Part shown: positions 1 through 64,000 of the stretch, one piece after another
Position numbering within the stretch: the first letter of the stretch is position 1
Layout of the letters: every line of letters begins with the position of its first letter
Origin: Sediminibacter sp. Hel_I_10
GTDB taxonomy: Bacteria; Bacteroidota; Bacteroidia; Flavobacteriales; Flavobacteriaceae
Direction of reading: 5' to 3'
Length of the DNA: 64,000 nucleotides
Assembly (NCBI RefSeq): GCF_000688335.1
Contig: NZ_JHZX01000001.1
Span: forward strand, 1,426,001-1,490,000
The notes under the pieces: model-generated
Databases searched by the model: none
Told to the model about the DNA's origin: nothing
What the model saw: only the letters and a program-made list of their open reading frames with translations
Made by a program: the position numbers and the translations under genes

Positions 1-1
1 A

Positions 2-541
2 GGAACACTGAGTAATGGCGTTGACATTTTTGATTTTGTTAGAAACAATCCTGTAAATGTTATTATTTCTGAAATAGAGCTTCCCGAACTCAATGGCATT
101 ACCGCGCTTAGAGCCATTAAAAAGGAATACAGCCACATTAATATTATTATGTACAGTTACCATCCTGAAGAGATTTATGCCATTAGCACCATCAAGGCGG
201 GCGCATCAGGATACATTTCGAAATCTGAAAATTTAGACTTTATAGAAAAAGGCATTGTTGCCGCTAATAAAGGGGAGGTTTATTTAAGTGAAAAAATGTC
301 TAAACACTTAAAATATAACGATGCCAGGATGTCTAAGAGCAGAATCTATAAACGATTATCTGCTAGAGAGGTTGAAGTGCTAAAATTGCTATCCTCTGGG
401 AAAAAGAACAAGGAAATCGCAAAAGAACTGGACATTAATGAAAAGACTGTGAGTACTTATAAAGCACGATTGTATAAAAAACTAAACGTGAATAATTTGA
501 TTGATTTGGTGAACCAAGGAAAACAGATTGACTTAACTTAA
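2..541 (+). CDS. LuxR/NarL-family response regulator, 5' end cut by the window edge
   Basis: A two-component response regulator controlling transcription. The visible part begins inside the receiver domain, which runs to about base 300 and keeps the switch Ser (in MYSY) and the conserved Lys of GYISKSE. A C-terminal LuxR-type helix-turn-helix follows (LSAREVEVLKLLSSGKKNKEIA, with the recognition helix near ISxKTVSTYK-like NEKTVSTYKARL). Translation is open from base 2, upstream of the first internal ATG at 149, so the true start lies outside the window. At the position normally held by the phospho-accepting Asp (four residues before the Pro of ELPELNG) the codon at 71-73 reads Glu, so regulation by phosphorylation may be altered. 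It converges with dnaG across a short gap. Family call is firm; the partner kinase and targets cannot be seen. Confidence 0.85.
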   Translation, partial: GTLSNGVDIFDFVRNNPVNVIISEIELPELNGITALRAIKKEYSHINIIMYSYHPEEIYAISTIKAGASGYISKSENLDFIEKGIVAANKGEVYLSEKMSKHLKYNDARMSKSRIYKRLSAREVEVLKLLSSGKKNKEIAKELDINEKTVSTYKARLYKKLNVNNLIDLVNQGKQIDLT

Positions 542-564
542 AGATCTTCCTTAATTTTTAATAA

Positions 565-2529
565 TCAACCAACAACTTTACCCAGCTTTCTAGACAAAAG
601 CATTTTTAATCCCAAATAATCCTTGACGTCTTCTAAAATCGTTTTTGAATTGGCATTTTCATTTTTGGTCTCCATTTGATATTCCGCCACTTTTTTATCA
701 ATAAGATAGCAGCGTAATGTGAGAATGGTTTGCGTTACCAATTGTGAAATGGAATGCTTTTTTTCTTTAGGAATGATATTATTACGTTCCCAATCGTGAA
801 GTTGATACCGTTCATCATTCATTAAAATACTGGTCACATCACTTGCCAATTCCTGCTCTAACTCATTAACGAAATTTTTAGTCGAAAATTCAGGAGTTTG
901 ATTCAAGGTTTCTATGATACTATAATACAGGGTTTTAAAATTTGGATTAGTAAACTGCATCTCATCTTCTTGAAGATCTAAATAGATTTTTTCAAACACT
1001 TTTGCATGATGCGTCACGGGCTCTAATTTGAGGTCACCGTCTTCTGTTTCTTTAAGCACTAAATCTTCAAAATCCTCTGTTTCTGTTCCATAGAGCAATA
1101 AAATTTCTATAATTTTTCGCTCCAGCTCATATTGCAGATCAATCTTCTTGGTTGGCATTTCAGATTTAACAACATTAAAAGCTTGATCTTTTTTTTCCTT
1201 TTGATAGGTTTTATTGGCCTCTTGCTCTTCTTTCTTATTGATTTGGGCTAAGGTGCTAAACAAAACGTTTTCGCTAATGTCCATTATTCTGGAGCACTCT
1301 CGAATGTAGATCTCTCTTTTAATTTGATCTGGGATCTTTGCGATACTGTTGACAATATCCCGTATGGTGTCGGCTTTTTTTATAGGGTCTTTATTGGCAT
1401 CTTTCATAAGCAAGGACGCCTTAAACTGAATGAAATCCTTAGCATTATCTTCTAAATACTCGGTCAACTCCTCTAATGTGTTTTGCTTAGCAAAACTATC
1501 GGGATCCTCTCCCTGTGGAAACGAGCAAACCTTAACGTTCATCCCTTGCTCCAAAATTAAATCAACCCCCCTAAGAGACGCTCTAATTCCTGCCGCATCC
1601 CCATCAAAAAGCACCGTGATATTGTTGGTAAGCCTATTAATTAAACGAATTTGCTCAGGGGTTAGCGCTGTTCCCGAAGATGCCACCACATTCTTGATCC
1701 CAGTTTGATGAAATTGGATCACATCGGTGTAACCTTCTACCAAATAACAACCATCCTCTTTAGCAATAGACTGTTTGGCGTGATAAATACCGTATAACAC
1801 CTTGCTCTTATGGTAGACTTCGCTTTCTGGGGAGTTAAGGTACTTGGCCGATTTTTTATCTGCGGTTAAAATACGTCCGCCAAAGCCAAGAACCCTGCCA
1901 CTCATACTATGAATGGGAAACATGACCCGGCCTTTGAACCTGTCGAATTTTTTATCGGGCTTTACGATGGTCAAGCCTGTTTTTTCTAAAAACTCGAGTT
2001 GATATCCTTTTTTTATAGCTTCGTCTGTAAACGCCTGCCAATCATCAAGACAATAGCCCAAGTTAAAATCTTTGATGGTCTCGTAAGTAAAGCCACGCTC
2101 TTTAAAGTAGCTTAAACCAATAGCCTGCCCTTGATCTGTTTTAAGCATAACGCGCTGAAAATACGTTTGCGCAAATTCATTGACCAAATACATGCTCTCG
2201 CGCTCATTGGCTTGTTCCTTTTGCTCATCGGTACGCTCGGTTTCCTCAATCTCAATATTGTATTTTTTAGCAAGATATTTTATGGCTTCAGGATAGGTGA
2301 AATGCTCATGTTCCATCAAAAATGTAACGGCATTCCCTCCTTTTCCGCTAGAAAAATCCTTCCAGATCTGCTTTACCGGGGAGACCATAAAACTTGGTGA
2401 ACGTTCATCACTAAAAGGGCTTAATCCCTTGAAGTTGCTACCAGACTTTTTCAGCTGAACAAAATCACCTATAACCTCCTCTACACGAGCGGTTTCAAAT
2501 ACTTGTTCTATACTGGATTTCGATATCAA
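565..2529 (-). CDS. dnaG: DNA primase DnaG
   Basis: Makes RNA primers for chromosome replication. Length (654 aa) is normal. The N-terminal zinc-binding region is recognisable by its flanks (VQLKKSGSNFKG, SPSFMVSP) but all four metal ligands are replaced: the expected Cys-x2-His is Ser37/Ser40 and the expected Cys-x2-Cys is Asp58/Ser61. The catalytic TOPRIM domain is intact, with EGYTDV at 265-270 and DGDAAG from 309. A C-terminal helicase-binding region of low similarity follows. The start codon is TTG: an in-frame stop lies two codons upstream and no ATG is available near the conserved ISKSSIEQVFETARVEEV start. Loss of the zinc ligands seems from memory to be shared by other flavobacterial primases, so it is probably a lineage trait and not decay. 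Confidence 0.95.
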   Translation of the reverse strand: MISKSSIEQVFETARVEEVIGDFVQLKKSGSNFKGLSPFSDERSPSFMVSPVKQIWKDFSSGKGGNAVTFLMEHEHFTYPEAIKYLAKKYNIEIEETERTDEQKEQANERESMYLVNEFAQTYFQRVMLKTDQGQAIGLSYFKERGFTYETIKDFNLGYCLDDWQAFTDEAIKKGYQLEFLEKTGLTIVKPDKKFDRFKGRVMFPIHSMSGRVLGFGGRILTADKKSAKYLNSPESEVYHKSKVLYGIYHAKQSIAKEDGCYLVEGYTDVIQFHQTGIKNVVASSGTALTPEQIRLINRLTNNITVLFDGDAAGIRASLRGVDLILEQGMNVKVCSFPQGEDPDSFAKQNTLEELTEYLEDNAKDFIQFKASLLMKDANKDPIKKADTIRDIVNSIAKIPDQIKREIYIRECSRIMDISENVLFSTLAQINKKEEQEANKTYQKEKKDQAFNVVKSEMPTKKIDLQYELERKIIEILLLYGTETEDFEDLVLKETEDGDLKLEPVTHHAKVFEKIYLDLQEDEMQFTNPNFKTLYYSIIETLNQTPEFSTKNFVNELEQELASDVTSILMNDERYQLHDWERNNIIPKEKKHSISQLVTQTILTLRCYLIDKKVAEYQMETKNENANSKTILEDVKDYLGLKMLLSRKLGKVVG

Positions 2530-2796
2530 AAATTAGAAGATTTAAAGATTTCAAAATTAGACAAAATTAAGCATTATAAGAACGTCGTGACTTCTTATCC
2601 GCTCTAAAAGCTTGATATAGATTTTACATGATTGCTTATAGTAGTTTCTTCATATAAACTCTTACAGCTTTAAAATCGTCATAATCAAAAAAATAGTTTT
2701 AGTATTTTCTTACATGATTATACCCGAGTTTTATATTTATCTCATAGTTTTACATTTTTCAACGACAAAAAAATAGTAACTTTTCAAAAAAACGTT
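2530..2796. other. Divergent intergenic region between dnaG and a lipoprotein gene
   Basis: AT-rich gap that must hold the promoters of both divergent genes. I saw no hairpin, no leader peptide and no clear TTG-N19-TAnnTTTG promoter on either strand. Confidence 0.4.
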
Positions 2797-4080
2797 ATGA
2801 AACAAATAACACTTGGCTCAATATTGCTTTGTTTTTTATCATTTTTAGCTTGTAACAACAATGATAATGATGTGCCAATAGAGGAAGAGGATGACAGCCC
2901 TGTGCTTACAGAAAATGTGGAGGTATATGATGATGCCCTTTTAGAAAATGGTTTTGTACTTGTAGTGGAGAACGGCGGCAATACTTCTTTTTTTATTGAT
3001 AAAGCTGGCAATAGAGTTAAAGAGTATGACTTTGGAACCAATCTTGGCAATGACCTTGAACTTTTAGAAAATGGAAAATTATTGGGAATTTTTAAATCTG
3101 ATAATCCAACATTTTCTTTTGGAGGTTATGGCGGCAAGATTAGGATTATGGATGACCAGGGCAACATAGAATGGGAATACATCAACTCAGATGATAATCA
3201 ACTCTCACACCACGATGTAGAGTTATTGCCAAACGGCAATGTGCTCTTTATTGTTTGGGAACGCATCACGGCAGAAGAAGCCCAAGCAAACGGCGTAAAT
3301 ACTGAAATCGATATTTTTCCTGAAGTCCTTTTAGAAGTCAATCCTAATACAAATCTAGTAGAATGGCAATGGAGGAGTTTCGAGCACATTATCCAAGATT
3401 TTGATAGTGCTGCATCTCAATTTGGTGTTATTGGTGATCATCCGGAACTTATAGATGTTAACTATAACACTTTTGAAAATGGTGACTTTATGCACGCTAA
3501 CGGACTTGATTATGACCCTATAAAAGATATTGTATATCTCAGCGTGAATTTCTACAGTGAGGTCTGGGTCATTGACCACAGTACGACAACAACAGAGGCT
3601 TCTTTAGACACCGGCGGTAATTACAATAAAGGCGGAGACTTAATTTATCGCTTTGGTAATCCCGAAGCTTATCATAATAGCGTTGGTAGCCGTCTATTTC
3701 ATAACAATCACTTTCCTAATATTCTAGAAGAAAATGAAATAGGTGCTGGAAATCTATTGATCTTTAACAATGGTATTGACGTTAGTCAATCTACAGTTTA
3801 TGAGTTAGACATTCCAGACACTTTTAGTCTAATTCCAAATGCTGATAATGAACCTGATATTGTTTGGAGCTTTACAGATCCTGATTTATTTCACGGAAGA
3901 ATTTCTGGAGCCGTACGCCTTAAAAACGGCAACACGCTTATCACCGAAGGAGATTACGGTTTTTGGGAGGTGACTGATGCTGGTGAAATAGCTTGGAAAT
4001 ATAATGGTTTGATTGGTAATATCTGGAGAGGTTATGGGTATACTCAAGACGAACAAGCTATTATTGATTTAGGACTATAA
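2797..4080 (+). CDS. Arylsulfotransferase (ASST)-like lipoprotein
   Basis: A 427-residue secreted lipoprotein: hydrophobic signal followed by LSFLAC with lipidated Cys19, then an acidic linker. The rest resembles the ASST beta-propeller family, shown by the repeated blade phrases HHDVELLPNGNVLFI (from 138), MHANGLDYD (His233), NNHFPN (His305) followed by GNLLIFNNG, and SGAVRLKNGNTLITEG near the C terminus. In characterised bacterial arylsulfate sulfotransferases equivalent histidines lie at the propeller centre. The substrate is unknown, and many flavobacterial relatives have not been tested for sulfotransferase activity, so the fold assignment is stronger than the reaction. It is a single gene, divergent from dnaG, and ends at a bidirectional terminator. 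Confidence 0.7.
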   Translation: MKQITLGSILLCFLSFLACNNNDNDVPIEEEDDSPVLTENVEVYDDALLENGFVLVVENGGNTSFFIDKAGNRVKEYDFGTNLGNDLELLENGKLLGIFKSDNPTFSFGGYGGKIRIMDDQGNIEWEYINSDDNQLSHHDVELLPNGNVLFIVWERITAEEAQANGVNTEIDIFPEVLLEVNPNTNLVEWQWRSFEHIIQDFDSAASQFGVIGDHPELIDVNYNTFENGDFMHANGLDYDPIKDIVYLSVNFYSEVWVIDHSTTTTEASLDTGGNYNKGGDLIYRFGNPEAYHNSVGSRLFHNNHFPNILEENEIGAGNLLIFNNGIDVSQSTVYELDIPDTFSLIPNADNEPDIVWSFTDPDLFHGRISGAVRLKNGNTLITEGDYGFWEVTDAGEIAWKYNGLIGNIWRGYGYTQDEQAIIDLGL

Positions 4081-4118
4081 AAAAAGAGCCTAGACATCAA
4101 TCTCTAGGCTCTTTTTTT
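4081..4118. terminator. Bidirectional intrinsic terminator
   Basis: Nine-base-pair stem GAGCCTAGA (4086-4094) with TCTAGGCTC (4103-4111), flanked by an A tract on the left and a T tract on the right, so it can terminate transcription from both directions. It sits exactly between two convergent genes. Confidence 0.9.
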
Positions 4119-4138
4119 ATAATGTTTCTTATTATTGC

Positions 4139-5221
4139 TTAATCAAAATCAAAACGAATCCCCATAGAAATATTGTTTTGATCAATGACCTGATCTTTAA
4201 ATACGGTATTGAGATCATATTTAGCATACAGACTCATATTATCAACCCCGACGTAGGCACTCAAACCATAAACAAAATCTGAGGCGTTATAATTACGTCT
4301 TATTTTCTGTTTCACGCGGTCACCATCCTCTTTATATCTCAGTTTTTGTTGCGCTCCTATTCTCACGCCACCATAGGCGCCTATGCCCATTTTAAATTGA
4401 TTATGTGTGTTATATCTAAAATAATCTTCCTTTTCGATCTTTTTTGATGGACCAAATTCAAAAAATACAGGAATGACCAAGTTGGTAATTCTAAATTCTG
4501 ACTCAATCAAATCAGAAGGAAATGGTTCTAACGTTGTCATGTTTCCGTCTTGAACAAAATATTGGTCGTCTTTAGGCGTAAATTTATTCCATTGAAATGA
4601 GAAACCATATTTAAGGCGCAACGCGTTAGAGTTTTCAAAAATCCGTGTATTCCAAGACAAACCTAATTCTACAAAACCAGAACCTAAGACACTATAAGTA
4701 TCTCCCAAAGACTCGCCATCAATTAAGGCATTATTAAAACCAATAGCAAAAACCAAGTCACTGTAGGTACGCTTGTCATATTTCTTGGGTTTGTTCTTAC
4801 TCTTGAAATTAAGAAAGCTATGCTCACTGTCACCGCCTCCTATAGACAAACCAAAGGTGTACGTATCGTTATCAAAACGATAATCCTCGTCGTTACGTTC
4901 TAGTAAAGCAATTTTATTATTAATAATTGCCAAACGATCTTCAATATTCAACGCTCGTTTTTGAGCGGCCTCTGTTTTGAGCTGCTCTGCCTTTTCTTTG
5001 TTGATTTCTCCATTCTCCAAACGCTGATTAATAGCCTCAACCTCAGCTTTTAGAAACTCACGCTCCTCAGTTTCGATGGTAGTCTTTAAGTCTTCCAAGA
5101 CCTTGATCCTATTTTCGGTTTTGGTCATTGATGTACTATCAACTTGTTGTTCTTGCGCATTTAGCGTAGTGAAAATTAAGCATAAAGCTACCTGCACTAC
5201 ATACTTTGTAATAGTGTTCAT
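4139..5221 (-). CDS. Outer-membrane beta-barrel protein with N-terminal coiled coil
   Basis: Unrecognised 360-aa protein. It has a signal peptide ending at LNAQ (about residue 22), then a charged heptad-rich helix (about 30-110, ENRIKVLEDLKTTIE and onwards) likely to form a coiled coil. The rest is alternating beta strands ending in Phe-Asp, as in outer-membrane barrels of the PorT-like type. It is the third gene of a set with an ECF sigma factor and its putative anti-sigma factor, which suggests envelope homeostasis or that the barrel is a target or sensor of that sigma factor. The function beyond location is not known. Confidence 0.7.
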   Translation of the reverse strand: MNTITKYVVQVALCLIFTTLNAQEQQVDSTSMTKTENRIKVLEDLKTTIETEEREFLKAEVEAINQRLENGEINKEKAEQLKTEAAQKRALNIEDRLAIINNKIALLERNDEDYRFDNDTYTFGLSIGGGDSEHSFLNFKSKNKPKKYDKRTYSDLVFAIGFNNALIDGESLGDTYSVLGSGFVELGLSWNTRIFENSNALRLKYGFSFQWNKFTPKDDQYFVQDGNMTTLEPFPSDLIESEFRITNLVIPVFFEFGPSKKIEKEDYFRYNTHNQFKMGIGAYGGVRIGAQQKLRYKEDGDRVKQKIRRNYNASDFVYGLSAYVGVDNMSLYAKYDLNTVFKDQVIDQNNISMGIRFDFD

Positions 5222-5290
5222 AATGTTCGATTTTTAATTGATGTTACAGTTATTCTCATCTTTTAGAATGAGAGGTTTCCTTCTCAGGAG

Positions 5291-6064
5291 TTAATCATTA
5301 CGTTCAGCAACTGCAGTTTTTACTGTATCGTAACTAGATCTTAAGGCATCAAAGACCTTTGACCTAAACGATTGGTCCAACTCATCTTCAACGTCTTGAA
5401 GTAATGCATTGGCATCTACCGTTCTCGTGGTCTCATTATATAGTCTTTGCTTTAAAATTTCTCGTTCTGCCTTCTTTAAAAGGTCTTCAATTTCTTTGTC
5501 TGAAACTACGTCACCTTCATCCTGAAGCTTCTTTATTTCAGCAACCACCTCTAGCACTTTCGCTTGTTCTGCAGTTAATGTACTGGCCAGTAACACAGCA
5601 GCATTCTTCTTATCTTCTTTGAGTTTCTCTGAAGAAGCACTTGCTATTTGAGCATTGTCAATAGTGGTTTTATTCTTATTTAATGCCTTCTGTGTGCTTT
5701 CGCTTTGAACTTTAGGCTGGTTGTCTACATCTACAATCTTTTCAATAGCTTCGGAAACATTAAGGTCCTGTACATTCTTGATCCCACCAGAGTTCTCATC
5801 ATTGATGGGATTTTGATGGCTTTCAGTATCAACAATTGTTGGAGCGATGCTGTGTTCTTCATGATTCTTGAAGAATAGAGTACTTACCAAAAGCACACCC
5901 ACAAGAGAAGCCGCTATCCCCAGATACATAAATCTCGATTTGGTCTTCTGGCTATGGTTCGCATCCATTTGTTCTGAGAGTTGCTCCCATGAACCTTCTG
6001 AAGGTTTGATGCTACGCTCCTCCATCTTCTTTTTAAGCTGTTCTTCAAATTTAATTGGAGCCAT
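5291..6064 (-). CDS. Putative membrane anti-sigma factor
   Basis: A 257-aa protein with a cytoplasmic N-terminal stretch (about 1-42), one membrane helix (about 44-66, YLGIAASLVGVLLVSTLFF) and a long, acidic, Gln/Lys-rich extracytoplasmic part with helical repeats. This topology and its position directly after an ECF sigma gene, with the two reading frames overlapping by 14 bases, are typical of anti-sigma factors. No zinc-binding His-x3-Cys-x2-Cys motif is seen, so it is not a classical ZAS-type protein. The role is inferred from context. Confidence 0.6.
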   Translation of the reverse strand: MAPIKFEEQLKKKMEERSIKPSEGSWEQLSEQMDANHSQKTKSRFMYLGIAASLVGVLLVSTLFFKNHEEHSIAPTIVDTESHQNPINDENSGGIKNVQDLNVSEAIEKIVDVDNQPKVQSESTQKALNKNKTTIDNAQIASASSEKLKEDKKNAAVLLASTLTAEQAKVLEVVAEIKKLQDEGDVVSDKEIEDLLKKAEREILKQRLYNETTRTVDANALLQDVEDELDQSFRSKVFDALRSSYDTVKTAVAERND

Positions 6065-6614
6065 AACTATTTTTATTTAATTCTGTAATCTGTTTTTGTA
6101 ATAGTTGTCTCGCCTTAAATAGCTGAGACTTAGAGGTACCTTCAGAGATATTTAGCAACGCTGCAATTTCATGGTGCTTGTACCCTTCTATGGCGTACAT
6201 CACAAAAACCATTTTATAGCCTTCTGGCAGCCGGTCTATGATCTCTTGAATTTGAGCCACTTCTATCTTTGAGTCAATATTATTGTACTCTTGATGAATA
6301 ATTGGCTCATCTTCTACCGAAAACTCAACCTTTTTCTCCTGCCTCAAAAATGAAATGGATTCTCTCACCATGATGCGCCTTAACCATCCTTCAAACGAAC
6401 CCTTATTTTCAAAATCCTTCAAATGTTTAAAGGCTTTAAAAAAACCTTTCAGCATAACGGACTCAGCATTTTGCATATCCCTAATATAATACCTGCATAC
6501 GCTAAGCATCTTAGGAGCGTGCGTTTCATATAAAATATGCTGCGCTTCTCGCTTTCCTTTGGCTGCTTTTTTAATAAGTGCCGTATTGTTATTATGTAAC
6601 TGAATAACTTTCAA
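6051..6614 (-). CDS. ECF-type RNA polymerase sigma factor
   Basis: A 187-aa sigma-70 family protein with only region 2 (about 30-95, including SPKMLSVCR-like APKMLSVCRYYIRDM and FEGWLRRIMVRES) and region 4 (about 125-175, LPEGYKMVFVMYAIEGYKHHEIAALL with its helix-turn-helix). The start is TTG: translation upstream meets a stop two codons earlier, and the MKVIQLH start agrees with what I recall of flavobacterial relatives. Overlap with the downstream membrane protein argues for translational coupling of sigma and anti-sigma. Confidence 0.9.
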   Translation of the reverse strand: MKVIQLHNNNTALIKKAAKGKREAQHILYETHAPKMLSVCRYYIRDMQNAESVMLKGFFKAFKHLKDFENKGSFEGWLRRIMVRESISFLRQEKKVEFSVEDEPIIHQEYNNIDSKIEVAQIQEIIDRLPEGYKMVFVMYAIEGYKHHEIAALLNISEGTSKSQLFKARQLLQKQITELNKNSYGSN

Positions 6615-6766
6615 AATTCAATTGATAAGGTGTTCTATTAGTATAGACGCAAAACATTAAGAAACGGTTGCCTGAGTCATTAAAAAATAATGGATAATTT
6701 AGTGTAAAATGTTCTAAAAACAATCTAATACCAATATAATCAATAGATTACAAGCAATGAGAATTT

Positions 6767-7744
6767 TTATTTTTTTCGCTCAATAACGTAGTTGACCATA
6801 AGCACTAAGGAATTTTTAAATTGGGATTCGGGATACCCATCCAGTAGTTTTAAGGCTTCTGCCTGAAAGCTCTTCATCTTGTTGACCGCATAATCCAGAC
6901 CATGATTAGATTTTACAAATGCGATAACCTCTTTGACTCTCTTTTTGTCTTTATTATGGTTTTTTACAGAGTTGATCAACCAGGATTTTTCTTTTTTAGT
7001 ACAGGTATTAAGTACATAAATAAGCGGTAAGGTCATTTTCTGCTCCTTAATATCAATCCCCGTAGGTTTCCCTATGGCCTCTGAACCATAATCAAACAGA
7101 TCATCCTTGATTTGAAAGGCCATCCCGATGAGCTCTCCAAACTTACGCATGGTGTCTACATCTGGTGAGTTTGGTTTTACAGATGCTGCACCTAAACTAC
7201 AGCAAGCCGCTATAAGCGTGGCCGTTTTTTGCCTAATGATGTCGTAATACACCGCTTCGGTGATATCAAGCTGTCTGGCTTTTTCTATTTGAAGTAATTC
7301 GCCTTCACTCATCTCACGTACAGCTACAGAAATGATTTTGAGCAAATCAAAATCATTATTGTCAATTGATAATAACAGCCCTTTAGACAACAAATAATCT
7401 CCAATAAGTACCGCGATTTTATTTTTCCAAAGCGCATTGATAGAAAAGAAACCACGCCTTCGGTTACTATCATCTACCACATCATCATGAACCAATGTGG
7501 CGGTGTGAATCAACTCTATAACAGCGGCGCCTCTATAGGTGCGTTCACTTACTTGGCCGTTATCTATCATTTTAGCGACCAGAAACACAAACATGGGCCG
7601 CATTTGTTTGCCCTTACGATTTACAATATAAGTAGTGATTCTATTGAGCAGGGCGACCTTACTGGACATGGCAAGCAAAAACTTTTGCTCGAAGAGTTCC
7701 ATCTCGTAGGCGATAGGTTGTTTTATTTGCTCGGTGATTTTCAA
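6767..7744 (-). CDS. Trans-type polyprenyl diphosphate synthase
   Basis: Builds the long prenyl chain of the respiratory quinone (menaquinone in this group) from farnesyl/geranyl diphosphate and isopentenyl diphosphate. Both aspartate-rich motifs are present: DDVVDDSNRRRG, and KDDLFD near the C terminus, which bind magnesium-diphosphate. The 325-aa length is normal for octaprenyl/hexaprenyl-type synthases; chain length cannot be read reliably from the sequence. Translation starts at TTG; an ATG only occurs 14 codons later, inside the conserved start. It is a single gene with long gaps around it. Confidence 0.9.
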   Translation of the reverse strand: MKITEQIKQPIAYEMELFEQKFLLAMSSKVALLNRITTYIVNRKGKQMRPMFVFLVAKMIDNGQVSERTYRGAAVIELIHTATLVHDDVVDDSNRRRGFFSINALWKNKIAVLIGDYLLSKGLLLSIDNNDFDLLKIISVAVREMSEGELLQIEKARQLDITEAVYYDIIRQKTATLIAACCSLGAASVKPNSPDVDTMRKFGELIGMAFQIKDDLFDYGSEAIGKPTGIDIKEQKMTLPLIYVLNTCTKKEKSWLINSVKNHNKDKKRVKEVIAFVKSNHGLDYAVNKMKSFQAEALKLLDGYPESQFKNSLVLMVNYVIERKK

Positions 7745-8215
7745 TAGAATCTAAAAATGTGTGATAACTCTGCAAATTTACTAATAATGCCCATAGGGAA
7801 TGACGCTCTTCTTATATAAAAGTTAAAATGAATTTGCTTTTCATACAAGCCAGTTTTTTTAAAAAAAATCTATTAAACTTATATAAATGAAAATTCACTT
7901 TCTAAACTTTTCCCTTTGGCTTGAGCTTTATAACTTATTGCCCATCATCTGTAGACTTTAAATGAGGACTAACTACGATAGCCAATGAGATGGCAAAAGT
8001 TTATTCATAGCTTCATCAAGAGCGAACAAGAATTACTTTAAAAAAAAAAAGACTATTAAATGATATTTAGAAATAAATAATTAAAATTACCTTCAAGAGA
8101 TTGATCAATAAAGCGAACGATTTAGTTGCTTTATAATTTTTATAAAATAAAAAAAACCGCATTATATTAAATAATGCGGTTAATCACTTATTTGTTAATC
8201 AATTAGTTAAAAAAC
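7745..8215. other. 471-base gap without a convincing gene
   Basis: Very AT-rich. It holds the terminator of the downstream T9SS cargo gene (8145-8181) and presumably the promoter of the prenyl synthase gene. Short frames exist (for instance a 24-codon one from 7887 on the plus strand) but none has coding character or a partner. I see nothing else. Confidence 0.5.
8145..8181 (-). terminator. Intrinsic terminator after the T9SS cargo gene
   Basis: Eleven-base-pair stem AACCGCATTAT (8155-8165) with ATAATGCGGTT (8171-8181), loop of five. On the minus strand it is followed by a run of eight T residues. It lies about 35 bases past the stop codon of the gene ending at 8216. Confidence 0.9.
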
Positions 8216-9250
8216 CTACTGTTTTATAAATCTTTTTGTTTGAGAGGAAGCACCGGACTTCACAGTTATTAAATAAAGCCCACTGTTTAATTCTGAAATA
8301 TCTAATGTGTTATTTGATACATTATTTATCTCTAAAACTGTTTGGCCTATCGAATTGGTAATTGATACAGCTTCAATATCAGCATTTGATGTTAATTGAA
8401 TGAAATTAGTTGCAGGATTAGGACTTAAGAAAAAAGAAGCAATTTTATTATCCAGACTATTTACATTTAACAATGTATTTGAATCGGATGCCTTAACCAT
8501 AAAATTGTCAAATATCATTGATGATGATGTCGAATTTGGTTCTGCTGCGGTACTTCCTGAAAACGCAAAGAAATCAACTTCTGCAGGCGTATCAACAGCG
8601 ACATTTGTGTCCACACTTATAGGTCCATCAACAATTCCTGGTCCATCAATCAGAACCTCTCCGGTAGCCGAATTATAACTAAATCCGTAAGTCGAAAAAA
8701 CATCACTCGGAACAATAAGACCATCGCCAGCTGCAAGTGAATATCTAAAATTACCAGCACTCATTTGCCCTGCAGGAAAGCTATATGTTACAAGTGAGAT
8801 TTCATTTGTAGATTGATTTATCGTAATTCCAGCGAGTACCTTAGTGTAGGTAGCGTCATATACATAAATCCCAAAATTATTTTTACTTTCTGAGCCTAAT
8901 CCACCCGGATTTACCGAAAATTCTACCTCTAGGATATCATTCCCAGATGTTCTTGCAGCCCAGGCAGTGGCGAACCCATCATTCCAAGCAAATGAACCAC
9001 CATCATTGCCGTTTGGACCTGTAAGTTCAAAACCGTTAGAGCTGTTATCACCAGTTGAGACAATTTGTAAAGCAGCCTCAGTCTGATTTGTAGTAGTTGT
9101 GCCTGCTTCACCATTATCTGGAAGTGTTACCCAAGTAGATTGTCCAGTAATATTTCCAATTGTTAATCCGTTGAAGCTCTCTGATCTAATGGATTGGGAA
9201 AAAGTTAATAATGGCAGAGCCAATAATGAGAAAAGTAATTTTTTTTTCAT
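8216..9250 (-). CDS. Secreted protein with T9SS type A sorting domain
   Basis: A signal peptide (KKKLLFSLLALPLLTFSQ) is followed by about 240 residues rich in Asn, Ser and Thr with beta-strand character and no family I can name. The C-terminal ~75 residues are a type IX secretion sorting domain: SPNPATNFIQL, then ITNSIGQTVLEI, GLYLITVKSG and the basic tail TKRFIKQ. The protein is therefore exported across the outer membrane and probably surface-attached. I place the start at the ATG of MKKKLLF and not at a TTG seven codons upstream, because it gives a normal signal peptide. Confidence 0.8.
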   Translation of the reverse strand: MKKKLLFSLLALPLLTFSQSIRSESFNGLTIGNITGQSTWVTLPDNGEAGTTTTNQTEAALQIVSTGDNSSNGFELTGPNGNDGGSFAWNDGFATAWAARTSGNDILEVEFSVNPGGLGSESKNNFGIYVYDATYTKVLAGITINQSTNEISLVTYSFPAGQMSAGNFRYSLAAGDGLIVPSDVFSTYGFSYNSATGEVLIDGPGIVDGPISVDTNVAVDTPAEVDFFAFSGSTAAEPNSTSSSMIFDNFMVKASDSNTLLNVNSLDNKIASFFLSPNPATNFIQLTSNADIEAVSITNSIGQTVLEINNVSNNTLDISELNSGLYLITVKSGASSQTKRFIKQ

Positions 9251-9319
9251 AATATAAAATTTTAAGTTCAAGCGTGAAAATAATATTTTATATATTAATA
9301 GAAGAATAAAAAATATGTT

Positions 9320-10360
9320 TTAACTTTTGTTTGCTAACTGACCGCAAGCTGCATCGATGTCCTTGCCTCTAGATCTTCTCACCGTTACGGTAATATGATT
9401 GACTTCTAAAATAGCCACGTACATATCAATAGCTTTAGAATGGGCTTGCTGAAACTCGCCATCATCTATGGGGTTGTATTCAATAAGATTCACCTTGCTT
9501 GGTGCAAACTTACAAAATGCCACTAAAGCCTCTGCATCGGTTTGTGTGTCATTAATGCCATCCCAAACAATATATTCATAGGTAATTCTATTTCTGGTTT
9601 TTGAATACCAATACTCTAGAGCTTCCCTTAAATCTTTTAGAGGAAAAGTAGCATTAAAGGGCATGATAGATGTCCTTATGTCATCTATAGCAGAGTGCAG
9701 AGACACCGCTAAGTTGAATTTCACCTCGTCATCAGCCATTTTCTTAATCATCTTAGGCACACCAGAGGTTGAGACCGTAATGCGTTTGGGAGACATGCCC
9801 AATCCTTCTTCCGAAGTAATTTTTTCTATAGATTTTAAAACATTGTTATAATTCATGAGCGGCTCTCCCATACCCATAAATACAATATTGCTCAAAGGCC
9901 TATCAAAATAAAGTCGGCTCTCATTATCTATAGCAACGACTTGATCATAAATTTCATCTGGATTAAGATTGCGCATTCGCTTTAATCTGGAGGTCGCACA
10001 AAATCTACAATCTAAACTGCATCCTACTTGACTAGAAACGCACGCCGTAGTTCTGGTTTTGGTGGGAATCAAGACAGATTCTACCGTAAGTCCATCGTGA
10101 AGCTTCACTGCATTTTTAACCGTACCATCTGAGCTACGCTGCATTTGATCTACCTTAATATGGTTGATCACAAAGTTATCTTGCAACATTTGTCTGGTTT
10201 CTTTAGACACATTGGTCATGTCCTCGAAACTATGGGCTCCCTTTTTCCACAGCCATTCATAAACTTGATTGCCGCGAAATGGCTTTTCTCCAACCGTCGT
10301 AAAAAACTCCCGAAGTTGTTCCTTTGTCAATGCCCGTATGTCTTTCTTTTTCACTTCCAT
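9320..10360 (-). CDS. rlmN: 23S rRNA (adenine2503-C2)/tRNA (adenine37-C2) methyltransferase RlmN
   Basis: Radical-SAM methyltransferase acting on A2503 of 23S rRNA and A37 of some tRNAs. The iron-sulfur ligands are in CSLDCRFC; the SAM-binding phrase GMGEPLMNY follows. The two methyl-carrying cysteines are the one in TACVSSQVG and the one in DAACGQLA at the C terminus. Start chosen at the ATG of MEVKKKDIRALTK; an upstream TTG 18 codons earlier adds residues not typical of the family. A TACTTTTG element lies 7 bases upstream of this ATG, consistent with an almost leaderless mRNA. Confidence 0.95.
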   Translation of the reverse strand: MEVKKKDIRALTKEQLREFFTTVGEKPFRGNQVYEWLWKKGAHSFEDMTNVSKETRQMLQDNFVINHIKVDQMQRSSDGTVKNAVKLHDGLTVESVLIPTKTRTTACVSSQVGCSLDCRFCATSRLKRMRNLNPDEIYDQVVAIDNESRLYFDRPLSNIVFMGMGEPLMNYNNVLKSIEKITSEEGLGMSPKRITVSTSGVPKMIKKMADDEVKFNLAVSLHSAIDDIRTSIMPFNATFPLKDLREALEYWYSKTRNRITYEYIVWDGINDTQTDAEALVAFCKFAPSKVNLIEYNPIDDGEFQQAHSKAIDMYVAILEVNHITVTVRRSRGKDIDAACGQLANKS

Positions 10361-10367
10361 AGAATTG

Positions 10368-10375
10368 CAAAAGTA
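10368..10375 (-). promoter_or_regulatory. Candidate Bacteroidota -7 promoter element for rlmN
   Basis: TACTTTTG matches the TAnnTTTG -7 consensus of Bacteroidota promoters and stands directly before the chosen rlmN start. No good TTG -33 element was found at the usual spacing, so the call is tentative. Confidence 0.35.
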
Positions 10376-10430
10376 ATTAAAGGTTTTCTTATTTAAGACT
10401 TTAGTCTGTTTCAATTCTCAAGGAACAATA

Positions 10431-10460
10431 AAGCCCTGTCATATTTGACAAGGCTTTTTT
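10431..10460 (-). terminator. Hairpin after queA, possible weak terminator
   Basis: Arms AAGCCCTGTCA (10431-10441) and TGACAAGGCTT (10446-10456) pair with one C-A mismatch around a four-base loop. The better T run is on the plus strand, while the adjacent genes are on the minus strand (queA ends 28 bases away), where the tail is only CTTTATTGTT. Confidence 0.5.
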
Positions 10461-10487
10461 GAATATCTATTTTGAAACTTTATAAAC

Positions 10488-11537
10488 TTATATAATCAAC
10501 ATGGCGTCACCATAGGTATAGAAGCGGTATTTTTCTTTCACCGCCTCTTCATAAGCTCTCTTTACAAAATCATGACCTGCAAAAGCTGAAGTCATCATAA
10601 GTAAAGTTGATTTTGGTGTATGAAAATTAGTGATCATTGAATTGGCAATGCTAAATTCATATGGAGGGAAGATAAACTTATTGGTCCATCCAGAAAATTC
10701 ATTAAGCGTTCCACTAGAGGATACTGAACTTTCAATAGTTCTCATCGCTGTAGTTCCTACCGCACAAACACGTCTTTTTTCTTTTATACCTCTATTGATA
10801 ATATCGGTAGCCTGCTTATTGATAATGATTTCTTCACTATCCATTTTATGCTTAGACAAATCTTCTACCTCAACTGGATTAAAAGTGCCTAACCCAACGT
10901 GCAAAGTGACCTCTGGCAAATGAACACCTTTTATTTCTAAACGCTTTAATAAGTGTTTTGAAAAATGCAACCCTGCTGTTGGCGCTGCTACAGCTCCTTC
11001 GTTTTTAGCAAATATGGTTTGGTAACGTTCCTCATCTTCAGGCTCGACTTCTCTTTTGATATATTTTGGTAAAGGGGTCTCTCCTAGCTCCGTCAATTTA
11101 CGACGAAACTCGGTGTAAGATCCATCGTATAAGAAACGTAAGGTACGACCTCTAGAGGTGGTGTTATCAATAACTTCGGCCACCAAAGTTTCATCTTCGC
11201 CAAAGTATAATTTATTACCTATTCTTATTTTACGTGCCGGATCCACCAATACATCCCAAAGACGCTGCTCTTCATTAAGTTCTCTTAACAAGAATACCTC
11301 AATTCTTGCTCCGGTTTTTTCTTTATTACCAAAAAGTCTTGCAGGAAACACCTTGGTGTTATTCAAGATCATCACATCTCCTTCATCAAAATAATCAATA
11401 ATATCCTTGAAGAGTTTATGCTCTATGGTTTGATCTTTTCTGTTCAAAACCATCAAACGGGACTCATCTCTGATATCTGATGGTCGCTCGGCCAATAATT
11501 CTTCTGGAAGTTTAAAATTGAAGTGTGATAATTTCAT
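10488..11537 (-). CDS. queA: tRNA preQ1(34) S-adenosylmethionine ribosyltransferase-isomerase QueA
   Basis: Transfers and isomerises the ribose of SAM onto preQ1 at tRNA position 34, giving epoxyqueuosine. The 349-aa length is normal. Family phrases include [14 protein letters not shown] and [13 protein letters not shown] near the N terminus, [13 protein letters not shown] in the middle and [20 protein letters not shown] near the C terminus. No other queuosine genes lie nearby. Confidence 0.95.
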
Positions 11538-11610
11538 CTGTTCTTTATTATATTTTGAGTTTGCAAATATACAATCTCAAAGTAGGCGTTGTCAAGTAAA
11601 TAGGCTTATT

Positions 11611-12837
11611 TTATTGGGATATTTTAAATCCGAGTGTTTTTAGGTCTTCCCAAAAGGTGGGATAAGACTTCGAAACGACATGGGCGTCGGCAATGGTAAT
11701 GTCTGTTTTTAGAGCCAAAGGCGCAAAAGCCATTGCCATTCTATGGTCGTTATAGGTATCAATACTAACGTTATTTTTAAGACTTTTTGTGCTTTCCAAA
11801 TGCAAACGATCTTCTGACGTTGTCACAAGGCCTCCTAATTTTTCGATCTCAATTTTTAGGGCTTCCAAACGATCAGTTTCTTTGATCTTTAGGGTGTGCA
11901 AACCCGTAAGCGTACAGGATTTTCCAAGTCCAAGACAAGTCACCGCAATAGTTTGCGCGATGTCTGGCGCCTTATTTAAATCGATACTTATGGTTTCTTT
12001 TATGGCTTCGGAAATTTTCTTGATATTCATATTTCCGTCGTTAAACTGAGTTTCAACACCAAACTGCCGGTAGAGTTTTGAAAGCACAGCATCACCTTGT
12101 AATGAGGTCTGTTTATAGGCAGACAACTGGATCTCGGCACCCACAGCACTCATAGCGATAATGCTATAAAAATAAGAGGCAGAGGACCAATCGGACTCCA
12201 CGGTGAGCGTTTGCGGCGCTATCTTTGAGTTTTGCGGTGCTATCGTTATGGTTTGTGATTCAAAGGCCGTTGTGACGCCGATATCATTGAGCAAACTCAA
12301 CGTCATCTCTATATAAGGAATAGAGGTGATTTTACCCGCCAAGGTCAATTCTAATCCGTTTGGTAAACTTGGCGCTATGAGTAAAAGTGCAGAAATATAC
12401 TGGCTACTCACATTTGCGTTTAAAGCCACCTTATGCTTTGTAAACGCTTTTCCTTTGATTTTTAATGGAGGGCATCCCTGTGTTTCTAAATATGAAATTT
12501 CGGCCCCTAATTCTACCAAGGCATCTACTAAAATTTCTATAGGCCGCTCTTTCATTCTTGCAGAACCTGTTAAAACCACCTCACTGCCATCTTTTGATGC
12601 AAAATAGGCGGTTAAAAAACGCATGGCAGTACCAGCATGGTGAATATCGATAAGCGCGCCTTTAGAGTTAAGTGCCTTTTGCATGACTTCAGAATCGTCT
12701 GAATTGGAGCAGTTCTCAATATGCAATTCTGGAAATTGCGCTTGTAGCAACAAAAGCCGATTAGACTCACTTTTTGAACCGGTAATGGTAAGTTTTGAGT
12801 ACGATGAAATGGATGATTTTTTAAGCTTGACGGTCAT
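11611..12837 (-). CDS. aroA: 3-phosphoshikimate 1-carboxyvinyltransferase (EPSP synthase)
   Basis: Sixth step of the shikimate pathway: shikimate-3-phosphate plus PEP to EPSP. The N-terminal substrate loop reads GSKSESNR; AGTAMRFLTAYFA, ESDWSSASYF and NDHRMAMAFAPLAL are the usual active-site segments. At 408 aa it is shorter than enterobacterial enzymes (about 427). It is separated by 11 kb from the Phe/Tyr operon that uses its product through chorismate, and no regulatory leader is seen before it. Confidence 0.95.
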   Translation of the reverse strand: MTVKLKKSSISSYSKLTITGSKSESNRLLLLQAQFPELHIENCSNSDDSEVMQKALNSKGALIDIHHAGTAMRFLTAYFASKDGSEVVLTGSARMKERPIEILVDALVELGAEISYLETQGCPPLKIKGKAFTKHKVALNANVSSQYISALLLIAPSLPNGLELTLAGKITSIPYIEMTLSLLNDIGVTTAFESQTITIAPQNSKIAPQTLTVESDWSSASYFYSIIAMSAVGAEIQLSAYKQTSLQGDAVLSKLYRQFGVETQFNDGNMNIKKISEAIKETISIDLNKAPDIAQTIAVTCLGLGKSCTLTGLHTLKIKETDRLEALKIEIEKLGGLVTTSEDRLHLESTKSLKNNVSIDTYNDHRMAMAFAPLALKTDITIADAHVVSKSYPTFWEDLKTLGFKISQ

Positions 12838-12875
12838 ATGTTGATAAAAGTTCTGGTAAGCGAGAGATTTATAAT

Positions 12876-13202
12876 CTACTTTAACTTTTGGTTATTGTGA
12901 TGTCTATCATGATCGCGCTTGGTCTTCAAATCTAATTTTTTATCGAAAGCCTCCTGAAGATCAATACCGGTTTGATTGGCCAAACATAGCACCACGAACA
13001 TGACATCTGCGAGTTCCTCGCCAAGGTCTTTGTTCTTATCGCTTTCTTTTTCGCTCTGTTCTCCATAACGGCGTGCTATAATTCTAGCGACCTCTCCCAC
13101 CTCTTCGGTAAGTTGTGCCATATTGGTAAGCTCGTTAAAATAGCGAACCCCATGGGCTTTAATCCAATCATCGACGTCTTTTTGAGCGTTTTGTATCTGC
13201 AT
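12876..13202 (-). CDS. MazG-like nucleotide pyrophosphohydrolase
   Basis: A 108-aa all-helical NTP pyrophosphohydrolase of the MazG/dCTPase superfamily. The metal-binding acidic pairs are LTEEVGEVAR and DLGEELADVMFV, the E-x2-E and E-x2-D signatures. Such single-domain enzymes hydrolyse nucleoside triphosphates to monophosphates; substrate unknown. It ends 39 bases before aroA and begins 3 bases after the preceding transglutaminase-like gene, so it may be co-transcribed with both. Confidence 0.85.
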   Translation of the reverse strand: MQIQNAQKDVDDWIKAHGVRYFNELTNMAQLTEEVGEVARIIARRYGEQSEKESDKNKDLGEELADVMFVVLCLANQTGIDLQEAFDKKLDLKTKRDHDRHHNNQKLK

Positions 13203-13205
13203 AAT

Positions 13206-15152
13206 TTAGGCTTTTGACAAAATTACTTGTTCTGCCTGTTTGTTAACCATATAATCGAAAAATTGTTTCAAAAAATCATATTTTGTTGCTGCAATCATCG
13301 GTTTTGTGATTTCATAGTTCACCATTAATTCAATGATATTCCCTTTAGATTGGGTCATAAACTTAAATTCCCCTAAGCCATCTGGCAATTGAACCACTGC
13401 ATTGTCTGGTAACGTCTCTACTTTATATGACTCTGGAATAGATATTTTTATGCTAAATTTTTCACTTTTGGCTACTCCAAAATCAATTGGATATGCTCTA
13501 ATGTCTTCCTTAAAAGGATTTGACTCCATTGCAAAAAGCAAGAAGGGTCTGAAATACATTTTGCCTGAAGTTCTTTCAACGAGATGGTCTGCCTCAAAAT
13601 TAAAAGATTCGAGCACAAAACCTTCATGGGTATCTGTATTTTGACTCTCAAAATCTGTAATCTCTATATCGTGATACTCGCTTTCAGCGTTAGAAATATA
13701 AGTGTCTAAATCTGCTTCTTTAAATTTGTTTCTATACTCATATGCTGCGTGATTCTTATATCTCGATCTAATTGAGCCTTTTATTTCTCCTGCTTCATTT
13801 AGATCAAATTGAGCCATATGAAAACTATTAGATTGCTCTGGGTGCTGAATATCAATTTTTTTCCAAACCTGTTTGTTATTGTTAATATAAATGCCTTCCC
13901 AATTATAATCTTTTATAGGAAGAATATTGATATCGCTAAACTCATCTGTGGCATCCATGAAAAATTGATCATCACCAATTTGCGCATGCGCAATTACATA
14001 ATTAAGTCTCTCTATAGTTGGAAAAAAAGGAATGAGATTGTCTTTAGTACTTATCACTAAAGGATTGGCATCGATACCTGCATAGCGCAACATAGCTACC
14101 AATAAGAGATTTAAGTCGGCAACATTACCTGTTTTCTCCTTTAAGGTCTTTCTAATACCATTATAAAAGTTCTTACCGTCGATCTCATTCCATTTGATGT
14201 TTGATTTCACATAATTAAAGATGATTCTCATCTTATCTTTTGGATTAGAAGATGTGTCTTTCAACAACAATTCTACCTCATCATCAAATGAATTGGTCTT
14301 GTCTAATTGTTTCTTATAGTCATCTGAACTTCCTATGGTAGAGGCAACATCCTTCCATGAATGTGCATAGTTTTTAAAAAATTGTGGTAGTTCAACTGAA
14401 ATGAGCTCGAACATCACGCCAGCCCTATAATTATTAATATCATCAACATAGGATTCGTCCTTCATAGAGGGTACATTGTTCAACATGTATTTCTTTATGT
14501 TGACCTCCCACCCCAAACGATGGTCCATCTCAATAGAGTTCTCTGGATAAAAAGCGATATATCCTTTCTGAGCCGCTCGAAACTTAAATCCCTTTGGTGT
14601 TCTAATTTCAGCTTCCAATCTTTTGACAGGTATATCATATTGAAACTGTAATGGGTTTATATTCCAAATATAAGGTGATCTAATCTCGTATTTAAACTCA
14701 ATTACAGAGCCCTCCTTCACATTGGGCATCGTGAATTTCACCTGCTTATAACTATAATTGATTTTGTTTTCAAAAATTTGATCTTTGTCCAATTTCGTCT
14801 CCAAAATTTCACCGTCTTCCAAATTGTAGGTGTAAGCCTTGATCTTACTTACTGTCTCGTTAGAACTTCCATTAACATAAAGATTGATCTGCTCGGTCGC
14901 ATAATTAAACCCTTCCTTATCATATATTTTAATGCGTTCATGTACAGTGGTCACTAGAGAACTAACCCCATTTCTAAGATTAAAGTAGGTTTTTTGACGC
15001 TTATAGAGCATTACAGCATTGGCAGATTGGTCTGGAGCATAACTTTGTTCTTCAAGCTCTTTTAAAGAGACCTCTCCGAATTCAATCTCCTGAGCATGAA
15101 CACTATTCAACCAAAAAATTGATAAAAACAGGAGTAGATACAAACTTTTCAT
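13206..15152 (-). CDS. DUF3857/transglutaminase-like protein lacking the catalytic cysteine
   Basis: A 648-aa secreted protein with a signal peptide (to about residue 20, VHAQ), an N-terminal DUF3857 beta domain (about 50-210), a transglutaminase-fold domain (about 290-410) and a C-terminal DUF3858-like beta region. In the transglutaminase core the catalytic Cys is replaced: the motif reads KTGNVADLN with Val344, whereas the His (389) and Asp (400) positions are kept. It is likely inactive as a protease or transglutaminase and may bind a partner or substrate. It lies one base from its active-looking paralogue upstream, so the pair is an operon. Confidence 0.8.
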   Translation of the reverse strand: MKSLYLLLFLSIFWLNSVHAQEIEFGEVSLKELEEQSYAPDQSANAVMLYKRQKTYFNLRNGVSSLVTTVHERIKIYDKEGFNYATEQINLYVNGSSNETVSKIKAYTYNLEDGEILETKLDKDQIFENKINYSYKQVKFTMPNVKEGSVIEFKYEIRSPYIWNINPLQFQYDIPVKRLEAEIRTPKGFKFRAAQKGYIAFYPENSIEMDHRLGWEVNIKKYMLNNVPSMKDESYVDDINNYRAGVMFELISVELPQFFKNYAHSWKDVASTIGSSDDYKKQLDKTNSFDDEVELLLKDTSSNPKDKMRIIFNYVKSNIKWNEIDGKNFYNGIRKTLKEKTGNVADLNLLLVAMLRYAGIDANPLVISTKDNLIPFFPTIERLNYVIAHAQIGDDQFFMDATDEFSDINILPIKDYNWEGIYINNNKQVWKKIDIQHPEQSNSFHMAQFDLNEAGEIKGSIRSRYKNHAAYEYRNKFKEADLDTYISNAESEYHDIEITDFESQNTDTHEGFVLESFNFEADHLVERTSGKMYFRPFLLFAMESNPFKEDIRAYPIDFGVAKSEKFSIKISIPESYKVETLPDNAVVQLPDGLGEFKFMTQSKGNIIELMVNYEITKPMIAATKYDFLKQFFDYMVNKQAEQVILSKA

Positions 15153-15153
15153 G

Positions 15154-17067
15154 CTATTTGGTTTTTTTTAAAACGATGATAGATGCGTCTTGCTTTGCTA
15201 CTTCTTTTTTAAAGTCTCTATATAATTTATAGTCTGACTTTAAATAGTTCCCTTCCTTAATCACCAATTTTCTTCTGTATACAATTTTGTTATTTTGAAG
15301 TTCATTTTCAATGGTGTATTCACCAAACTTTGAGTTGATGGTTAATTCATCTGGCATGGCTTCTACTTCAAAATCGGTAGGAATTTCGATTTCAAATTCG
15401 TCCTCGTCCAAATAACCTCGTTCTATAACTAAAGCTGTTTTTCTACTTCTATAGCGTTCTGGAATAGAAGTGTTTCTGTCAAAAATATTTGGGCTAAAAA
15501 TCAAGCGATCTCCACTTACTGATGCATATTTTGAAGCATTTAACTCAATGCTCTCCTTAAAGGCCACCGCTTCTTGGTCATTATTGAATTGGTTTGAAAC
15601 AATATCTAAGTTATTTAAATATCCCCAGTAATTCTTGTAATGTACCACTTGATCTTTATCAGAGTACCGTTCCACATAAAATCGGTTATCGTATTGAATA
15701 CCCTTTGTTTCAATATTTACTTTAGCCTTAATATGCCCTTCTGGACTTAGTGAAACTATGGCTTTGGTGTGTTGACTGTTTTCCACATCTTGATAGATGG
15801 TGGTTTTTAAAATCCTACTCTCTTCGGGCTTCACCATAAGCACCTTGCGGTTATCCGTAAAATCTCCTATAAAACCAAAGGGGTGAATTTGACTTGTACA
15901 ATCCAGCCAAATCATATCTTCTTCTTTAGGAATACCTAGGATAATGTGATTCCCTTGAGCCAAAGTTGCAAAATCATCCTCAAAATCTTCTATTTTTTTT
16001 CCAGACTCAACAATCGTGTAGTAAGATTCTATATCGGCAATTTTAAGTAGTGCTTGCGTGTAATTGGTCAAACCCTTACAGTCTCCATACTTTACTTGAT
16101 CTACTTCTAAGGCTGATATGGGCTGCACACCTCCAATACCTACCTGCACACTTATGTATCTAGTATTATCTTGTACAAATTGATAAACAATCTTTGCTTT
16201 TTCTATGGGGTCTTCAACACCTGCCGTTAAGCGTAATATTTCAGCCTTTGTTTGCTCTGTAACTTGGTCTCTGCCCTGAAGGAGCGCATCGTTTACCCAA
16301 TCTCCAAACTCCCTCCAATCTTTGGCATGACCATTAACGCCATTAAAATGAAAATTTTCAACGGCTGTGAGCACCTGAGGAGTAAAATGCGAAAGGCTTG
16401 GGCTCATTTCTTCAAATTTGAACGCGGGAAGGTTTTTTAAGCTATAGGAAAGAGAGGTCTCCTCATTGTTGCTTTCAACTTCAAATTCTTCAAAGTTCTT
16501 CTCTTTAAAGCGCAATCCCAACTGTGCCTCATCTATAACTATGTATCGACTTTCCTCTAAAGCAATATTGTATCCTTTAACAGGTCTCCAAGCATAAATA
16601 GCGGCCGTATTTGGCGTTTCAATCTCATAAGTAAACTTTACCGTATAGGGATATGAGCGTGGCGTGTAATCCATGTACAGCACTCTAGAATCTGAATAAA
16701 GGGTCCCGCCCGATACGGCGCTATGATCCAAAAAATCTCTTTTCTTTATTTTTTCAATCTCATTGCCCTTACTATCAAAAATTTCAGCCTCAATTTTTCT
16801 TATTTTTCTGAAATTATCATAGCCCACTGCGGCTCCCACGGCATCATCTCCATGCTCATTGAGAACAGTAATAATTCTAGTGCCCTCTATGGTCATTTTA
16901 ACTCGTGATTCTATATGAATCTTTAATTCATCAAGCCTCATAACAGCATTTGATCCAATAAGTAGTTCAAAGGGTATCGTTTCTGCGGAAAGCCGCTGTT
17001 CATCTTGAGACACAGCAATATGTGAAGCAAAGATTAAACAAAGTGTTAGGAGTAACTTTGCTTGCAT
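15154..17067 (-). CDS. DUF3857/transglutaminase-like protein with intact catalytic triad
   Basis: A 637-aa secreted protein with the same architecture as the next gene: signal peptide to about residue 20, DUF3857 domain, transglutaminase-like core and C-terminal beta region. Here the triad is complete: Cys330 in KYGDCKGL, His374 in GNHIIL and Asp389 in WLDCTS. Family members are common in Bacteroidota and almost none has a known substrate; a cysteine peptidase or amidase role in the periplasm is possible. Tandem duplication followed by loss of the active site in one copy is the simplest reading. Confidence 0.8.
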   Translation of the reverse strand: MQAKLLLTLCLIFASHIAVSQDEQRLSAETIPFELLIGSNAVMRLDELKIHIESRVKMTIEGTRIITVLNEHGDDAVGAAVGYDNFRKIRKIEAEIFDSKGNEIEKIKKRDFLDHSAVSGGTLYSDSRVLYMDYTPRSYPYTVKFTYEIETPNTAAIYAWRPVKGYNIALEESRYIVIDEAQLGLRFKEKNFEEFEVESNNEETSLSYSLKNLPAFKFEEMSPSLSHFTPQVLTAVENFHFNGVNGHAKDWREFGDWVNDALLQGRDQVTEQTKAEILRLTAGVEDPIEKAKIVYQFVQDNTRYISVQVGIGGVQPISALEVDQVKYGDCKGLTNYTQALLKIADIESYYTIVESGKKIEDFEDDFATLAQGNHIILGIPKEEDMIWLDCTSQIHPFGFIGDFTDNRKVLMVKPEESRILKTTIYQDVENSQHTKAIVSLSPEGHIKAKVNIETKGIQYDNRFYVERYSDKDQVVHYKNYWGYLNNLDIVSNQFNNDQEAVAFKESIELNASKYASVSGDRLIFSPNIFDRNTSIPERYRSRKTALVIERGYLDEDEFEIEIPTDFEVEAMPDELTINSKFGEYTIENELQNNKIVYRRKLVIKEGNYLKSDYKLYRDFKKEVAKQDASIIVLKKTK

Positions 17068-17216
17068 GATGTAGGAATTTAGTAGGTTTATCTTTCAAAA
17101 ATAGCAATATTATTGAAAGCACAAAATCTCCCTAAAAAATTCAATAATTTGATAAGAAGAATATTTTTAACATTAAACCGATTTATAGCGTTCTGAATTA
17201 TAGTTTTTTACAAACA

Positions 17217-17669
17217 CTAATCCCTTCTCTTCGTATCAATAATAATAGTCACCGGACCATCATTTATCAACGACACTTTCATATCGGCTCCAAACTCTCC
17301 AGTTTGTATCACTTTACCCATATCTAATTCCAATTGCTTCACGAAAGCTTCATAAAGCGGAATGGCAACCTCTGGCTTGGCCGCTAAATTATAACTTGGG
17401 CGGTGACCTTTCCTGGTGTTTGCATGAAGGGTAAACTGACTCACGACAATTACATCGCCATTGTTTTGTTTAATGGAATGATTCATGACGTCTTGCTCAT
17501 CTGGAAAAATACGGCAATTGACAATTTTATTAGAAAGCCATTTAATGTCTTCGTCTTGGTCATCAGCAACAATACCCAACAGTATTAATAGACCTGATGC
17601 TATTTCTGCTACTTGCTTACCCTCGATAGTAACCGATGCTTTTGAAACTCGCTGAAGAACCGCTTTCAA
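17217..17669 (-). CDS. dtd: D-aminoacyl-tRNA deacylase
   Basis: Removes D-amino acids (and glycine) wrongly loaded onto tRNA. The two conserved motifs are present: VVSQFTL in the middle and NDGPVT near the C terminus. Length (150 aa) is normal. The start is TTG; translation from it gives the family-typical KAVLQRVSKASV start and no ATG is available upstream in frame. Confidence 0.95.
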   Translation of the reverse strand: MKAVLQRVSKASVTIEGKQVAEIASGLLILLGIVADDQDEDIKWLSNKIVNCRIFPDEQDVMNHSIKQNNGDVIVVSQFTLHANTRKGHRPSYNLAAKPEVAIPLYEAFVKQLELDMGKVIQTGEFGADMKVSLINDGPVTIIIDTKRRD

Positions 17670-17756
17670 TTGTATGTGTATTTATAAATTCAACCTTAAT
17701 AGCATCAAAAATAGAGATTTGATGTGGGCTCAACGTATGCCTCTAAAAAAATTTTC

Positions 17757-18707
17757 TTATTGTTCGTCCCAAATATCGGTTCGGTAGTGCTCGTCGTCTC
17801 CTTCAATAATCTGTAAATAGCTTTTATATCTAGAAAAAGCGATGTCATCTTTGTCTAAAGCTTCTTTTACAGCGCATTTGGGCTCTTCAATGTGTAAGCA
17901 ATTATTAAACTTACAGTCTTGTTTCAGCTCAAAAAATTCTGGGAAGTAATCACCTACTTCCTCCTTATCCATATCTACAACCCCAAACCCTTTGATGCCA
18001 GGAGTATCAATAATTTTAGCATCAAAGCTCAAATCGAACATTTCGGCAAAGGTAGTGGTATGCTGACCTTGGCTGTGCTGCTCAGAAATTTTCTTGGTTT
18101 TAAGATCCAAACTCGGTTCAATGGCATTGACCAATGTTGACTTCCCAACCCCAGAATGACCAGCAAACATACTGACCTTGTTGATCATTAAATTCTTGAC
18201 CTTATCTACATTTTTCCCTGTCTCTGCGGAAATACCAATACATTCATAACCAATCTTTCTATACACATGAGCCAAGTACCGAACTTCATTAAGTGTCTCA
18301 TCATCATAGGTATCGACCTTATTGAATAATAACACTGTTTTTATGCCATAAGCCTGAGCCGTAACCAAAAAACGATCAATAAATGTGGTAAGCGTTGGAG
18401 GATTATCTATGGTAACCAACAGAAAAACCTGATCGATATTGGACGCAATAATATGGGTTTGCTTAGATAGGTTAACCGATTTGCGAACAATGTAATTATG
18501 ACGATCATGGATATTGTGTATCACGCCAGTAACCTCATCATTAGTAGTCTCCAATTCAAAATCTACATGATCTCCTACCGCGATAGGATTGGTACTCTTA
18601 ATGCCTTTAAGACGAAATTTCCCTTTGATTCGGCATTGGTAAGTAGCACCAAGATCTGTCTTTACGGTGTACCAACTGCCTGTAGATTTATATATGGTTC
18701 CTGTCAT
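17757..18707 (-). CDS. rsgA: Ribosome small-subunit maturation GTPase RsgA
   Basis: Circularly permuted GTPase that checks late 30S assembly. The order OB-fold, then G4 (FNKVD), G5 (SAETGK), G1 (GHSGVGKST), then G3 (DTPGIKGFG) is diagnostic. The C-terminal zinc knuckle CKFNNCLHIEEPKC is complete. 316 aa. It is followed by dtd on the same strand. Confidence 0.95.
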   Translation of the reverse strand: MTGTIYKSTGSWYTVKTDLGATYQCRIKGKFRLKGIKSTNPIAVGDHVDFELETTNDEVTGVIHNIHDRHNYIVRKSVNLSKQTHIIASNIDQVFLLVTIDNPPTLTTFIDRFLVTAQAYGIKTVLLFNKVDTYDDETLNEVRYLAHVYRKIGYECIGISAETGKNVDKVKNLMINKVSMFAGHSGVGKSTLVNAIEPSLDLKTKKISEQHSQGQHTTTFAEMFDLSFDAKIIDTPGIKGFGVVDMDKEEVGDYFPEFFELKQDCKFNNCLHIEEPKCAVKEALDKDDIAFSRYKSYLQIIEGDDEHYRTDIWDEQ

Positions 18708-18787
18708 TCACATTGATTTCAGGCAAATTAACAACTTTTTTTTACAATGAAACAGCGATCTTTAAGTATAAATCAAAAGTAAAACCT

Positions 18788-19236
18788 ATGAAAACAGTTT
18801 TACTTTTGGCATTTTTGTTAGCCTCTACATTTATCATGAATGCCTAAGTGGGGCAAAAGGTCATCACTAGTGTAGCATCTATAGTTCCAAATGGACTTGG
18901 ACGTTCTAGATTGATCTCCTCTAATGAAACGCGGGATTACAAAGAATTCACTTCAGAACAAACAGAAGATGACAACACCCGAAACAAAGCAAATCGCAAT
19001 GAAATTAGGGTTAAAGATTTTTAAGAAACTAAACTTCTCAATTTCTATAACCTAGGAGGCATTAGGCTTCAAAACATTGTGGTCAATGAGGCCGTAATTC
19101 CATCAAAAATCAACACCTTATCTGAAAAGATTGGGAACTAGCTTTTGCAACTAGTGCTGTAAAAAATGATAGTGGAACAGACGATGGCCAAGGTCTTTTT
19201 ATCACACGCTATATTTTTAAACGTTCTAAACCTTAA
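18788..19236 (+). pseudogene. Degraded gene for a small secreted protein
   Basis: Reading from the ATG gives a signal peptide (MKTVLLLAFLLASTFIMNA) and then TAA at 18845-18847, exactly where Gln would follow the cleavage site (VGQKVITSV continues in frame). A second TAA at 19022-19024 interrupts KDF-ETKLLNFYNLGG. Near 19130 one base appears to be missing: the frame changes to read DWELAFATSAVKNDSG and ends TRYIFKRSKP at the final TAA. Both stops differ from CAA (Gln) by one base. The restored product would be about 148 aa and resembles, from memory, short flavobacterial secreted proteins ending in a Trp-containing strand and a basic tail. Function unknown. It overlaps the 3' end of the convergent gene by a few bases. 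Confidence 0.75.
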
Positions 19237-19880
19237 ATAACAATCGCCTTTTTCGAAGCGAGCCTATGACCATCTTGAAATATACTAATTAAGTATATTC
19301 CGGCTGGCTGAGCAGATAAGTCGACTAAAAAAGAAGGCTCCAACAATTCAAAATTGTTTTTGGAAATCACTTGACCTGATAAACTTGCCACTATAACCTG
19401 TAATTCTGAAAACTCATTTGGCATTGTTACACGAAACACACCAGTTTTTGATGGATTCGGAAAAAGTACGACGTCAATCAAGGCTACTTCTACATCATAA
19501 TTAATTGTTTCAGAAGAAACACCACAACCTGTTCTGTAACATAATAATTGACAGGATTTGGATTTTGAGCTATATCCATTGATAACCACTTCAGTCAAGG
19601 TCTCAAAGTCGTCTAAAACAATTTCTAAATTTCTAAGATTGTTTATAGCAACTTCTTTTGTGCCATAACCTAGATGAGACACAAGCAAGGTGTCTGTAGA
19701 TTTCAATTTGATTCTAAACTGACCATCTTCGTCAGAAACAGTTCCCTTATTAGAATGTTTGACTGCAATATTGGTGTAAGGCAAAGATCCTTCACTACTA
19801 TTTACTTGCCCCAAAAACTCATGTTGTGCAAAACTTAATGATGTGGAAATTAATAAGACTAAAATTAAAAACGGTTTCAT
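19233..19880 (-). CDS. Secreted protein with CarboxypepD-regulatory-like domain and T9SS-like C terminus
   Basis: The start is taken at the ATG of MKPFLILVLL, which gives a clean signal peptide ending at FAQ. Residues about 20-100 form a carboxypeptidase-regulatory-like beta sandwich (GQVNSSEGSLPYTNIAV, GTVSDEDGQFRIKL, LVSHLGYGTKEV), the domain also found at the N terminus of TonB-dependent receptors. A cysteine-rich linker (SCQLLCYRTGCG) leads to a C-terminal domain with FPNPSKTGVFRV and GIYLISIFQDG, typical of T9SS type A sorting. It is therefore probably a surface protein; its role is unknown. Confidence 0.75.
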   Translation of the reverse strand: MKPFLILVLLISTSLSFAQHEFLGQVNSSEGSLPYTNIAVKHSNKGTVSDEDGQFRIKLKSTDTLLVSHLGYGTKEVAINNLRNLEIVLDDFETLTEVVINGYSSKSKSCQLLCYRTGCGVSSETINYDVEVALIDVVLFPNPSKTGVFRVTMPNEFSELQVIVASLSGQVISKNNFELLEPSFLVDLSAQPAGIYLISIFQDGHRLASKKAIVI

Positions 19881-19973
19881 ATTTTCTAGGTGTTGATTAT
19901 GAATCAAACCTAAGCGAAAGAACCTTTATTTAAAACCAGAAATGAGCCAACAGGTATTCTCATTGAGTAAACT

Positions 19974-20001
19974 ATAAAAAAAGCCTCAAATCAATGAGGC
20001 T
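19974..20001 (-). terminator. Intrinsic terminator of the Phe/Tyr operon
   Basis: Stem AGCCTCA (19982-19988) with TGAGGCT (19995-20001) and a six-base loop; on the minus strand the stem is followed by a run of T residues (19975-19982). It lies 8 bases after the stop of the last gene of the operon. Confidence 0.9.
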
Positions 20002-20008
20002 CTTATAA

Positions 20009-21091
20009 TTATTTATTGATCACCTTCTCTTGATGATTTATAGATTCTTGGTGGATGGCCTTGAAGACTCTTAAGATAAATTCTTCACTCAGATTCTTTT
20101 CTTCTCCTTGTAAAATCATTTTACCCAAGATTTCATTCCATCGTTTTGTTTGTAATACCGCAACATTTTTAGATTTTTTAAGTGCTCCAATACTTTCTGC
20201 AACAGTCATACGCTTACCCAACATATCTATCAATTGATGGTCTATCACATCAATTTGTGTACGCATGGTATTCAATTTGTTATTAAACTCTGCACTTTCA
20301 GCCGTTTCCTTTCTAATCTTTAAATCCTTTGTGAACTGAATCAAGGTCTCTGGTGTGATCTGTTGCGCAGCATCACTCCAAGCATTATCTGGATCATAGT
20401 GCGTTTCTACCATTAGCCCATCATAATTTAAATCTAAGGCTGTTTGGCAAAGATCAAAAATAATGTCCCTGCGTCCTGCAATGTGCGAGGGGTCTAAAAT
20501 TAAAGGTAAATCTGGAAATCGATTTTGTAAATCTACAGCGATCTGCCATTCTGGATTGTTACGGTATCTGGTTTTTTCATAAGTAGAGAATCCTCTATGA
20601 ATCACCCCTAAATTTTTAACATCAGCAGTATAAAAACGTTCTACGGCCCCAAGCCAAAGTGCTAAATCTGGATTTACCGGATTTTTAATCAAGACAGTTT
20701 TATCAGTCCCTTTTAAAGCATCTGCAATGTCTTGAACTATAAAAGGACTTACGGTGGTGCGCGCACCGATCCATAAAATATCAATATCATGTTTGAGTGC
20801 CAAGTCCACATGATTTGCATTAGCAACCTCTGTGGTGGTCATCATTCCCGTTTCTTCTTTGGCCTTCTGCAACCATTTTAAACCAAGTGCACCAACACCC
20901 TCAAAGTTTCCTGGGCGCGTTCTTGGTTTCCAAATTCCTGCCCTTAAAACGGTAGCATCGCTATCCTTCAATTGGTGTGCAATTTTTAAAACCTGTGCTT
21001 CTGTCTCTGCACTACAAGGCCCGGCGATAACTAGAGGATGGTCTAATCCAAAATCATCTAACCATGTTCTCAATTCTTTCTTATTTTCCAT
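20009..21091 (-). CDS. aroF: Bifunctional 3-deoxy-7-phosphoheptulonate synthase / chorismate mutase
   Basis: Couples the first step of aromatic synthesis (PEP plus erythrose-4-phosphate to DAHP) to chorismate mutase (chorismate to prephenate). The N-terminal part (about 1-260) is a type I-beta DAHP synthase with VIAGPCSAE, KPRTRPGNFEG and LPLILDPSHIAGRRD. The C-terminal ~90 residues are an AroQ-type mutase helix bundle, from MRTQIDVIDHQLIDMLGKRM. Start chosen at the ATG of MENKKELRTW; a TTG nine codons upstream is less likely. Fourth and last gene of an operon controlled by an upstream attenuator. Confidence 0.93.
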   Translation of the reverse strand: MENKKELRTWLDDFGLDHPLVIAGPCSAETEAQVLKIAHQLKDSDATVLRAGIWKPRTRPGNFEGVGALGLKWLQKAKEETGMMTTTEVANANHVDLALKHDIDILWIGARTTVSPFIVQDIADALKGTDKTVLIKNPVNPDLALWLGAVERFYTADVKNLGVIHRGFSTYEKTRYRNNPEWQIAVDLQNRFPDLPLILDPSHIAGRRDIIFDLCQTALDLNYDGLMVETHYDPDNAWSDAAQQITPETLIQFTKDLKIRKETAESAEFNNKLNTMRTQIDVIDHQLIDMLGKRMTVAESIGALKKSKNVAVLQTKRWNEILGKMILQGEEKNLSEEFILRVFKAIHQESINHQEKVINK

Positions 21092-21178
21092 AAGCTCTTT
21101 TTTTAATTTCTTATTCAAAAACGGAATGCAATAGCCACATTTAGTTCAAGAATTTATTTCACTTTTCTATTTACTTAA

Positions 21179-22030
21179 TTATTGAATTCCCTTTAAAATA
21201 TCTTTGATATGGTTGGTGTTTTCCATCTCATTGTAGATTTGATCAAAATCATCGGCCTCCATATACCCTTTAAACCGTTTTAAGTTTGTGATATATTCAT
21301 CTAAGGTTTCAATCACGTTTTCACGATTTTGTTTAAAAATCGGAGTCCACATTGCTGGAGAACTTTTTGCCAATCTCACGGTACTCTCAAAACCACTGCC
21401 TGCCATGTCAAAGATGTCTCGCTCATTTTTTTCTTTTTCAATGACCGTTTTTCCTAACATAAATGCACTTATATGAGACAAATGAGAAACGTAGGCTATA
21501 TGCTTATCATGTGCTTCAGGGTTCATGTACCGAATACGCATCCCTAATTCTGAAAAAAGTTTCAACGCTTTTTCCTGTAACTTGAATGCCGTTTTTTCAA
21601 CCTCGCAAATGATGTTCGTTTTATTCTGAAACAAATTATTGATAGCTGCCTTTGGTCCTGAAAATTCGGTTCCTGCAATGGGGTGTGCCGCAAGAAAATT
21701 GCGCCTTCTTTCATGGTCCTTAATGGCATTGCATATTGGCAATTTTGTAGAACCCACGTCAATGATTAACGTATCATCATGTATGGCATCCAAGATTTTT
21801 GGCAACTCCACTATCGCAACATCTACAGGTACAGATAAAATAACGAAATCGGCATTTTTTAAATCTTCATAAGTAGCCGTTTTATCAATGATGTTAAGCT
21901 CTAAAGCCTCTTTTAAATGCGCATCATTGGTATCAATGCCATAAACTTGAGCACTGTTATTGTTCGCCTTAATATCTAAGGCCAAACTGCCGCCAATTAA
22001 TCCAATTCCTATTACGTAGATATTTTTCAT
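21179..22030 (-). CDS. tyrA: Prephenate dehydrogenase
   Basis: Oxidatively decarboxylates prephenate to 4-hydroxyphenylpyruvate for tyrosine. The N-terminal NAD-binding motif is GIGLIGGSLAL; AAHPIAGTEFSGP and HKHIAYVSHLSHISAF are substrate-binding segments. At 283 aa it consists of the catalytic domains only and has no ACT domain, so direct Tyr feedback through an ACT domain is not expected. The gap before it (22031-22074) holds one copy of the CTTCGGAAA motif. Confidence 0.92.
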   Translation of the reverse strand: MKNIYVIGIGLIGGSLALDIKANNNSAQVYGIDTNDAHLKEALELNIIDKTATYEDLKNADFVILSVPVDVAIVELPKILDAIHDDTLIIDVGSTKLPICNAIKDHERRRNFLAAHPIAGTEFSGPKAAINNLFQNKTNIICEVEKTAFKLQEKALKLFSELGMRIRYMNPEAHDKHIAYVSHLSHISAFMLGKTVIEKEKNERDIFDMAGSGFESTVRLAKSSPAMWTPIFKQNRENVIETLDEYITNLKRFKGYMEADDFDQIYNEMENTNHIKDILKGIQ

Positions 22031-22074
22031 CTTTATTTTCTTCGGAAAACTATAGTCTCCCGTTTAAATCTCTT

Positions 22075-23220
22075 TTATTTCAATCGTACTAAAGCTTCTT
22101 CTAGATCTTCGGTATTGGCGCAAAGGGAAATTCTAATATATCCTTTACCATTACTGCCAAAAACAGTCCCTGGAGTTATAAATACCGAGCGTTCTTTTAA
22201 AATCAAATCAATGTACTCTTCAGCTTGTACATACTCTGGCAGTTTTGCCCATACAAATAAGCCTGTTGCCTTTTCATCGTAAGTACAATTGAGCGTTTCT
22301 GCTATTTTCCATACAATTTTTCGGCGTTCCTCATACACGTTATTAAGGCTAGCAAACCAAATTTTTGAGCATTGTAAGGCCTCAATAGCTCCCTTTTGAA
22401 TGCCATAAAACATGCCAGAATCCATATTGCTCTTTACCTTTAATACCGCATCAATAAACTCATGCTTTCCTAGAACCATCCCTACGCGCCAACCTGCCAT
22501 ATTGAAGGTCTTACTTAAGGAATTTAACTCAAGACAAACGTCTTTTGCACCACCATATTTTAAGATGCTACGTGGGTTAGGATTGAGAATAAAGCTATAT
22601 GGATTGTCATTGACCAACAAAATATCATTACGCTTGGCAAAGGCAATCAAATCGTCAAACAATTTGGTAGTAGCTACCGCTCCTGTTGGCATGTGCGGAT
22701 AATTGATCCACATGACCTTGACCTTTTTTAAATCCATTTTCTCAAGAGCCAACAAATCGGGCTGCCAAGCATTAGCATCTGTCAAATCATAATACACCGG
22801 TTTTGCACCAACCAATTTGGTCACAGAAGCATAGGTAGGATACCCCGGATTGGGAATCAAGGCTTCATCACCCGGATTTAAAAATGCCATAGAAATATGC
22901 AAAATCCCTTCCTTGCTTCCCATTAAGGGCAGTACATTTGTCAAGGGACTTAAGTGCACATTAAAATTATCTCTATAAAACTGCGCCATAGCTTCACGCA
23001 GTTCTGGTATGCCTTGGTAACTTTGATATTTGTGTACTGCAGGGTTCTCAAAGGCCTCAACCATAGCGTTAAGCACTCGATCTGGTGGCTGTAAATCTGG
23101 ACTTCCAATTCCTAAGTTGATAATTGGACGACCTTGACCTTTCAGCATCGCGACCTCTCTCAATTTTTTTGAGAAATAATATTCTTCTACATTTTGTAAA
23201 CGGTCTGCAACCTGTATCAT
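22075..23220 (-). CDS. PLP-dependent aminotransferase of the aromatic pathway
   Basis: Fold type I aminotransferase (381 aa). The PLP lysine is in SLSKTFNMAGWRVG; NPGYPTYASVTKL and MWINYPHMPTGAV are cofactor-binding segments. It overlaps pheA by 4 bases and precedes tyrA, so it most likely converts phenylpyruvate and 4-hydroxyphenylpyruvate to Phe and Tyr. By sequence it belongs near aspartate/LL-diaminopimelate aminotransferases, and the substrate is inferred from context only. Confidence 0.85.
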   Translation of the reverse strand: MIQVADRLQNVEEYYFSKKLREVAMLKGQGRPIINLGIGSPDLQPPDRVLNAMVEAFENPAVHKYQSYQGIPELREAMAQFYRDNFNVHLSPLTNVLPLMGSKEGILHISMAFLNPGDEALIPNPGYPTYASVTKLVGAKPVYYDLTDANAWQPDLLALEKMDLKKVKVMWINYPHMPTGAVATTKLFDDLIAFAKRNDILLVNDNPYSFILNPNPRSILKYGGAKDVCLELNSLSKTFNMAGWRVGMVLGKHEFIDAVLKVKSNMDSGMFYGIQKGAIEALQCSKIWFASLNNVYEERRKIVWKIAETLNCTYDEKATGLFVWAKLPEYVQAEEYIDLILKERSVFITPGTVFGSNGKGYIRISLCANTEDLEEALVRLK

Positions 23221-24101
23221 AAACTTGCGCTTTTATAGGCTCCCAATATCTTAAAATCAGTGGCCATTAGGGTTACAATTGATTTTGCCTTTTCGAAATC
23301 TGCAATATTGTCAAAAGTAACATCAACAAAGAACGCATATTTCCAAGGAGTCTCTATTTTTGGTAGGGATTGTATTTTAGTTAAATTCAACTTACAATCA
23401 CTTAATACGTTTAAGATTGCGGCTAAACTTCCGCGTTTATGATCCAGTTCAAACTTTAAAGAGGCTTTATTAATGTCATTTTGGGACACCTCGGCATCTT
23501 GACGTTTCACAACCACAAAACGGGTTTCGTTGGTTTTGATGGTTTGAATGCTTTCTGCTAAGATTTCTAGTTCGAAAATTTCCGAAGCCAAACGTGATGC
23601 AATTGCCGCTACCTGCGTTAATTTTTGACTTTGGATACGTTGTGCCACTTCTGCTGTATCTTTATCTTCAATAAGCTTGATGTGCGGATGGTTTTTAAAA
23701 AACGCTTTACACTGCAACAAGGCCATGGGATGTGAATAGACCTCCGTTATATCTGTAATCTTCTGATGAGGCAACGCCATTAAATGATGTTGGATATCTA
23801 AATAATACTCGCCAACAATTTGCAAATTATGATCATTGATCAATGCATAGTTTGGGATAATGGAGCCTGCAATAGAATTCTCTAAAGCAATAATGGCAAC
23901 ATCGCACTGCTTTTTCAAAAGAGCCTCTATGGTGCTATCAAAAGACAAACATTCTATGATTTTAACATCGGCGTCAAAATAGTGTTGCGACACTATATGA
24001 TGAAAAGATCCCTTGATCCCCTGTATGGCGACTGCGGTTGACAAATGCATCTTGCTTTGTTTTGCACTGTTATCTTCTGGCACTTTTAAGGTTGACTCCA
24101 T
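23217..24101 (-). CDS. pheA: Prephenate dehydratase
   Basis: Converts prephenate to phenylpyruvate. The catalytic domain begins at AVAIQGIKGSFHHI and includes ALENSIAGSI and NETRFVVV (the Thr-Arg-Phe motif). A C-terminal ACT domain follows (about 210-290, KRGSLAAILNVL). The two phenylalanine-binding motifs of this domain differ from the usual GALV and ESRP: here GSLA and QSLP. Two starts are possible, the ATG used here and one 17 codons later (MHLSTAVAIQG); the second fits the family better but the first is closer to the leader structure. First structural gene after the attenuator. Confidence 0.92.
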   Translation of the reverse strand: MESTLKVPEDNSAKQSKMHLSTAVAIQGIKGSFHHIVSQHYFDADVKIIECLSFDSTIEALLKKQCDVAIIALENSIAGSIIPNYALINDHNLQIVGEYYLDIQHHLMALPHQKITDITEVYSHPMALLQCKAFFKNHPHIKLIEDKDTAEVAQRIQSQKLTQVAAIASRLASEIFELEILAESIQTIKTNETRFVVVKRQDAEVSQNDINKASLKFELDHKRGSLAAILNVLSDCKLNLTKIQSLPKIETPWKYAFFVDVTFDNIADFEKAKSIVTLMATDFKILGAYKSASL

Positions 24102-24130
24102 AAATTTATGCTAAGGTCTTAGTTGGCATT

Positions 24131-24170
24131 AAAAAAATACAAAAAAAAAGTCCCGATGGATATCGAGACT
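24131..24170 (-). terminator. Attenuator terminator in the pheA leader
   Basis: On the minus strand AGTCTCGAT (24170-24162) pairs with ATCGGGACT (24157-24149) with one mismatch and a four-base loop, followed by a run of T residues down to about 24131. It lies between the leader peptide and pheA, so it would stop transcription before the operon. Its first arm contains GTCTCG (24169-24164), complementary to CGAGAC at 24211-24206 inside the leader reading frame, which gives the alternative antiterminator. Confidence 0.85.
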
Positions 24171-24192
24171 TCTATTATATACGTTTTGCAAA

Positions 24193-24270
24193 CTATACAC
24201 AGAGGGTCTCGTTCCTTTTGCTAAAAAAGAAATAAAACCAATTGTAATATAGTGCGCTATTCAAATTCAT
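24193..24270 (-). CDS. Aromatic leader peptide of the pheA operon (25 codons)
   Basis: A short reading frame ATG...TAG upstream of pheA with eight aromatic residues among codons 8-16: YYNWFYFFF (four Phe, three Tyr, one Trp). The tail SKRNETLCV follows. Codons 20-22 (AAC GAG ACC) contain CGAGAC, which can pair with the first arm of the downstream terminator; neighbouring GGA (24215-24213) can add pairs with TCC (24160-24158). A ribosome stalled at the aromatic codons would leave this segment free and allow the antiterminator; a ribosome at the stop codon, which lies close downstream, would mask it and allow termination. This is the classical design for sensing charged tRNA-Phe and tRNA-Tyr. 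No Shine-Dalgarno sequence is obvious, as usual in this group. Confidence 0.85.
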   Translation of the reverse strand: MNLNSALYYNWFYFFFSKRNETLCV

Positions 24271-24377
24271 AACTATAATCGAATTGCTAATGTAACCATA
24301 TTTTCTTCAAATCAAAATTGTGAACGCCTTTTTTTAAAGAATTACCGCTTCTAGAAAGTATCGGTTTGATTTATTGC

Positions 24378-24385
24378 TATTTTTG
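24378..24385 (+). promoter_or_regulatory. Candidate -7 promoter element for gldA
   Basis: TATTTTTG matches TAnnTTTG and ends 16 bases before the gldA ATG. No TTG -33 element is found at the expected 19-base spacing, so this is tentative. Confidence 0.4.
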
Positions 24386-24401
24386 AACAAAGCAATGAAG
24401 C

Positions 24402-25328
24402 ATGTCTATTGAAGTAGAAAACATATCTAAGCATTACGGTGAGCAACGCGCTCTTGACGGCGTCTCTTTTTCTGTCAAAAAAGGGGAAATCGTTGGTTTT
24501 TTGGGCCCTAATGGCGCTGGCAAGTCAACACTCATGAAAATTTTGACTACGTACATCAACGCTTCAGAAGGCAAGGCTTTGGTTAACGGCTGTAATGTTA
24601 TCTCTCAAAAAAAAGAGGTGCAGTTGAGTGTGGGATATTTGCCAGAACACAACCCACTTTATTTAGACATGTACGTAAGAGAGTATCTCAACTTTAATAG
24701 AGGGATCTTCAATACGTCGAAAGCGCGTGTAGATGAGGTTATTGTACTTACAGGCTTACAACCAGAAGCGCATAAAAAAATTGGCCAACTCTCTAAAGGA
24801 TATAGACAGCGTGTGGGACTCGCCAATGCGCTTTTACACAATCCTGATGTTCTTATTTTAGATGAACCCACAACGGGATTAGATCCAAATCAATTGGTAG
24901 ATATTCGGCATTTGATCAAAACAGTTGGTAAAGACAAGACGGTATTTCTGTCTACGCATATTATGCAAGAGGTAGAAGCTATTTGTGACCGAGTGATCAT
25001 CATTAATAAAGGACAGATTGTAGCCGATAAGAAGCTCAAAGATCTTCGTGACGATAAAGTGCAAACCGTTATTGTAGAATTTGATTACCGTGTAGAAGAT
25101 ACATTTTTACTGAAATTACCGAATGCTACAACCGTCAAAAACACCCACGACTTCGTTTATGAAATCACCTTTGCAACAACGTCTGACATGCGCTCGCACG
25201 TGTTTGATTTTGCTCACGACAACCAGCTCAAGATCTTACAACTCAACCAAAAGAATGCAAGTTTAGAAAGTTTATTTAGGGAATTGACAAGCACAACTAA
25301 TCAAACCCAAAAAGAAGCTACCGAATAA
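24402..25328 (+). CDS. gldA: Gliding-motility ABC transporter ATP-binding protein GldA
   Basis: ATP-binding subunit (308 aa) of the GldAFG transporter needed for gliding in Flavobacterium. It has the Walker A motif GPNGAGKST, the signature LSKGYRQRVGLA, Walker B VLILDEPTTGLDPNQ and the switch His in FLSTHIMQE. The C-terminal ~90 residues are the extra domain seen in GldA. The membrane partners gldF and gldG are not next to it, and the neighbour is convergent. The call separates GldA from other ABC ATPases by its start (VENISKHYGEQRALDGVSF) and overall length. Confidence 0.85.
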   Translation: MSIEVENISKHYGEQRALDGVSFSVKKGEIVGFLGPNGAGKSTLMKILTTYINASEGKALVNGCNVISQKKEVQLSVGYLPEHNPLYLDMYVREYLNFNRGIFNTSKARVDEVIVLTGLQPEAHKKIGQLSKGYRQRVGLANALLHNPDVLILDEPTTGLDPNQLVDIRHLIKTVGKDKTVFLSTHIMQEVEAICDRVIIINKGQIVADKKLKDLRDDKVQTVIVEFDYRVEDTFLLKLPNATTVKNTHDFVYEITFATTSDMRSHVFDFAHDNQLKILQLNQKNASLESLFRELTSTTNQTQKEATE

Positions 25329-25341
25329 CCAGGGTAAGAGT

Positions 25342-26094
25342 TTAGTCTTCGAAAATTAATTGCCCCGTATAAAATGCCTCGACCTCAACAATTGGCGGAG
25401 TATTCACTAGAATCACATCACCTGTACTTCTAATTTCTCCAGTTAAACTTTGTTGGGCATTGATGATCATATCATTGCTGCTTCTATGAAAGATATCTAC
25501 ATTTTGTGCTATAAAATCTCTGCCCTCAAAACGGGCATCACCAGAAAAGAACCCTAAAAAAACAGAGTTGGCCTGACCTTTAATAAAGGTAGTTGACAGG
25601 TTGTTGACTACAACTTGAAATTGATCACAATCAATTTCAACATTAAAATCACCGTCGGTATGAAACTCATCTTCCCCACTAGCATCTTCGGAAATCAATC
25701 GAAGCGAGGGATAGCTTAACACACCTTGACTTTGCATCATAAGACCAGAGCTGTTTCTTATTTCAGTAAGATTTGGAGCGCTAACATATACTTTTGTAAG
25801 ACCGTAATCTCTTGTAAGATTACAAGCATTATTATTATATAATTTAAGACGGCCGTCTTCTACCAAAACCTCTACATCATTCATCAAAAACTCCCCGGTT
25901 TGAACGGTCACCTTCTGGGTTGGCGCATCGGTTACAAATAGTTGCATCCGCTCAAAGACCGTAATCTCAGTAAATGGAGCAACTTCAAAATCTTTTTCAA
26001 TGACATCTCCAGCGTTTTGAAAACAATCGGGTACATGCTCTCCATTGCATGACAACAAGACCAAAAACAAGACAGAACAAAATAACTTTTTCAT
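25342..26094 (-). CDS. Lipoprotein with head-GIN (DUF2807-like) domain
   Basis: Signal peptide with lipobox VLLSC (Cys16), then a repetitive right-handed beta structure of the head-GIN type, seen in FEVAPFTEITVFERMQLFV, YVSAPNLTEIRNSSG and further turns rich in Asn and Asp. Such proteins are common in Bacteroidota and have been proposed as adhesive or envelope components. The start overlaps the stop of the upstream PagL-like gene by 4 bases, so the two are translationally coupled. Confidence 0.75.
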   Translation of the reverse strand: MKKLFCSVLFLVLLSCNGEHVPDCFQNAGDVIEKDFEVAPFTEITVFERMQLFVTDAPTQKVTVQTGEFLMNDVEVLVEDGRLKLYNNNACNLTRDYGLTKVYVSAPNLTEIRNSSGLMMQSQGVLSYPSLRLISEDASGEDEFHTDGDFNVEIDCDQFQVVVNNLSTTFIKGQANSVFLGFFSGDARFEGRDFIAQNVDIFHRSSNDMIINAQQSLTGEIRSTGDVILVNTPPIVEVEAFYTGQLIFED

Positions 26095-27188
26095 AACCTT
26101 ACTCCTATACCAAATTCAACCCCTTCTGCCTTTGCTCCATGAGATTTAAGCGTTATCGCTCCAAAAAAATCATCTCCAAAATAGCGTTTTAAACCAATAC
26201 GATTGTACACTCGACCTTCAAAATCATAAGGATAATACACATAATACCCCAATTGCGTGATAAAGGATAATTTATTGATAAACAATTCATGCCCCACAAA
26301 AACACCTACGCGTTTCCAATCCTCATCACCACTCACATCCAGTTCTGGGAAGGCTACAGAATAATAATAAATCAGTTCCTTTAAGAAAGTCGCAAAAAAC
26401 ACATCGGTTCCCGCTTGGAGCGCGCTTTTTCGATTAATGCGTTTATCTGCATAAAATGAAAAATTATAAAATGGATATTGCCCCGTATCAATCACGTCGC
26501 TCTCATTAACACCTCCCCTAAACACAAAATTATACTTGATGGGCTCGGTAAATTTTTTGTCTTCGGAAGACGCGATATAATCAGGTTCTTTATCGTAATC
26601 TATCAAGTAATTGGCTCCTACATTAAACACAAAACTATTGGTTGAGCTATTAGGTGCCTTAAAATTAGCATTGCTATAATGTATGATTGAAATGCCGCCA
26701 TGAAGACCAAAGCCCTTATAGATGTTTTCTTTCTTATAATTAAACATGATATACGTGGAACTTAACAAATGGCTACCATAAGCATTATTGATAAAGTTTT
26801 CTTCCTTATCGTAAGGACTTGTGGCGTAAGCGATCCCTTGACCTATTCTGAAATTCAAGTTGCGCTTAAAAAAGTAAAAATTAAAATGGGCGTAAAGACC
26901 ACTGTTTTCGCCAAGATAAGGGTTTTTCATATCCTGATGAATAAATGAAAAGCCCCAATCTGGATAATTAAACCGACTCTCCCAATCTTTAAATCCGTAA
27001 GTTTTCTTGTTATAGCTCAACATAAAACCTGTAGGGTGATCGGTAATCAAATGAGAAATATCTGGATTATGCTCTAAGATGGTGCCGTAGAAATAACTGG
27101 CATCAATGCTGAACAAATTAGGATCCTCTTCTTGAGAAAACGAAGCAAGGCTCAATAAGCCAATGCAAAACGCAACAACATGCTTCAT
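26091..27188 (-). CDS. PagL-like lipid A 3-O-deacylase / acyloxyacyl hydrolase
   Basis: Outer-membrane protein with signal peptide (ending ASFSQ) and many alternating beta strands. The segment IIHYSNANFKAPNSSTNS matches the PagL catalytic region, where the His and Ser are spaced H-x-S-N and form the active site with a downstream Glu. PagL removes the 3-O acyl chain from lipid A. At 366 aa it is longer than proteobacterial PagL (about 170 aa), because of an added barrel region, as seen in flavobacterial proteins annotated as acyloxyacyl hydrolases. Start taken at the ATG, one codon after a TTG. Confidence 0.65.
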   Translation of the reverse strand: MKHVVAFCIGLLSLASFSQEEDPNLFSIDASYFYGTILEHNPDISHLITDHPTGFMLSYNKKTYGFKDWESRFNYPDWGFSFIHQDMKNPYLGENSGLYAHFNFYFFKRNLNFRIGQGIAYATSPYDKEENFINNAYGSHLLSSTYIMFNYKKENIYKGFGLHGGISIIHYSNANFKAPNSSTNSFVFNVGANYLIDYDKEPDYIASSEDKKFTEPIKYNFVFRGGVNESDVIDTGQYPFYNFSFYADKRINRKSALQAGTDVFFATFLKELIYYYSVAFPELDVSGDEDWKRVGVFVGHELFINKLSFITQLGYYVYYPYDFEGRVYNRIGLKRYFGDDFFGAITLKSHGAKAEGVEFGIGVRL

Positions 27189-27222
27189 CAAATGAGTTTA
27201 GACCACAAAAATAGAAGAATAT

Positions 27223-28179
27223 TCAAAATAGCTGCGATGCAACCGATTTAATATTGTCACTTTTACCCATAGAATAATAATGCAATACAGGAATTCCCGC
27301 CTTCTGCAGTTCTTTGGATTGCTCAATACACCACTCTACGCCCACTTCTCTCACCTGTTTGTTGTCCTTACATTTTACTACCGCAATAATTAAATCTTCT
27401 GGCAGATCAACGTGAAAACGGTGCGGTAGCATATTCAATTGTTTTTTAGTGGCAATAGGCTTTAATCCCGGAATAATAGGCACCTCAATACCGGCAGCTC
27501 TGCATTTTTTTACAAATTCAAAATACTTGGCATTGTCAAAAAACATCTGGGTGACAATATACTCTGCACCATTTTTTATTTTTTTCTTCAAAAAATGTAG
27601 GTCGCTTTCTAAATTTGGTGCCTCCATGTGTTTTTCAGGATAAGCTCCAACCCCAATGCAAAAATTAGTTTCACAACAGTTTTGCAACTCTTCATCTAAA
27701 TAAACACCGTGATTCAAGTCATGGATTTGCCCAACCAATTCATTGGCATAGGTATGACCATCTTTTTCTGCTTTAAAATAGGTTTCAGTTTTAACAGCAT
27801 CACCTCTTAATGCCATAACGTTATCAATGCCCAAAAAATCAAGATCAATCAAGAAATTCTCAGTGTCCTCTTTAGAAAAGCCGCCACACAAAATGTGAGG
27901 GATGGCATCTACATCATATTTGTTTTGAATGGCCGCACAAATTCCAACCGTTCCCGGGCGCTTCTTCACCACTTGCTTTTTAAGCAAACCATTATCTAAT
28001 TGTTTATAAACATATTCCTCCCGATGGTAGGTCACATCAATAAAAGGTGGATTAAATTCCATCAAAGGATCAATATTATCAAAAATAGACTGGATATGCT
28101 GGCCTTTTAAAGGCGGTAAAATCTCGAACGAAAATTGCGTCTTTCCGTTTCCGTTTTTTATGTGTTCTGTTACTTTCAT
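27223..28179 (-). CDS. metF: 5,10-methylenetetrahydrofolate reductase
   Basis: FAD-dependent reduction of methylene-THF to methyl-THF, the methyl donor for MetH. The fold signatures are FSFEILPPLKG at the N terminus, MALRGDAVKTE and VTQMFFDNAKYFEFV, and PIIPGLKPIA. Start chosen at the ATG of MKVTEHIKNG, five codons after an alternative GTG. Last gene of the methionine operon. Confidence 0.95.
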   Translation of the reverse strand: MKVTEHIKNGNGKTQFSFEILPPLKGQHIQSIFDNIDPLMEFNPPFIDVTYHREEYVYKQLDNGLLKKQVVKKRPGTVGICAAIQNKYDVDAIPHILCGGFSKEDTENFLIDLDFLGIDNVMALRGDAVKTETYFKAEKDGHTYANELVGQIHDLNHGVYLDEELQNCCETNFCIGVGAYPEKHMEAPNLESDLHFLKKKIKNGAEYIVTQMFFDNAKYFEFVKKCRAAGIEVPIIPGLKPIATKKQLNMLPHRFHVDLPEDLIIAVVKCKDNKQVREVGVEWCIEQSKELQKAGIPVLHYYSMGKSDNIKSVASQLF

Positions 28180-28210
28180 ATAGATGTCCCACACTGGTGG
28201 AAATTATTTT

Positions 28211-28303
28211 TTAGTATCTAATGGCGCTTTCTAAAGCTAGGCCGATAAACTTCTTATAGCAGGGAGCCCTTACGCTATCACCTACAAAGCTCAATAAAGC
28301 CAC
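28211..28303 (-). other. Coding-like 30-codon frame and nested inverted repeats in the metH-metF gap
   Basis: From a GTG the minus strand reads VALLSFVGDSVRAPCYKKFI followed by GLALESAIRY and a stop, an unusually protein-like translation for a gap. The same bases form nested inverted repeats (GCTTT/AAAGC, TAGG/CCTA, ATAGC/GCTAT, AGGG/CCCT). It may be a palindromic repeat, a gene remnant or a structured RNA. I cannot choose between them. Confidence 0.3.
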
Positions 28304-28325
28304 GTGATACTGATTCTTTTTTAAA

Positions 28326-31043
28326 TTAATTGGCCAAATTAGGGCTCAACCATTTCTCGGCCTCTTCATTAGAGACACCTCTTCGTTTTGCGTAATCTTT
28401 TAGTTGGTCTTCGGTGATTTTTCCCAATCCAAAATATTTTGCTTCAGGATGTGCAAAATAACAACCGCTTACGCTTGCGGCTGGCCACATGGCCAAACTT
28501 TCTGTAAGTTTCACACCAATACGCTCTTCTACGTTTAAAAGTTTCCAAATCGTCGTTTTTTCTAAGTGATCTGGACATGCAGGATATCCTGGCGCCGGAC
28601 GAATTCCCTTATAGCTTTCCTTGATTAAATCGGCATTTGACAAGGTTTCATTTTTAGCATAACCCCAATGCTTAGTTCTTACTTGCTTGTGCAAATATTC
28701 AGCAAAAGCTTCTGCTAAACGATCGGCCAAGGCCTTAATCATAATCGAGTTATAGTCATCATGATCGGCCTCAAACTGTTGCGCAAGTTCTTGAGTTCCA
28801 AATCCTGTCGTGACGCAAAAAGCCCCCATGTAATCTTGTAGGTTCTTGTCTTTTGGTGCTATAAAATCGGCTAAGGCCATATTTGGTACATTCTTACGTT
28901 TTTGAAGCTGTTGGCGTAGCGTTAAAAACTTATAAGTCTTTTGATCGGTAACACTAGAATGCGGTGCAACTGTAACTTCAATATCATCGTCATTAACCGT
29001 ATTTGCAGGAAACAGTCCAAAAACAGCTTTTGCCGTCAGTAATTTTTCATCAAAAATACGTTTCAATAAGACTTTCGCATCTTTAAATAAATCTGTTGCT
29101 TGTTCCCCAACAACCTCATCTGTTAAAATATCAGGATATCTTCCATGAAGATCCCAACTTCTAAAGAATGGACTCCAATCAATAAAATCTTCCAAGGTCT
29201 TGAGATCAAAATCTTCAATAACTTGAATCCCTAATGCTGCTGGTTTGACGATTTCCGTAGTGGTCCAATCTATTTTAAATTTAGACTTACGGGCCTCTTC
29301 TATGCTTATGTAATCTTTCTGTTTGCCTCGTTTTAAAAATTGCGCTCTAAACTTATCATAATCTTCCCGTATTTGAGCCTTATAAATCTTATTATCCTTA
29401 TTCAAAAGCTCACCAACTACCGTAACAGCTCTAGAGGCGTCATTAATATGAACCACTGTATGGCTATAATTGGGCGCAATCTTAACCGAAGTATGCGCGC
29501 GTGATGTTGTAGCTCCGCCAATAATCAATGGAATATTGACTTGTTCTCTCTCTAGAGATTTGGAGAGGTAGACCATTTCATCTAAAGACGGTGTGATCAA
29601 TCCACTTAAACCAATAATATCTACATTTTCTCTTATGGCTGTTTCTACTATTTTTTCAGGTGGCACCATGACACCTAAATCAATAATTTCGTAGTTGTTA
29701 CAACCTAGAACTACACTCACAATATTTTTACCAATATCATGTACATCTCCCTTTACAGTAGCCATGAGTATTTTTCCAGAAAATTCTTGCTTACCATCTT
29801 TTTCGGCCTCAATAAAGGGCTGCAAGTAAGCTACCGCTCTCTTCATGACCCTGGCAGATTTTACTACTTGGGGCAAAAACATTTTTCCGCTTCCAAACAA
29901 ATCACCCACAACGTTCATCCCAATCATTAAATTCCCCTCGATGACTTCAATAGGTTTGTTTGCCTGTAACCGTGCCTCTTCAACATCTTCAATAATAAAC
30001 TCATCAATGCCTTTCACTAACGCATGGGTAATTCTTTGTTGTAACGGGTCTTTTCGCCACGCGTTTGCAGAGGCAATGCGCTCTTGATTGCTTTGTGAGG
30101 GATTATTGCTCGTCCCTACAAGAGACTCAGCAAAGTCTAATAATTTTTCAGTAGCATCATCACTTCTATCAAAAAGCACATCTTCAACGTGCTGTAAAAG
30201 ATCTTTTGGTATTTCATCATAAATTTCCAACATGGTTGGGTTTACAATACCCATTGTCATCCCATGTTTGATGGCGTGATATAAAAATGCAGAATTGATT
30301 GCCTCTCTCACCACCGTATTGCCCCTAAACGAAAAGGACACATTGCTTACGCCTCCAGAAACGTTGGCATAAGGTAAGTTCTCACGAATCCATTGTGTTG
30401 CCTTAAAAAAATCGAGTGCATTAAGACGGTGCTCATCCATACCCGTGGCAATAGGAAAGATATTGGGATCGAAAATAATATCTTGTGGTGGAAACTGAAC
30501 ATCATTGACCAAAATATAATAGGAGCGCTTACAAATATCAATACGTCTTTGATAGGTATCGGCTTGTCCAACCTCATCAAAGGCCATTACAATAACCGCT
30601 GCACCATAGCGTTTTACCAATTTTGCCTGACGCTTAAATTCGGTTTCACCTTCTTTTAAACTGATGGAATTTACAACACATTTTCCTTGGGCAACTTGCA
30701 ATCCTGCTTCAATGATTTCCCACTTTGAGCTGTCTATCATTAATGGAATTCTTGCAATATCTGGCTCAGAGGCAATGAGGTTCAAAAATTTGACCATGGC
30801 ATACTTCCCATCCAACATGCCTTCATCCATATTGACATCTAGAATTTGAGCGCCACCTTCTACTTGATCTCTTGCCACCGATAAGGCTTCATCAAATTGC
30901 TCCTCTTTAATAAGTCTCAAAAACTTTCTTGAACCTGTAACATTAGTGCGTTCGCCAACGTTTATAAAATTACTTTCTGGTGTTACCACTAAAGGCTCTA
31001 ATCCAGATAAGATGAGGTATTTTTTACAGTCACTTTCAATCAT
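28326..31043 (-). CDS. metH: Cobalamin-dependent methionine synthase, C-terminal modules
   Basis: The 905-aa second half of a split MetH. In order it has the folate-binding (pterin) domain (from [14 protein letters not shown]), the helical cap and cobalamin-binding domain with [10 protein letters not shown] (the His that ligates cobalt) and [10 protein letters not shown], and the C-terminal reactivation domain with [12 protein letters not shown], which binds SAM for reductive methylation. The homocysteine-binding module is encoded separately by the preceding gene, whose stop overlaps this start by 4 bases. Confidence 0.95.
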
Positions 31044-32044
31044 GTTGCGTAAACTTGGGATTGTCTTGGTTTATAGTTTTGTGCCACATTTGCAATGGCC
31101 TTTATGTGCTCTGGAGTGGTACCGCAGCAACCTCCAATGATATTGATCAAACCCTCTTTTAAGTAATTCTCAACGAGAACTTCCATTTCTTTTGCAGATT
31201 GATCGTATTCTCCAAACGCATTTGGCAACCCTGCATTAGGATGGGCAGACGTGTAAAATCCAGTTTCAAAAGCTAGGCGCCTTAAGTAAGGCTGCAATTG
31301 CTCTGCTCCTAAAGCACAGTTAAAACCAACGCTCAACAAAGGAATATGTGAAATTGAGGCTAAAAAGGCCTCAACGGTTTGACCAGACAAGGTGCGGCCT
31401 GACGCATCGGTTATGGTACCAGAAACCATGATTGGGACATCGATGTTACGCTGCTCTTTCACTTCTTCGATTGCAAAAAGAGCGGCTTTAGCGTTAAGCG
31501 TATCAAAAATAGTCTCTACAAGCAACACGTCAACACCACCGTCAATAAGTGCTTCAACTTGTAATTTATAAGCTTGGCGTAATTCTTCAAAGGTAATGGC
31601 ACGGTATTCTGGACGATTCACATCTGGAGACATGCTGGCCGTCTTGTTAGTGGGACCTATACTGCCTGCTACAAATCTCGGCTTGTCGGGATTTGCTTTT
31701 GTAAATTGATCTGCAACCTGCTTTGCAATTTTAGCCGATTCAAAATTAAGCTCATAAACCAAATCTTCCATGTTATAATCTGCCATAGCAATGGTGGTCC
31801 CAGAAAAGGTATTGGTCTCTACAATATCTGCTCCAGCCTCAAAATATTTACGATGCACATCTGCAATAGCCTGCGGCTGAGTTAAAGACAATAAGTCATT
31901 ATTGCCTTTTAAAGAGGTAGGATACTCCTTAAAGCGGTCTCCTCTAAAATCTTCTTCAGAAAAATTATAGCGCTGCAACATGGTACCCATGGCGCCATCG
32001 AGCACTAAAATTCGTTTCTGTATTTCTTCTATAATATTGGCCAT
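31040..32044 (-). CDS. Methionine synthase, homocysteine-binding module (split MetH)
   Basis: A 334-aa homocysteine S-methyltransferase barrel corresponding to the first module of MetH. It starts with the family-typical [18 protein letters not shown]. The zinc ligands are present: Cys243 in [10 protein letters not shown] and Cys306-Cys307 in [10 protein letters not shown]. It must work with the following gene product, which carries the folate, cobalamin and reactivation modules. The overlap of the two genes and their order suggest stoichiometric production. Confidence 0.93.
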
Positions 32045-33207
32045 TAGTGTAGTGCCTGTTTTAAATCTTTGATTATGTCGTTGACGTTTTCCAATCCAAC
32101 AGAAATTCTAACCATCCCATCAGAAATCCCCGTTTCCATACGTTCTGATTCTAATAACTTACTGTGGGTTGTAGAAGCAGGATGCGTTACAATGGTTCTT
32201 GTATCTCCCAAATTTGCAGATAAGGAGCATAGTTTGATACTGTCTAAAAATTTTCTTCCAGCATCTATACCGCCTTTAACTTCAAAAGCCACAATGTTAC
32301 CACCCAGTTTCATTTGTTTTTTAGCCATCTCATATTGTGGGTGCGACTTTAAAAACGGGTATTTCACGAAGTTAACGCTGTCATGCTGTTCTAAAAACTC
32401 AGCGACCTTCAAGGCATTTTCACAATGTCTATCTACTCTCACAGATAAGGTTTCTAAACTTTTGGACAATACCCATGCATTAAATGGCGACATGGCAGGC
32501 CCTGTAATTCTGGAAAACAGATAAATCTGTCGAATCAAATCGGCTTTACCAACCGTAACGCCACCTAGCACTCTACCTTGGCCATCCATTAATTTTGTAG
32601 CGGAATGAATTACCAAATCAGCTCCAAATTTAATAGGATTTTGAAGATAGGGCGTAGCAAAACAATTATCAACTATAAAGAGCAAATTATGTTTTTTAGC
32701 AATTTTACCCAACAACTCCAGATCCAAAATATCTACGGCGGGATTTGTTGGTGACTCTGCATATAAAATTTTGGTGTTAGGCTGAATTAAACTCTCAATT
32801 TTATCAACTTGATTGACCTTAAAATAACTTGTTTCAATATTCCATTTCGGAAAATAATTAGCAAACAATCCGTGTGTAGAACCAAATACAGAATTACAAG
32901 ACACTACATGATCTCCAGCATTTAACAGCGCTGCAAATGTGGAGAAAATTGCAGACATTCCTGTGGCAAAAGCGTACCCCTCTTCTGCACCTTCCATAGT
33001 CACAATTTTTTGTATAAATTCTGATGTATTGGGATTGGAATATCTACCGTATAGATTTCGTTCTTTTTCTTCTGCAAATGAGGCGCGCATATCTTCAGCA
33101 TCCTCAAAAACGAAACTAGACGTGAGGTACAACGGTACAGAATGCTCCAAATAAGGAGATCGTTCCATTTGTTGTCTTATCGCGTCTGTTTCAAAATGAT
33201 GACTCAT
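32044..33207 (-). CDS. metZ: Trans-sulfuration family PLP enzyme, probable O-acyl-homoserine sulfhydrylase
   Basis: A 387-aa Cys/Met metabolism PLP enzyme with the lysine motif IHSATKLMDGQGRVLGG and the start LPLYLTSSF-like HSVPLYLTSSFVFEDAED. The length, the RYSNPNT segment and the LGDTRTIVTHPASTTHSKL segment fit O-succinylhomoserine sulfhydrylase (MetZ) and cystathionine gamma-synthase. The operon has also a MetY-type enzyme and a MetX-type acyltransferase, so two sulfhydrylases may be used or one may make cystathionine; the reaction is not decided by sequence. It overlaps the metH N-terminal gene by one base. Confidence 0.8.
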   Translation of the reverse strand: MSHHFETDAIRQQMERSPYLEHSVPLYLTSSFVFEDAEDMRASFAEEKERNLYGRYSNPNTSEFIQKIVTMEGAEEGYAFATGMSAIFSTFAALLNAGDHVVSCNSVFGSTHGLFANYFPKWNIETSYFKVNQVDKIESLIQPNTKILYAESPTNPAVDILDLELLGKIAKKHNLLFIVDNCFATPYLQNPIKFGADLVIHSATKLMDGQGRVLGGVTVGKADLIRQIYLFSRITGPAMSPFNAWVLSKSLETLSVRVDRHCENALKVAEFLEQHDSVNFVKYPFLKSHPQYEMAKKQMKLGGNIVAFEVKGGIDAGRKFLDSIKLCSLSANLGDTRTIVTHPASTTHSKLLESERMETGISDGMVRISVGLENVNDIIKDLKQALH

Positions 33208-33222
33208 AGTTTGGTTTTATAA

Positions 33223-34287
33223 TTAGCAACATATTTTAACAATATCAGACAATAACCCCCTTGCAGTGACCTGGTTTCCTGCGCCAGCACCTTGAATGAC
33301 TATTGGATGCGCACCATAAGACTCTGTAAAGATCTCAAAAATAGCATCAGAGCCCTTCAATTGACCAATGGATGATGTTTTTGCTTCGGAAATCAACTTG
33401 ACCTCAAGTTCCTTAGTCTCTGTGTTTAACTCTCCAACATACCTTAGCACGGTATCTTTTGACTGCTCATCTTTAAGATTTTGGAAATACCCATCCAATT
33501 CACGAACTCTACTTTGAAACTGTACTGCTGTGGTTTTTCCATTGAGTTGTTTTGGAATTAAGGATTGTATTTTGACATCTTCAAAATTGGATTGAAATTC
33601 TAACTCTCTAGCTAAAATAAGCAGTTTTCGAGCCACATCCTTTCCTGATAAATCCTCTCTAGCATCTGGCTCGGTCAATCCTAAATCTGAGGCCTTATTT
33701 AAAATGGAAGAAAACGCATCCTCTTCCGAAGAAAATGCATTGAAAATATAACTTAACGATCCAGAAAACACACCACGAATCTTATGTATTTTTTCTCCAG
33801 AAGCATATAAACTTTGAATGGTTTCGATTACAGGTAAACCTGCACCAACATTGGTTTCATACAAATATGTTTTTTGATACTTTTTTAAAGCAGACCGTAA
33901 TGCCTGATATTCTTCTAGCGGTAAGGTATTTGCCATTTTATTGGCAGAAACCAAGTGAAAGCCGTTTTCGATTAAGGGAATATAATTCTCAACAAATTGA
34001 GCGCTTGCCGTAGCATCAACTGCAATTAGGTTCTTGAAATTTTTCTCTTTAACGTAGCGAATAACATCTTCTATCTTAAAAGGAACCGAAAATTGTTCAA
34101 AGTTACTTTGCCAATTTGAATCGACCCCATTCTCAGAGGTAAAGACAAGCTTAGAATTTGCAATGACGGGAAGGTGCAATTCGATATCTTTATATTGTTT
34201 CAATCGTTCTTTGGCAGCGTTAATTTGATTAATAAGCGTGCTGCCGACGTTACCAATTCCGAATAGAACTATATGTATGGTCTTCAC
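33223..34287 (-). CDS. hom: Homoserine dehydrogenase (monofunctional)
   Basis: Reduces aspartate semialdehyde to homoserine. The N terminus is an NAD(P)-binding fold (IVLFGIGNVGSTL), and the catalytic region includes TNVGAGLPVIET, GVFSGSLSYIFN and EPDAREDLSGKDVARKLLILAR. It matches the dehydrogenase half of ThrA and carries no aspartokinase or ACT domain. The start is GTG and lies inside metX (38-base overlap), which suggests coupling. Placement under the SAM-I riboswitch dedicates this copy to methionine synthesis. Confidence 0.92.
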   Translation of the reverse strand: MKTIHIVLFGIGNVGSTLINQINAAKERLKQYKDIELHLPVIANSKLVFTSENGVDSNWQSNFEQFSVPFKIEDVIRYVKEKNFKNLIAVDATASAQFVENYIPLIENGFHLVSANKMANTLPLEEYQALRSALKKYQKTYLYETNVGAGLPVIETIQSLYASGEKIHKIRGVFSGSLSYIFNAFSSEEDAFSSILNKASDLGLTEPDAREDLSGKDVARKLLILARELEFQSNFEDVKIQSLIPKQLNGKTTAVQFQSRVRELDGYFQNLKDEQSKDTVLRYVGELNTETKELEVKLISEAKTSSIGQLKGSDAIFEIFTESYGAHPIVIQGAGAGNQVTARGLLSDIVKICC

Positions 34288-35272
34288 TTCTCGTGTCGGT
34301 TTTTAGGGTATTGAAAATGGGTTTTAAAAAGGCTGATAATTGGTTGAACTCTATTAAAAAGGCATCATGACCATGAACTGATTTGATTTCGGAAATAGAG
34401 ACATTGTCCTTTTCTGATTTTAGCTCTACATAAGCATTCCAATTTTCTTCTGGTTTAAAGAAAACATCCGAATTTATAGTGACAAAGTGAATATGGGATG
34501 AAATGTTTGAGGCCACTTCTAAAAAGCTACCTCTATTTCTAGTAATATCAATAGTTCTTAAAATCTGGTTCATGAACTTATAGGCAGCAAGCTGAAAACG
34601 ATGCTCGAGTACTTGACCATGATGACTTAACCAACTTTCTACGTTGAAAAGCCCCGTTTCTCTTTCGGTTCTTTGAAATTTCTGTTTAAAAGATTCTGGT
34701 GTGCGATACAAGGTCATGGCATGAAGTCTGGCATCATATAATGGCTTTTGAGAATGATTTAATATTGCATCTTGGATATGACAATTGGCAATGACCCAGT
34801 CTGTAGACTTCCAATCGGTTGCTACGGGAATCAAATGTTCAATAAGATTTGGACGTAAAGCTGCCAACTCCCAAGCAATTCCGCCACCAACAGAACCTCC
34901 AATGGCTGCAAATAGGGATTTAATATTGAGATAATCCATCCCAAAAGCGAAAATTTCAGCAATGTCAATTGCGGAAAATGCCTTATAATTTTCAATCAGT
35001 CTTGAAGCATCATCTTCATAGCCGTTGCCAGGAATATTAAATGCCAAAACCGTATAATGCTCTGTATCGATGCATTTGTCGTTTCCTATTAAATCTTTCC
35101 ACCAGCCCTCATTTCCGCAGATATTAGAATTTCCGGTCAAGGCATGAATCACAAGTACAATCGGTGCCGTATGTAGCGGTTTTCCGAAGATTTCATAAGA
35201 TAAATGTATGGGCGTTTCAAAACCAGTTTTGGTCTTAAAATTTTTAATGGTAATATATTCTAATTGCTTCAT
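34250..35272 (-). CDS. metX: Homoserine O-acetyltransferase (MetX-like alpha/beta hydrolase)
   Basis: Activates homoserine for sulfhydrylation. Alpha/beta-hydrolase fold with the nucleophile Ser in AAIGGSVGGGIAWE, the acidic residue in NSDVFF and the His in SVHGHDAFL. HALTGNSN near the N terminus forms the oxyanion region. At 340 aa it is a little shorter than canonical MetX (about 370). Specificity for acetyl- or succinyl-CoA is not decided here. It follows metY, and its 3' end overlaps the homoserine dehydrogenase gene. Confidence 0.9.
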   Translation of the reverse strand: MKQLEYITIKNFKTKTGFETPIHLSYEIFGKPLHTAPIVLVIHALTGNSNICGNEGWWKDLIGNDKCIDTEHYTVLAFNIPGNGYEDDASRLIENYKAFSAIDIAEIFAFGMDYLNIKSLFAAIGGSVGGGIAWELAALRPNLIEHLIPVATDWKSTDWVIANCHIQDAILNHSQKPLYDARLHAMTLYRTPESFKQKFQRTERETGLFNVESWLSHHGQVLEHRFQLAAYKFMNQILRTIDITRNRGSFLEVASNISSHIHFVTINSDVFFKPEENWNAYVELKSEKDNVSISEIKSVHGHDAFLIEFNQLSAFLKPIFNTLKTDTRSEDHTYSSIRNW

Positions 35273-35357
35273 GGTTCGTTTGCATTTTGAAGTAAAGTCA
35301 CAGCACTCACTGATAAAAATGAGCGCCGTGACAACTTCTCGCTATTAATCGAGAGAT

Positions 35358-36653
35358 CTATGATACTAGGGCTTTGCTATCTATGGTGGCAAAAGCCTCT
35401 TTTAAATCGTGTTTAAGATCCTCAATATTTTCTATGCCTACGGAAAGTCTTATTAAATCCTTGGTCACGCCGGTGCTCTCTTGCGCCTCATCGCTCAACT
35501 GTTGATGGGTGGTACTTGCTGGGTGTATGATCAATGATTTTGTATCACCAATATTGGCTAAAAGGGAAAACACTTTGGTACTATCTACCAACTTCTTAGC
35601 AGACTCATACCCGCCTTTAACACCAAAAGTGACGATACCACTTTGACCTTTTGGCAAGTACTTATCTGCCAACTTCTTGTATTTACTGCTTTCTAATCCT
35701 GGATAATTGACCCAAGTCACTTCTTTTTGATCTTGTAGCCATGTCGCCAATTCTAGTGCATTTTCGCTATGTTTTTTGATACGTACCTCTAAGGTCTCTA
35801 AACCTTGAATGATTTGAAAGGCGTTAAACGGACTCAAGGCACTGCCATAATCCCGTAGCCCTTCGATACGCACTTTTGCAATAAATGCTGCAGCTTCTAG
35901 AGCTTCGCTATATACAAGCCCATGGTATCCTGGTGAAGGCTCTGTAAACTCTGGGAATTTACCATTGGTCCAATCAAAGGTGCCTGCATCAATAATAACT
36001 CCCCCAAGCGAGGTTCCGTTTCCATTAATGTATTTGGTTAAAGAATGGATGACGATGTTGGCCCCATACTCGATAGGGTTCAATAACGATGGTGTTGCCA
36101 CTGTATTATCTACAATTAAGGGCACTTTATGTGCTTTGGCTTCTTTAGCAATTCCCTCAATATCCAAAACGTCTAATTTTGGATTTCCAAGAGATTCTAT
36201 AAAAATAGCTCTCGTGTTTTCTTGAGCTGCCTTAGCAAAATTTGCAGGATCAGAAGGATCGACAAATGTTGTGGTGACCCCATGTCTTGGCAGTGTTACA
36301 CTCAACAAGTTATAGGTACCACCATACAAACTATTAGAAGCCACGATGTGGTCTCCAGCTCGTAATAAGGTCAATAAGGTTGTGGCAATTGCCGATGCAC
36401 CAGAGGCGGTAACTACCGCTGCCAAACCACCTTCTAAGGCAGTGAGTCTTTGCTCTAATACGTCATTTGTTGGGTTGTTGAGACGGGTGTAGATGAATCC
36501 CGGAACCGATAGATTAAATCGTCCTGCGGCATCATCAGAATCATCGAAAACGTATGCTGTAGATTGATAAATAGGAACGGCCCTTGTTCCTCCATTTTGA
36601 CTAACGTCATGACCTGCGTGCAACGCTTTGGTTGCAAATTTTTGTGTACTCAT
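35358..36653 (-). CDS. metY: O-acetylhomoserine aminocarboxypropyltransferase (sulfhydrylase)
   Basis: Joins O-acetylhomoserine and sulfide to homocysteine. PLP enzyme of 431 aa, the length typical of MetY, with the lysine in IHSLTKYINGNGTSLGG, the start TKALHAGHD, and LLANIGDTKSLIIHPASTTHQQL. First gene after the SAM-I riboswitch, so it should be repressed when SAM is plentiful. Confidence 0.93.
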   Translation of the reverse strand: MSTQKFATKALHAGHDVSQNGGTRAVPIYQSTAYVFDDSDDAAGRFNLSVPGFIYTRLNNPTNDVLEQRLTALEGGLAAVVTASGASAIATTLLTLLRAGDHIVASNSLYGGTYNLLSVTLPRHGVTTTFVDPSDPANFAKAAQENTRAIFIESLGNPKLDVLDIEGIAKEAKAHKVPLIVDNTVATPSLLNPIEYGANIVIHSLTKYINGNGTSLGGVIIDAGTFDWTNGKFPEFTEPSPGYHGLVYSEALEAAAFIAKVRIEGLRDYGSALSPFNAFQIIQGLETLEVRIKKHSENALELATWLQDQKEVTWVNYPGLESSKYKKLADKYLPKGQSGIVTFGVKGGYESAKKLVDSTKVFSLLANIGDTKSLIIHPASTTHQQLSDEAQESTGVTKDLIRLSVGIENIEDLKHDLKEAFATIDSKALVS

Positions 36654-36773
36654 TTTTCTAAGTTTTTGAGTTAATAAAGATTAAAACAAAAGACAATAAG
36701 CTTCTCCTGAAGCATACTTAATAGAAAAATGTTATAAAGAAGATGGCAATTACAGATGGGTAATTACGCTTAG
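36654..36773 (-). promoter_or_regulatory. Expression platform between SAM-I aptamer and metY
   Basis: A hairpin GCTTC (36713-36709) with GAAGC (36704-36700), loop AGGA, extended by weaker pairs and followed by a T-rich stretch on the minus strand (about 36698-36680), could be a regulated terminator. No long uninterrupted T run is present, so the mechanism is uncertain. Confidence 0.4.
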
Positions 36774-36896
36774 GTTATCTATCTTAACGTTCGATAAATG
36801 AATCGAAATCGTTAGTAGAATTTAGCACCTTCATTGATAAATTCAAAGGGTTGCTAAGGCTTCAACGGGTCTAATCCCTCCGCCTTTCTTGATAAC
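36774..36896 (-). promoter_or_regulatory. SAM-I riboswitch (S-box)
   Basis: The minus strand carries the S-box core in order: P1 strand GTTATC (36896-36891), AAGAAAGGCGGAGGGA, then CCCGTTGAAGCC, TAGCAACC, later AAGGTGCTAAATTC, and the closing P1 strand GATAAC (36779-36774). These match the conserved internal loops and kink-turn of SAM-I aptamers. It is 120 bases upstream of metY and heads the seven-gene methionine operon that ends with metF. Confidence 0.93.
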
Positions 36897-36996
36897 ATTT
36901 CAGTAAGTGTTTGAACTTTGTGAATACAAATATTGCAAATGAAAATTTAGAATTCCAAATTTATCGGGATCTTTTTACGGATTTCTTTTTAAGAAA

Positions 36997-38805
36997 TTAA
37001 AAATCAGACTTTTCAAAAATGTAATTTCCAATCACCAGTACATCCATGTCTGTAGCCTCAAAACAACGGAATGCATCTTTAGGAGAACAAACTATTGGTT
37101 CGTCCTTGATATTAAAGCTCGTATTGATAATTAAACCGCAACCTGTCTTTTCTTTGAATGCCTTAAGAAGCTTATAATACAATGGATTAGATTGCGCGCT
37201 TACCGTTTGTATACGAGCAGAATAATCAACATGGGTTACCGATGAAATATCACTTCTTGGTTCACTTAATCGATCTAAAAAATCTAAACCCGTATTATTT
37301 TTCACTTCTTTTTTTAGAGAAGATTTTATAGGCTTCACTAATAACATGTAGGGAGAACTTGTTTCTAATTCAAAATAGTCTGCGACGTCGTCTTCCAAAA
37401 CGCTCGGTGCAAATGGCCGAAAGCTCTCTCTAAACTTAATTTTAGCATTCAGTCGCTTTTGCATATCGGGAATGCGTGCATCTGCAATTATACTTCTGTT
37501 GCCGAGAGCTCTTGGACCAAATTCCATTCGACCTTGAAACCACCCTACAACTTTACCATTAGCCAGATGTTCGACCGTGTTTTTTAATAATTCATCTACC
37601 GAATCATAATATTTATTGGTAGCTTTTTTAAAATTTAATGAAGATGACCATATTTCACTTTGAGTAAAATCTGGTCCTAAATAAGCACCTCGCATGGCAT
37701 CTGGATTTTTTATGATGCGATCCATATTTTTAGAAATATGCCAAACAGAAAAAGCCGCACCCAAGGCCCCACCAGAATCACCCGCAGCTGGCTGAATCCA
37801 AAGCTTATCGACCTCTTTTAATTCTAAGATCTTTCCATTAATCACACTATTTAAAGCGACACCTCCAGCCATCACCAAGTTGGGAACCCCTGTTAAAGCT
37901 ACCGCCGTTTTCACAATTTTGCAAACAATGATCTCTGTGATTTTTTGAATGGCAAAAGCTAAGTTGGCGTGGATTTGCAACAAAGGCTCATTTGGTTCTC
38001 TTTTCTTTAAATGAAATAGTGACTGCCACTTATCATTATCAGTCATTTGAAGATGGGTGGCAAACTTAAAGTAGTTCATGTTCAAAAGTATTGAACCATC
38101 CTCCCTGATATCTACCAATTTCTCTTGAATTTCATCAATAAATCCCTTTGTTTCTTCTGATTCAGGAGTCCCGTAAGCAGCCAAGCCCATCAATTTATAC
38201 TCGCCTTTATTGACCTCAAAGCCTAAAAAATAAGTGAATGCTGAATATAACAAACCAATAGAGTGCGGAAAATGCTGTTCTCTTAAAACTTCAATAGTTT
38301 TCCCTTTTCCTATACCGATAGTCATGGTAGCCCATTCTCCTACACCGTCAATAGTTACTATAGTGGCGTCTAAAAAAGGGGAAGGATAAAAAGCGCTAGC
38401 TGCATGGGATAAATGATGCTCTGGAAAATAGATCTCAATATTCTCCTGCCCTAAATCTTCTAATTTAGACTTTATGGTTTTCCGAAGAAAAAGCTTATCC
38501 CTTAACCAAAGTGGCATCGCTCTTAAAAAACTCGTCAGTCCTTTTGGCGCAAAAGCATGATATGTCTCTAAAAGACGTTCAAACTTTACAAATGGCTTTT
38601 CGTAGTAAGCCACAGCCGTAAGTTGATTGTCATCAATACCACCTTGTTTCAAAACAAATTTTATAGCATTTACAGGAAAGGAGGCGTCATTTTTAATTCG
38701 CGTAAATCGTTCCTCTTGGGCGGCTGCCACAATGTTTCCATCAATCAAAAGTACTGCGGCACTATCATGAAAAAAAGCGGAAATACCTAATACTGCGTTT
38801 CTCAT
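36997..38805 (-). CDS. Carbamoyltransferase of the NodU/CmcH family
   Basis: Carbamoylates a hydroxyl group of a small molecule or polysaccharide using carbamoyl phosphate and ATP. A 602-aa two-domain protein: a Kae1-like N-terminal part with SAFFHDSAAVLL and HHLSHAASAFYPSPF (metal-binding His), and a C-terminal YrdC-like part including MEFGPRALGNRSI and FRESFRPFAPSVLE. The acceptor is unknown. It is the last gene of a tight cluster with SxtJ-like, DUF5989 and SGNH-hydrolase genes; homologous genes occur in saxitoxin clusters, but that does not imply toxin synthesis here, because the set is widespread. Confidence 0.9.
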   Translation of the reverse strand: MRNAVLGISAFFHDSAAVLLIDGNIVAAAQEERFTRIKNDASFPVNAIKFVLKQGGIDDNQLTAVAYYEKPFVKFERLLETYHAFAPKGLTSFLRAMPLWLRDKLFLRKTIKSKLEDLGQENIEIYFPEHHLSHAASAFYPSPFLDATIVTIDGVGEWATMTIGIGKGKTIEVLREQHFPHSIGLLYSAFTYFLGFEVNKGEYKLMGLAAYGTPESEETKGFIDEIQEKLVDIREDGSILLNMNYFKFATHLQMTDNDKWQSLFHLKKREPNEPLLQIHANLAFAIQKITEIIVCKIVKTAVALTGVPNLVMAGGVALNSVINGKILELKEVDKLWIQPAAGDSGGALGAAFSVWHISKNMDRIIKNPDAMRGAYLGPDFTQSEIWSSSLNFKKATNKYYDSVDELLKNTVEHLANGKVVGWFQGRMEFGPRALGNRSIIADARIPDMQKRLNAKIKFRESFRPFAPSVLEDDVADYFELETSSPYMLLVKPIKSSLKKEVKNNTGLDFLDRLSEPRSDISSVTHVDYSARIQTVSAQSNPLYYKLLKAFKEKTGCGLIINTSFNIKDEPIVCSPKDAFRCFEATDMDVLVIGNYIFEKSDF

Positions 38806-38807
38806 GA

Positions 38808-39194
38808 CTAATAAGGATGTTTCAAATCTTCTGTTGAAAACGTATGATCTCGAGTGATAAGCACAGAATCAGTTTCTTTCTTAAAACGTTTCAACATCAA
38901 GGAGTCCTTACCAATCCATTTTCGGAAAAGTGCCATTGGAGTTAAAATCAGAAAAAATAAAACGGTGAGTAAAATTTTAGTGGACACCATACTGAGCAAC
39001 ACACCAAGTGCAAACCATAATTTAGCAAGCGGATAAAAGACGATAGGCATCACTAGACTTAGCACCAAAATGATGCCTGCTGAAAGCACATACCTCCAAT
39101 CATCAAGGTTATAACCTATAAAAATTAAAACCACTGCTAAAACAACTGCTGTTTCAGCGCATTGTTGTTTTGTAATATGTTGCCAGATCTTCAT
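38808..39194 (-). CDS. SxtJ-family membrane protein
   Basis: A 128-aa protein with two to four membrane segments: a pair at about 15-32 and 34-54, then about 55-72 and 74-90 (KILLTVLFFLILTPMALFRK). The C-terminal tail is basic and ends ...EDLKHPY. The phrase TPMALFRKWIGKD fits the SxtJ family found beside carbamoyltransferases. Its role is unknown; it could anchor or assist the enzyme at the membrane. It begins directly after the stop of the DUF5989 gene (TAAATG) and ends 2 bases before the carbamoyltransferase start. Confidence 0.75.
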   Translation of the reverse strand: MKIWQHITKQQCAETAVVLAVVLIFIGYNLDDWRYVLSAGIILVLSLVMPIVFYPLAKLWFALGVLLSMVSTKILLTVLFFLILTPMALFRKWIGKDSLMLKRFKKETDSVLITRDHTFSTEDLKHPY

Positions 39195-39344
39195 TTAAAA
39201 CAAAGAGTAAATGAACGGTGCTAAAGCAGAACCAGCAGTAATGACAATTAAAATGCTAATAAGTAAAAGCATGGTAATTAAAGGAATGAGCCAATATTTT
39301 TTTCTGGTTCTTAGAAAACCCCAAAACTCTTTTAATATCTCCAT
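39195..39344 (-). CDS. Small DUF5989 (SxtK-like) membrane protein, 49 aa
   Basis: Found by reading the gap between the SGNH-hydrolase and SxtJ genes. ATG at 39344; the product starts MEILKEFWGFLRTRKKYWLI, has one hydrophobic segment (about 18-44) and ends APFIYSLF. This is the DUF5989 pattern, and the gene order DUF5989-SxtJ-carbamoyltransferase supports it. The single base between its start and the upstream stop and the direct TAAATG junction with the next gene show an operon. Function unknown. Confidence 0.8.
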   Translation of the reverse strand: MEILKEFWGFLRTRKKYWLIPLITMLLLISILIVITAGSALAPFIYSLF

Positions 39345-39345
39345 A

Positions 39346-41265
39346 CTATTTCTGCATATCATTAATCATTTGACTCGCTAAAACATGGTTCGGGTCGTTT
39401 TCCAAAACAGATTTTAAAGATAACAATGCTTCCTTGCGTTTACCAATAAGCAAGTAATTTTTCGCAAGTTCTATTTTCAAATCAGAATTTTCCAATAGCG
39501 CCGATTGATCATTTTTTAATCTCAAAATATTAGTCACTACTTTAAATACTTGATGAGCAAAACCGCCTTCATCTTCTTGAGATTTCATTAAGATCAAATA
39601 TGATAATGCTTCGCTGTAGTGGTTTGACTCAATTAAATTCTTACTAATTGCACCTAATGTTTGGTTAGAGCCATCAATTTTAGCTGCACGGTCAAACAGA
39701 TAAAGTGCTTTGTTCATCATATTTAGTTGAGCAGCTAATCGCCCAGCATTTAAAAAATTAACAGATTCATTAGGATAGGTCAATGTTACCGATTCTAGCA
39801 CTTTCAATGCATTTAAAGAGTCTCCGTTTTTATTGTAATACTCGTAAAGATTAAGTGTGGCTTTTTGCCAATTCATTTTATTAACAGCCAATTGACCTGC
39901 GATTTGTTCTGGAACGGACATTTTTTGAACATCCATTTTTGGGAAAGGCTCAAAATATGGCCATCCGTCTTTGAGCATCAAGACCTCATAATGGCCTTCT
40001 AAAGAATCTAGAGCGGTAACGGGCATCTCAAACTCTAAATCCTTTAGTGTGAATTTTTTATCTAGGCCTGTTAACATATTTGAAGCTACGATGGCCTCGT
40101 AAAAGGAATGTGCTATTATAGCATAACCTTTCGTATTAGGGTGTACATGCTCTAATAACAAATGGTCTCCAATAATTTGATGCTCAGTCTTATTTTCAAA
40201 ATTACTTTTACTATCAATCAAAATCACATTCGAAAACTCATTGGCAAATGTCTTAATGGCTGCATTCATAGCCTCTGGTGCACGAAATCGCAACAGATCT
40301 AGCTCTTTGGCCATTACAAAATCAGATTTTGCATCAACATAGTTTTTGTCATAGAAATTAGCAGTACCCTGTCTGTAGTAATAATTTGCTGATGTTTCCG
40401 ATGGAATTGAATCGCTAATAAAAGGTTTGATATCTTTTTCATTACTAACAACAGTGCTCAAATAAGTGGGAACATCATGCTCTTTCAGAATGCTCAAAAG
40501 ATCCTCAAGGTTATTTTCAAATTGATTAATTCCTGCTTGATATAAATCTGAATCTAATGGGATTTTTTGATCCTCAACCATTTTTTCCATGAGATTCTTA
40601 TTTAAAGTCGTCTGTTTATCTTCGTCGCCCTTAAGAGACAAAATACCGTTGGTTATTAATTGCACCAAACGTACTTCTCTCAAACTGAGCATTAACCTTA
40701 CAATCCAAGGACTATTTCCTAGGGAACTTGTTGAGCCAACTCCCAGCGCTCCATAATACTCATTATGGCCGGCATAAATGAGTACAAGGTCTGGTTCTTG
40801 AGCCACAATGTCCTCTGTAACATCAAGCAATGTATAAGAATTAACCGCAGTTAATGCGGTATTTATTATTTCGATGTTTTGGTTGGGATAACTTCTATTA
40901 AGCGCATATTCTAACCAATGCTGAAAGCCGCCATGATATTTATAAGGATATCCAACCGCAGTAGAAGCCCCCATAATGACAACCCTAAAAGCTCCTTCCT
41001 TCTTAATTTTATCAAACGGTCTTGGTAAGCCTTTTGTGGCATTTTCAGGATTAAAAAAATACTTTTGCCCGATCTCAGGATTCATTATCAACTTACTCTC
41101 ATCTTGCAAGTCTTCAATAAACAAAGGATAATCTTTTCCGTAACCCACTGCACGAAGTAAAAGTTCCATAATAAACAAAAACAAAAAAGCCATAAATACA
41201 GCCCCAACTTTAAACAGGCGTTTTTTGCGTTTTGATAATTTTAAGGAACTTGATTTTTTTGTCAT
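39346..41265 (-). CDS. Membrane-anchored SGNH/GDSL hydrolase with C-terminal TPR repeats
   Basis: A 639-aa protein with an N-terminal membrane anchor (about 18-38), an SGNH-hydrolase domain (about 92-395) and a tetratricopeptide-like helical C terminus (about 445-639). SGNH blocks: IMGASTAVG with Ser101, GHNEYYG with Asn168, and HPNTKGY with the catalytic His. The family includes esterases and acetyltransferases acting on polysaccharides. Its place as first gene of the carbamoyltransferase cluster suggests that both modify the same product at the cell envelope. Confidence 0.8.
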   Translation of the reverse strand: MTKKSSSLKLSKRKKRLFKVGAVFMAFLFLFIMELLLRAVGYGKDYPLFIEDLQDESKLIMNPEIGQKYFFNPENATKGLPRPFDKIKKEGAFRVVIMGASTAVGYPYKYHGGFQHWLEYALNRSYPNQNIEIINTALTAVNSYTLLDVTEDIVAQEPDLVLIYAGHNEYYGALGVGSTSSLGNSPWIVRLMLSLREVRLVQLITNGILSLKGDEDKQTTLNKNLMEKMVEDQKIPLDSDLYQAGINQFENNLEDLLSILKEHDVPTYLSTVVSNEKDIKPFISDSIPSETSANYYYRQGTANFYDKNYVDAKSDFVMAKELDLLRFRAPEAMNAAIKTFANEFSNVILIDSKSNFENKTEHQIIGDHLLLEHVHPNTKGYAIIAHSFYEAIVASNMLTGLDKKFTLKDLEFEMPVTALDSLEGHYEVLMLKDGWPYFEPFPKMDVQKMSVPEQIAGQLAVNKMNWQKATLNLYEYYNKNGDSLNALKVLESVTLTYPNESVNFLNAGRLAAQLNMMNKALYLFDRAAKIDGSNQTLGAISKNLIESNHYSEALSYLILMKSQEDEGGFAHQVFKVVTNILRLKNDQSALLENSDLKIELAKNYLLIGKRKEALLSLKSVLENDPNHVLASQMINDMQK

Positions 41266-41283
41266 CTTTATTGATAATCTATA

Positions 41284-42834
41284 CTATAAACCTGCTACTT
41301 TTAATTGATATTTATCTCTAATAATCTGTCCAACAGGTTTGTTTTCGATTTTACTTTCTAGCCAAGAAATAATATCCAAATACAAAAATGCACGACGCTC
41401 ATAAGGATGGTCTTCGTAAACTTTTAATTTTTGATGAAGCTTGATGAAAGCAGATTTGATATCCTGAGGGTAAATATCTTGAAGCCCTCTAATAAATTTG
41501 ATCATTTCTTTTTGAACTTCGTACAAGTCGTTGATTTTTAAAAGGAATTTATAAGTGCTTCTTAAGAGCGTTTCAATATGGTAATCTAAACCTGCCTCAT
41601 AATGAGCCACAAGATTGAGCACACGCGCAAAACATTGTAAATCTTCTCGCATCAACAAAGACTTGTTGCTAATAATTTTATTTAGGTAAAATATACAGTC
41701 TTTGTTATTGCCTGCCCCAAAATGCATACTGGCGAACTTATAATAGAAAATCATTCTATGATGTATGTCCAAACGGTTAAGATAATGGTTCAACTCTGAC
41801 TCAATCTTCGGAATAATTTTTAATCCGTCCTCAAAGCTACCATCAATAAAATAAAGGTTGATTGAGTTTAAATTAAGGTACAAAAAGGTTAATGCCTGAA
41901 CGTTTTCGTCCTTAGGAAAACGCTTTTCTGCAGTGGTAATTTGAAATTGAATGAGCGCATCTTGAAATTTTGACTTGTTTTGAATGTAAAACAAAGCCTC
42001 TAATAAGTAATTATGGCCCTTAAGAAAAAATACCGGATTCAATTGAATCATGTTTGGGTATTCGCGAAACAACTTTACCCATTTGGATGCGTATTTAAAA
42101 CAATTTAAAAAATCCTGCATCAAAAACGCATACCATAAATTTGCATTATAAAGCCATAACTTTTCACGAAACCCTAAATCCTGTATGTTGTATTTTGGCA
42201 AATGCTCCACAAAATAATCGGTCACCAATTTACTTTCGGTCTCATTTTTTACATAGCCCGTTTTTAAAATAAAGCTGTAGAGCTGTAGCGATAAATTAGA
42301 TAATTTACTTGCAATAACATTTAAAGAGCTTAACTCTTTGGCTTGTATGGCCAACTCATCAGCCCTAGTGCTAATACTTCTGGTAATGTATTGCGACTCG
42401 ATAATTTTTTCTAGTTCAACGATTTCGTAAGCCAGATTTTTCTCTTCATTTTGAATCGCGACTTCCTTTGATTTGTCTAAGATTTTCAAACTCTGTTTAT
42501 AGAGTCCTTTATGATACAAAATAGATGCAAAATCCAATTGCTCTCGTATTTGGGATCTAATATTTTGATGCGAAGGGTTAAGCTTTAAACTTATCAAGAT
42601 TTGCTTATATAAGTGTGCCTTGACATTTGCCAATTGCTGTTTTTTAACAATAGCCGTTTTTAAAATTGCTCCCTCATCATAAGATGATGCCTTATCTAAA
42701 AAATTAAAAAGGTTTAAGAATTTAGAATCTTGATTGACATCCAAACGACCAACATAGAGCTTGAACTGACGCTTTTCGGACTTAGTCAAGGACTTTATTA
42801 GAGAAAAAAGATTGTCTTTATGGTCTTTAGTCAT
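41284..42834 (-). CDS. Hypothetical helical-repeat protein
   Basis: Unrecognised 516-aa protein without signal peptide. The translation is almost entirely amphipathic helices with repeated Leu/Tyr/Phe spacing, as in TPR-like solenoids, starting with a conserved-looking TKSEKRQFKLYVGRL. The stop lies 18 bases before the SGNH-hydrolase gene, so it may belong to the same operon. Start at ATG; the TTG just upstream is less likely. It is divergent from leuA. Confidence 0.6.
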   Translation of the reverse strand: MTKDHKDNLFSLIKSLTKSEKRQFKLYVGRLDVNQDSKFLNLFNFLDKASSYDEGAILKTAIVKKQQLANVKAHLYKQILISLKLNPSHQNIRSQIREQLDFASILYHKGLYKQSLKILDKSKEVAIQNEEKNLAYEIVELEKIIESQYITRSISTRADELAIQAKELSSLNVIASKLSNLSLQLYSFILKTGYVKNETESKLVTDYFVEHLPKYNIQDLGFREKLWLYNANLWYAFLMQDFLNCFKYASKWVKLFREYPNMIQLNPVFFLKGHNYLLEALFYIQNKSKFQDALIQFQITTAEKRFPKDENVQALTFLYLNLNSINLYFIDGSFEDGLKIIPKIESELNHYLNRLDIHHRMIFYYKFASMHFGAGNNKDCIFYLNKIISNKSLLMREDLQCFARVLNLVAHYEAGLDYHIETLLRSTYKFLLKINDLYEVQKEMIKFIRGLQDIYPQDIKSAFIKLHQKLKVYEDHPYERRAFLYLDIISWLESKIENKPVGQIIRDKYQLKVAGL

Positions 42835-42980
42835 CAATCGAAATTATTGTTATTTAATTAAAAATCAATATTTTATGATGTTACAAATGGGTTGAACGTC
42901 GTAAACTAGATTGAAATAAGTAAAAATATAAATATTCAAAGTATAAATTCGTTAGTCAACAGAGAAATAAAATTCAATAA

Positions 42981-44156
42981 ATGTCTGACAATAACGTACA
43001 AATTTTCGACACGACCCTAAGAGATGGCGAGCAAGTGCCAGGATGTAAACTCAACACTGATCAAAAATTAGTTATTGCCAAACAACTGGATTTACTGGGC
43101 GTTAACGTCATTGAGGCTGGTTTTCCGGTATCGAGCCCGGGTGATTTTAAATCTGTAGAAGAAATCTCAAAGCTGGTAAAACAAGCTACGGTTTGTGGGT
43201 TAACTCGCGCTGTTGAAAATGATATCAAAGTTGCTGCCGAAGCCTTAAAATACGCAAAGCACCCCAGAATACACACGGGTATTGGCACCTCAGCATCTCA
43301 TATTAAATACAAATTCAATTCTAATCAAGACGCTATTTTACAGCGTGCCTTTGACGCTGTAAAAATGGCAAAGTCTTATGTTGAGGATGTAGAGTTTTAT
43401 GCTGAAGATGCAGGCAGAACCGATAATGAGTATTTAGCGCGTGTTTGCGAGGCCGCCATTAAAGCTGGTGCAACAGTGCTCAATATTCCAGATACCACGG
43501 GATATTGCCTACCAAGTGAATATGGCGCTAAAATGAAGTATCTTAAAGAGAATGTCAAAGGCATAGAAAAAGCCATTCTATCTTGCCATTGCCATAATGA
43601 CTTGGGCTTAGCAACCGCCAACTCTATAGAAGGTGTAATCAATGGTGCTCGTCAAATAGAATGTACCATTAATGGCATAGGTGAGCGTGCTGGTAACACA
43701 GCATTAGAAGAGGTGGTGATGATTTTAAAACAACATCCGTACCTCAATTTAGACACGAGCATCGATACCAAAAAACTATACAGCATTAGCCAATTGGTTA
43801 GTGAGAGCATGGGTATTTACACTCAACCAAACAAGGCCATTGTAGGAGCTAATGCTTTTGCGCATAGCTCAGGCATTCATCAAGATGGAATGATAAAAAA
43901 TAAGGGCACTTATGAAATCATTGATCCTAAGGAAGTGGGCGTTACCGATTCTGCCATTGTGTTAACCGCTAGAAGTGGACGAGCTGCTTTGGCCTACAGA
44001 GCCAAAAATGTAGGTTATGAATTAACCAAACTTCAATTGGATAATGTCTATGCGAATTTCCTAACCTTTGCAGATCGCAAAAAAGAAATTAACGATAACG
44101 ACATTCACCAGATTATTGAGACCAGCCAAGTGTATCGTGAGATCATTTCGGCATAA
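42981..44156 (+). CDS. leuA: 2-isopropylmalate synthase without regulatory domain
   Basis: Condenses acetyl-CoA and 2-oxoisovalerate. The catalytic barrel is complete: [13 protein letters not shown] at the N terminus, [15 protein letters not shown] with the metal-binding histidines, and [17 protein letters not shown]. The protein ends at residue 391, just after the linker ([18 protein letters not shown]), whereas E. coli LeuA has about 130 more residues forming the leucine-binding dimer domain. Feedback inhibition through that domain is therefore not possible. First gene of leuACDB. Confidence 0.93.
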
Positions 44157-44189
44157 TTAAAATTTATTTTCTTCGGAAAAGTGACAACT

Positions 44190-45572
44190 ATGGGTAAGAC
44201 ATTATTTGATAAAGTTTGGGATGCACACGTGGTAAGCGCCATTGAGAAAGGGCCCCAAATATTATATATAGATAAGCATTTGATTCATGAAGTAACGAGT
44301 CCTCAAGCTTTTAAAGAGCTTGAAGACAGAAACATCCCTGTATTTAGGCCAGATCAAATTGTGGCTACGGCAGATCACAACACGCCAACCACCAATCAAC
44401 ATTTACCAATTAAGGATGATCTCTCGAGAAAACAGCTCGAACAACTTTCTGAAAATTGTAAAAAGAATAACATTACGCTCTATGAACTTGGGCATAAATA
44501 TAACGGCATAGTGCACGTCATGGCACCAGAATTAGGGATTACTCAACCGGGCATGACCATAGTTTGTGGAGATAGCCATACCTCAACCCATGGGGCTTTT
44601 GGCACTATTGCTTTTGGTATTGGCACCAGCCAAGTAGCACAAGTATTTGCCAGCCAGTGTCTTTTATTATCAAAACCAAAAAGTTTACGTGTTACGGTTA
44701 ATGGCCAATTAAAAAACGGTGTGTTACCAAAAGACGTTATTTTATATATCATCTCTAAAATAGGAACCAATGCAGGCACAGGCTATTTCTGCGAATATGC
44801 TGGTGAGGTCTTTGAAAACATGACTATGGAAGGCAGAATGACCGTGTGTAATATGAGCATTGAAATGGGCGCGAGAGGTGGCATGATTGCTCCAGACCAA
44901 ACTACATTTGATTATGTAGAAGGACGAAAATTCGCACCTCAAGGAGAAGCTTTCGATAAGAAAGTTGCTTATTGGAAAACCTTGCCTACAGATGAGGATG
45001 CGATTTTTGATAAAGAATTTCATTTTGACGCCCAAGATATTGCGCCAATGGTTACCTACGGAACCAATCCTGGTATGGGAATTAAAATTTCAGATTATAT
45101 ACCGGAAACGAGCGATGCTTCTTTCGAAAAGTCTTTGGCTTACATGAACTTTAAAAAAGGAGAGTCCCTTATTGGGAAACCCATCAACTTTGTATTTATT
45201 GGGAGTTGCACCAATTCTAGGATTGAAGATTTTAGAGTCGCAGCGCAATATATTAAAGGCAAGCAAAAAGCAGATAATGTCACAGCTTGGTTAGTTCCTG
45301 GAAGCAAACAGGTAGAATCACAAATCATGGACGAAGGCTTAAAGGCTATTTTTGATGCTGCCGGCTTTGAGTTACGCCAACCTGGTTGCAGTGCATGTTT
45401 AGCAATGAATGATGATAAAATTCCGCAAGGCGAATATTGCGTTTCTACTAGCAATAGAAATTTTGAAGGAAGACAAGGCCAAGGTGCGCGTACCATTTTA
45501 GCCAGTCCGCTCATGGCAGCAGCAACTGCTATAGAAGGTAAAATTGTAGATATTAGCGCGCAACTTAATTAA
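44190..45572 (+). CDS. leuC: 3-isopropylmalate dehydratase large subunit
   Basis: Iron-sulfur isomerase converting 2- to 3-isopropylmalate with LeuD. Cluster ligands: Cys in [10 protein letters not shown] and the two in [25 protein letters not shown] is the substrate-binding signature. I place the start at the ATG of [15 protein letters not shown]; the GTG three codons upstream is less likely. One copy of the CTTCGGAAA motif is in the short gap before it. Confidence 0.96.
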
Positions 45573-45587
45573 AATCGGGATTCTAAA

Positions 45588-46175
45588 ATGAGAAAATTTA
45601 TAACCTTAACATCGACAGCTATCCCTCTTAACATTGAGAACGTTGATACCGACCAGATCATTCCTGCTCGCTTTTTAAAGGCAACAGATAGACAGGGTTT
45701 TGGTGAAAATGCTTTCCGGGATTGGCGATTTCAAAAAGATGGAACCATCAACAAAGATTTTGCACTCAATAATCCTAAATACTCTGGCAGCATATTGGTT
45801 GCTGGTGATAATTTTGGATGTGGCTCCAGTCGTGAACACGCCGCTTGGGCCTTAACAGATTATGGTTTTAGCGTTATTGTTTCCAGTTTTTTTGCAGATA
45901 TTTTTAAAGGAAATGCGCTAAACAATGGCTTGCTTCCAATTCAAGTTTCCGAAGGTTTTTTAGAAATCCTCATGAAAACCATCATAGCAGATCCAACTAC
46001 CCAATTGCATGTCAATTTGGAAGCGCAGACGATTTCCATAGAAGGCAAAAACGCAACCGAACATTTTGATATTGATCCTTACAAAAAAACATGCATGATC
46101 AATGGATATGATGATATTGATTATTTATTAAGTCAGAAAAATACGATCGAGGCTTTTGAAGCTTCGGTCAACTAA
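45588..46175 (+). CDS. leuD: 3-isopropylmalate dehydratase small subunit
   Basis: Partner of LeuC (195 aa). Signatures: [14 protein letters not shown] at the N terminus and [16 protein letters not shown], the substrate-binding loop. It is followed by an 82-base gap with a GC-rich hairpin (GCCCG/CGGGC at 46189-46204) that has no T tail, so transcription probably continues into leuB. Confidence 0.96.
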
Positions 46176-46257
46176 AATATAAAAAAGGGCCCGTAAAACC
46201 GGGCAATACATAACATTACTATAACGATCAGGATAACCCTGCTTTTGCACGAACACG

Positions 46258-47376
46258 ATGAAATTAAAAATTGCTGTATTACCGGGAGATGGCATTGGGC
46301 CAGAAGTCACGTCACAAGCCGTGAAGGTTTTGAAGGCCATTGCTCAAGAGTTTGATCATTCATTTCAATTTAAATATGCTTCGGTAGGTGCCGTTGCTAT
46401 TGATGAATTTAACGATCCGTTACCTAAAAAAACATTAGATCTTTGCAAGAGCACAGATGCTATTTTATTTGGCGCTATTGGAGATCCTAGATTTGACAAC
46501 AACCCGTCTGCCAAGATAAGACCTGAACAGGGGCTGTTAAAACTGCGAAAAGAGCTAGGGCTATTTGCCAACATTCGTCCTGTTAAAGCTTACGACAACC
46601 TTTTGGATAAGTCACCTTTAAAACGACAGATCATTAAGGGTACAGATATTAGCATTTATCGCGAATTAACTGGTGGTATTTATTTTGGAGAAAAGTCATT
46701 AAGTGAAGATGGCAATACAGCTTCTGATCTCTGCGAGTATTCCCGAATGGAAATTGAGCGCATTGCCCATTTGGCATTTAAAGCAGCTCAAACTCGTAAA
46801 AACAAGGTGACTTTAGTAGATAAAGCCAACGTTTTGGAAAGCTCCCGCTTATGGCGAAGAGTCGTTACAGAAATTGCCTCAGACTATCCAGATGTGTCCT
46901 TGGATTTTCTTTTTGTGGACAATGCCGCAATGCAAATGATCTTAAATCCAAAACAGTTTGATGTGATCCTTACAGAGAACATGTTTGGTGACATTATTAG
47001 TGATGAAGCCAGCGTTATTGGTGGATCTATTGGGTTATTGGCATCTGCTTCAGTTGGCAATAAATATGCTATGTTTGAGCCCATCCATGGCTCATATCCT
47101 CAGGCTAAAAACCTTGGTATTGCCAACCCCATTGCTTCTATTTTATCGGCAGCTATGCTATTGGATCATTTTGAACTTTTTGAAGAAGCAGACCTCATTC
47201 GTGAGGGTGTTGAAAAATCGTTAAAACTCAATATCACCACGCCAGATCTTAATACCAAGTACAATCATATTAGCACCGCTAAAGTTGGTGATTTTATAGA
47301 GGATTTTATTAATAATCCTCATGACACCAATATGAATTTTAGCAACATTCACTTGGGTCAATCTACCATTATTTAA
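46258..47376 (+). CDS. leuB: 3-isopropylmalate dehydrogenase
   Basis: NAD-dependent oxidative decarboxylation in leucine synthesis. The N terminus reads IAVLPGDGIGPEV; RELTGGIYFG and the metal-binding DNAAMQMI and TENMFGDIISDEAS are present, as is GSYPQAKNLGIANP near the C terminus. 372 aa. Last gene of the operon, followed by a strong terminator. Confidence 0.96.
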   Translation: MKLKIAVLPGDGIGPEVTSQAVKVLKAIAQEFDHSFQFKYASVGAVAIDEFNDPLPKKTLDLCKSTDAILFGAIGDPRFDNNPSAKIRPEQGLLKLRKELGLFANIRPVKAYDNLLDKSPLKRQIIKGTDISIYRELTGGIYFGEKSLSEDGNTASDLCEYSRMEIERIAHLAFKAAQTRKNKVTLVDKANVLESSRLWRRVVTEIASDYPDVSLDFLFVDNAAMQMILNPKQFDVILTENMFGDIISDEASVIGGSIGLLASASVGNKYAMFEPIHGSYPQAKNLGIANPIASILSAAMLLDHFELFEEADLIREGVEKSLKLNITTPDLNTKYNHISTAKVGDFIEDFINNPHDTNMNFSNIHLGQSTII

Positions 47377-47389
47377 ATACGTCTTTAGA

Positions 47390-47436
47390 AATAAGATTTA
47401 GGGATTACCATCCCTAAATCTTATTTTCTTTTTTAT
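47390..47436 (+). terminator. Intrinsic terminator of leuACDB
   Basis: Sixteen-base-pair perfect stem between 47390-47405 and 47410-47425 with a TACC loop, followed by a T-rich tail. Starts 14 bases after the leuB stop. Confidence 0.93.
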
Positions 47437-47526
47437 ATTCAAATCCATCATTTATGTTTAATTTAGGATTACAAAAGCACTAAGCGGCATTGTAATTGCG
47501 TTACTTGGATGTAATATAAGAACCTC

Positions 47527-47967
47527 ATGAAAAAAGTAATTTTAGCATTAATGATTCTAGTCATTAATGTAGGCGCTATAAGCGCTCAAGAATGGCAAAC
47601 TGATTTTAATAAAGCGAAAACATTGGCCTCAAAAGACAACAAACCGATCATCTTGGTTTTTCAAGGTTCAGATTGGTGTGCCCCGTGTATGAAGCTAGAC
47701 AGGTCTATTTGGAGTACAGACACGTTTAAAACTTACGCCAAAGAGCACTATGTCATGCTTCAAGCTGATTTCCCTAGAAAAAATTCAAATTCCCTATCGA
47801 AAGAACAAATGGCAGCTAATGCAAAATTGGCTGAAACTTACAATACCAATGGGATATTTCCATTTGTTGTTGTTTTGGATCATAATGGAAACGTTTTAGG
47901 AGAAACAGGATACAAGAAAACCACACCCGACGCTTATATCAAAGATTTGAATGCTTTCATCAAATAA
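47527..47967 (+). CDS. Periplasmic thioredoxin-fold protein
   Basis: A 146-aa protein with a signal peptide (ending AISAQ, about residue 21) and a thioredoxin fold of the Thioredoxin_7/DUF255-like type. The redox pair is Cys51-Ala-Pro-Cys54 (GSDWCAPCMKLD), and the cis-Pro is in GIFPFVVVLD. It may reduce or form disulfides in the following secreted proteins; the DUF4266 protein has a Cys-Gly-Cys tail. Overlaps the ApbE gene by 17 bases. Confidence 0.85.
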   Translation: MKKVILALMILVINVGAISAQEWQTDFNKAKTLASKDNKPIILVFQGSDWCAPCMKLDRSIWSTDTFKTYAKEHYVMLQADFPRKNSNSLSKEQMAANAKLAETYNTNGIFPFVVVLDHNGNVLGETGYKKTTPDAYIKDLNAFIK

Positions 47968-48952
47968 TTTTAAACACTACACTTTACTTATTTTAGGCTT
48001 TTGCCTATCCATAAGTTGCTTTAGTCAGCATCCTTATAAACGTACCCTCAAGTTAATGGGGAGTCGTTTTGATATTACGGTTGTGGCAGATAATGAAGAA
48101 AAAGGACAAGCTTATATAGATACTGCAGTTGCCGAAATTACGCGCATTGAAAAGCTAATTTCATCTTGGGATCCTAATTCTCAAACTTCTGAAATCAATA
48201 GAAATGCTGGCATCAAACCTGTAAAAGTAGATGCAGAATTATTCGAACTGATTGAACGAGCTATCGGAATTTCAAGATTAACCGATGGCGCCTTTGATAT
48301 TAGCTATGCCTCCATGGATAAAATCTGGAAATTTGACGGATCAATGACCACCATGCCAGAGGCTAAAGATATTAAGGCCTCGGTTGACAAAGTGGGTTAT
48401 AAAAATATCCTTTTAAACAAAGAACTTAGTACGGTATTTCTTAAATTAGAAGGAATGAAAATTGGTTTTGGAGCTATTGGAAAAGGGTATGCTGCAGATA
48501 AAACCAAAGCGTTCCTGATATCTAAAGGTGTACCTTCGGGAATTATCAATGCTTCTGGAGATATGAATACCTGGGGAAAACAACCTAACGGTGAAGAATG
48601 GAAAGTGGCAATCACAAATCCGATGGATAAGTCCAAATCATACGGGCTTTTACCAATCACTGACGGTGCGGTTGTAACCTCTGGTAATTATGAGAAGTTT
48701 GTAGAATTTAATGGCAAACGCTATACCCATATTATTGATCCGCGCTCAGGAATGCCCTCTAGTGGCATTATTAGTGTTACCGTTTTTGCACCAAAAGCAG
48801 AACTTGCAGATGCACTAGCAACTTCGGTTTTTGTTATGGGCAAAGACGTAGGGTTGAGTAGAATTAATCAGTTTCCTAAAATAGAGTGTATCATTATTGA
48901 CGAAAAAGGTCAAGTGTTTACATCAGATAATATTAAAATTCAGAAATTATGA
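47951..48952 (+). CDS. apbE: FAD:protein FMN transferase ApbE
   Basis: Attaches FMN covalently to Ser/Thr of exported proteins, using FAD and magnesium. Signal-like hydrophobic N terminus (LLILGFCLSISCFSQ), then the family segments TVVADNEEKGQAY, GAFDISYAS, IGFGAIGKGYAADK, INASGDMNTWG and HIIDPRSGMPSSG. 333 aa, normal. The usual targets (Nqr, Rnf, other flavinylated transporters) are not nearby, so the target may be the downstream DUF3570 or DUF4266 protein. Translation starts inside the thioredoxin gene. Confidence 0.93.
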   Translation: MLSSNNFKHYTLLILGFCLSISCFSQHPYKRTLKLMGSRFDITVVADNEEKGQAYIDTAVAEITRIEKLISSWDPNSQTSEINRNAGIKPVKVDAELFELIERAIGISRLTDGAFDISYASMDKIWKFDGSMTTMPEAKDIKASVDKVGYKNILLNKELSTVFLKLEGMKIGFGAIGKGYAADKTKAFLISKGVPSGIINASGDMNTWGKQPNGEEWKVAITNPMDKSKSYGLLPITDGAVVTSGNYEKFVEFNGKRYTHIIDPRSGMPSSGIISVTVFAPKAELADALATSVFVMGKDVGLSRINQFPKIECIIIDEKGQVFTSDNIKIQKL

Positions 48953-49161
48953 TCAAAAGATTTGTCGCCATTGCTTTTATGCTAGCGTCACTCAGTTCTT
49001 GCGTCGTTGTAAAAGAATATGAGAAAATAAACCTCAATGATCCAGATATGGCGCTTTCAGATAAGAAAGCAGATCGCAACATTAGCACCGCACATTCGTA
49101 TCGCGAGGCGGCTGTTGGCGCCAATGGCGGAAAAACAGGCGGTGGATGTGGTTGTAATTAA
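48949..49161 (+). CDS. DUF4266 lipoprotein with Gly/Cys tail
   Basis: A 70-aa lipoprotein: signal with SLSSC (lipid Cys18), the conserved VKEYEKINLNDPDMALSD segment, then HSYREAAVGANGGKTGGG and the end CGCN. The family always appears beside ApbE and DUF3570 genes in my recollection. The tail could bind metal, take part in redox exchange with the neighbouring thioredoxin, or be modified. The start overlaps the apbE stop by 4 bases. Confidence 0.85.
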   Translation: MIKRFVAIAFMLASLSSCVVVKEYEKINLNDPDMALSDKKADRNISTAHSYREAAVGANGGKTGGGCGCN

Positions 49162-49205
49162 CCAACTCTATCCAATTATTAATCATACGATGCCATAACC
49201 ACAGA

Positions 49206-50534
49206 ATGAACATACTTAAAATAATTTCATTAGCGCTTGTGATGACGTCACCTTTATTAATGGTGTCTCAAGAACAAACCAAAGACTCGACCCAAGTCTA
49301 TAAGAAACGGGTTTTAGAAACCACCGAAATCGATTTTCTATCCAGCTATTATTCACAAGATGGTGATAATGCAGCCGTAAGTGGCGGCATAGGAACTGAG
49401 GAACTCACAGATGTTACTGCAACTTTTGTAGTCTCTATCCCAATGAATGATGATGATGTACTCACCATAGATGCCGGAGTATCAGCCTATACTTCAGCAT
49501 CCTCTAGCAACATTGGCCCTTTTGACGGCAGTGGGCCTGCAGATCCCTTTGTAGCCAGTTCTGGTGCTTCTGGAAGTGATCTTTGGGCTAATTTAACTGG
49601 GGCTTACAGCCATAGCTCCGATGATAGAAATGACATATGGTCTGCAAAAGTATCGGTCTCTTCAGAATACGATTATTTTTCACTTGGTTTTGGCGGGAGT
49701 TACACTAAGCTTTTCAATGAGAAAAATACAGAGGTGAGCGTCAATGCCAATATCTATGTTGACACTTGGAACGCAATTTATCCTACAGAATTAAGACCTT
49801 TTGCTGAGGGTGGCAGTGGCTTAAACAGCCAATTGTTCAATCAAAATACAATTACAGGAAACACCAATTATAATCCTATGTTTTCCGAATTTGAGAGTGA
49901 AGGAAGAAACTCCTATTCTCTCGGGTTAGGGTTTTCTCAGATTCTTCATAAAAATGTTCAGGGGTCTTTGGCTTTAGACTTAATACAGCAGCAAGGCTTG
50001 TTATCCACACCATTTCAACGGGTCTATTTTGCTGATGTTGCAGATTCTTTTATTGACAATTTTCAATTGGCTGATGCTGTTGAACAACTTCCCGACACCC
50101 GTTTTAAAGTAGCCATTGGCGGACGCTTAAATTGGTACCTTAATGAGCGATTAACGCTTCGCACGTACTACAGGTATTATTTTGATGACTGGGGAATCAA
50201 TAGCCATACCGCAAGCATTGAAGTGCCGGTAAAACTATCTGATAAATTTACGGTGTATCCATCCTACAGATTTTACAATCAAACAGCGGCAGATTATTTT
50301 GCCCCTGCCAATCAAAATCTGTCTACAGCCCCATTCTATACTTCAGATTATGATCTTTCAGAGTATAGTGCAAATCAATATGGCTTTGGAGTATCCTATA
50401 CCGATATCTTCGCAAAAGCACACCTCTGGAGTTTCGGTCTTAAGAGTATTGATCTGAAATTTTACCAATACGATAGGGACACCACCTTTAATTTTAGAAT
50501 CATCACCGCTGGCTTTAAGTTTGTGATGGATTAA
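49206..50534 (+). CDS. DUF3570 outer-membrane beta-barrel protein
   Basis: A 442-aa protein with a signal peptide (to about residue 21), then many alternating strands ending in a Phe-containing barrel strand (FRIITAGFKFVMD). The family, DUF3570, is known only by genome context. Residues 118-122 read SSGAS, similar to the Ser/Thr-Gly-Ala-Ser/Thr flavinylation motif of ApbE substrates, within a loop rich in Ser, Gly and Asp. It is the last gene of a four-gene set with thioredoxin, ApbE and DUF4266. Confidence 0.8.
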   Translation: MNILKIISLALVMTSPLLMVSQEQTKDSTQVYKKRVLETTEIDFLSSYYSQDGDNAAVSGGIGTEELTDVTATFVVSIPMNDDDVLTIDAGVSAYTSASSSNIGPFDGSGPADPFVASSGASGSDLWANLTGAYSHSSDDRNDIWSAKVSVSSEYDYFSLGFGGSYTKLFNEKNTEVSVNANIYVDTWNAIYPTELRPFAEGGSGLNSQLFNQNTITGNTNYNPMFSEFESEGRNSYSLGLGFSQILHKNVQGSLALDLIQQQGLLSTPFQRVYFADVADSFIDNFQLADAVEQLPDTRFKVAIGGRLNWYLNERLTLRTYYRYYFDDWGINSHTASIEVPVKLSDKFTVYPSYRFYNQTAADYFAPANQNLSTAPFYTSDYDLSEYSANQYGFGVSYTDIFAKAHLWSFGLKSIDLKFYQYDRDTTFNFRIITAGFKFVMD

Positions 50535-50590
50535 TCTGTGTGATTAACTCTCTGCGTTTTTCACCATTTAAATCGGCATAAAAAATGTTG

Positions 50591-50630
50591 CTCCCAATTA
50601 TTGACAGCTCGTCACTAATTGGGAGTTTAT
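50591..50630. terminator. Bidirectional terminator between DUF3570 gene and argH
   Basis: Stem CTCCCAATTA (50591-50600) with TAATTGGGAG (50616-50625), closed by an inner TGAC/GTCA pair. A T-rich tail follows on the plus strand and a run of T residues on the minus strand side. Located between convergent genes. Confidence 0.88.
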
Positions 50631-51904
50631 GATTTTGGGAACTTCTGTTTAATTTTATCTAAGCACAAATTACCAATACTACCAAGGTGAGAATGCTGTT
50701 TTGAAGTGTCTGGCCGGTAACTTCCGTCCTGAACTTGGCTACCTATCTTTTGGTAGGCCTCCCTAAAAGACATTCCGCCTTCAACCAACGTATTGATATT
50801 ATCTACTGTAAAAAGATACTGGTATTTTTCGTCGTTTAAATCGATCGCTTTTACGTTAGCCTTTTGAATGGCATAATCAAAAATATCTAAAATAGCCAAG
50901 ACATCTACAATAGCACTAATCATAGGCTCTTTTAATAGCTGAAAATCGCGATGATAGCCACTAGGCAAATTATTGGTAATGAGAACCATTTCAGAATATA
51001 ATGCTTGTACTTTATTTGCTTTACCTCGAATAAGTTCAAAGACATCTGGATTCTTTTTATGTGGCATGATGCTGCTCCCTGTGGTCAATTCATCGGGAAA
51101 AGAAATAAAACCGAAGTTTTGGCTATTGTACAAGCAGACATCCATAGCAAAACGAGACAAGGTATTACATAAACCGCCCAATGCCATGGCGATAATCCGC
51201 TCACTTTTACCGCGACTCATTTGAGCTGAAACCACATTGTACTTTAATGTTGCAAAGCCCAAAGCTTCTGTTGTAAAAGCCCTATCTATAGGAAACGAAC
51301 TGCCATATCCTGCCGCTGACCCCAGCGGGTTTTGGTCTACGGTTTGTATTGCCGCTTTCAAAACATAGACGTCATCAATTAATGTTTCAGCATAAGCTGA
51401 AAACCAAAGTCCGAACGAGGATGGCATGGCCACTTGCAAATGCGTATAACCTGGCAGCAAATGGTCTTTATGCGTTTCTGCCAATTTCAATAAGGTATTG
51501 AATAAGGTCTCCGTTTTACTGTAAATTTGGTTAAGATGCGCTTTATAAAACAACTGTAGCGCTACCAAAACTTGATCATTTCTAGAGCGTGCCGTATGAA
51601 TTTTTTTACCCACATCGCCCAAGGTCTTAGTCAATTCAAATTCTATCTTAGAATGTACGTCCTCAAATTGAGGCTCAATAACAAAGGTTCCATCTTCAAT
51701 TTCTTGAGACAATCCCTCTAAACCTTTTTCAAGTTGCTGCAATTCATCTGCAGATAAAATCTCAATCTTATGCAGCATTTTAGCATGAGCTAAGGACGCT
51801 TGTAAATCATATTTAGCAATGAACATGTCAATCTCTCGATCATTTCCTACCGTAAATTGTTCTATTTTTTTATCGATGGAAATACCTTTATCCCACAATT
51901 TCAT
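50627..51904 (-). CDS. argH: Argininosuccinate lyase
   Basis: Last step of arginine synthesis: argininosuccinate to arginine and fumarate. The fumarase-superfamily signature is GSSIMPHKKNPD. Other phrases are VGKKIHTARSRNDQV and QNPLGSAAGYGSSFPIDR. 425 aa, slightly short compared with the usual 455-465 because the C-terminal region is compact. Last gene of the operon. Confidence 0.95.
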   Translation of the reverse strand: MKLWDKGISIDKKIEQFTVGNDREIDMFIAKYDLQASLAHAKMLHKIEILSADELQQLEKGLEGLSQEIEDGTFVIEPQFEDVHSKIEFELTKTLGDVGKKIHTARSRNDQVLVALQLFYKAHLNQIYSKTETLFNTLLKLAETHKDHLLPGYTHLQVAMPSSFGLWFSAYAETLIDDVYVLKAAIQTVDQNPLGSAAGYGSSFPIDRAFTTEALGFATLKYNVVSAQMSRGKSERIIAMALGGLCNTLSRFAMDVCLYNSQNFGFISFPDELTTGSSIMPHKKNPDVFELIRGKANKVQALYSEMVLITNNLPSGYHRDFQLLKEPMISAIVDVLAILDIFDYAIQKANVKAIDLNDEKYQYLFTVDNINTLVEGGMSFREAYQKIGSQVQDGSYRPDTSKQHSHLGSIGNLCLDKIKQKFPKS

Positions 51905-51971
51905 ACGTCTTATTTTTAGTTGTATTGAAGCAAATCAAAGCTGATCTTTCGACTTTACCTGAATGTCTTTT

Positions 51972-53033
51972 CTACAATAGTGTTTCCAATAATTTTATAT
52001 AAAGTGCTATACCTTCCTCAATCTCTCTGATATAAATAAACTCATCGGCAGAATGTGATCGGGTGCTATCTCCTGGACCCAATTTTAAGGAAGGGCAAGT
52101 TAATACCGCCTGATCTGATAGTGTTGGAGAGCCATAGGTCTGCCTGCCCAGCGCTAATCCCGCTAAAACCAAGGGGTGTTCTTTTGGGATAGACGACGAG
52201 TTCAATTTGATACTTCTCGGAAGGATCACATCACAGGGAGCCTCTTTTTGAAGAATGTCAACAATCTCTTGATTTGAATACTTATCGTTCACTCTAACAT
52301 CCACAACTAATTTCACTTCAGAGGGCACCGCGTTGTGTTGTTTGCCCGCATTGATCTGGGTGACGGTCATTTTTACTTCACCTAAAGTTTCCGAAGTCTT
52401 TTTAAAACGATAATCCTGAAACCACTGTAAAACAGCAATGGTGTTATAAATAGCATTATCATCATTTGGGTGTGCCGCGTGACTTGCCGTACCCTTGACT
52501 TCTGCATCAAAGACAACCAACCCCTTTTCTGCAATGGCCAAATGCATTAACGTGGGTTCGCCAACGATAGCTACATCAATAGCTGGCAGAATTGACAGCA
52601 TGCTATTTAACCCCTTTTTACCACTGCTTTCTTCTTCAGCAGAGGCGACAATCACAAGATTATATGCTAAATTTTCTTTAGAATAAAAATAGGCAAAAGT
52701 GGCCAACAATGAGACCAAGCAGCCTCCGGCATCATTGCTTCCTAAACCAAACAGTTTTCCCGCTTCTACAATAGCCTTAAAGGGATCTTTTGTATAGCCA
52801 TTATTTGGCTTTACCGTATCATGATGAGAATTTAAAAGTAAGGTTGGCTTAGTCTCATCAAAGTACTTGTTAGTAGCCCAAATATTATTAGTTGTTCTGT
52901 TGAATGGAATGGTCTGCTTTTTAAACCAAGTTTCGATGTGGCTTGCAGTGCCATCTTCTTCCGAAGAAAATGATGGCGTCTCAATGAGTGTTCTAAGCAA
53001 TGCTATGGCATCTTGAGTGAGCTTTTCTATCAT
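51972..53033 (-). CDS. argE: N-acyl-ornithine/N-acetylcitrulline deacetylase (M20 family)
   Basis: Zinc amidohydrolase with the metal ligands His and Asp in NSHHDTVKPN, the general base Glu-Glu in ASAEEESSG, and C-terminal DQAVLTCPSLKLGPGDSTRSHSADEF. In organisms with an N-acyl-ornithine transcarbamylase the substrate is N-acyl-citrulline and not N-acetylornithine; that applies here. I place the start at the ATG overlapping the argB stop by 4 bases. Confidence 0.88.
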   Translation of the reverse strand: MIEKLTQDAIALLRTLIETPSFSSEEDGTASHIETWFKKQTIPFNRTTNNIWATNKYFDETKPTLLLNSHHDTVKPNNGYTKDPFKAIVEAGKLFGLGSNDAGGCLVSLLATFAYFYSKENLAYNLVIVASAEEESSGKKGLNSMLSILPAIDVAIVGEPTLMHLAIAEKGLVVFDAEVKGTASHAAHPNDDNAIYNTIAVLQWFQDYRFKKTSETLGEVKMTVTQINAGKQHNAVPSEVKLVVDVRVNDKYSNQEIVDILQKEAPCDVILPRSIKLNSSSIPKEHPLVLAGLALGRQTYGSPTLSDQAVLTCPSLKLGPGDSTRSHSADEFIYIREIEEGIALYIKLLETLL

Positions 53034-53806
53034 GATGTGATGGTGGTATGTTTGGCGTTTGCATTGAATAGCATTTGAGATTTCCCGATGCACACTTTTT
53101 TGACATCACGCTCTATGGCATAAAAACAGTTATTCAATTTGGGGAGCATTCCTTCAAAAATAACGCCTTCGGAAACGAGCTGGGGATAGCTTTTGCTATC
53201 AATGTGTGCTATCACGGAGGACTCATCGTCAACATCACGCAGCACTCCATTTTTTTCGAAACAATAATACAGCTCTACGTTGTATGTTGATGCAAAAGCA
53301 ATAGCCAATTCTGATGCAATGGTATCTGCATTGGTATTTAACAATTGTCCTTTTTGATCATGGGTGATGGCTGAAAATACGGGCGTAACCCCATTGTCTA
53401 GTAACAATTCCAAAACCTCTCGGTTTACTTTAATAACATCACCAGCGTAGCCGTAATCAATTGGGGTTACTGGTCTTTTTTTTGAAACAATCGTGTTGCC
53501 GTCTGCCCCAGTAAAGCCAACGGCATTGCAATGATTGGCCTGTAATTTGGCAACAAGATTTTTATTGATTTTTCCCGCATAGACCATGGTAATAATGTCT
53601 AAAGTAGCATGATCTGTAATGCGTCTCCCATCTACCATTTTGACCTCTACATGCAATTGCTCGGCTAGTTTTGTAGCAAGTTTTCCGCCGCCATGCACTA
53701 AGATCTTGGGATCTTCAATACTTGAAAAATCGATTAAAAATTGGTGCAGCGCCTCATGATCATCGATGATGTTACCTCCAATTTTTATGACTTTGAGCGT
53801 TTTCAT
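53030..53806 (-). CDS. argB: N-acetylglutamate kinase
   Basis: Amino-acid kinase fold (258 aa): KIGGNIIDDHEAL, LVHGGGKLATKLA and GFTGADGNTIVSKKR. Phosphorylates N-acetylglutamate. The N terminus lacks the extra helix known from arginine-inhibited kinases, so it is probably not feedback-inhibited; this is inferred. Confidence 0.93.
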   Translation of the reverse strand: MKTLKVIKIGGNIIDDHEALHQFLIDFSSIEDPKILVHGGGKLATKLAEQLHVEVKMVDGRRITDHATLDIITMVYAGKINKNLVAKLQANHCNAVGFTGADGNTIVSKKRPVTPIDYGYAGDVIKVNREVLELLLDNGVTPVFSAITHDQKGQLLNTNADTIASELAIAFASTYNVELYYCFEKNGVLRDVDDESSVIAHIDSKSYPQLVSEGVIFEGMLPKLNNCFYAIERDVKKVCIGKSQMLFNANAKHTTITS

Positions 53807-53831
53807 ATTCTAAGTTTTAAAGAACATCGTT

Positions 53832-54776
53832 TTAAGACAAATTCATCTGTTCTAAAATTTGCTTCAATACAATTTGCGCGGCATAGGTTCTATTATTAGC
53901 CTGATGCATCACGACCGATTGATTTCCATCTAAAACCGCATCTTCCACAACAACATTTCGTCTTACGGGCAGACAGTGCATAAATTTAGCGCGTCCCAGT
54001 TTTTTTTGAGTCATCATCCAATTGGTATCTTGACTTAAGATTTCTCCATAATGCTCATAATTACTCCAATTTTTAACATAGACAAAATCAGCATCTTTTA
54101 AGGCCTCTTCTTGATCATGATATATGGGTGTGGTTTTGGTAATGTCTGGATTCAACTCATAACCCTCAGGATGGGTAATGCTCAAATCAACCTCTAAAAG
54201 CTGCATCATTTCAACAAAGGAGTTTGCTACAGCCTGTGGTAAAGCTCTAGGGTGTGGCGCCCAAGACAATACCACTTTGGGCTTTGCCTTTTCGGTAAGT
54301 TCCGAAATTGTAATAGCGTCTGCCAATGCTTGTAAAGGATGTGCCGTGGCGCTTTCCATATTAACGATTGGCACCGTTGCATATTTCAAAAAGCTGTTGA
54401 TCACTTGTTCAGACTCGTCTTTACGCTTGTCTTTTAAGCCAGGGAATGCCCGAACAGCGATGACATCTGCATACTGAGATATCACTCTTGCTGCTTCTTT
54501 AATGTGTTCAGACGTATTAGCGTTCATGGTGGTTCCATCTTCAAATTCTAACTGCCAGGCATCATTAACATTGAGCGTCATGGTCTGCATTCCTAAATTT
54601 TTCGCTGCTTTTTCTGTACTTAAACGGGTACGCAAACTGGCGTTAAAAAAGAGCAAGACCAAGGTTTTATGTTTTCCTAAATCGATATGTTCAAAAGGGT
54701 TCATTTTCAACAAAATGGCATCCTTAATAGTATCTTGAAGGTTTGATAGGTCTGATATATTGGTGTAATTTTTCAT
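53832..54776 (-). CDS. argF': N-acetylornithine or N-succinylornithine carbamoyltransferase
   Basis: Transcarbamylase of 314 aa. The carbamoyl-phosphate motif is ASLRTRLSTEKAA in place of Ser-Thr-Arg-Thr, the form seen in the N-acyl-ornithine enzymes of Bacteroides and Xanthomonas. MESATHPLQALADA and HCLPVRRNVVVEDAV (instead of HCLPA...) also fit. The residue that decides acetyl or succinyl specificity lies in the loop around NANTSEHIKEA; here a Ser stands where the Bacteroides succinyl enzyme has Pro, so the substrate remains open. Confidence 0.88.
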   Translation of the reverse strand: MKNYTNISDLSNLQDTIKDAILLKMNPFEHIDLGKHKTLVLLFFNASLRTRLSTEKAAKNLGMQTMTLNVNDAWQLEFEDGTTMNANTSEHIKEAARVISQYADVIAVRAFPGLKDKRKDESEQVINSFLKYATVPIVNMESATAHPLQALADAITISELTEKAKPKVVLSWAPHPRALPQAVANSFVEMMQLLEVDLSITHPEGYELNPDITKTTPIYHDQEEALKDADFVYVKNWSNYEHYGEILSQDTNWMMTQKKLGRAKFMHCLPVRRNVVVEDAVLDGNQSVVMHQANNRTYAAQIVLKQILEQMNLS

Positions 54777-54812
54777 TATAAGCTTAAAAATAACTGTAGT
54801 ACTCTAAATAAA

Positions 54813-55946
54813 TTATAAGTTCTGTAATTCCCTATTTAGGGCGGCAAAAAAGGCGTCTATATGTTTTTTCTGAATGGTTAAAGGTGGCAAAATGCGTATT
54901 AAATTTGCATTTTTAGCACTACCCGTAAACATCATATGCTCATAAATTAAACGCTTTCTCAATTCTGCAACTGGAAAATCAAATTCGAGGCCGAGCATTA
55001 ACCCCCGACCTTTGATACTTTTTAAATGCGGTAGACCTTCTGCCTGATTAATAAAGTAAGCAGACATCTCCTCAGCATTTGTCATCAAATCTTCTGTTTC
55101 TAAGACTTCTAAAACCGATAATGCTGCAACACAGGCCAGATGATTTCCACCAAAAGTAGTACCCAATAACCCAAAAGAAGCTTTGATTGATGGGTGAATT
55201 AAAATACCTCCAACTGGAAAGCCGTTACCCATCCCCTTTGCAATAGAAATGATATCTGGCTCTAGGCCGTGTTTTTGAAATGCAAAAAAATCGCCAGTTC
55301 GGCCAAAACCCGATTGTACCTCATCTGCAATAAAAGCCGTATTATAGGTTTTACATAGTGCTTGTAGCCCTTGATAAAATTCGGAAGTGCTCTGATCCAA
55401 TCCGCCAACACCTTGAATACATTCCACTATAACCGCACAAGTTTCATTCGCTTTTAAAATGGTCTCTACTGCTGTCAAGTCTCCCAAAGCAACAAAGTCT
55501 ACGTGTTGCTGCGCATTTAATGGGGCCACAATTTTAGGGTTATCGGTAGCCGCAACAGCTGCAGACGTTCGACCATGAAATGAATTATGAAATGCTGAAA
55601 TTTTAGATTTTTGATTGTGAAATGAAGCTAATTTTAGAGCGTTTTCGTTGGCTTCAGCACCAGAACTACACATAAATAATTGATAGTCTTTACACCCTGA
55701 AAGATGCTCCAACCGATCGGCCAATTGCTCTTGTAATGGATTTTGTATGGCATTGCTATAAAAGCCTAAGGTTGCCACTTGCTTACAAATAGCTTCAACG
55801 TATTTTGGATGCGAATGGCCAATAGAAATCACGGCATGACCGCCATACAAATCGAGATACTCAAGGCCCTTTTCATCATATACATAGACATCCCTTGCTC
55901 TGGTTGGCGTTACATCGTATAACGGATATACATTAAATAGACTCAT
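54813..55946 (-). CDS. argD: N-acyl-ornithine aminotransferase
   Basis: PLP aminotransferase class III (377 aa) with IADEVQSGFGRTG and the lysine in ISIAKGMGNGFPVGG. Converts N-acylglutamate semialdehyde to N-acylornithine. Position between argF' and proC in an arginine operon. Confidence 0.92.
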   Translation of the reverse strand: MSLFNVYPLYDVTPTRARDVYVYDEKGLEYLDLYGGHAVISIGHSHPKYVEAICKQVATLGFYSNAIQNPLQEQLADRLEHLSGCKDYQLFMCSSGAEANENALKLASFHNQKSKISAFHNSFHGRTSAAVAATDNPKIVAPLNAQQHVDFVALGDLTAVETILKANETCAVIVECIQGVGGLDQSTSEFYQGLQALCKTYNTAFIADEVQSGFGRTGDFFAFQKHGLEPDIISIAKGMGNGFPVGGILIHPSIKASFGLLGTTFGGNHLACVAALSVLEVLETEDLMTNAEEMSAYFINQAEGLPHLKSIKGRGLMLGLEFDFPVAELRKRLIYEHMMFTGSAKNANLIRILPPLTIQKKHIDAFFAALNRELQNL

Positions 55947-56008
55947 TATTGTTTTTTATTTAATTCTGTCTTCTGCTCTTAAACGTTTCAGCTAAGTAGA
56001 AACACATA

Positions 56009-56809
56009 TTACATCTGCTCTTTTTTAATAGTACTGATTTTATGGTAAGAGGCAATCATCCCTTGTATTAACGAAGAACTTAAGCCCTTATGCTCCATTT
56101 CATTTAAACCTTCAATAGTGCAACCTTTTGGTGTTGTAACTCGATCAATTTCTTCCTCTGGATGTTTGCCGTTTGCGATTAACAAACTCGCTGCACCTTC
56201 ACTGGTAAACATGGCCAATTCTTGAGCTTCTTTGGCATCAAAACCCAACTGAATAGCGGCTTGAGTAGTGGCGCGAATGAGACGCATCCAAAAAGCAATC
56301 CCACTTGCGCAAACTACTGTTGCTGCTTGCATCTGAGATTCTGGAATGGCCAAACTGTGCCCTAACCGATTAAAAATGGCCTCTGCGATCTTAATGCGTT
56401 TTGCGCCTTGTTGATTACTACAAAGACAGGTCATCGATTTCCCCACCGCAATAGCTGTATTTGGCATGGCTCTAATTATAGAAGTATCGGTACCAACAAC
56501 AGCTTCAATTTTAGAAATACCAAATCCGGTAACGGCGGAGATTAACACATGTTTCTCTGTTAAATGTGGCTTTATCTCATTCAAAATCACTTCGAAATGA
56601 GCTGGTTGTATCGCAAAAATCAGAATGTCTGATTTTTGAACCGCTTCTGTATTATCTGTAGTTAAGCTTACATTTTTATAACCGTCTAAATCTGAAATGC
56701 TTTCCAAATGTCGTTTCGTAAGATATAACGTCGTTATGGCATTATTTGTAATTAAGCCTTTTGCAATAGACTTGCCTAAATTTCCGGTACCTATAATGGC
56801 TATTTTCAT
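56009..56809 (-). CDS. proC: Pyrroline-5-carboxylate reductase
   Basis: Final step of proline synthesis. Nucleotide-binding start KIAIIGTGNLGKSIAKG; SAVTGFGISKIEA, RAMPNTAIAVGKSMTC and the C-terminal signature VTTPKGCTIEGLNEME are all present. I use the ATG of MKIAIIG and not the GTG six codons upstream. It is inserted between argC and argD. Confidence 0.93.
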   Translation of the reverse strand: MKIAIIGTGNLGKSIAKGLITNNAITTLYLTKRHLESISDLDGYKNVSLTTDNTEAVQKSDILIFAIQPAHFEVILNEIKPHLTEKHVLISAVTGFGISKIEAVVGTDTSIIRAMPNTAIAVGKSMTCLCSNQQGAKRIKIAEAIFNRLGHSLAIPESQMQAATVVCASGIAFWMRLIRATTQAAIQLGFDAKEAQELAMFTSEGAASLLIANGKHPEEEIDRVTTPKGCTIEGLNEMEHKGLSSSLIQGMIASYHKISTIKKEQM

Positions 56810-56890
56810 CTTAATGGCCGACTCCACGGCTATAATTTAATTAAACGAATCGTTCTAATTGTCCTGCTTCTGAACTTAAAGCTTATCGCT

Positions 56891-57868
56891 CTAAAAGTAA
56901 TTGGCCTTTAATCGAAGCCCTTCGGCCTCTTCAAAATCGAACATCAAGTTCATATTCTGAACGGCTTGCCCAGATGCGCCTTTCAGCAAATTATCAATAA
57001 TACTTGTAACCAATAATGTATCCTCATGCTTGTGCAAATGCAGGATACAATTGTTTGTATTGACCACTTGCTTTAAATGGATGTCTTCTTCTGAAATGAG
57101 CGTAAAAGCCGCATTCTCATAATACTGATCATAAAGTGATCTGGCATCTTTTAAAGTGCCGTTATAAGACGTGTAGGCCGTTGCAAAAATCCCTCTGGAA
57201 AAATTACCTCGATTCGGCATAAAATGAACCGCTCCTTCAAAATCACTTTGCAATTGCTGCACTGTTTGCCGAATCTCACCTAAATGCTGATGCGTAAAAG
57301 GTTTATAATGCGAAAAATTATTATCCCGCCATGTAAAATGTGTTGTTTCTGAAAGTGCCGTACCTGCTCCAGTAGCTCCTGTTACAGCATTAACATGAAC
57401 ATCCTTTTTTAAAAGTCCAGATGAGGCCAACGGCAGTAATGCCAATTGAATTGCAGTAGCAAAACATCCTGGATTTGCGATATATGTCGCGTTTGAAATG
57501 ACCTCCTTTTGCAATTCGGGCAAACCATACACAAAGTTCTTATTTTGAAAATGGCAATCTGCTTGTAACCTAAAATCATTACTCAAATCAATGATCCTCG
57601 TTCTTGCCGAAAATTGATGTCTCGCTAAAAAGTTAGTGGAATTTCCATGACCCAAGCACAAGAAAAGGACCTCAACCTCTGTATTTATAGAACTCGTAAA
57701 CTCCAAATCGAAAGCCCCTAACAGATCTTGGTGAATGCTGCTAATTTTATTTCCGGCGTTAGATGTACTAAACACAAAATCGATATGTACCTCGTTATGA
57801 TTTAGCAATAGCCTAATCAATTCTCCTGCGGTGTATCCTGCGCCCCCAATGATGCCTGCTTCTATCAT
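56891..57868 (-). CDS. argC: N-acetyl-gamma-glutamyl-phosphate reductase
   Basis: NADPH-dependent reduction of the acyl phosphate. N-terminal GIIGGAGYTAGEL, the catalytic Cys in IANPGCFATAIQLALLPL and HQHLGEI. 325 aa. Its start overlaps the argG stop by 4 bases. Confidence 0.95.
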   Translation of the reverse strand: MIEAGIIGGAGYTAGELIRLLLNHNEVHIDFVFSTSNAGNKISSIHQDLLGAFDLEFTSSINTEVEVLFLCLGHGNSTNFLARHQFSARTRIIDLSNDFRLQADCHFQNKNFVYGLPELQKEVISNATYIANPGCFATAIQLALLPLASSGLLKKDVHVNAVTGATGAGTALSETTHFTWRDNNFSHYKPFTHQHLGEIRQTVQQLQSDFEGAVHFMPNRGNFSRGIFATAYTSYNGTLKDARSLYDQYYENAAFTLISEEDIHLKQVVNTNNCILHLHKHEDTLLVTSIIDNLLKGASGQAVQNMNLMFDFEEAEGLRLKANYF

Positions 57869-59049
57869 GATTCTCGATTGACTTGGTGGTAAATTTTATT
57901 TTGATTTCCGAAGATTTTAATAAATCCTTTGGCTTCATCGGCCGTCCAACCGGTATTCATCTCTCCATAACTTCCAAACTTAGCGCTCATAAGATCATGA
58001 TCAGACCTGATACCATCTAAAGAAAAGTGATACGGCTTGAGGGTAACAATGACCTCACCAGAAACTTGCTCCTGGCTACTTTGAAAAAAGGCTTCCATAT
58101 TTCGCATTACGGGATCCAAATATTGGCCTTCGTGCAAATGCATCCCGTAAAAACTAGCCAAATACTCCTTATGTTGCAATTGCCATTTCGTTAGCGTATG
58201 TTTCTCTAATAAATGATGCGCTTTAATAGTAATTAAAGCAGCGGGGGCCTCAAAACCAACTCGTCCCTTGATCCCTACAATGGTATCACCCACGTGAATA
58301 TCTCTCCCTATGGCGTATGCAGAAGCCAGATCATTAAGTACCTCAATATTCACTTCAGGATTGTTTTCAACGCCATTAACAGCAACCAACTCTCCTTTAA
58401 GGAAACGCAAAACCACCTTCTCTGGATCAGAATGTTTTAATTGTGAAGGATAGGCTGTGTCTGGCAAAGGTTTTTCTGAAGTTAGGGTTTCCTCTCCTCC
58501 AACACTGGTACCCCAAAGCCCTTTATTGACAGAATACTTTGCTTTGTCCCAGGACATATCCACACCATTATCTTTCAAATAATCAATCTCTGCTTGTCTG
58601 GCCAGTTTTTGGTCCCTAATAGGTGTTATTATTTTTATGTGTGGCGCCAAGGTTTGAAAGATCATGTCAAATCGTACTTGATCATTTCCTGCTCCCGTGC
58701 TTCCATGGGCTATGTATTCTGCATCGATACTTTTGGCATACTCAATAATTTCTATGGCCTGTATGATACGTTCTGCACTTACAGATAAGGGATAGGTGTT
58801 GTTTTTAAGCACATTTCCGAAGATTAAAAACTTTACGACCTTTTGATAATAGGAGCTCACTGCGGCAATATTCTTATAAGTGGAGACGCCCATTTTATAG
58901 GCATTTGCTTCAATATTTTCAATATCTTCATCTGTAAAACCACCAGTATTGACGCTTACCGCGTGTACCTCATAACCTGCTTTACTTAAACTTACTGCAC
59001 AGTAGGATGTATCTAAACCGCCACTATAGGCTAAAACTAATTTTTTCAT
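57865..59049 (-). CDS. argG: Argininosuccinate synthase
   Basis: Joins citrulline and aspartate. The ATP-pyrophosphatase loop is LAYSGGLDTSYC; STGAGNDQVRFD and DMSWDKAKYSVNKGLWGTS follow. Start at ATG, overlapping the stop of the upstream acetyltransferase by 4 bases; an upstream TTG would add residues not typical of the family. The enzyme needs free citrulline, which requires deacylation by the argE product. Confidence 0.95.
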   Translation of the reverse strand: MKKLVLAYSGGLDTSYCAVSLSKAGYEVHAVSVNTGGFTDEDIENIEANAYKMGVSTYKNIAAVSSYYQKVVKFLIFGNVLKNNTYPLSVSAERIIQAIEIIEYAKSIDAEYIAHGSTGAGNDQVRFDMIFQTLAPHIKIITPIRDQKLARQAEIDYLKDNGVDMSWDKAKYSVNKGLWGTSVGGEETLTSEKPLPDTAYPSQLKHSDPEKVVLRFLKGELVAVNGVENNPEVNIEVLNDLASAYAIGRDIHVGDTIVGIKGRVGFEAPAALITIKAHHLLEKHTLTKWQLQHKEYLASFYGMHLHEGQYLDPVMRNMEAFFQSSQEQVSGEVIVTLKPYHFSLDGIRSDHDLMSAKFGSYGEMNTGWTADEAKGFIKIFGNQNKIYHQVNRES

Positions 59050-59669
59050 TTCTTGTCTTTCTTTAAAAACATGGATTGTTTGATGTTTTTTAACCGTGTC
59101 CAAACCTTTTTATCATAAACATGCTCTTGACTTCCGGGTGCTTTTTGTTTCAAAGGATCATATAACATCCCTGTACAAAGGCACATTTTTTGGTCTGTAC
59201 GCTGTAAAACATCGTAATTTTTACAGGTTTGGCAACCGTTCCAAAAGGTTTGATCATCTGTAAGCTCTGAAAACGTGACGGGTTTATAGCCCAAATCACT
59301 ATTCATTTTCATAACCGCTAAGCCTGTGGTAATACTAAATACCTTAGCTTCTGGAAACTTTGTCCTAGAATGATCAAATATTTTCTGCTTGATCTGTTTG
59401 GCCAAACCAATGTTTCTAAAATCTGGATGAACGATGAGACCTGAATTGGCTACAAATTTTCCATGACTCCAAGCTTCGATATAGCAAAAGCCAGCAAATT
59501 TATCTCCGTCTAGGGCAATCACAGCATTACCGTTTTCCATCTTAGTAATGATGTATTCTGGTTTACGCTTAGCAATGCCAGTACCTCGTACTTGAGCGGC
59601 TTCTGCAATGGTATTACAAATGAGCTCTGCATAAACGCTATGCGATTTATTGGCAATAACAATTTCCAT
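59046..59669 (-). CDS. GNAT N-acetyltransferase with Cys-rich C terminus, candidate N-acetylglutamate synthase
   Basis: First gene of the arginine operon. A GNAT fold of about 140 aa with the acyl-CoA loop RNIGLAKQIK (residues 85-94) is followed by a ~65-residue tail containing C146-x2-C149-x13-C163-x-C165, a possible zinc or iron-sulfur site, and a basic end. No other acetyl-donor enzyme (argA or argJ) lies in the operon, so this protein is the best candidate for making the first acylated intermediate. The reaction is inferred. Confidence 0.75.
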   Translation of the reverse strand: MEIVIANKSHSVYAELICNTIAEAAQVRGTGIAKRKPEYIITKMENGNAVIALDGDKFAGFCYIEAWSHGKFVANSGLIVHPDFRNIGLAKQIKQKIFDHSRTKFPEAKVFSITTGLAVMKMNSDLGYKPVTFSELTDDQTFWNGCQTCKNYDVLQRTDQKMCLCTGMLYDPLKQKAPGSQEHVYDKKVWTRLKNIKQSMFLKKDKK

Positions 59670-60114
59670 TGTTGAATTAATTTAAATTTTTATGTATTGG
59701 ATTGTTTTTGAAATTGGAAATGGACACACCTAATTCCTATAAATACGCATAACCCTTACGGGCGACGCAGGGTACTAAAATTTAGAAAAGCGATAGTTAG
59801 ATGCTTTCTAAAATGATATTCTAAGGATGGTATTTGTAAAAGGTATTTCAAAAAGTAAAAAATAAAAAAAGGTTATACTAAAAACTTAATTTTCAAGTAT
59901 TAGCGACGTAGCTCACATGACCTGGAGCGTTTGGGGAATAACAACCTATTTCTATTTTTCTGGAATATCATATTACTAAATTATAAATTAAATCGATACT
60001 TGATCTGTTTTCTAATCAGATTTAATGAAAGTTTAATAAAATGCCGTTTTATCATTAAAAAACTGAACATCATGCAACAGTCTCAATCTCTTTCTGGTGT
60101 TTCGAAGCTCTCAA
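59670..60114. other. 445-base gap before the arginine operon
   Basis: AT-rich, without a convincing gene. It must contain the promoter of the minus-strand arginine operon. A GC-rich inverted repeat ACCCT (59752-59756) with AGGGT (59769-59773) stands out from the surroundings. An 18-kDa-size or larger gene is absent; a hydrophobic plus-strand frame at 59931-60152 is not convincing. No leader peptide rich in Arg and no terminator with T tail was seen. Confidence 0.5.
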
Positions 60115-61380
60115 TTATACTAAAAACTGAAACAGATCTGGTTTATCATTAAGATAATCTCCATAAAATTTACGCAATTTCATTTTGGTGATGAGCGGTT
60201 CCAAATCCTTTGCGTCTTTAAGTTCTAAACCAACTACAGCCGCTCCGTTTTCCCGATTGGTTTTTTTGGTATATTCAAAGTGGGTGATATCATCGTTAGG
60301 GCCTAGTATTTCTACAACAAATTCTCTTAGTGCTCCTGCTCTTTGCGGGAATTTAATAATAAAATAATGCTTGAGATTCGCGTAAATCAATGCGCGCTCT
60401 TTGATTTCGGCAGTTCTGGTAATATCATTATTACTGCCACTAACGATACAAACCACATTTTTGCCTTTAATTTCTTCGGAATAATGCTCTAAAGCTGCAA
60501 TGCTCATGGCGCCTGCAGGTTCTACGACAATGGCCTCCTTATTGTATAAATCTAAAATGGTTTGGCAGATATGCCCCTCATCAACAGTAATGACATCATG
60601 TAAATTTTCTCTACAAATCTCAAAGTTCATGTCTCCAACGCGTTTCACAGCAGCGCCGTCTACAAAACTCTCGATCTGTCTGAGCTCTGTATTGCGTTTA
60701 TTTTTAATTGAGGTAGACATAGAAGGCGCGCCTTTTGGCTCAACGCCAATAATCTTTGTTTGTGGAGACAACTCTTTAAATACAGAGGATAATCCCGCAG
60801 ACAATCCACCACCACCAACTGGTACAAAAACATAGTGGATAGGGTGTTGAATGGCTTGATCTATAATTTCTAAACCAACTGTAGCCTGCCCTTCAATGAC
60901 CTTTTCATCATTAAACGGATTGATAAACGTCTTATTTAACTCCTCGCATTGCAACATGGCGGCGTGATACGCATCATCGTAAGTATCGCCCTCTAAGACG
61001 ACTTCAATATAATCTTCGCCAAAGAACTTCACCTGTTCTATCTTTTGATTGGGTGTTGGTACAGGCATAAAAATGGTGCCTTTAATCTTCAAAAGTTTGC
61101 ACGATAGTGCAACACCTTGCGCGTGGTTGCCCGCACTGGCGCATACAATTCCATTTTCAATTTCCGAAGCAGATAAAGAAGACATTTTATTGTAAGCCCC
61201 TCTTATTTTATAAGAACGCACTTGCTGCAAATCTTCTCTTTTAAAAAGAACGTTGCTCTCGTAAAGTCTAGAGTACTGCATGTTGGCCATCAATGGTGTG
61301 ACCGATGCAATGCCTTCTAATTTTATGGCGGCTGCCTCTATGGATGCTAAAGTGGGATGGTATGTTGTTTTTAATTCCAT
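60115..61380 (-). CDS. ilvA: Threonine deaminase (threonine ammonia-lyase)
   Basis: Makes 2-oxobutanoate for isoleucine. PLP lysine at residue 58 in RSYKIRGAYN, PLP-phosphate loop PVGGGGLSAG, and CASAGNHAQGVA. The C-terminal ~85 residues (KFPQRAGALREFV onwards) form a single ACT-like regulatory domain, in contrast to two in E. coli IlvA (514 aa); 421 aa here. Confidence 0.94.
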   Translation of the reverse strand: MELKTTYHPTLASIEAAAIKLEGIASVTPLMANMQYSRLYESNVLFKREDLQQVRSYKIRGAYNKMSSLSASEIENGIVCASAGNHAQGVALSCKLLKIKGTIFMPVPTPNQKIEQVKFFGEDYIEVVLEGDTYDDAYHAAMLQCEELNKTFINPFNDEKVIEGQATVGLEIIDQAIQHPIHYVFVPVGGGGLSAGLSSVFKELSPQTKIIGVEPKGAPSMSTSIKNKRNTELRQIESFVDGAAVKRVGDMNFEICRENLHDVITVDEGHICQTILDLYNKEAIVVEPAGAMSIAALEHYSEEIKGKNVVCIVSGSNNDITRTAEIKERALIYANLKHYFIIKFPQRAGALREFVVEILGPNDDITHFEYTKKTNRENGAAVVGLELKDAKDLEPLITKMKLRKFYGDYLNDKPDLFQFLV

Positions 61381-61450
61381 TGACGGGATCTATGCAAATG
61401 TTATAATCTATGAGAAGGTTTTAAAAATGGTTTGGCCTATAAATAGCGAC

Positions 61451-62956
61451 CTAAGCCAATACAGAAGCTTTTGTGGTATAATCTTCTTGCTTAATCACCT
61501 TCATTGCAGTCATTGCTGCACGTAAACGCTTACCTACGGACTCAATAGGATGATTTCTAATGGCATCATTGACAGCAATTAGCTCCAAATTATCAACGCC
61601 GTTAGCCTGTGTAAACGGCTTACCAATAACAGAGGTATCTACGGTTTGCATAAAATCTGCCAACAACGGTTTGCAATCATGATCAAATAAATAACAGCCG
61701 TATTCTGCGGTATCAGAAATGACGCGATTCATTTCAAAAAGTTTCTTTCTAGCAATGGTATTTGCAATTAATGGCAATTCATGAAGTGATTCATAATACG
61801 CAGAATCTTCAATAATTCCTGCGCTAACCATAGTTTCAAAAGCCAACTCTACACCAGATTTCACAAAAGCCACTAAGAGCACACCATGATCAAAGTACTC
61901 TTGTTCTGATATATGACTAGGCGTTAACCCTGTTTTCTCAAAAGCAGTTTCTCCAGTTGCCGCCCGCCATTTCAAGAGGTTGGCGTCGTCATTTGCCCAA
62001 TCTTCCATCATGGTTTTAGAAAAGTGACCAGATATAATATCGTCCATGTGTTTTTCAAAAAGTGGACGCATGATGTCTTTTAATTCTTCGGAAAGTTGAT
62101 AGGCCTTAATTTTTGCCGGGTTAGATAATCGATCCATCATATTGGTAATGCCGCCATGTTTTAACGCCTCGGTAATGGTTTCCCAACCGTATTGAATGAG
62201 TTTCGCCGCATAATCTGGCGCAATACCTTCTGCCACCATTTTATCAAAAGACAAGATAGCACCTGTTTGTAACAAGCCACACAAAATGGTTTGCTCTCCC
62301 ATTAAATCTGATTTGACCTCTGCAATAAAAGAAGATTGTAAAACTCCCGCTCTATGCCCTCCAGTTGCTGCAGCATAAGCCTTGGCCTGATCCCATCCTT
62401 TTTGTTCAGGATCATTTTCTGGATGTACAGCAATTAAAGTTGGCACGCCAAAACCACGTTTATACTCTTCGCGCACCTCTGTTCCAGGGCATTTTGGAGC
62501 CACCATGATCACAGTCAAATCCTCACGTACTTTTGTGCCTTCCTCAACAATGTTAAATCCGTGCGAATAACTCAATGTAGCGCCTTTTTTCATTAATGGC
62601 ATCACGGCTTTTACCACCATAGAATGCTGTTTATCTGGCGTAAGATTTAATACCACATCGGCAGTAGGGATCAACTCTTCATAAGTGCCCACCTTAAAAT
62701 CATTAGAGGTCGCATTGTTATAAGAATCACGTTTTTCATCGATAGCCGCTTGACGCAATGCATAAGAGATGTCAAGTCCTGAGTCTCTCATGTTTAAACC
62801 TTGATTTAAACCTTGAGCGCCACAACCAACAATCACAATTTTCTTTCCTTTTAAAGCATCTACTCCATCTTCAAACTCTGAAGCTTCCATAAAACGACAT
62901 TTGCCCAATTGCTCTAATTGTGCTCTTAATGATAAACTGTTGAAATAATTTGACAT
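61451..62956 (-). CDS. ilvC: Ketol-acid reductoisomerase, class II
   Basis: Converts acetolactate and acetohydroxybutyrate in valine and isoleucine synthesis. The Rossmann signature is [19 protein letters not shown], typical of the long class II enzymes (E. coli 491 aa; here 501). The knotted helical domain is duplicated, with the catalytic Asp/Glu around [11 protein letters not shown]. The gap to ilvN contains one CTTCGGAAA motif. Confidence 0.96.
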
Positions 62957-63048
62957 GATTTTATTTTTTCTGAATGATTTTATTAAGCGAAACTTCGGAA
63001 ATTTTAATCCTCGTCTGCGCTTCTATGAATTTGTTTTATGAACCTAAA

Positions 63049-63585
63049 TTAAGCTGAAAATGACTCCTTAAGCATTGCCGAAATCTTCATTTCATCTTTG
63101 GTTACTGCAATACGGCCCGAACGGGTAAATTGCATGATCCCGAAAGCGCTTATCTCCCTATACAAAAGATCTATTTCCTCTTTTCTACCAGATTTTTCAA
63201 TAACAAAAAACTCTTTGTTAACCGTTACAATGCGAGCACTACTATCTTTTATGATATTTTGAATTTGACGCTCATCAAACAACAAACCTGATCTAATCTT
63301 GAACATACAGGATTCTAAATAAATAATATCCTCCTCGTTATGGTAAAAGGCTTTAATGACCTCTACCTGTTTTTCTATCTGTCCGATAATTTTTTTCATA
63401 CGTTCTTCGGAAAGTTTCACAACAATGGTCCATTTGGAGACCTGTTCAATTTCTGAAACCGAAGAATTTATACTTTCGATATTGATGTGACGTCTTTGAA
63501 AGATCGCTGAAATACGGTTTAATAACCCAATGTTGTTTTCTGTATAAATAGAAACGGTATATAATTGCTCTTGTGCTTCACTCAT
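63049..63585 (-). CDS. ilvN: Acetolactate synthase small subunit
   Basis: Regulatory subunit (178 aa) with an N-terminal ACT domain: YTVSIYTENNIGLLNRISAIFQRR, INSSVSEIEQVSKWTIVV. A C-terminal part of about 90 residues completes the usual length. Confers valine inhibition in characterised enzymes. Confidence 0.93.
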   Translation of the reverse strand: MSEAQEQLYTVSIYTENNIGLLNRISAIFQRRHINIESINSSVSEIEQVSKWTIVVKLSEERMKKIIGQIEKQVEVIKAFYHNEEDIIYLESCMFKIRSGLLFDERQIQNIIKDSSARIVTVNKEFFVIEKSGRKEEIDLLYREISAFGIMQFTRSGRIAVTKDEMKISAMLKESFSA

Positions 63586-63635
63586 CTGTTTTCTGCTTTT
63601 ACTTCAATCTATGTGTAATCGATCTTTGCTTTAAC

Positions 63636-64000
63636 TTATTCCAATCGCATTTCAGAGACACTTGCTCCAGTTGGAATCATTGGAAAAACATTACCCTCTT
63701 TTTCTACTCTCACTTCTAAAAAGTAAGGACCATCGTGATCGATCATTGTTTTGATCGCCGATTTCAGATCCTTCCGATCGGTCACTTTATTTGCTTCAAT
63801 ATGATATCCTTTCGCAATGGCTACAAAATCTGGATTGACCATTTCAGTAGAAGCATATCGTCTTTCAAAAAACAACTGCTGCCATTGGCGTACCATTCCG
63901 AGGAATTCGTTATTCAAAACCACAATTTTTACAGGCGTTTTCTGCTGAAATATAGTGCCCAATTCTTGTATGGTCATTTGATAACCACCATCTCCAATAA
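63636..64000 (-). CDS. ilvB: Acetolactate synthase large subunit, C-terminal part
   Basis: The end of the thiamine-diphosphate enzyme, open to the window edge. It begins in the ThDP-binding motif IGDGGYQMT and continues with PVKIVVLNNEFLGMVRQWQ and NPDFVAIAKGYHIEA, ending GASVSEMRLE. The start of the gene and any control region of the ilv operon are outside the window. Confidence 0.95.
   Translation of the reverse strand, partial: IGDGGYQMTIQELGTIFQQKTPVKIVVLNNEFLGMVRQWQQLFFERRYASTEMVNPDFVAIAKGYHIEANKVTDRKDLKSAIKTMIDHDGPYFLEVRVEKEGNVFPMIPTGASVSEMRLE

Follow-up and report, generated by a model that had tools for sequence, protein, structure and literature searches.

The pheA locus

The window analysed here, by which we mean the whole stretch of 64,000 nucleotides, belongs to a 4.1 Mb genome and carries on its minus strand an operon led by pheA (Table 1). 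Domain matches assign its genes to the biosynthesis of Phe and Tyr, the amino acids that we propose are sensed upstream. Direct reading of the letters on that strand gives the order promoter-like box, 25-codon leader, intrinsic terminator, pheA. The order of genes past pheA differs among relatives, and five loci of family f39 contain the DAHP synthase fusion and, over the stretch examined, no match to an aminotransferase. In many relatives (L003, L007, L010, L014 and others) there is no in-frame ATG and pheA seems to begin with TTG (LIKTVAIQG); the PheA ORF of the window is about 19 residues longer at its N terminus than in such relatives. An ABC transporter ATP-binding gene (24402-25328, plus strand), which we take to be gldA, is divergent from the operon, as it is in 28 of the 29 relatives L002 to L030.

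Table 1. Features of the pheA operon and its leader, in window coordinates.
Feature	Position	Strand	Basis or remark
Predicted promoter: TTG 24315-24313, 18-base spacer, TACATTAG 24294-24287	24287..24315	-	Consensus match in relatives
Leader ORF MNLNSALYYNWFYFFFSKRNETLCV	24193..24270	-	25 codons, ATG start; read directly
Control codons 8-16 (YYNWFYFFF)	24223..24249	-	Double as 5' side of the 1:2 hairpin
Segment 2 (CGAGAC), codons 20-22	24206..24211	-	Letters, pairing counts, swap test
1:2 protector hairpin	24192..24253	-	Fold, -18.0 kcal/mol; pair counts; synonymous-codon test
2:3 antiterminator hairpin	24164..24211	-	Fold, -15.2 kcal/mol; pair counts; swap test
A/U-rich inner stem of the 2:3 antiterminator	24203-24171	-	Fold
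3:4 intrinsic terminator stem, segment 3 GTCTCG at 24169-24164; arms AGTCTCGAT 24170-24162 and ATCGGGACT 24157-24149	24147..24172	-	Fold, terminator-like site listing, pair counts
Terminator T tract, nine T	24141..24149	-	Read directly
pheA, prephenate dehydratase	23217..24101	-	Pfam PDT 3e-55; ACT match under its cut-off
Class I/II aminotransferase	22075..23220	-	4-base overlap with pheA
tyrA, prephenate dehydrogenase	21179..22030	-	NCBIfam NF006307 above cut-off
DAHP synthase / chorismate mutase fusion	20009..21118	-	Pfam DAHP_synth_1 and CM_2
Terminator-like hairpin directly past the last gene, likely operon end	19979..20004	-	Terminator-like site listing

A preliminary description of this region had proposed a trp/phe-type attenuator before pheA. 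The leader ORF and aromatic run, both terminator arms, the T tract and the complementary hexamers of segments 2 and 3 that it listed all proved exact on direct reading. Its extension of the antiterminator by a GGA/TCC pairing was rejected on the evidence of the fold and of loop conservation: the TCC lies in the unconserved loop of the terminator, and the fold extends the pairing inward, joining UCUGUGUAUAGUUU with AAACGUAUAUAAUAGA. It listed neither the 1:2 hairpin nor the promoter-like sequence treated below.

The leader RNA (24131-24274) folds more stably than dinucleotide shuffles of itself (z -5.83, equalled by 0 of 200). An intrinsic terminator stands between the leader and the first gene. 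Ten terminator-like sites were listed in 17500-25500, where shuffles average 5.4 sites, and none of the other nine has as many pairs as this one (12). Searching Rfam 15 gave no family at gathering score on the leader; the sole match of that level anywhere in the window, at 36772-36898 (minus strand, 73.6 bits), is to a SAM riboswitch aptamer.

A transcription start downstream of 24170 would speak against attenuation. The promoter-like sequence lies instead upstream of the leader, with its TACATTAG box beginning 24 bases ahead of the leader ATG, and the start is expected near 24283, about 13 bases 5' of that ATG. The consensus scored (TTG, an 18-base spacer and TAC[TAC]TTAG) is of the Bacteroidota type. 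Across the family TAC[TAC]TTAG is the best box at 82/125 loci, the spacing is 18 at 72/125, and a consensus score of 8 or 9 out of 9 is reached at 93/125 loci vs 270/2500 shuffles. The box starts 24-27 bases 5' of the ATG at 62/125 loci, so that its placement is not uniform across the set.

Conservation within Flavobacteriaceae

PheA was present in 136 of 149 genomes of the family, of which 130 loci were examined first and the other six later. A leader was called where an upstream ORF held at least six aromatic residues in nine codons. This rule was passed by 124/130 loci and by all six later ones, vs 1/130 on the reverse strand and 94/2600 dinucleotide shuffles, and the aromatic leader is therefore not a product of chance. 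Inspection added one locus with five aromatic residues in nine (L112) and one whose leader lies further upstream (L030, seen as L240), bringing the total to 132/136. Every one of the 125 leaders in the first set of 130 loci has an in-frame ATG, and a terminator follows 124 of them vs 18/1250 shuffles of the same stretches, the one leader with no terminator detected being L062. Leader and terminator thus occur together in 131 of the 136 PheA-bearing family genomes examined. PheA has no findable leader in the remaining 4/136 (L100, L105, L122 and L111, the last with only 373 bases upstream). Among 80 Flavobacteriaceae-type loci from named records, a set overlapping the family sample, 77 have leader and terminator; the three misses are two loci with fewer than 140 upstream bases (L250 and L286) and one (L316) that is the same record as genome G012.

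In G012 (L240 203-280, L030) about 550 bases separate the leader stop from the PheA match, and two near-identical short ORFs (VKRSFY.FEERNKIN) occur upstream of PheA. The arrangement suggests that DNA was inserted between the switch and the operon.

Codon content of the leaders

The predicted leader ORF carries codons for the products of the operon that it precedes. In the 12-codon aromatic windows of the 125 leaders, the Phe codons TTT/TTC number 634 and the Leu codons TTA/TTG 3, with 399 TAT/TAC and 87 TGG. Codons for both Phe and Tyr occur in 125/125 leaders of the family and in 39/39 leaders outside it. The preliminary description had the operon sensed jointly for Phe, Tyr and, through one codon, Trp; joint sensing of Phe and Tyr fits these counts, and the Trp part is doubtful. 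Trp codons are present in 86/125 leaders of the family and 9/39 outside it, and their absence from 39/125 and 30/39 weakens Trp as a third required signal, as does the pairing of the UGG bases inside the 1:2 hairpin in the window.

Pairing and co-variation of the leader segments

Three helices can be drawn in the leader. In the 1:2 hairpin the control codons pair with segment 2, and the bases preceding the run form a lower stem with the bases up to the stop codon. The 2:3 and 3:4 hairpins are the antiterminator and the terminator. Pairs were counted in an alignment (A1) of 57 leaders, chosen for their similar type from the 124 that have terminators. Paired cells made up 88.8% of 1:2 (44-64% when the helix was slid), 84.6% of 2:3 (31-46% slid) and 98.8% of 3:4 (16-51% slid), figures biased towards these helices in that the pairs came from recurring single-sequence folds of the same alignment and checked by the slid versions. 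RNAalifold on A1 recovered just short parts of 1:2 and 2:3.

Two-sided changes occur at 12 of the 27 pairs of the 1:2 hairpin, where 0/500 shuffles gave as many, and none of the 500 equalled any of the five measures observed. The native codons also give a more stable hairpin within the ORF than synonymous variants do (mean z -1.4; 42/124 loci under 0.05). These results support a 1:2 hairpin of control codons with segment 2, and so the protector helix expected of an attenuator in its untranslated state. Pairing in this hairpin may account for the frequent conservation of Asn, Trp and the C-terminal Leu-Tyr-Val.

The 2:3 core and the terminator arms are nearly invariant within the clade of 57. 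Two-sided changes in 2:3 were not commoner there than in slid versions (8 pairs and 13 cells vs 7-9 and 12-22), and these counts were reached by 31 and 12 of 500 shuffles; 3:4 has one pair with such changes, matched by 45/500 shuffles. With arms that scarcely vary inside the clade, support for 2:3 stands on wider swap tests. These were run free of alignment because a MAFFT alignment of all 124 leaders failed to line up segment 2 of one main type with that of the other. Segment 2 tracks segment 3 through its changes (CGAGAC/GTCTCG, CGGGACT/AGTCCCG, AAGGCT/AGCCTT, CCGGGTT/AACCCGG). The mean score of own arms was 17.39 at the 124 family loci, vs a maximum of 15.39 in 5000 permutations, and 19.93 vs 17.44 (5000 permutations) at 36 loci outside the family; swap and shuffle tests alike ignore relatedness, for which a version with one locus per family (15 loci, 19.23 vs a maximum of 18.1 in 5000 permutations) corrects in part. 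Taken locus by locus, 62/124 outdo 95% of shuffles of their own leader. The antiterminator is mutually exclusive with the terminator, and its pairing is conserved by the swap tests.

The inner stem of the antiterminator was seen again in single-sequence folds of relatives, and part of it could serve as an additional pause hairpin.

A model for the control of the operon

Folds were simulated with a ribosome footprint imposed, its size being our choice. With the RNA cut right after segment 3, the 1:2 hairpin forms when no ribosome is present, 2:3 forms with the A site at any of seven stall codons (8, 9 or 12-16), and neither forms with a ribosome at the stop. At full length the terminator forms in all ribosome states tried, and the switch would therefore need to be kinetic, with the outcome decided while the polymerase sits between segments 3 and 4. 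In enterobacterial attenuators the outcome is likewise set with the polymerase at this point.

We propose that RNA polymerase would begin at the start predicted above. Were charged Phe or Tyr tRNA scarce, the leading ribosome would stall in codons 8-16, covering segment 1 and leaving segment 2 free to pair with segment 3 (CGAGAC with GTCTCG); no terminator would then form, and pheA, the aminotransferase, tyrA and DAHPS/CM would be transcribed. With Phe and Tyr both plentiful, a ribosome at the stop codon would hide segment 2, and the 3:4 terminator would end transcription. If the leader were untranslated, the 1:2 hairpin would sequester segment 2, again with termination.

The reading that we favour for this locus, with a probability of roughly 0.93, is a trp/phe-type attenuator of transcription mediated by the ribosome. 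Comparison across genomes supports it through coding constraint on the aromatic run, three mutually exclusive helices, a promoter-like box and a terminator; from these we infer stalling, termination and read-through in the cell. The operon would most likely be read when Phe or Tyr runs short. The preliminary description, which proposed looking in relatives for conserved aromatic runs and covarying arms, is borne out on both, and its analogy with the trp and phe attenuators is supported.

Alternative explanations

Part of this evidence would also be expected if the sensor were the peptide and not tRNA charging. In TnaC a nascent peptide arrests the ribosome in response to Trp, and an aromatic nascent peptide could similarly arrest it here on sensing free Phe or Tyr. 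Such a system would have the same output structure, and the run is strongly conserved, but F and Y interchange within it and its length and order differ among lineages. The conserved N, W and C-terminal LYV codons sit in the 1:2 hairpin, and selection on codons and RNA therefore fits better than a peptide motif. We regard a nascent-peptide sensor as very improbable.

The ORF would be incidental if a ligand-binding RNA or a protein controlled the terminator, given that 2:3 and 3:4 alone could make a switch and that a leader with no Rfam family at gathering score leaves room for an undescribed aptamer. This is hard to reconcile with the excess of Phe over Leu codons (634 to 3), with an in-frame ATG in 125/125 leaders and with a stop positioned where a ribosome would mask segment 2, and we give it even less credence than the peptide sensor. 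As little weight falls on a constitutive terminator that simply lowers expression of the operon, with no switch. The terminator does form in all full-length states tried, but the co-variation of segments 2 and 3 and the 1:2 hairpin would have no reason if nothing were switched. Nor does the terminator end an upstream operon, since the upstream gene is divergent.

Spread beyond the family

In a class-level sample of 247 genomes PheA was present in 74. Of these, 65 belong to other families, and 61 of the 65 were examined after excluding four partial or weak matches. The leader rule was passed at 39/61 loci, vs 1/61 reversed and 15/1220 shuffles, and 36 of the 39 leaders have a terminator, vs 9/390 shuffles. 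Leader and terminator are thus found at 36/61 loci, in 15/25 families. Two loci (L161 and L171) fall just short of the rule, with five aromatic residues in nine and a terminator. No leader was found by this approach in the eight loci of family f13, or in 3/6 loci of f16. Three named records of gut Bacteroidales (Parabacteroides distasonis, Bacteroides finegoldii and Phocaeicola massiliensis) also pass the leader rule, with a terminator that was identified by eye. Three PLSDB ‘plasmid’ records of Bacteroidales (NZ_OY725761.1, NZ_OY725947.1 and OY726023.1) contain the pheA operon, and may be parts of chromosomes that were deposited as plasmids.

A covariance model (R1) was run against 60 genomes, and the best 28 hits (E up to 2.4e-6) were considered, hits near 1e-6 and weaker not being trustworthy in A+T-rich DNA. 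Of these 28, 26 are positioned before pheA. A hit on contig 240 of G395 stops where the contig does and is accompanied by a leader, a terminator and a gldA-like neighbour, while a hit in G039, a genome with no PheA match, and a weaker second hit in G050 have no aromatic leader. No strong, checkable hit in the 60 genomes precedes a gene other than pheA. The search also located the upstream leader of G012 that the rule had missed.

Other candidate leaders in the same genome

Two further candidates lie outside the window. A candidate histidine leader, MTFIQNHHHFHSGNQAS, stands upstream of hisG and is followed by a terminator (L207 1176-1289); a search of the genome for a His-codon pattern found no leader, and this one was found via HisG instead. 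A candidate tryptophan leader, MQKQLNHTWWWSKRKSFLVN, stands upstream of a chorismate-binding trpE-like gene (L210, about 650-790), its terminator read by eye. No leader was seen in this genome before ilvD or two other chorismate-binding genes. Leader attenuation thus seems to serve three or more amino acid operons in this genome.

Implications

If the leader acts as proposed, it would show cleanly, and over a wide range of Bacteroidota that takes in gut Bacteroides and Parabacteroides, how translation can control transcription. In its classic form the mechanism requires a ribosome close behind RNA polymerase, and the pheA leader would offer a ready test of such coupling in a phylum that initiates translation without Shine-Dalgarno pairing. 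It would also give a way to study how marine and gut bacteria are supplied with aromatic amino acids, and it is a candidate new RNA family.

More tentatively, at a little under even odds, a single ancestral Phe/Tyr attenuator may have persisted in front of pheA across much of the class Bacteroidia, together with leaders for his and trp, in bacteria whose ribosomes scarcely use Shine-Dalgarno pairing. Were this so, the leading ribosome and RNA polymerase would be tightly coupled throughout the group, and nearly the entire leader ORF would fold as one hairpin, both sensing and timing the polymerase.

Comparison with known systems

A survey by Vitreschak and others in 2004 reportedly listed candidate attenuators in some Bacteroidetes/Chlorobi, likewise of the leader-peptide type and with phenylalanine as one of the amino acids concerned. 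In Flavobacterium psychrophilum, and also in other genera of Flavobacteriaceae, a 2021 study described a conserved, structured 5' element ahead of pheA; its relevant passages give no Rfam hit for the element and mention clues that point to attenuation by leader peptides ahead of amino acid operons (PMC9723704). Leaders of this kind are thus fairly called little described in the group, as the preliminary description had it, and not undescribed. Family and gene are the same as here; the leader sequence, helices, co-variation and spread beyond the family are given here and not in the passages concerned of that main text (PMC9723704). Leader-like short ORFs are reported for Bacteroides thetaiotaomicron, with pheA not named in the part of the text that treats them (PMC7366714). 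In the relevant passages of a 2010 paper, the authors wrote that, setting aside the atypical ermC leader and their own Firmicutes case, they knew of leader peptide systems demonstrated in no groups but Proteobacteria and Actinobacteria (PMC2965389), and his attenuation is named only for enterobacteria in the corresponding part of PMC8305728. Among the matches listed in a literature search that mostly left aside subscription papers and supplements, there was no account of the pheA leader sequence, its helices or its class-wide spread.

The enterobacterial pheA and trp attenuators consist of a leader peptide with control codons, 1:2, 2:3 and 3:4 helices and a T tract ahead of a biosynthetic operon, and all of these are shared with the locus analysed here. 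In contrast to them, Phe and Tyr codons are mixed here, both occurring in every leader found, and the operon spans Phe, Tyr and a first enzyme of the common pathway. The control codons themselves lie within the 1:2 stem, the promoter box is of Bacteroidota type, and there is no Rfam match. The pheA leader is a well-supported candidate for a newly described instance of a long-known mechanism, widely retained in Bacteroidia.
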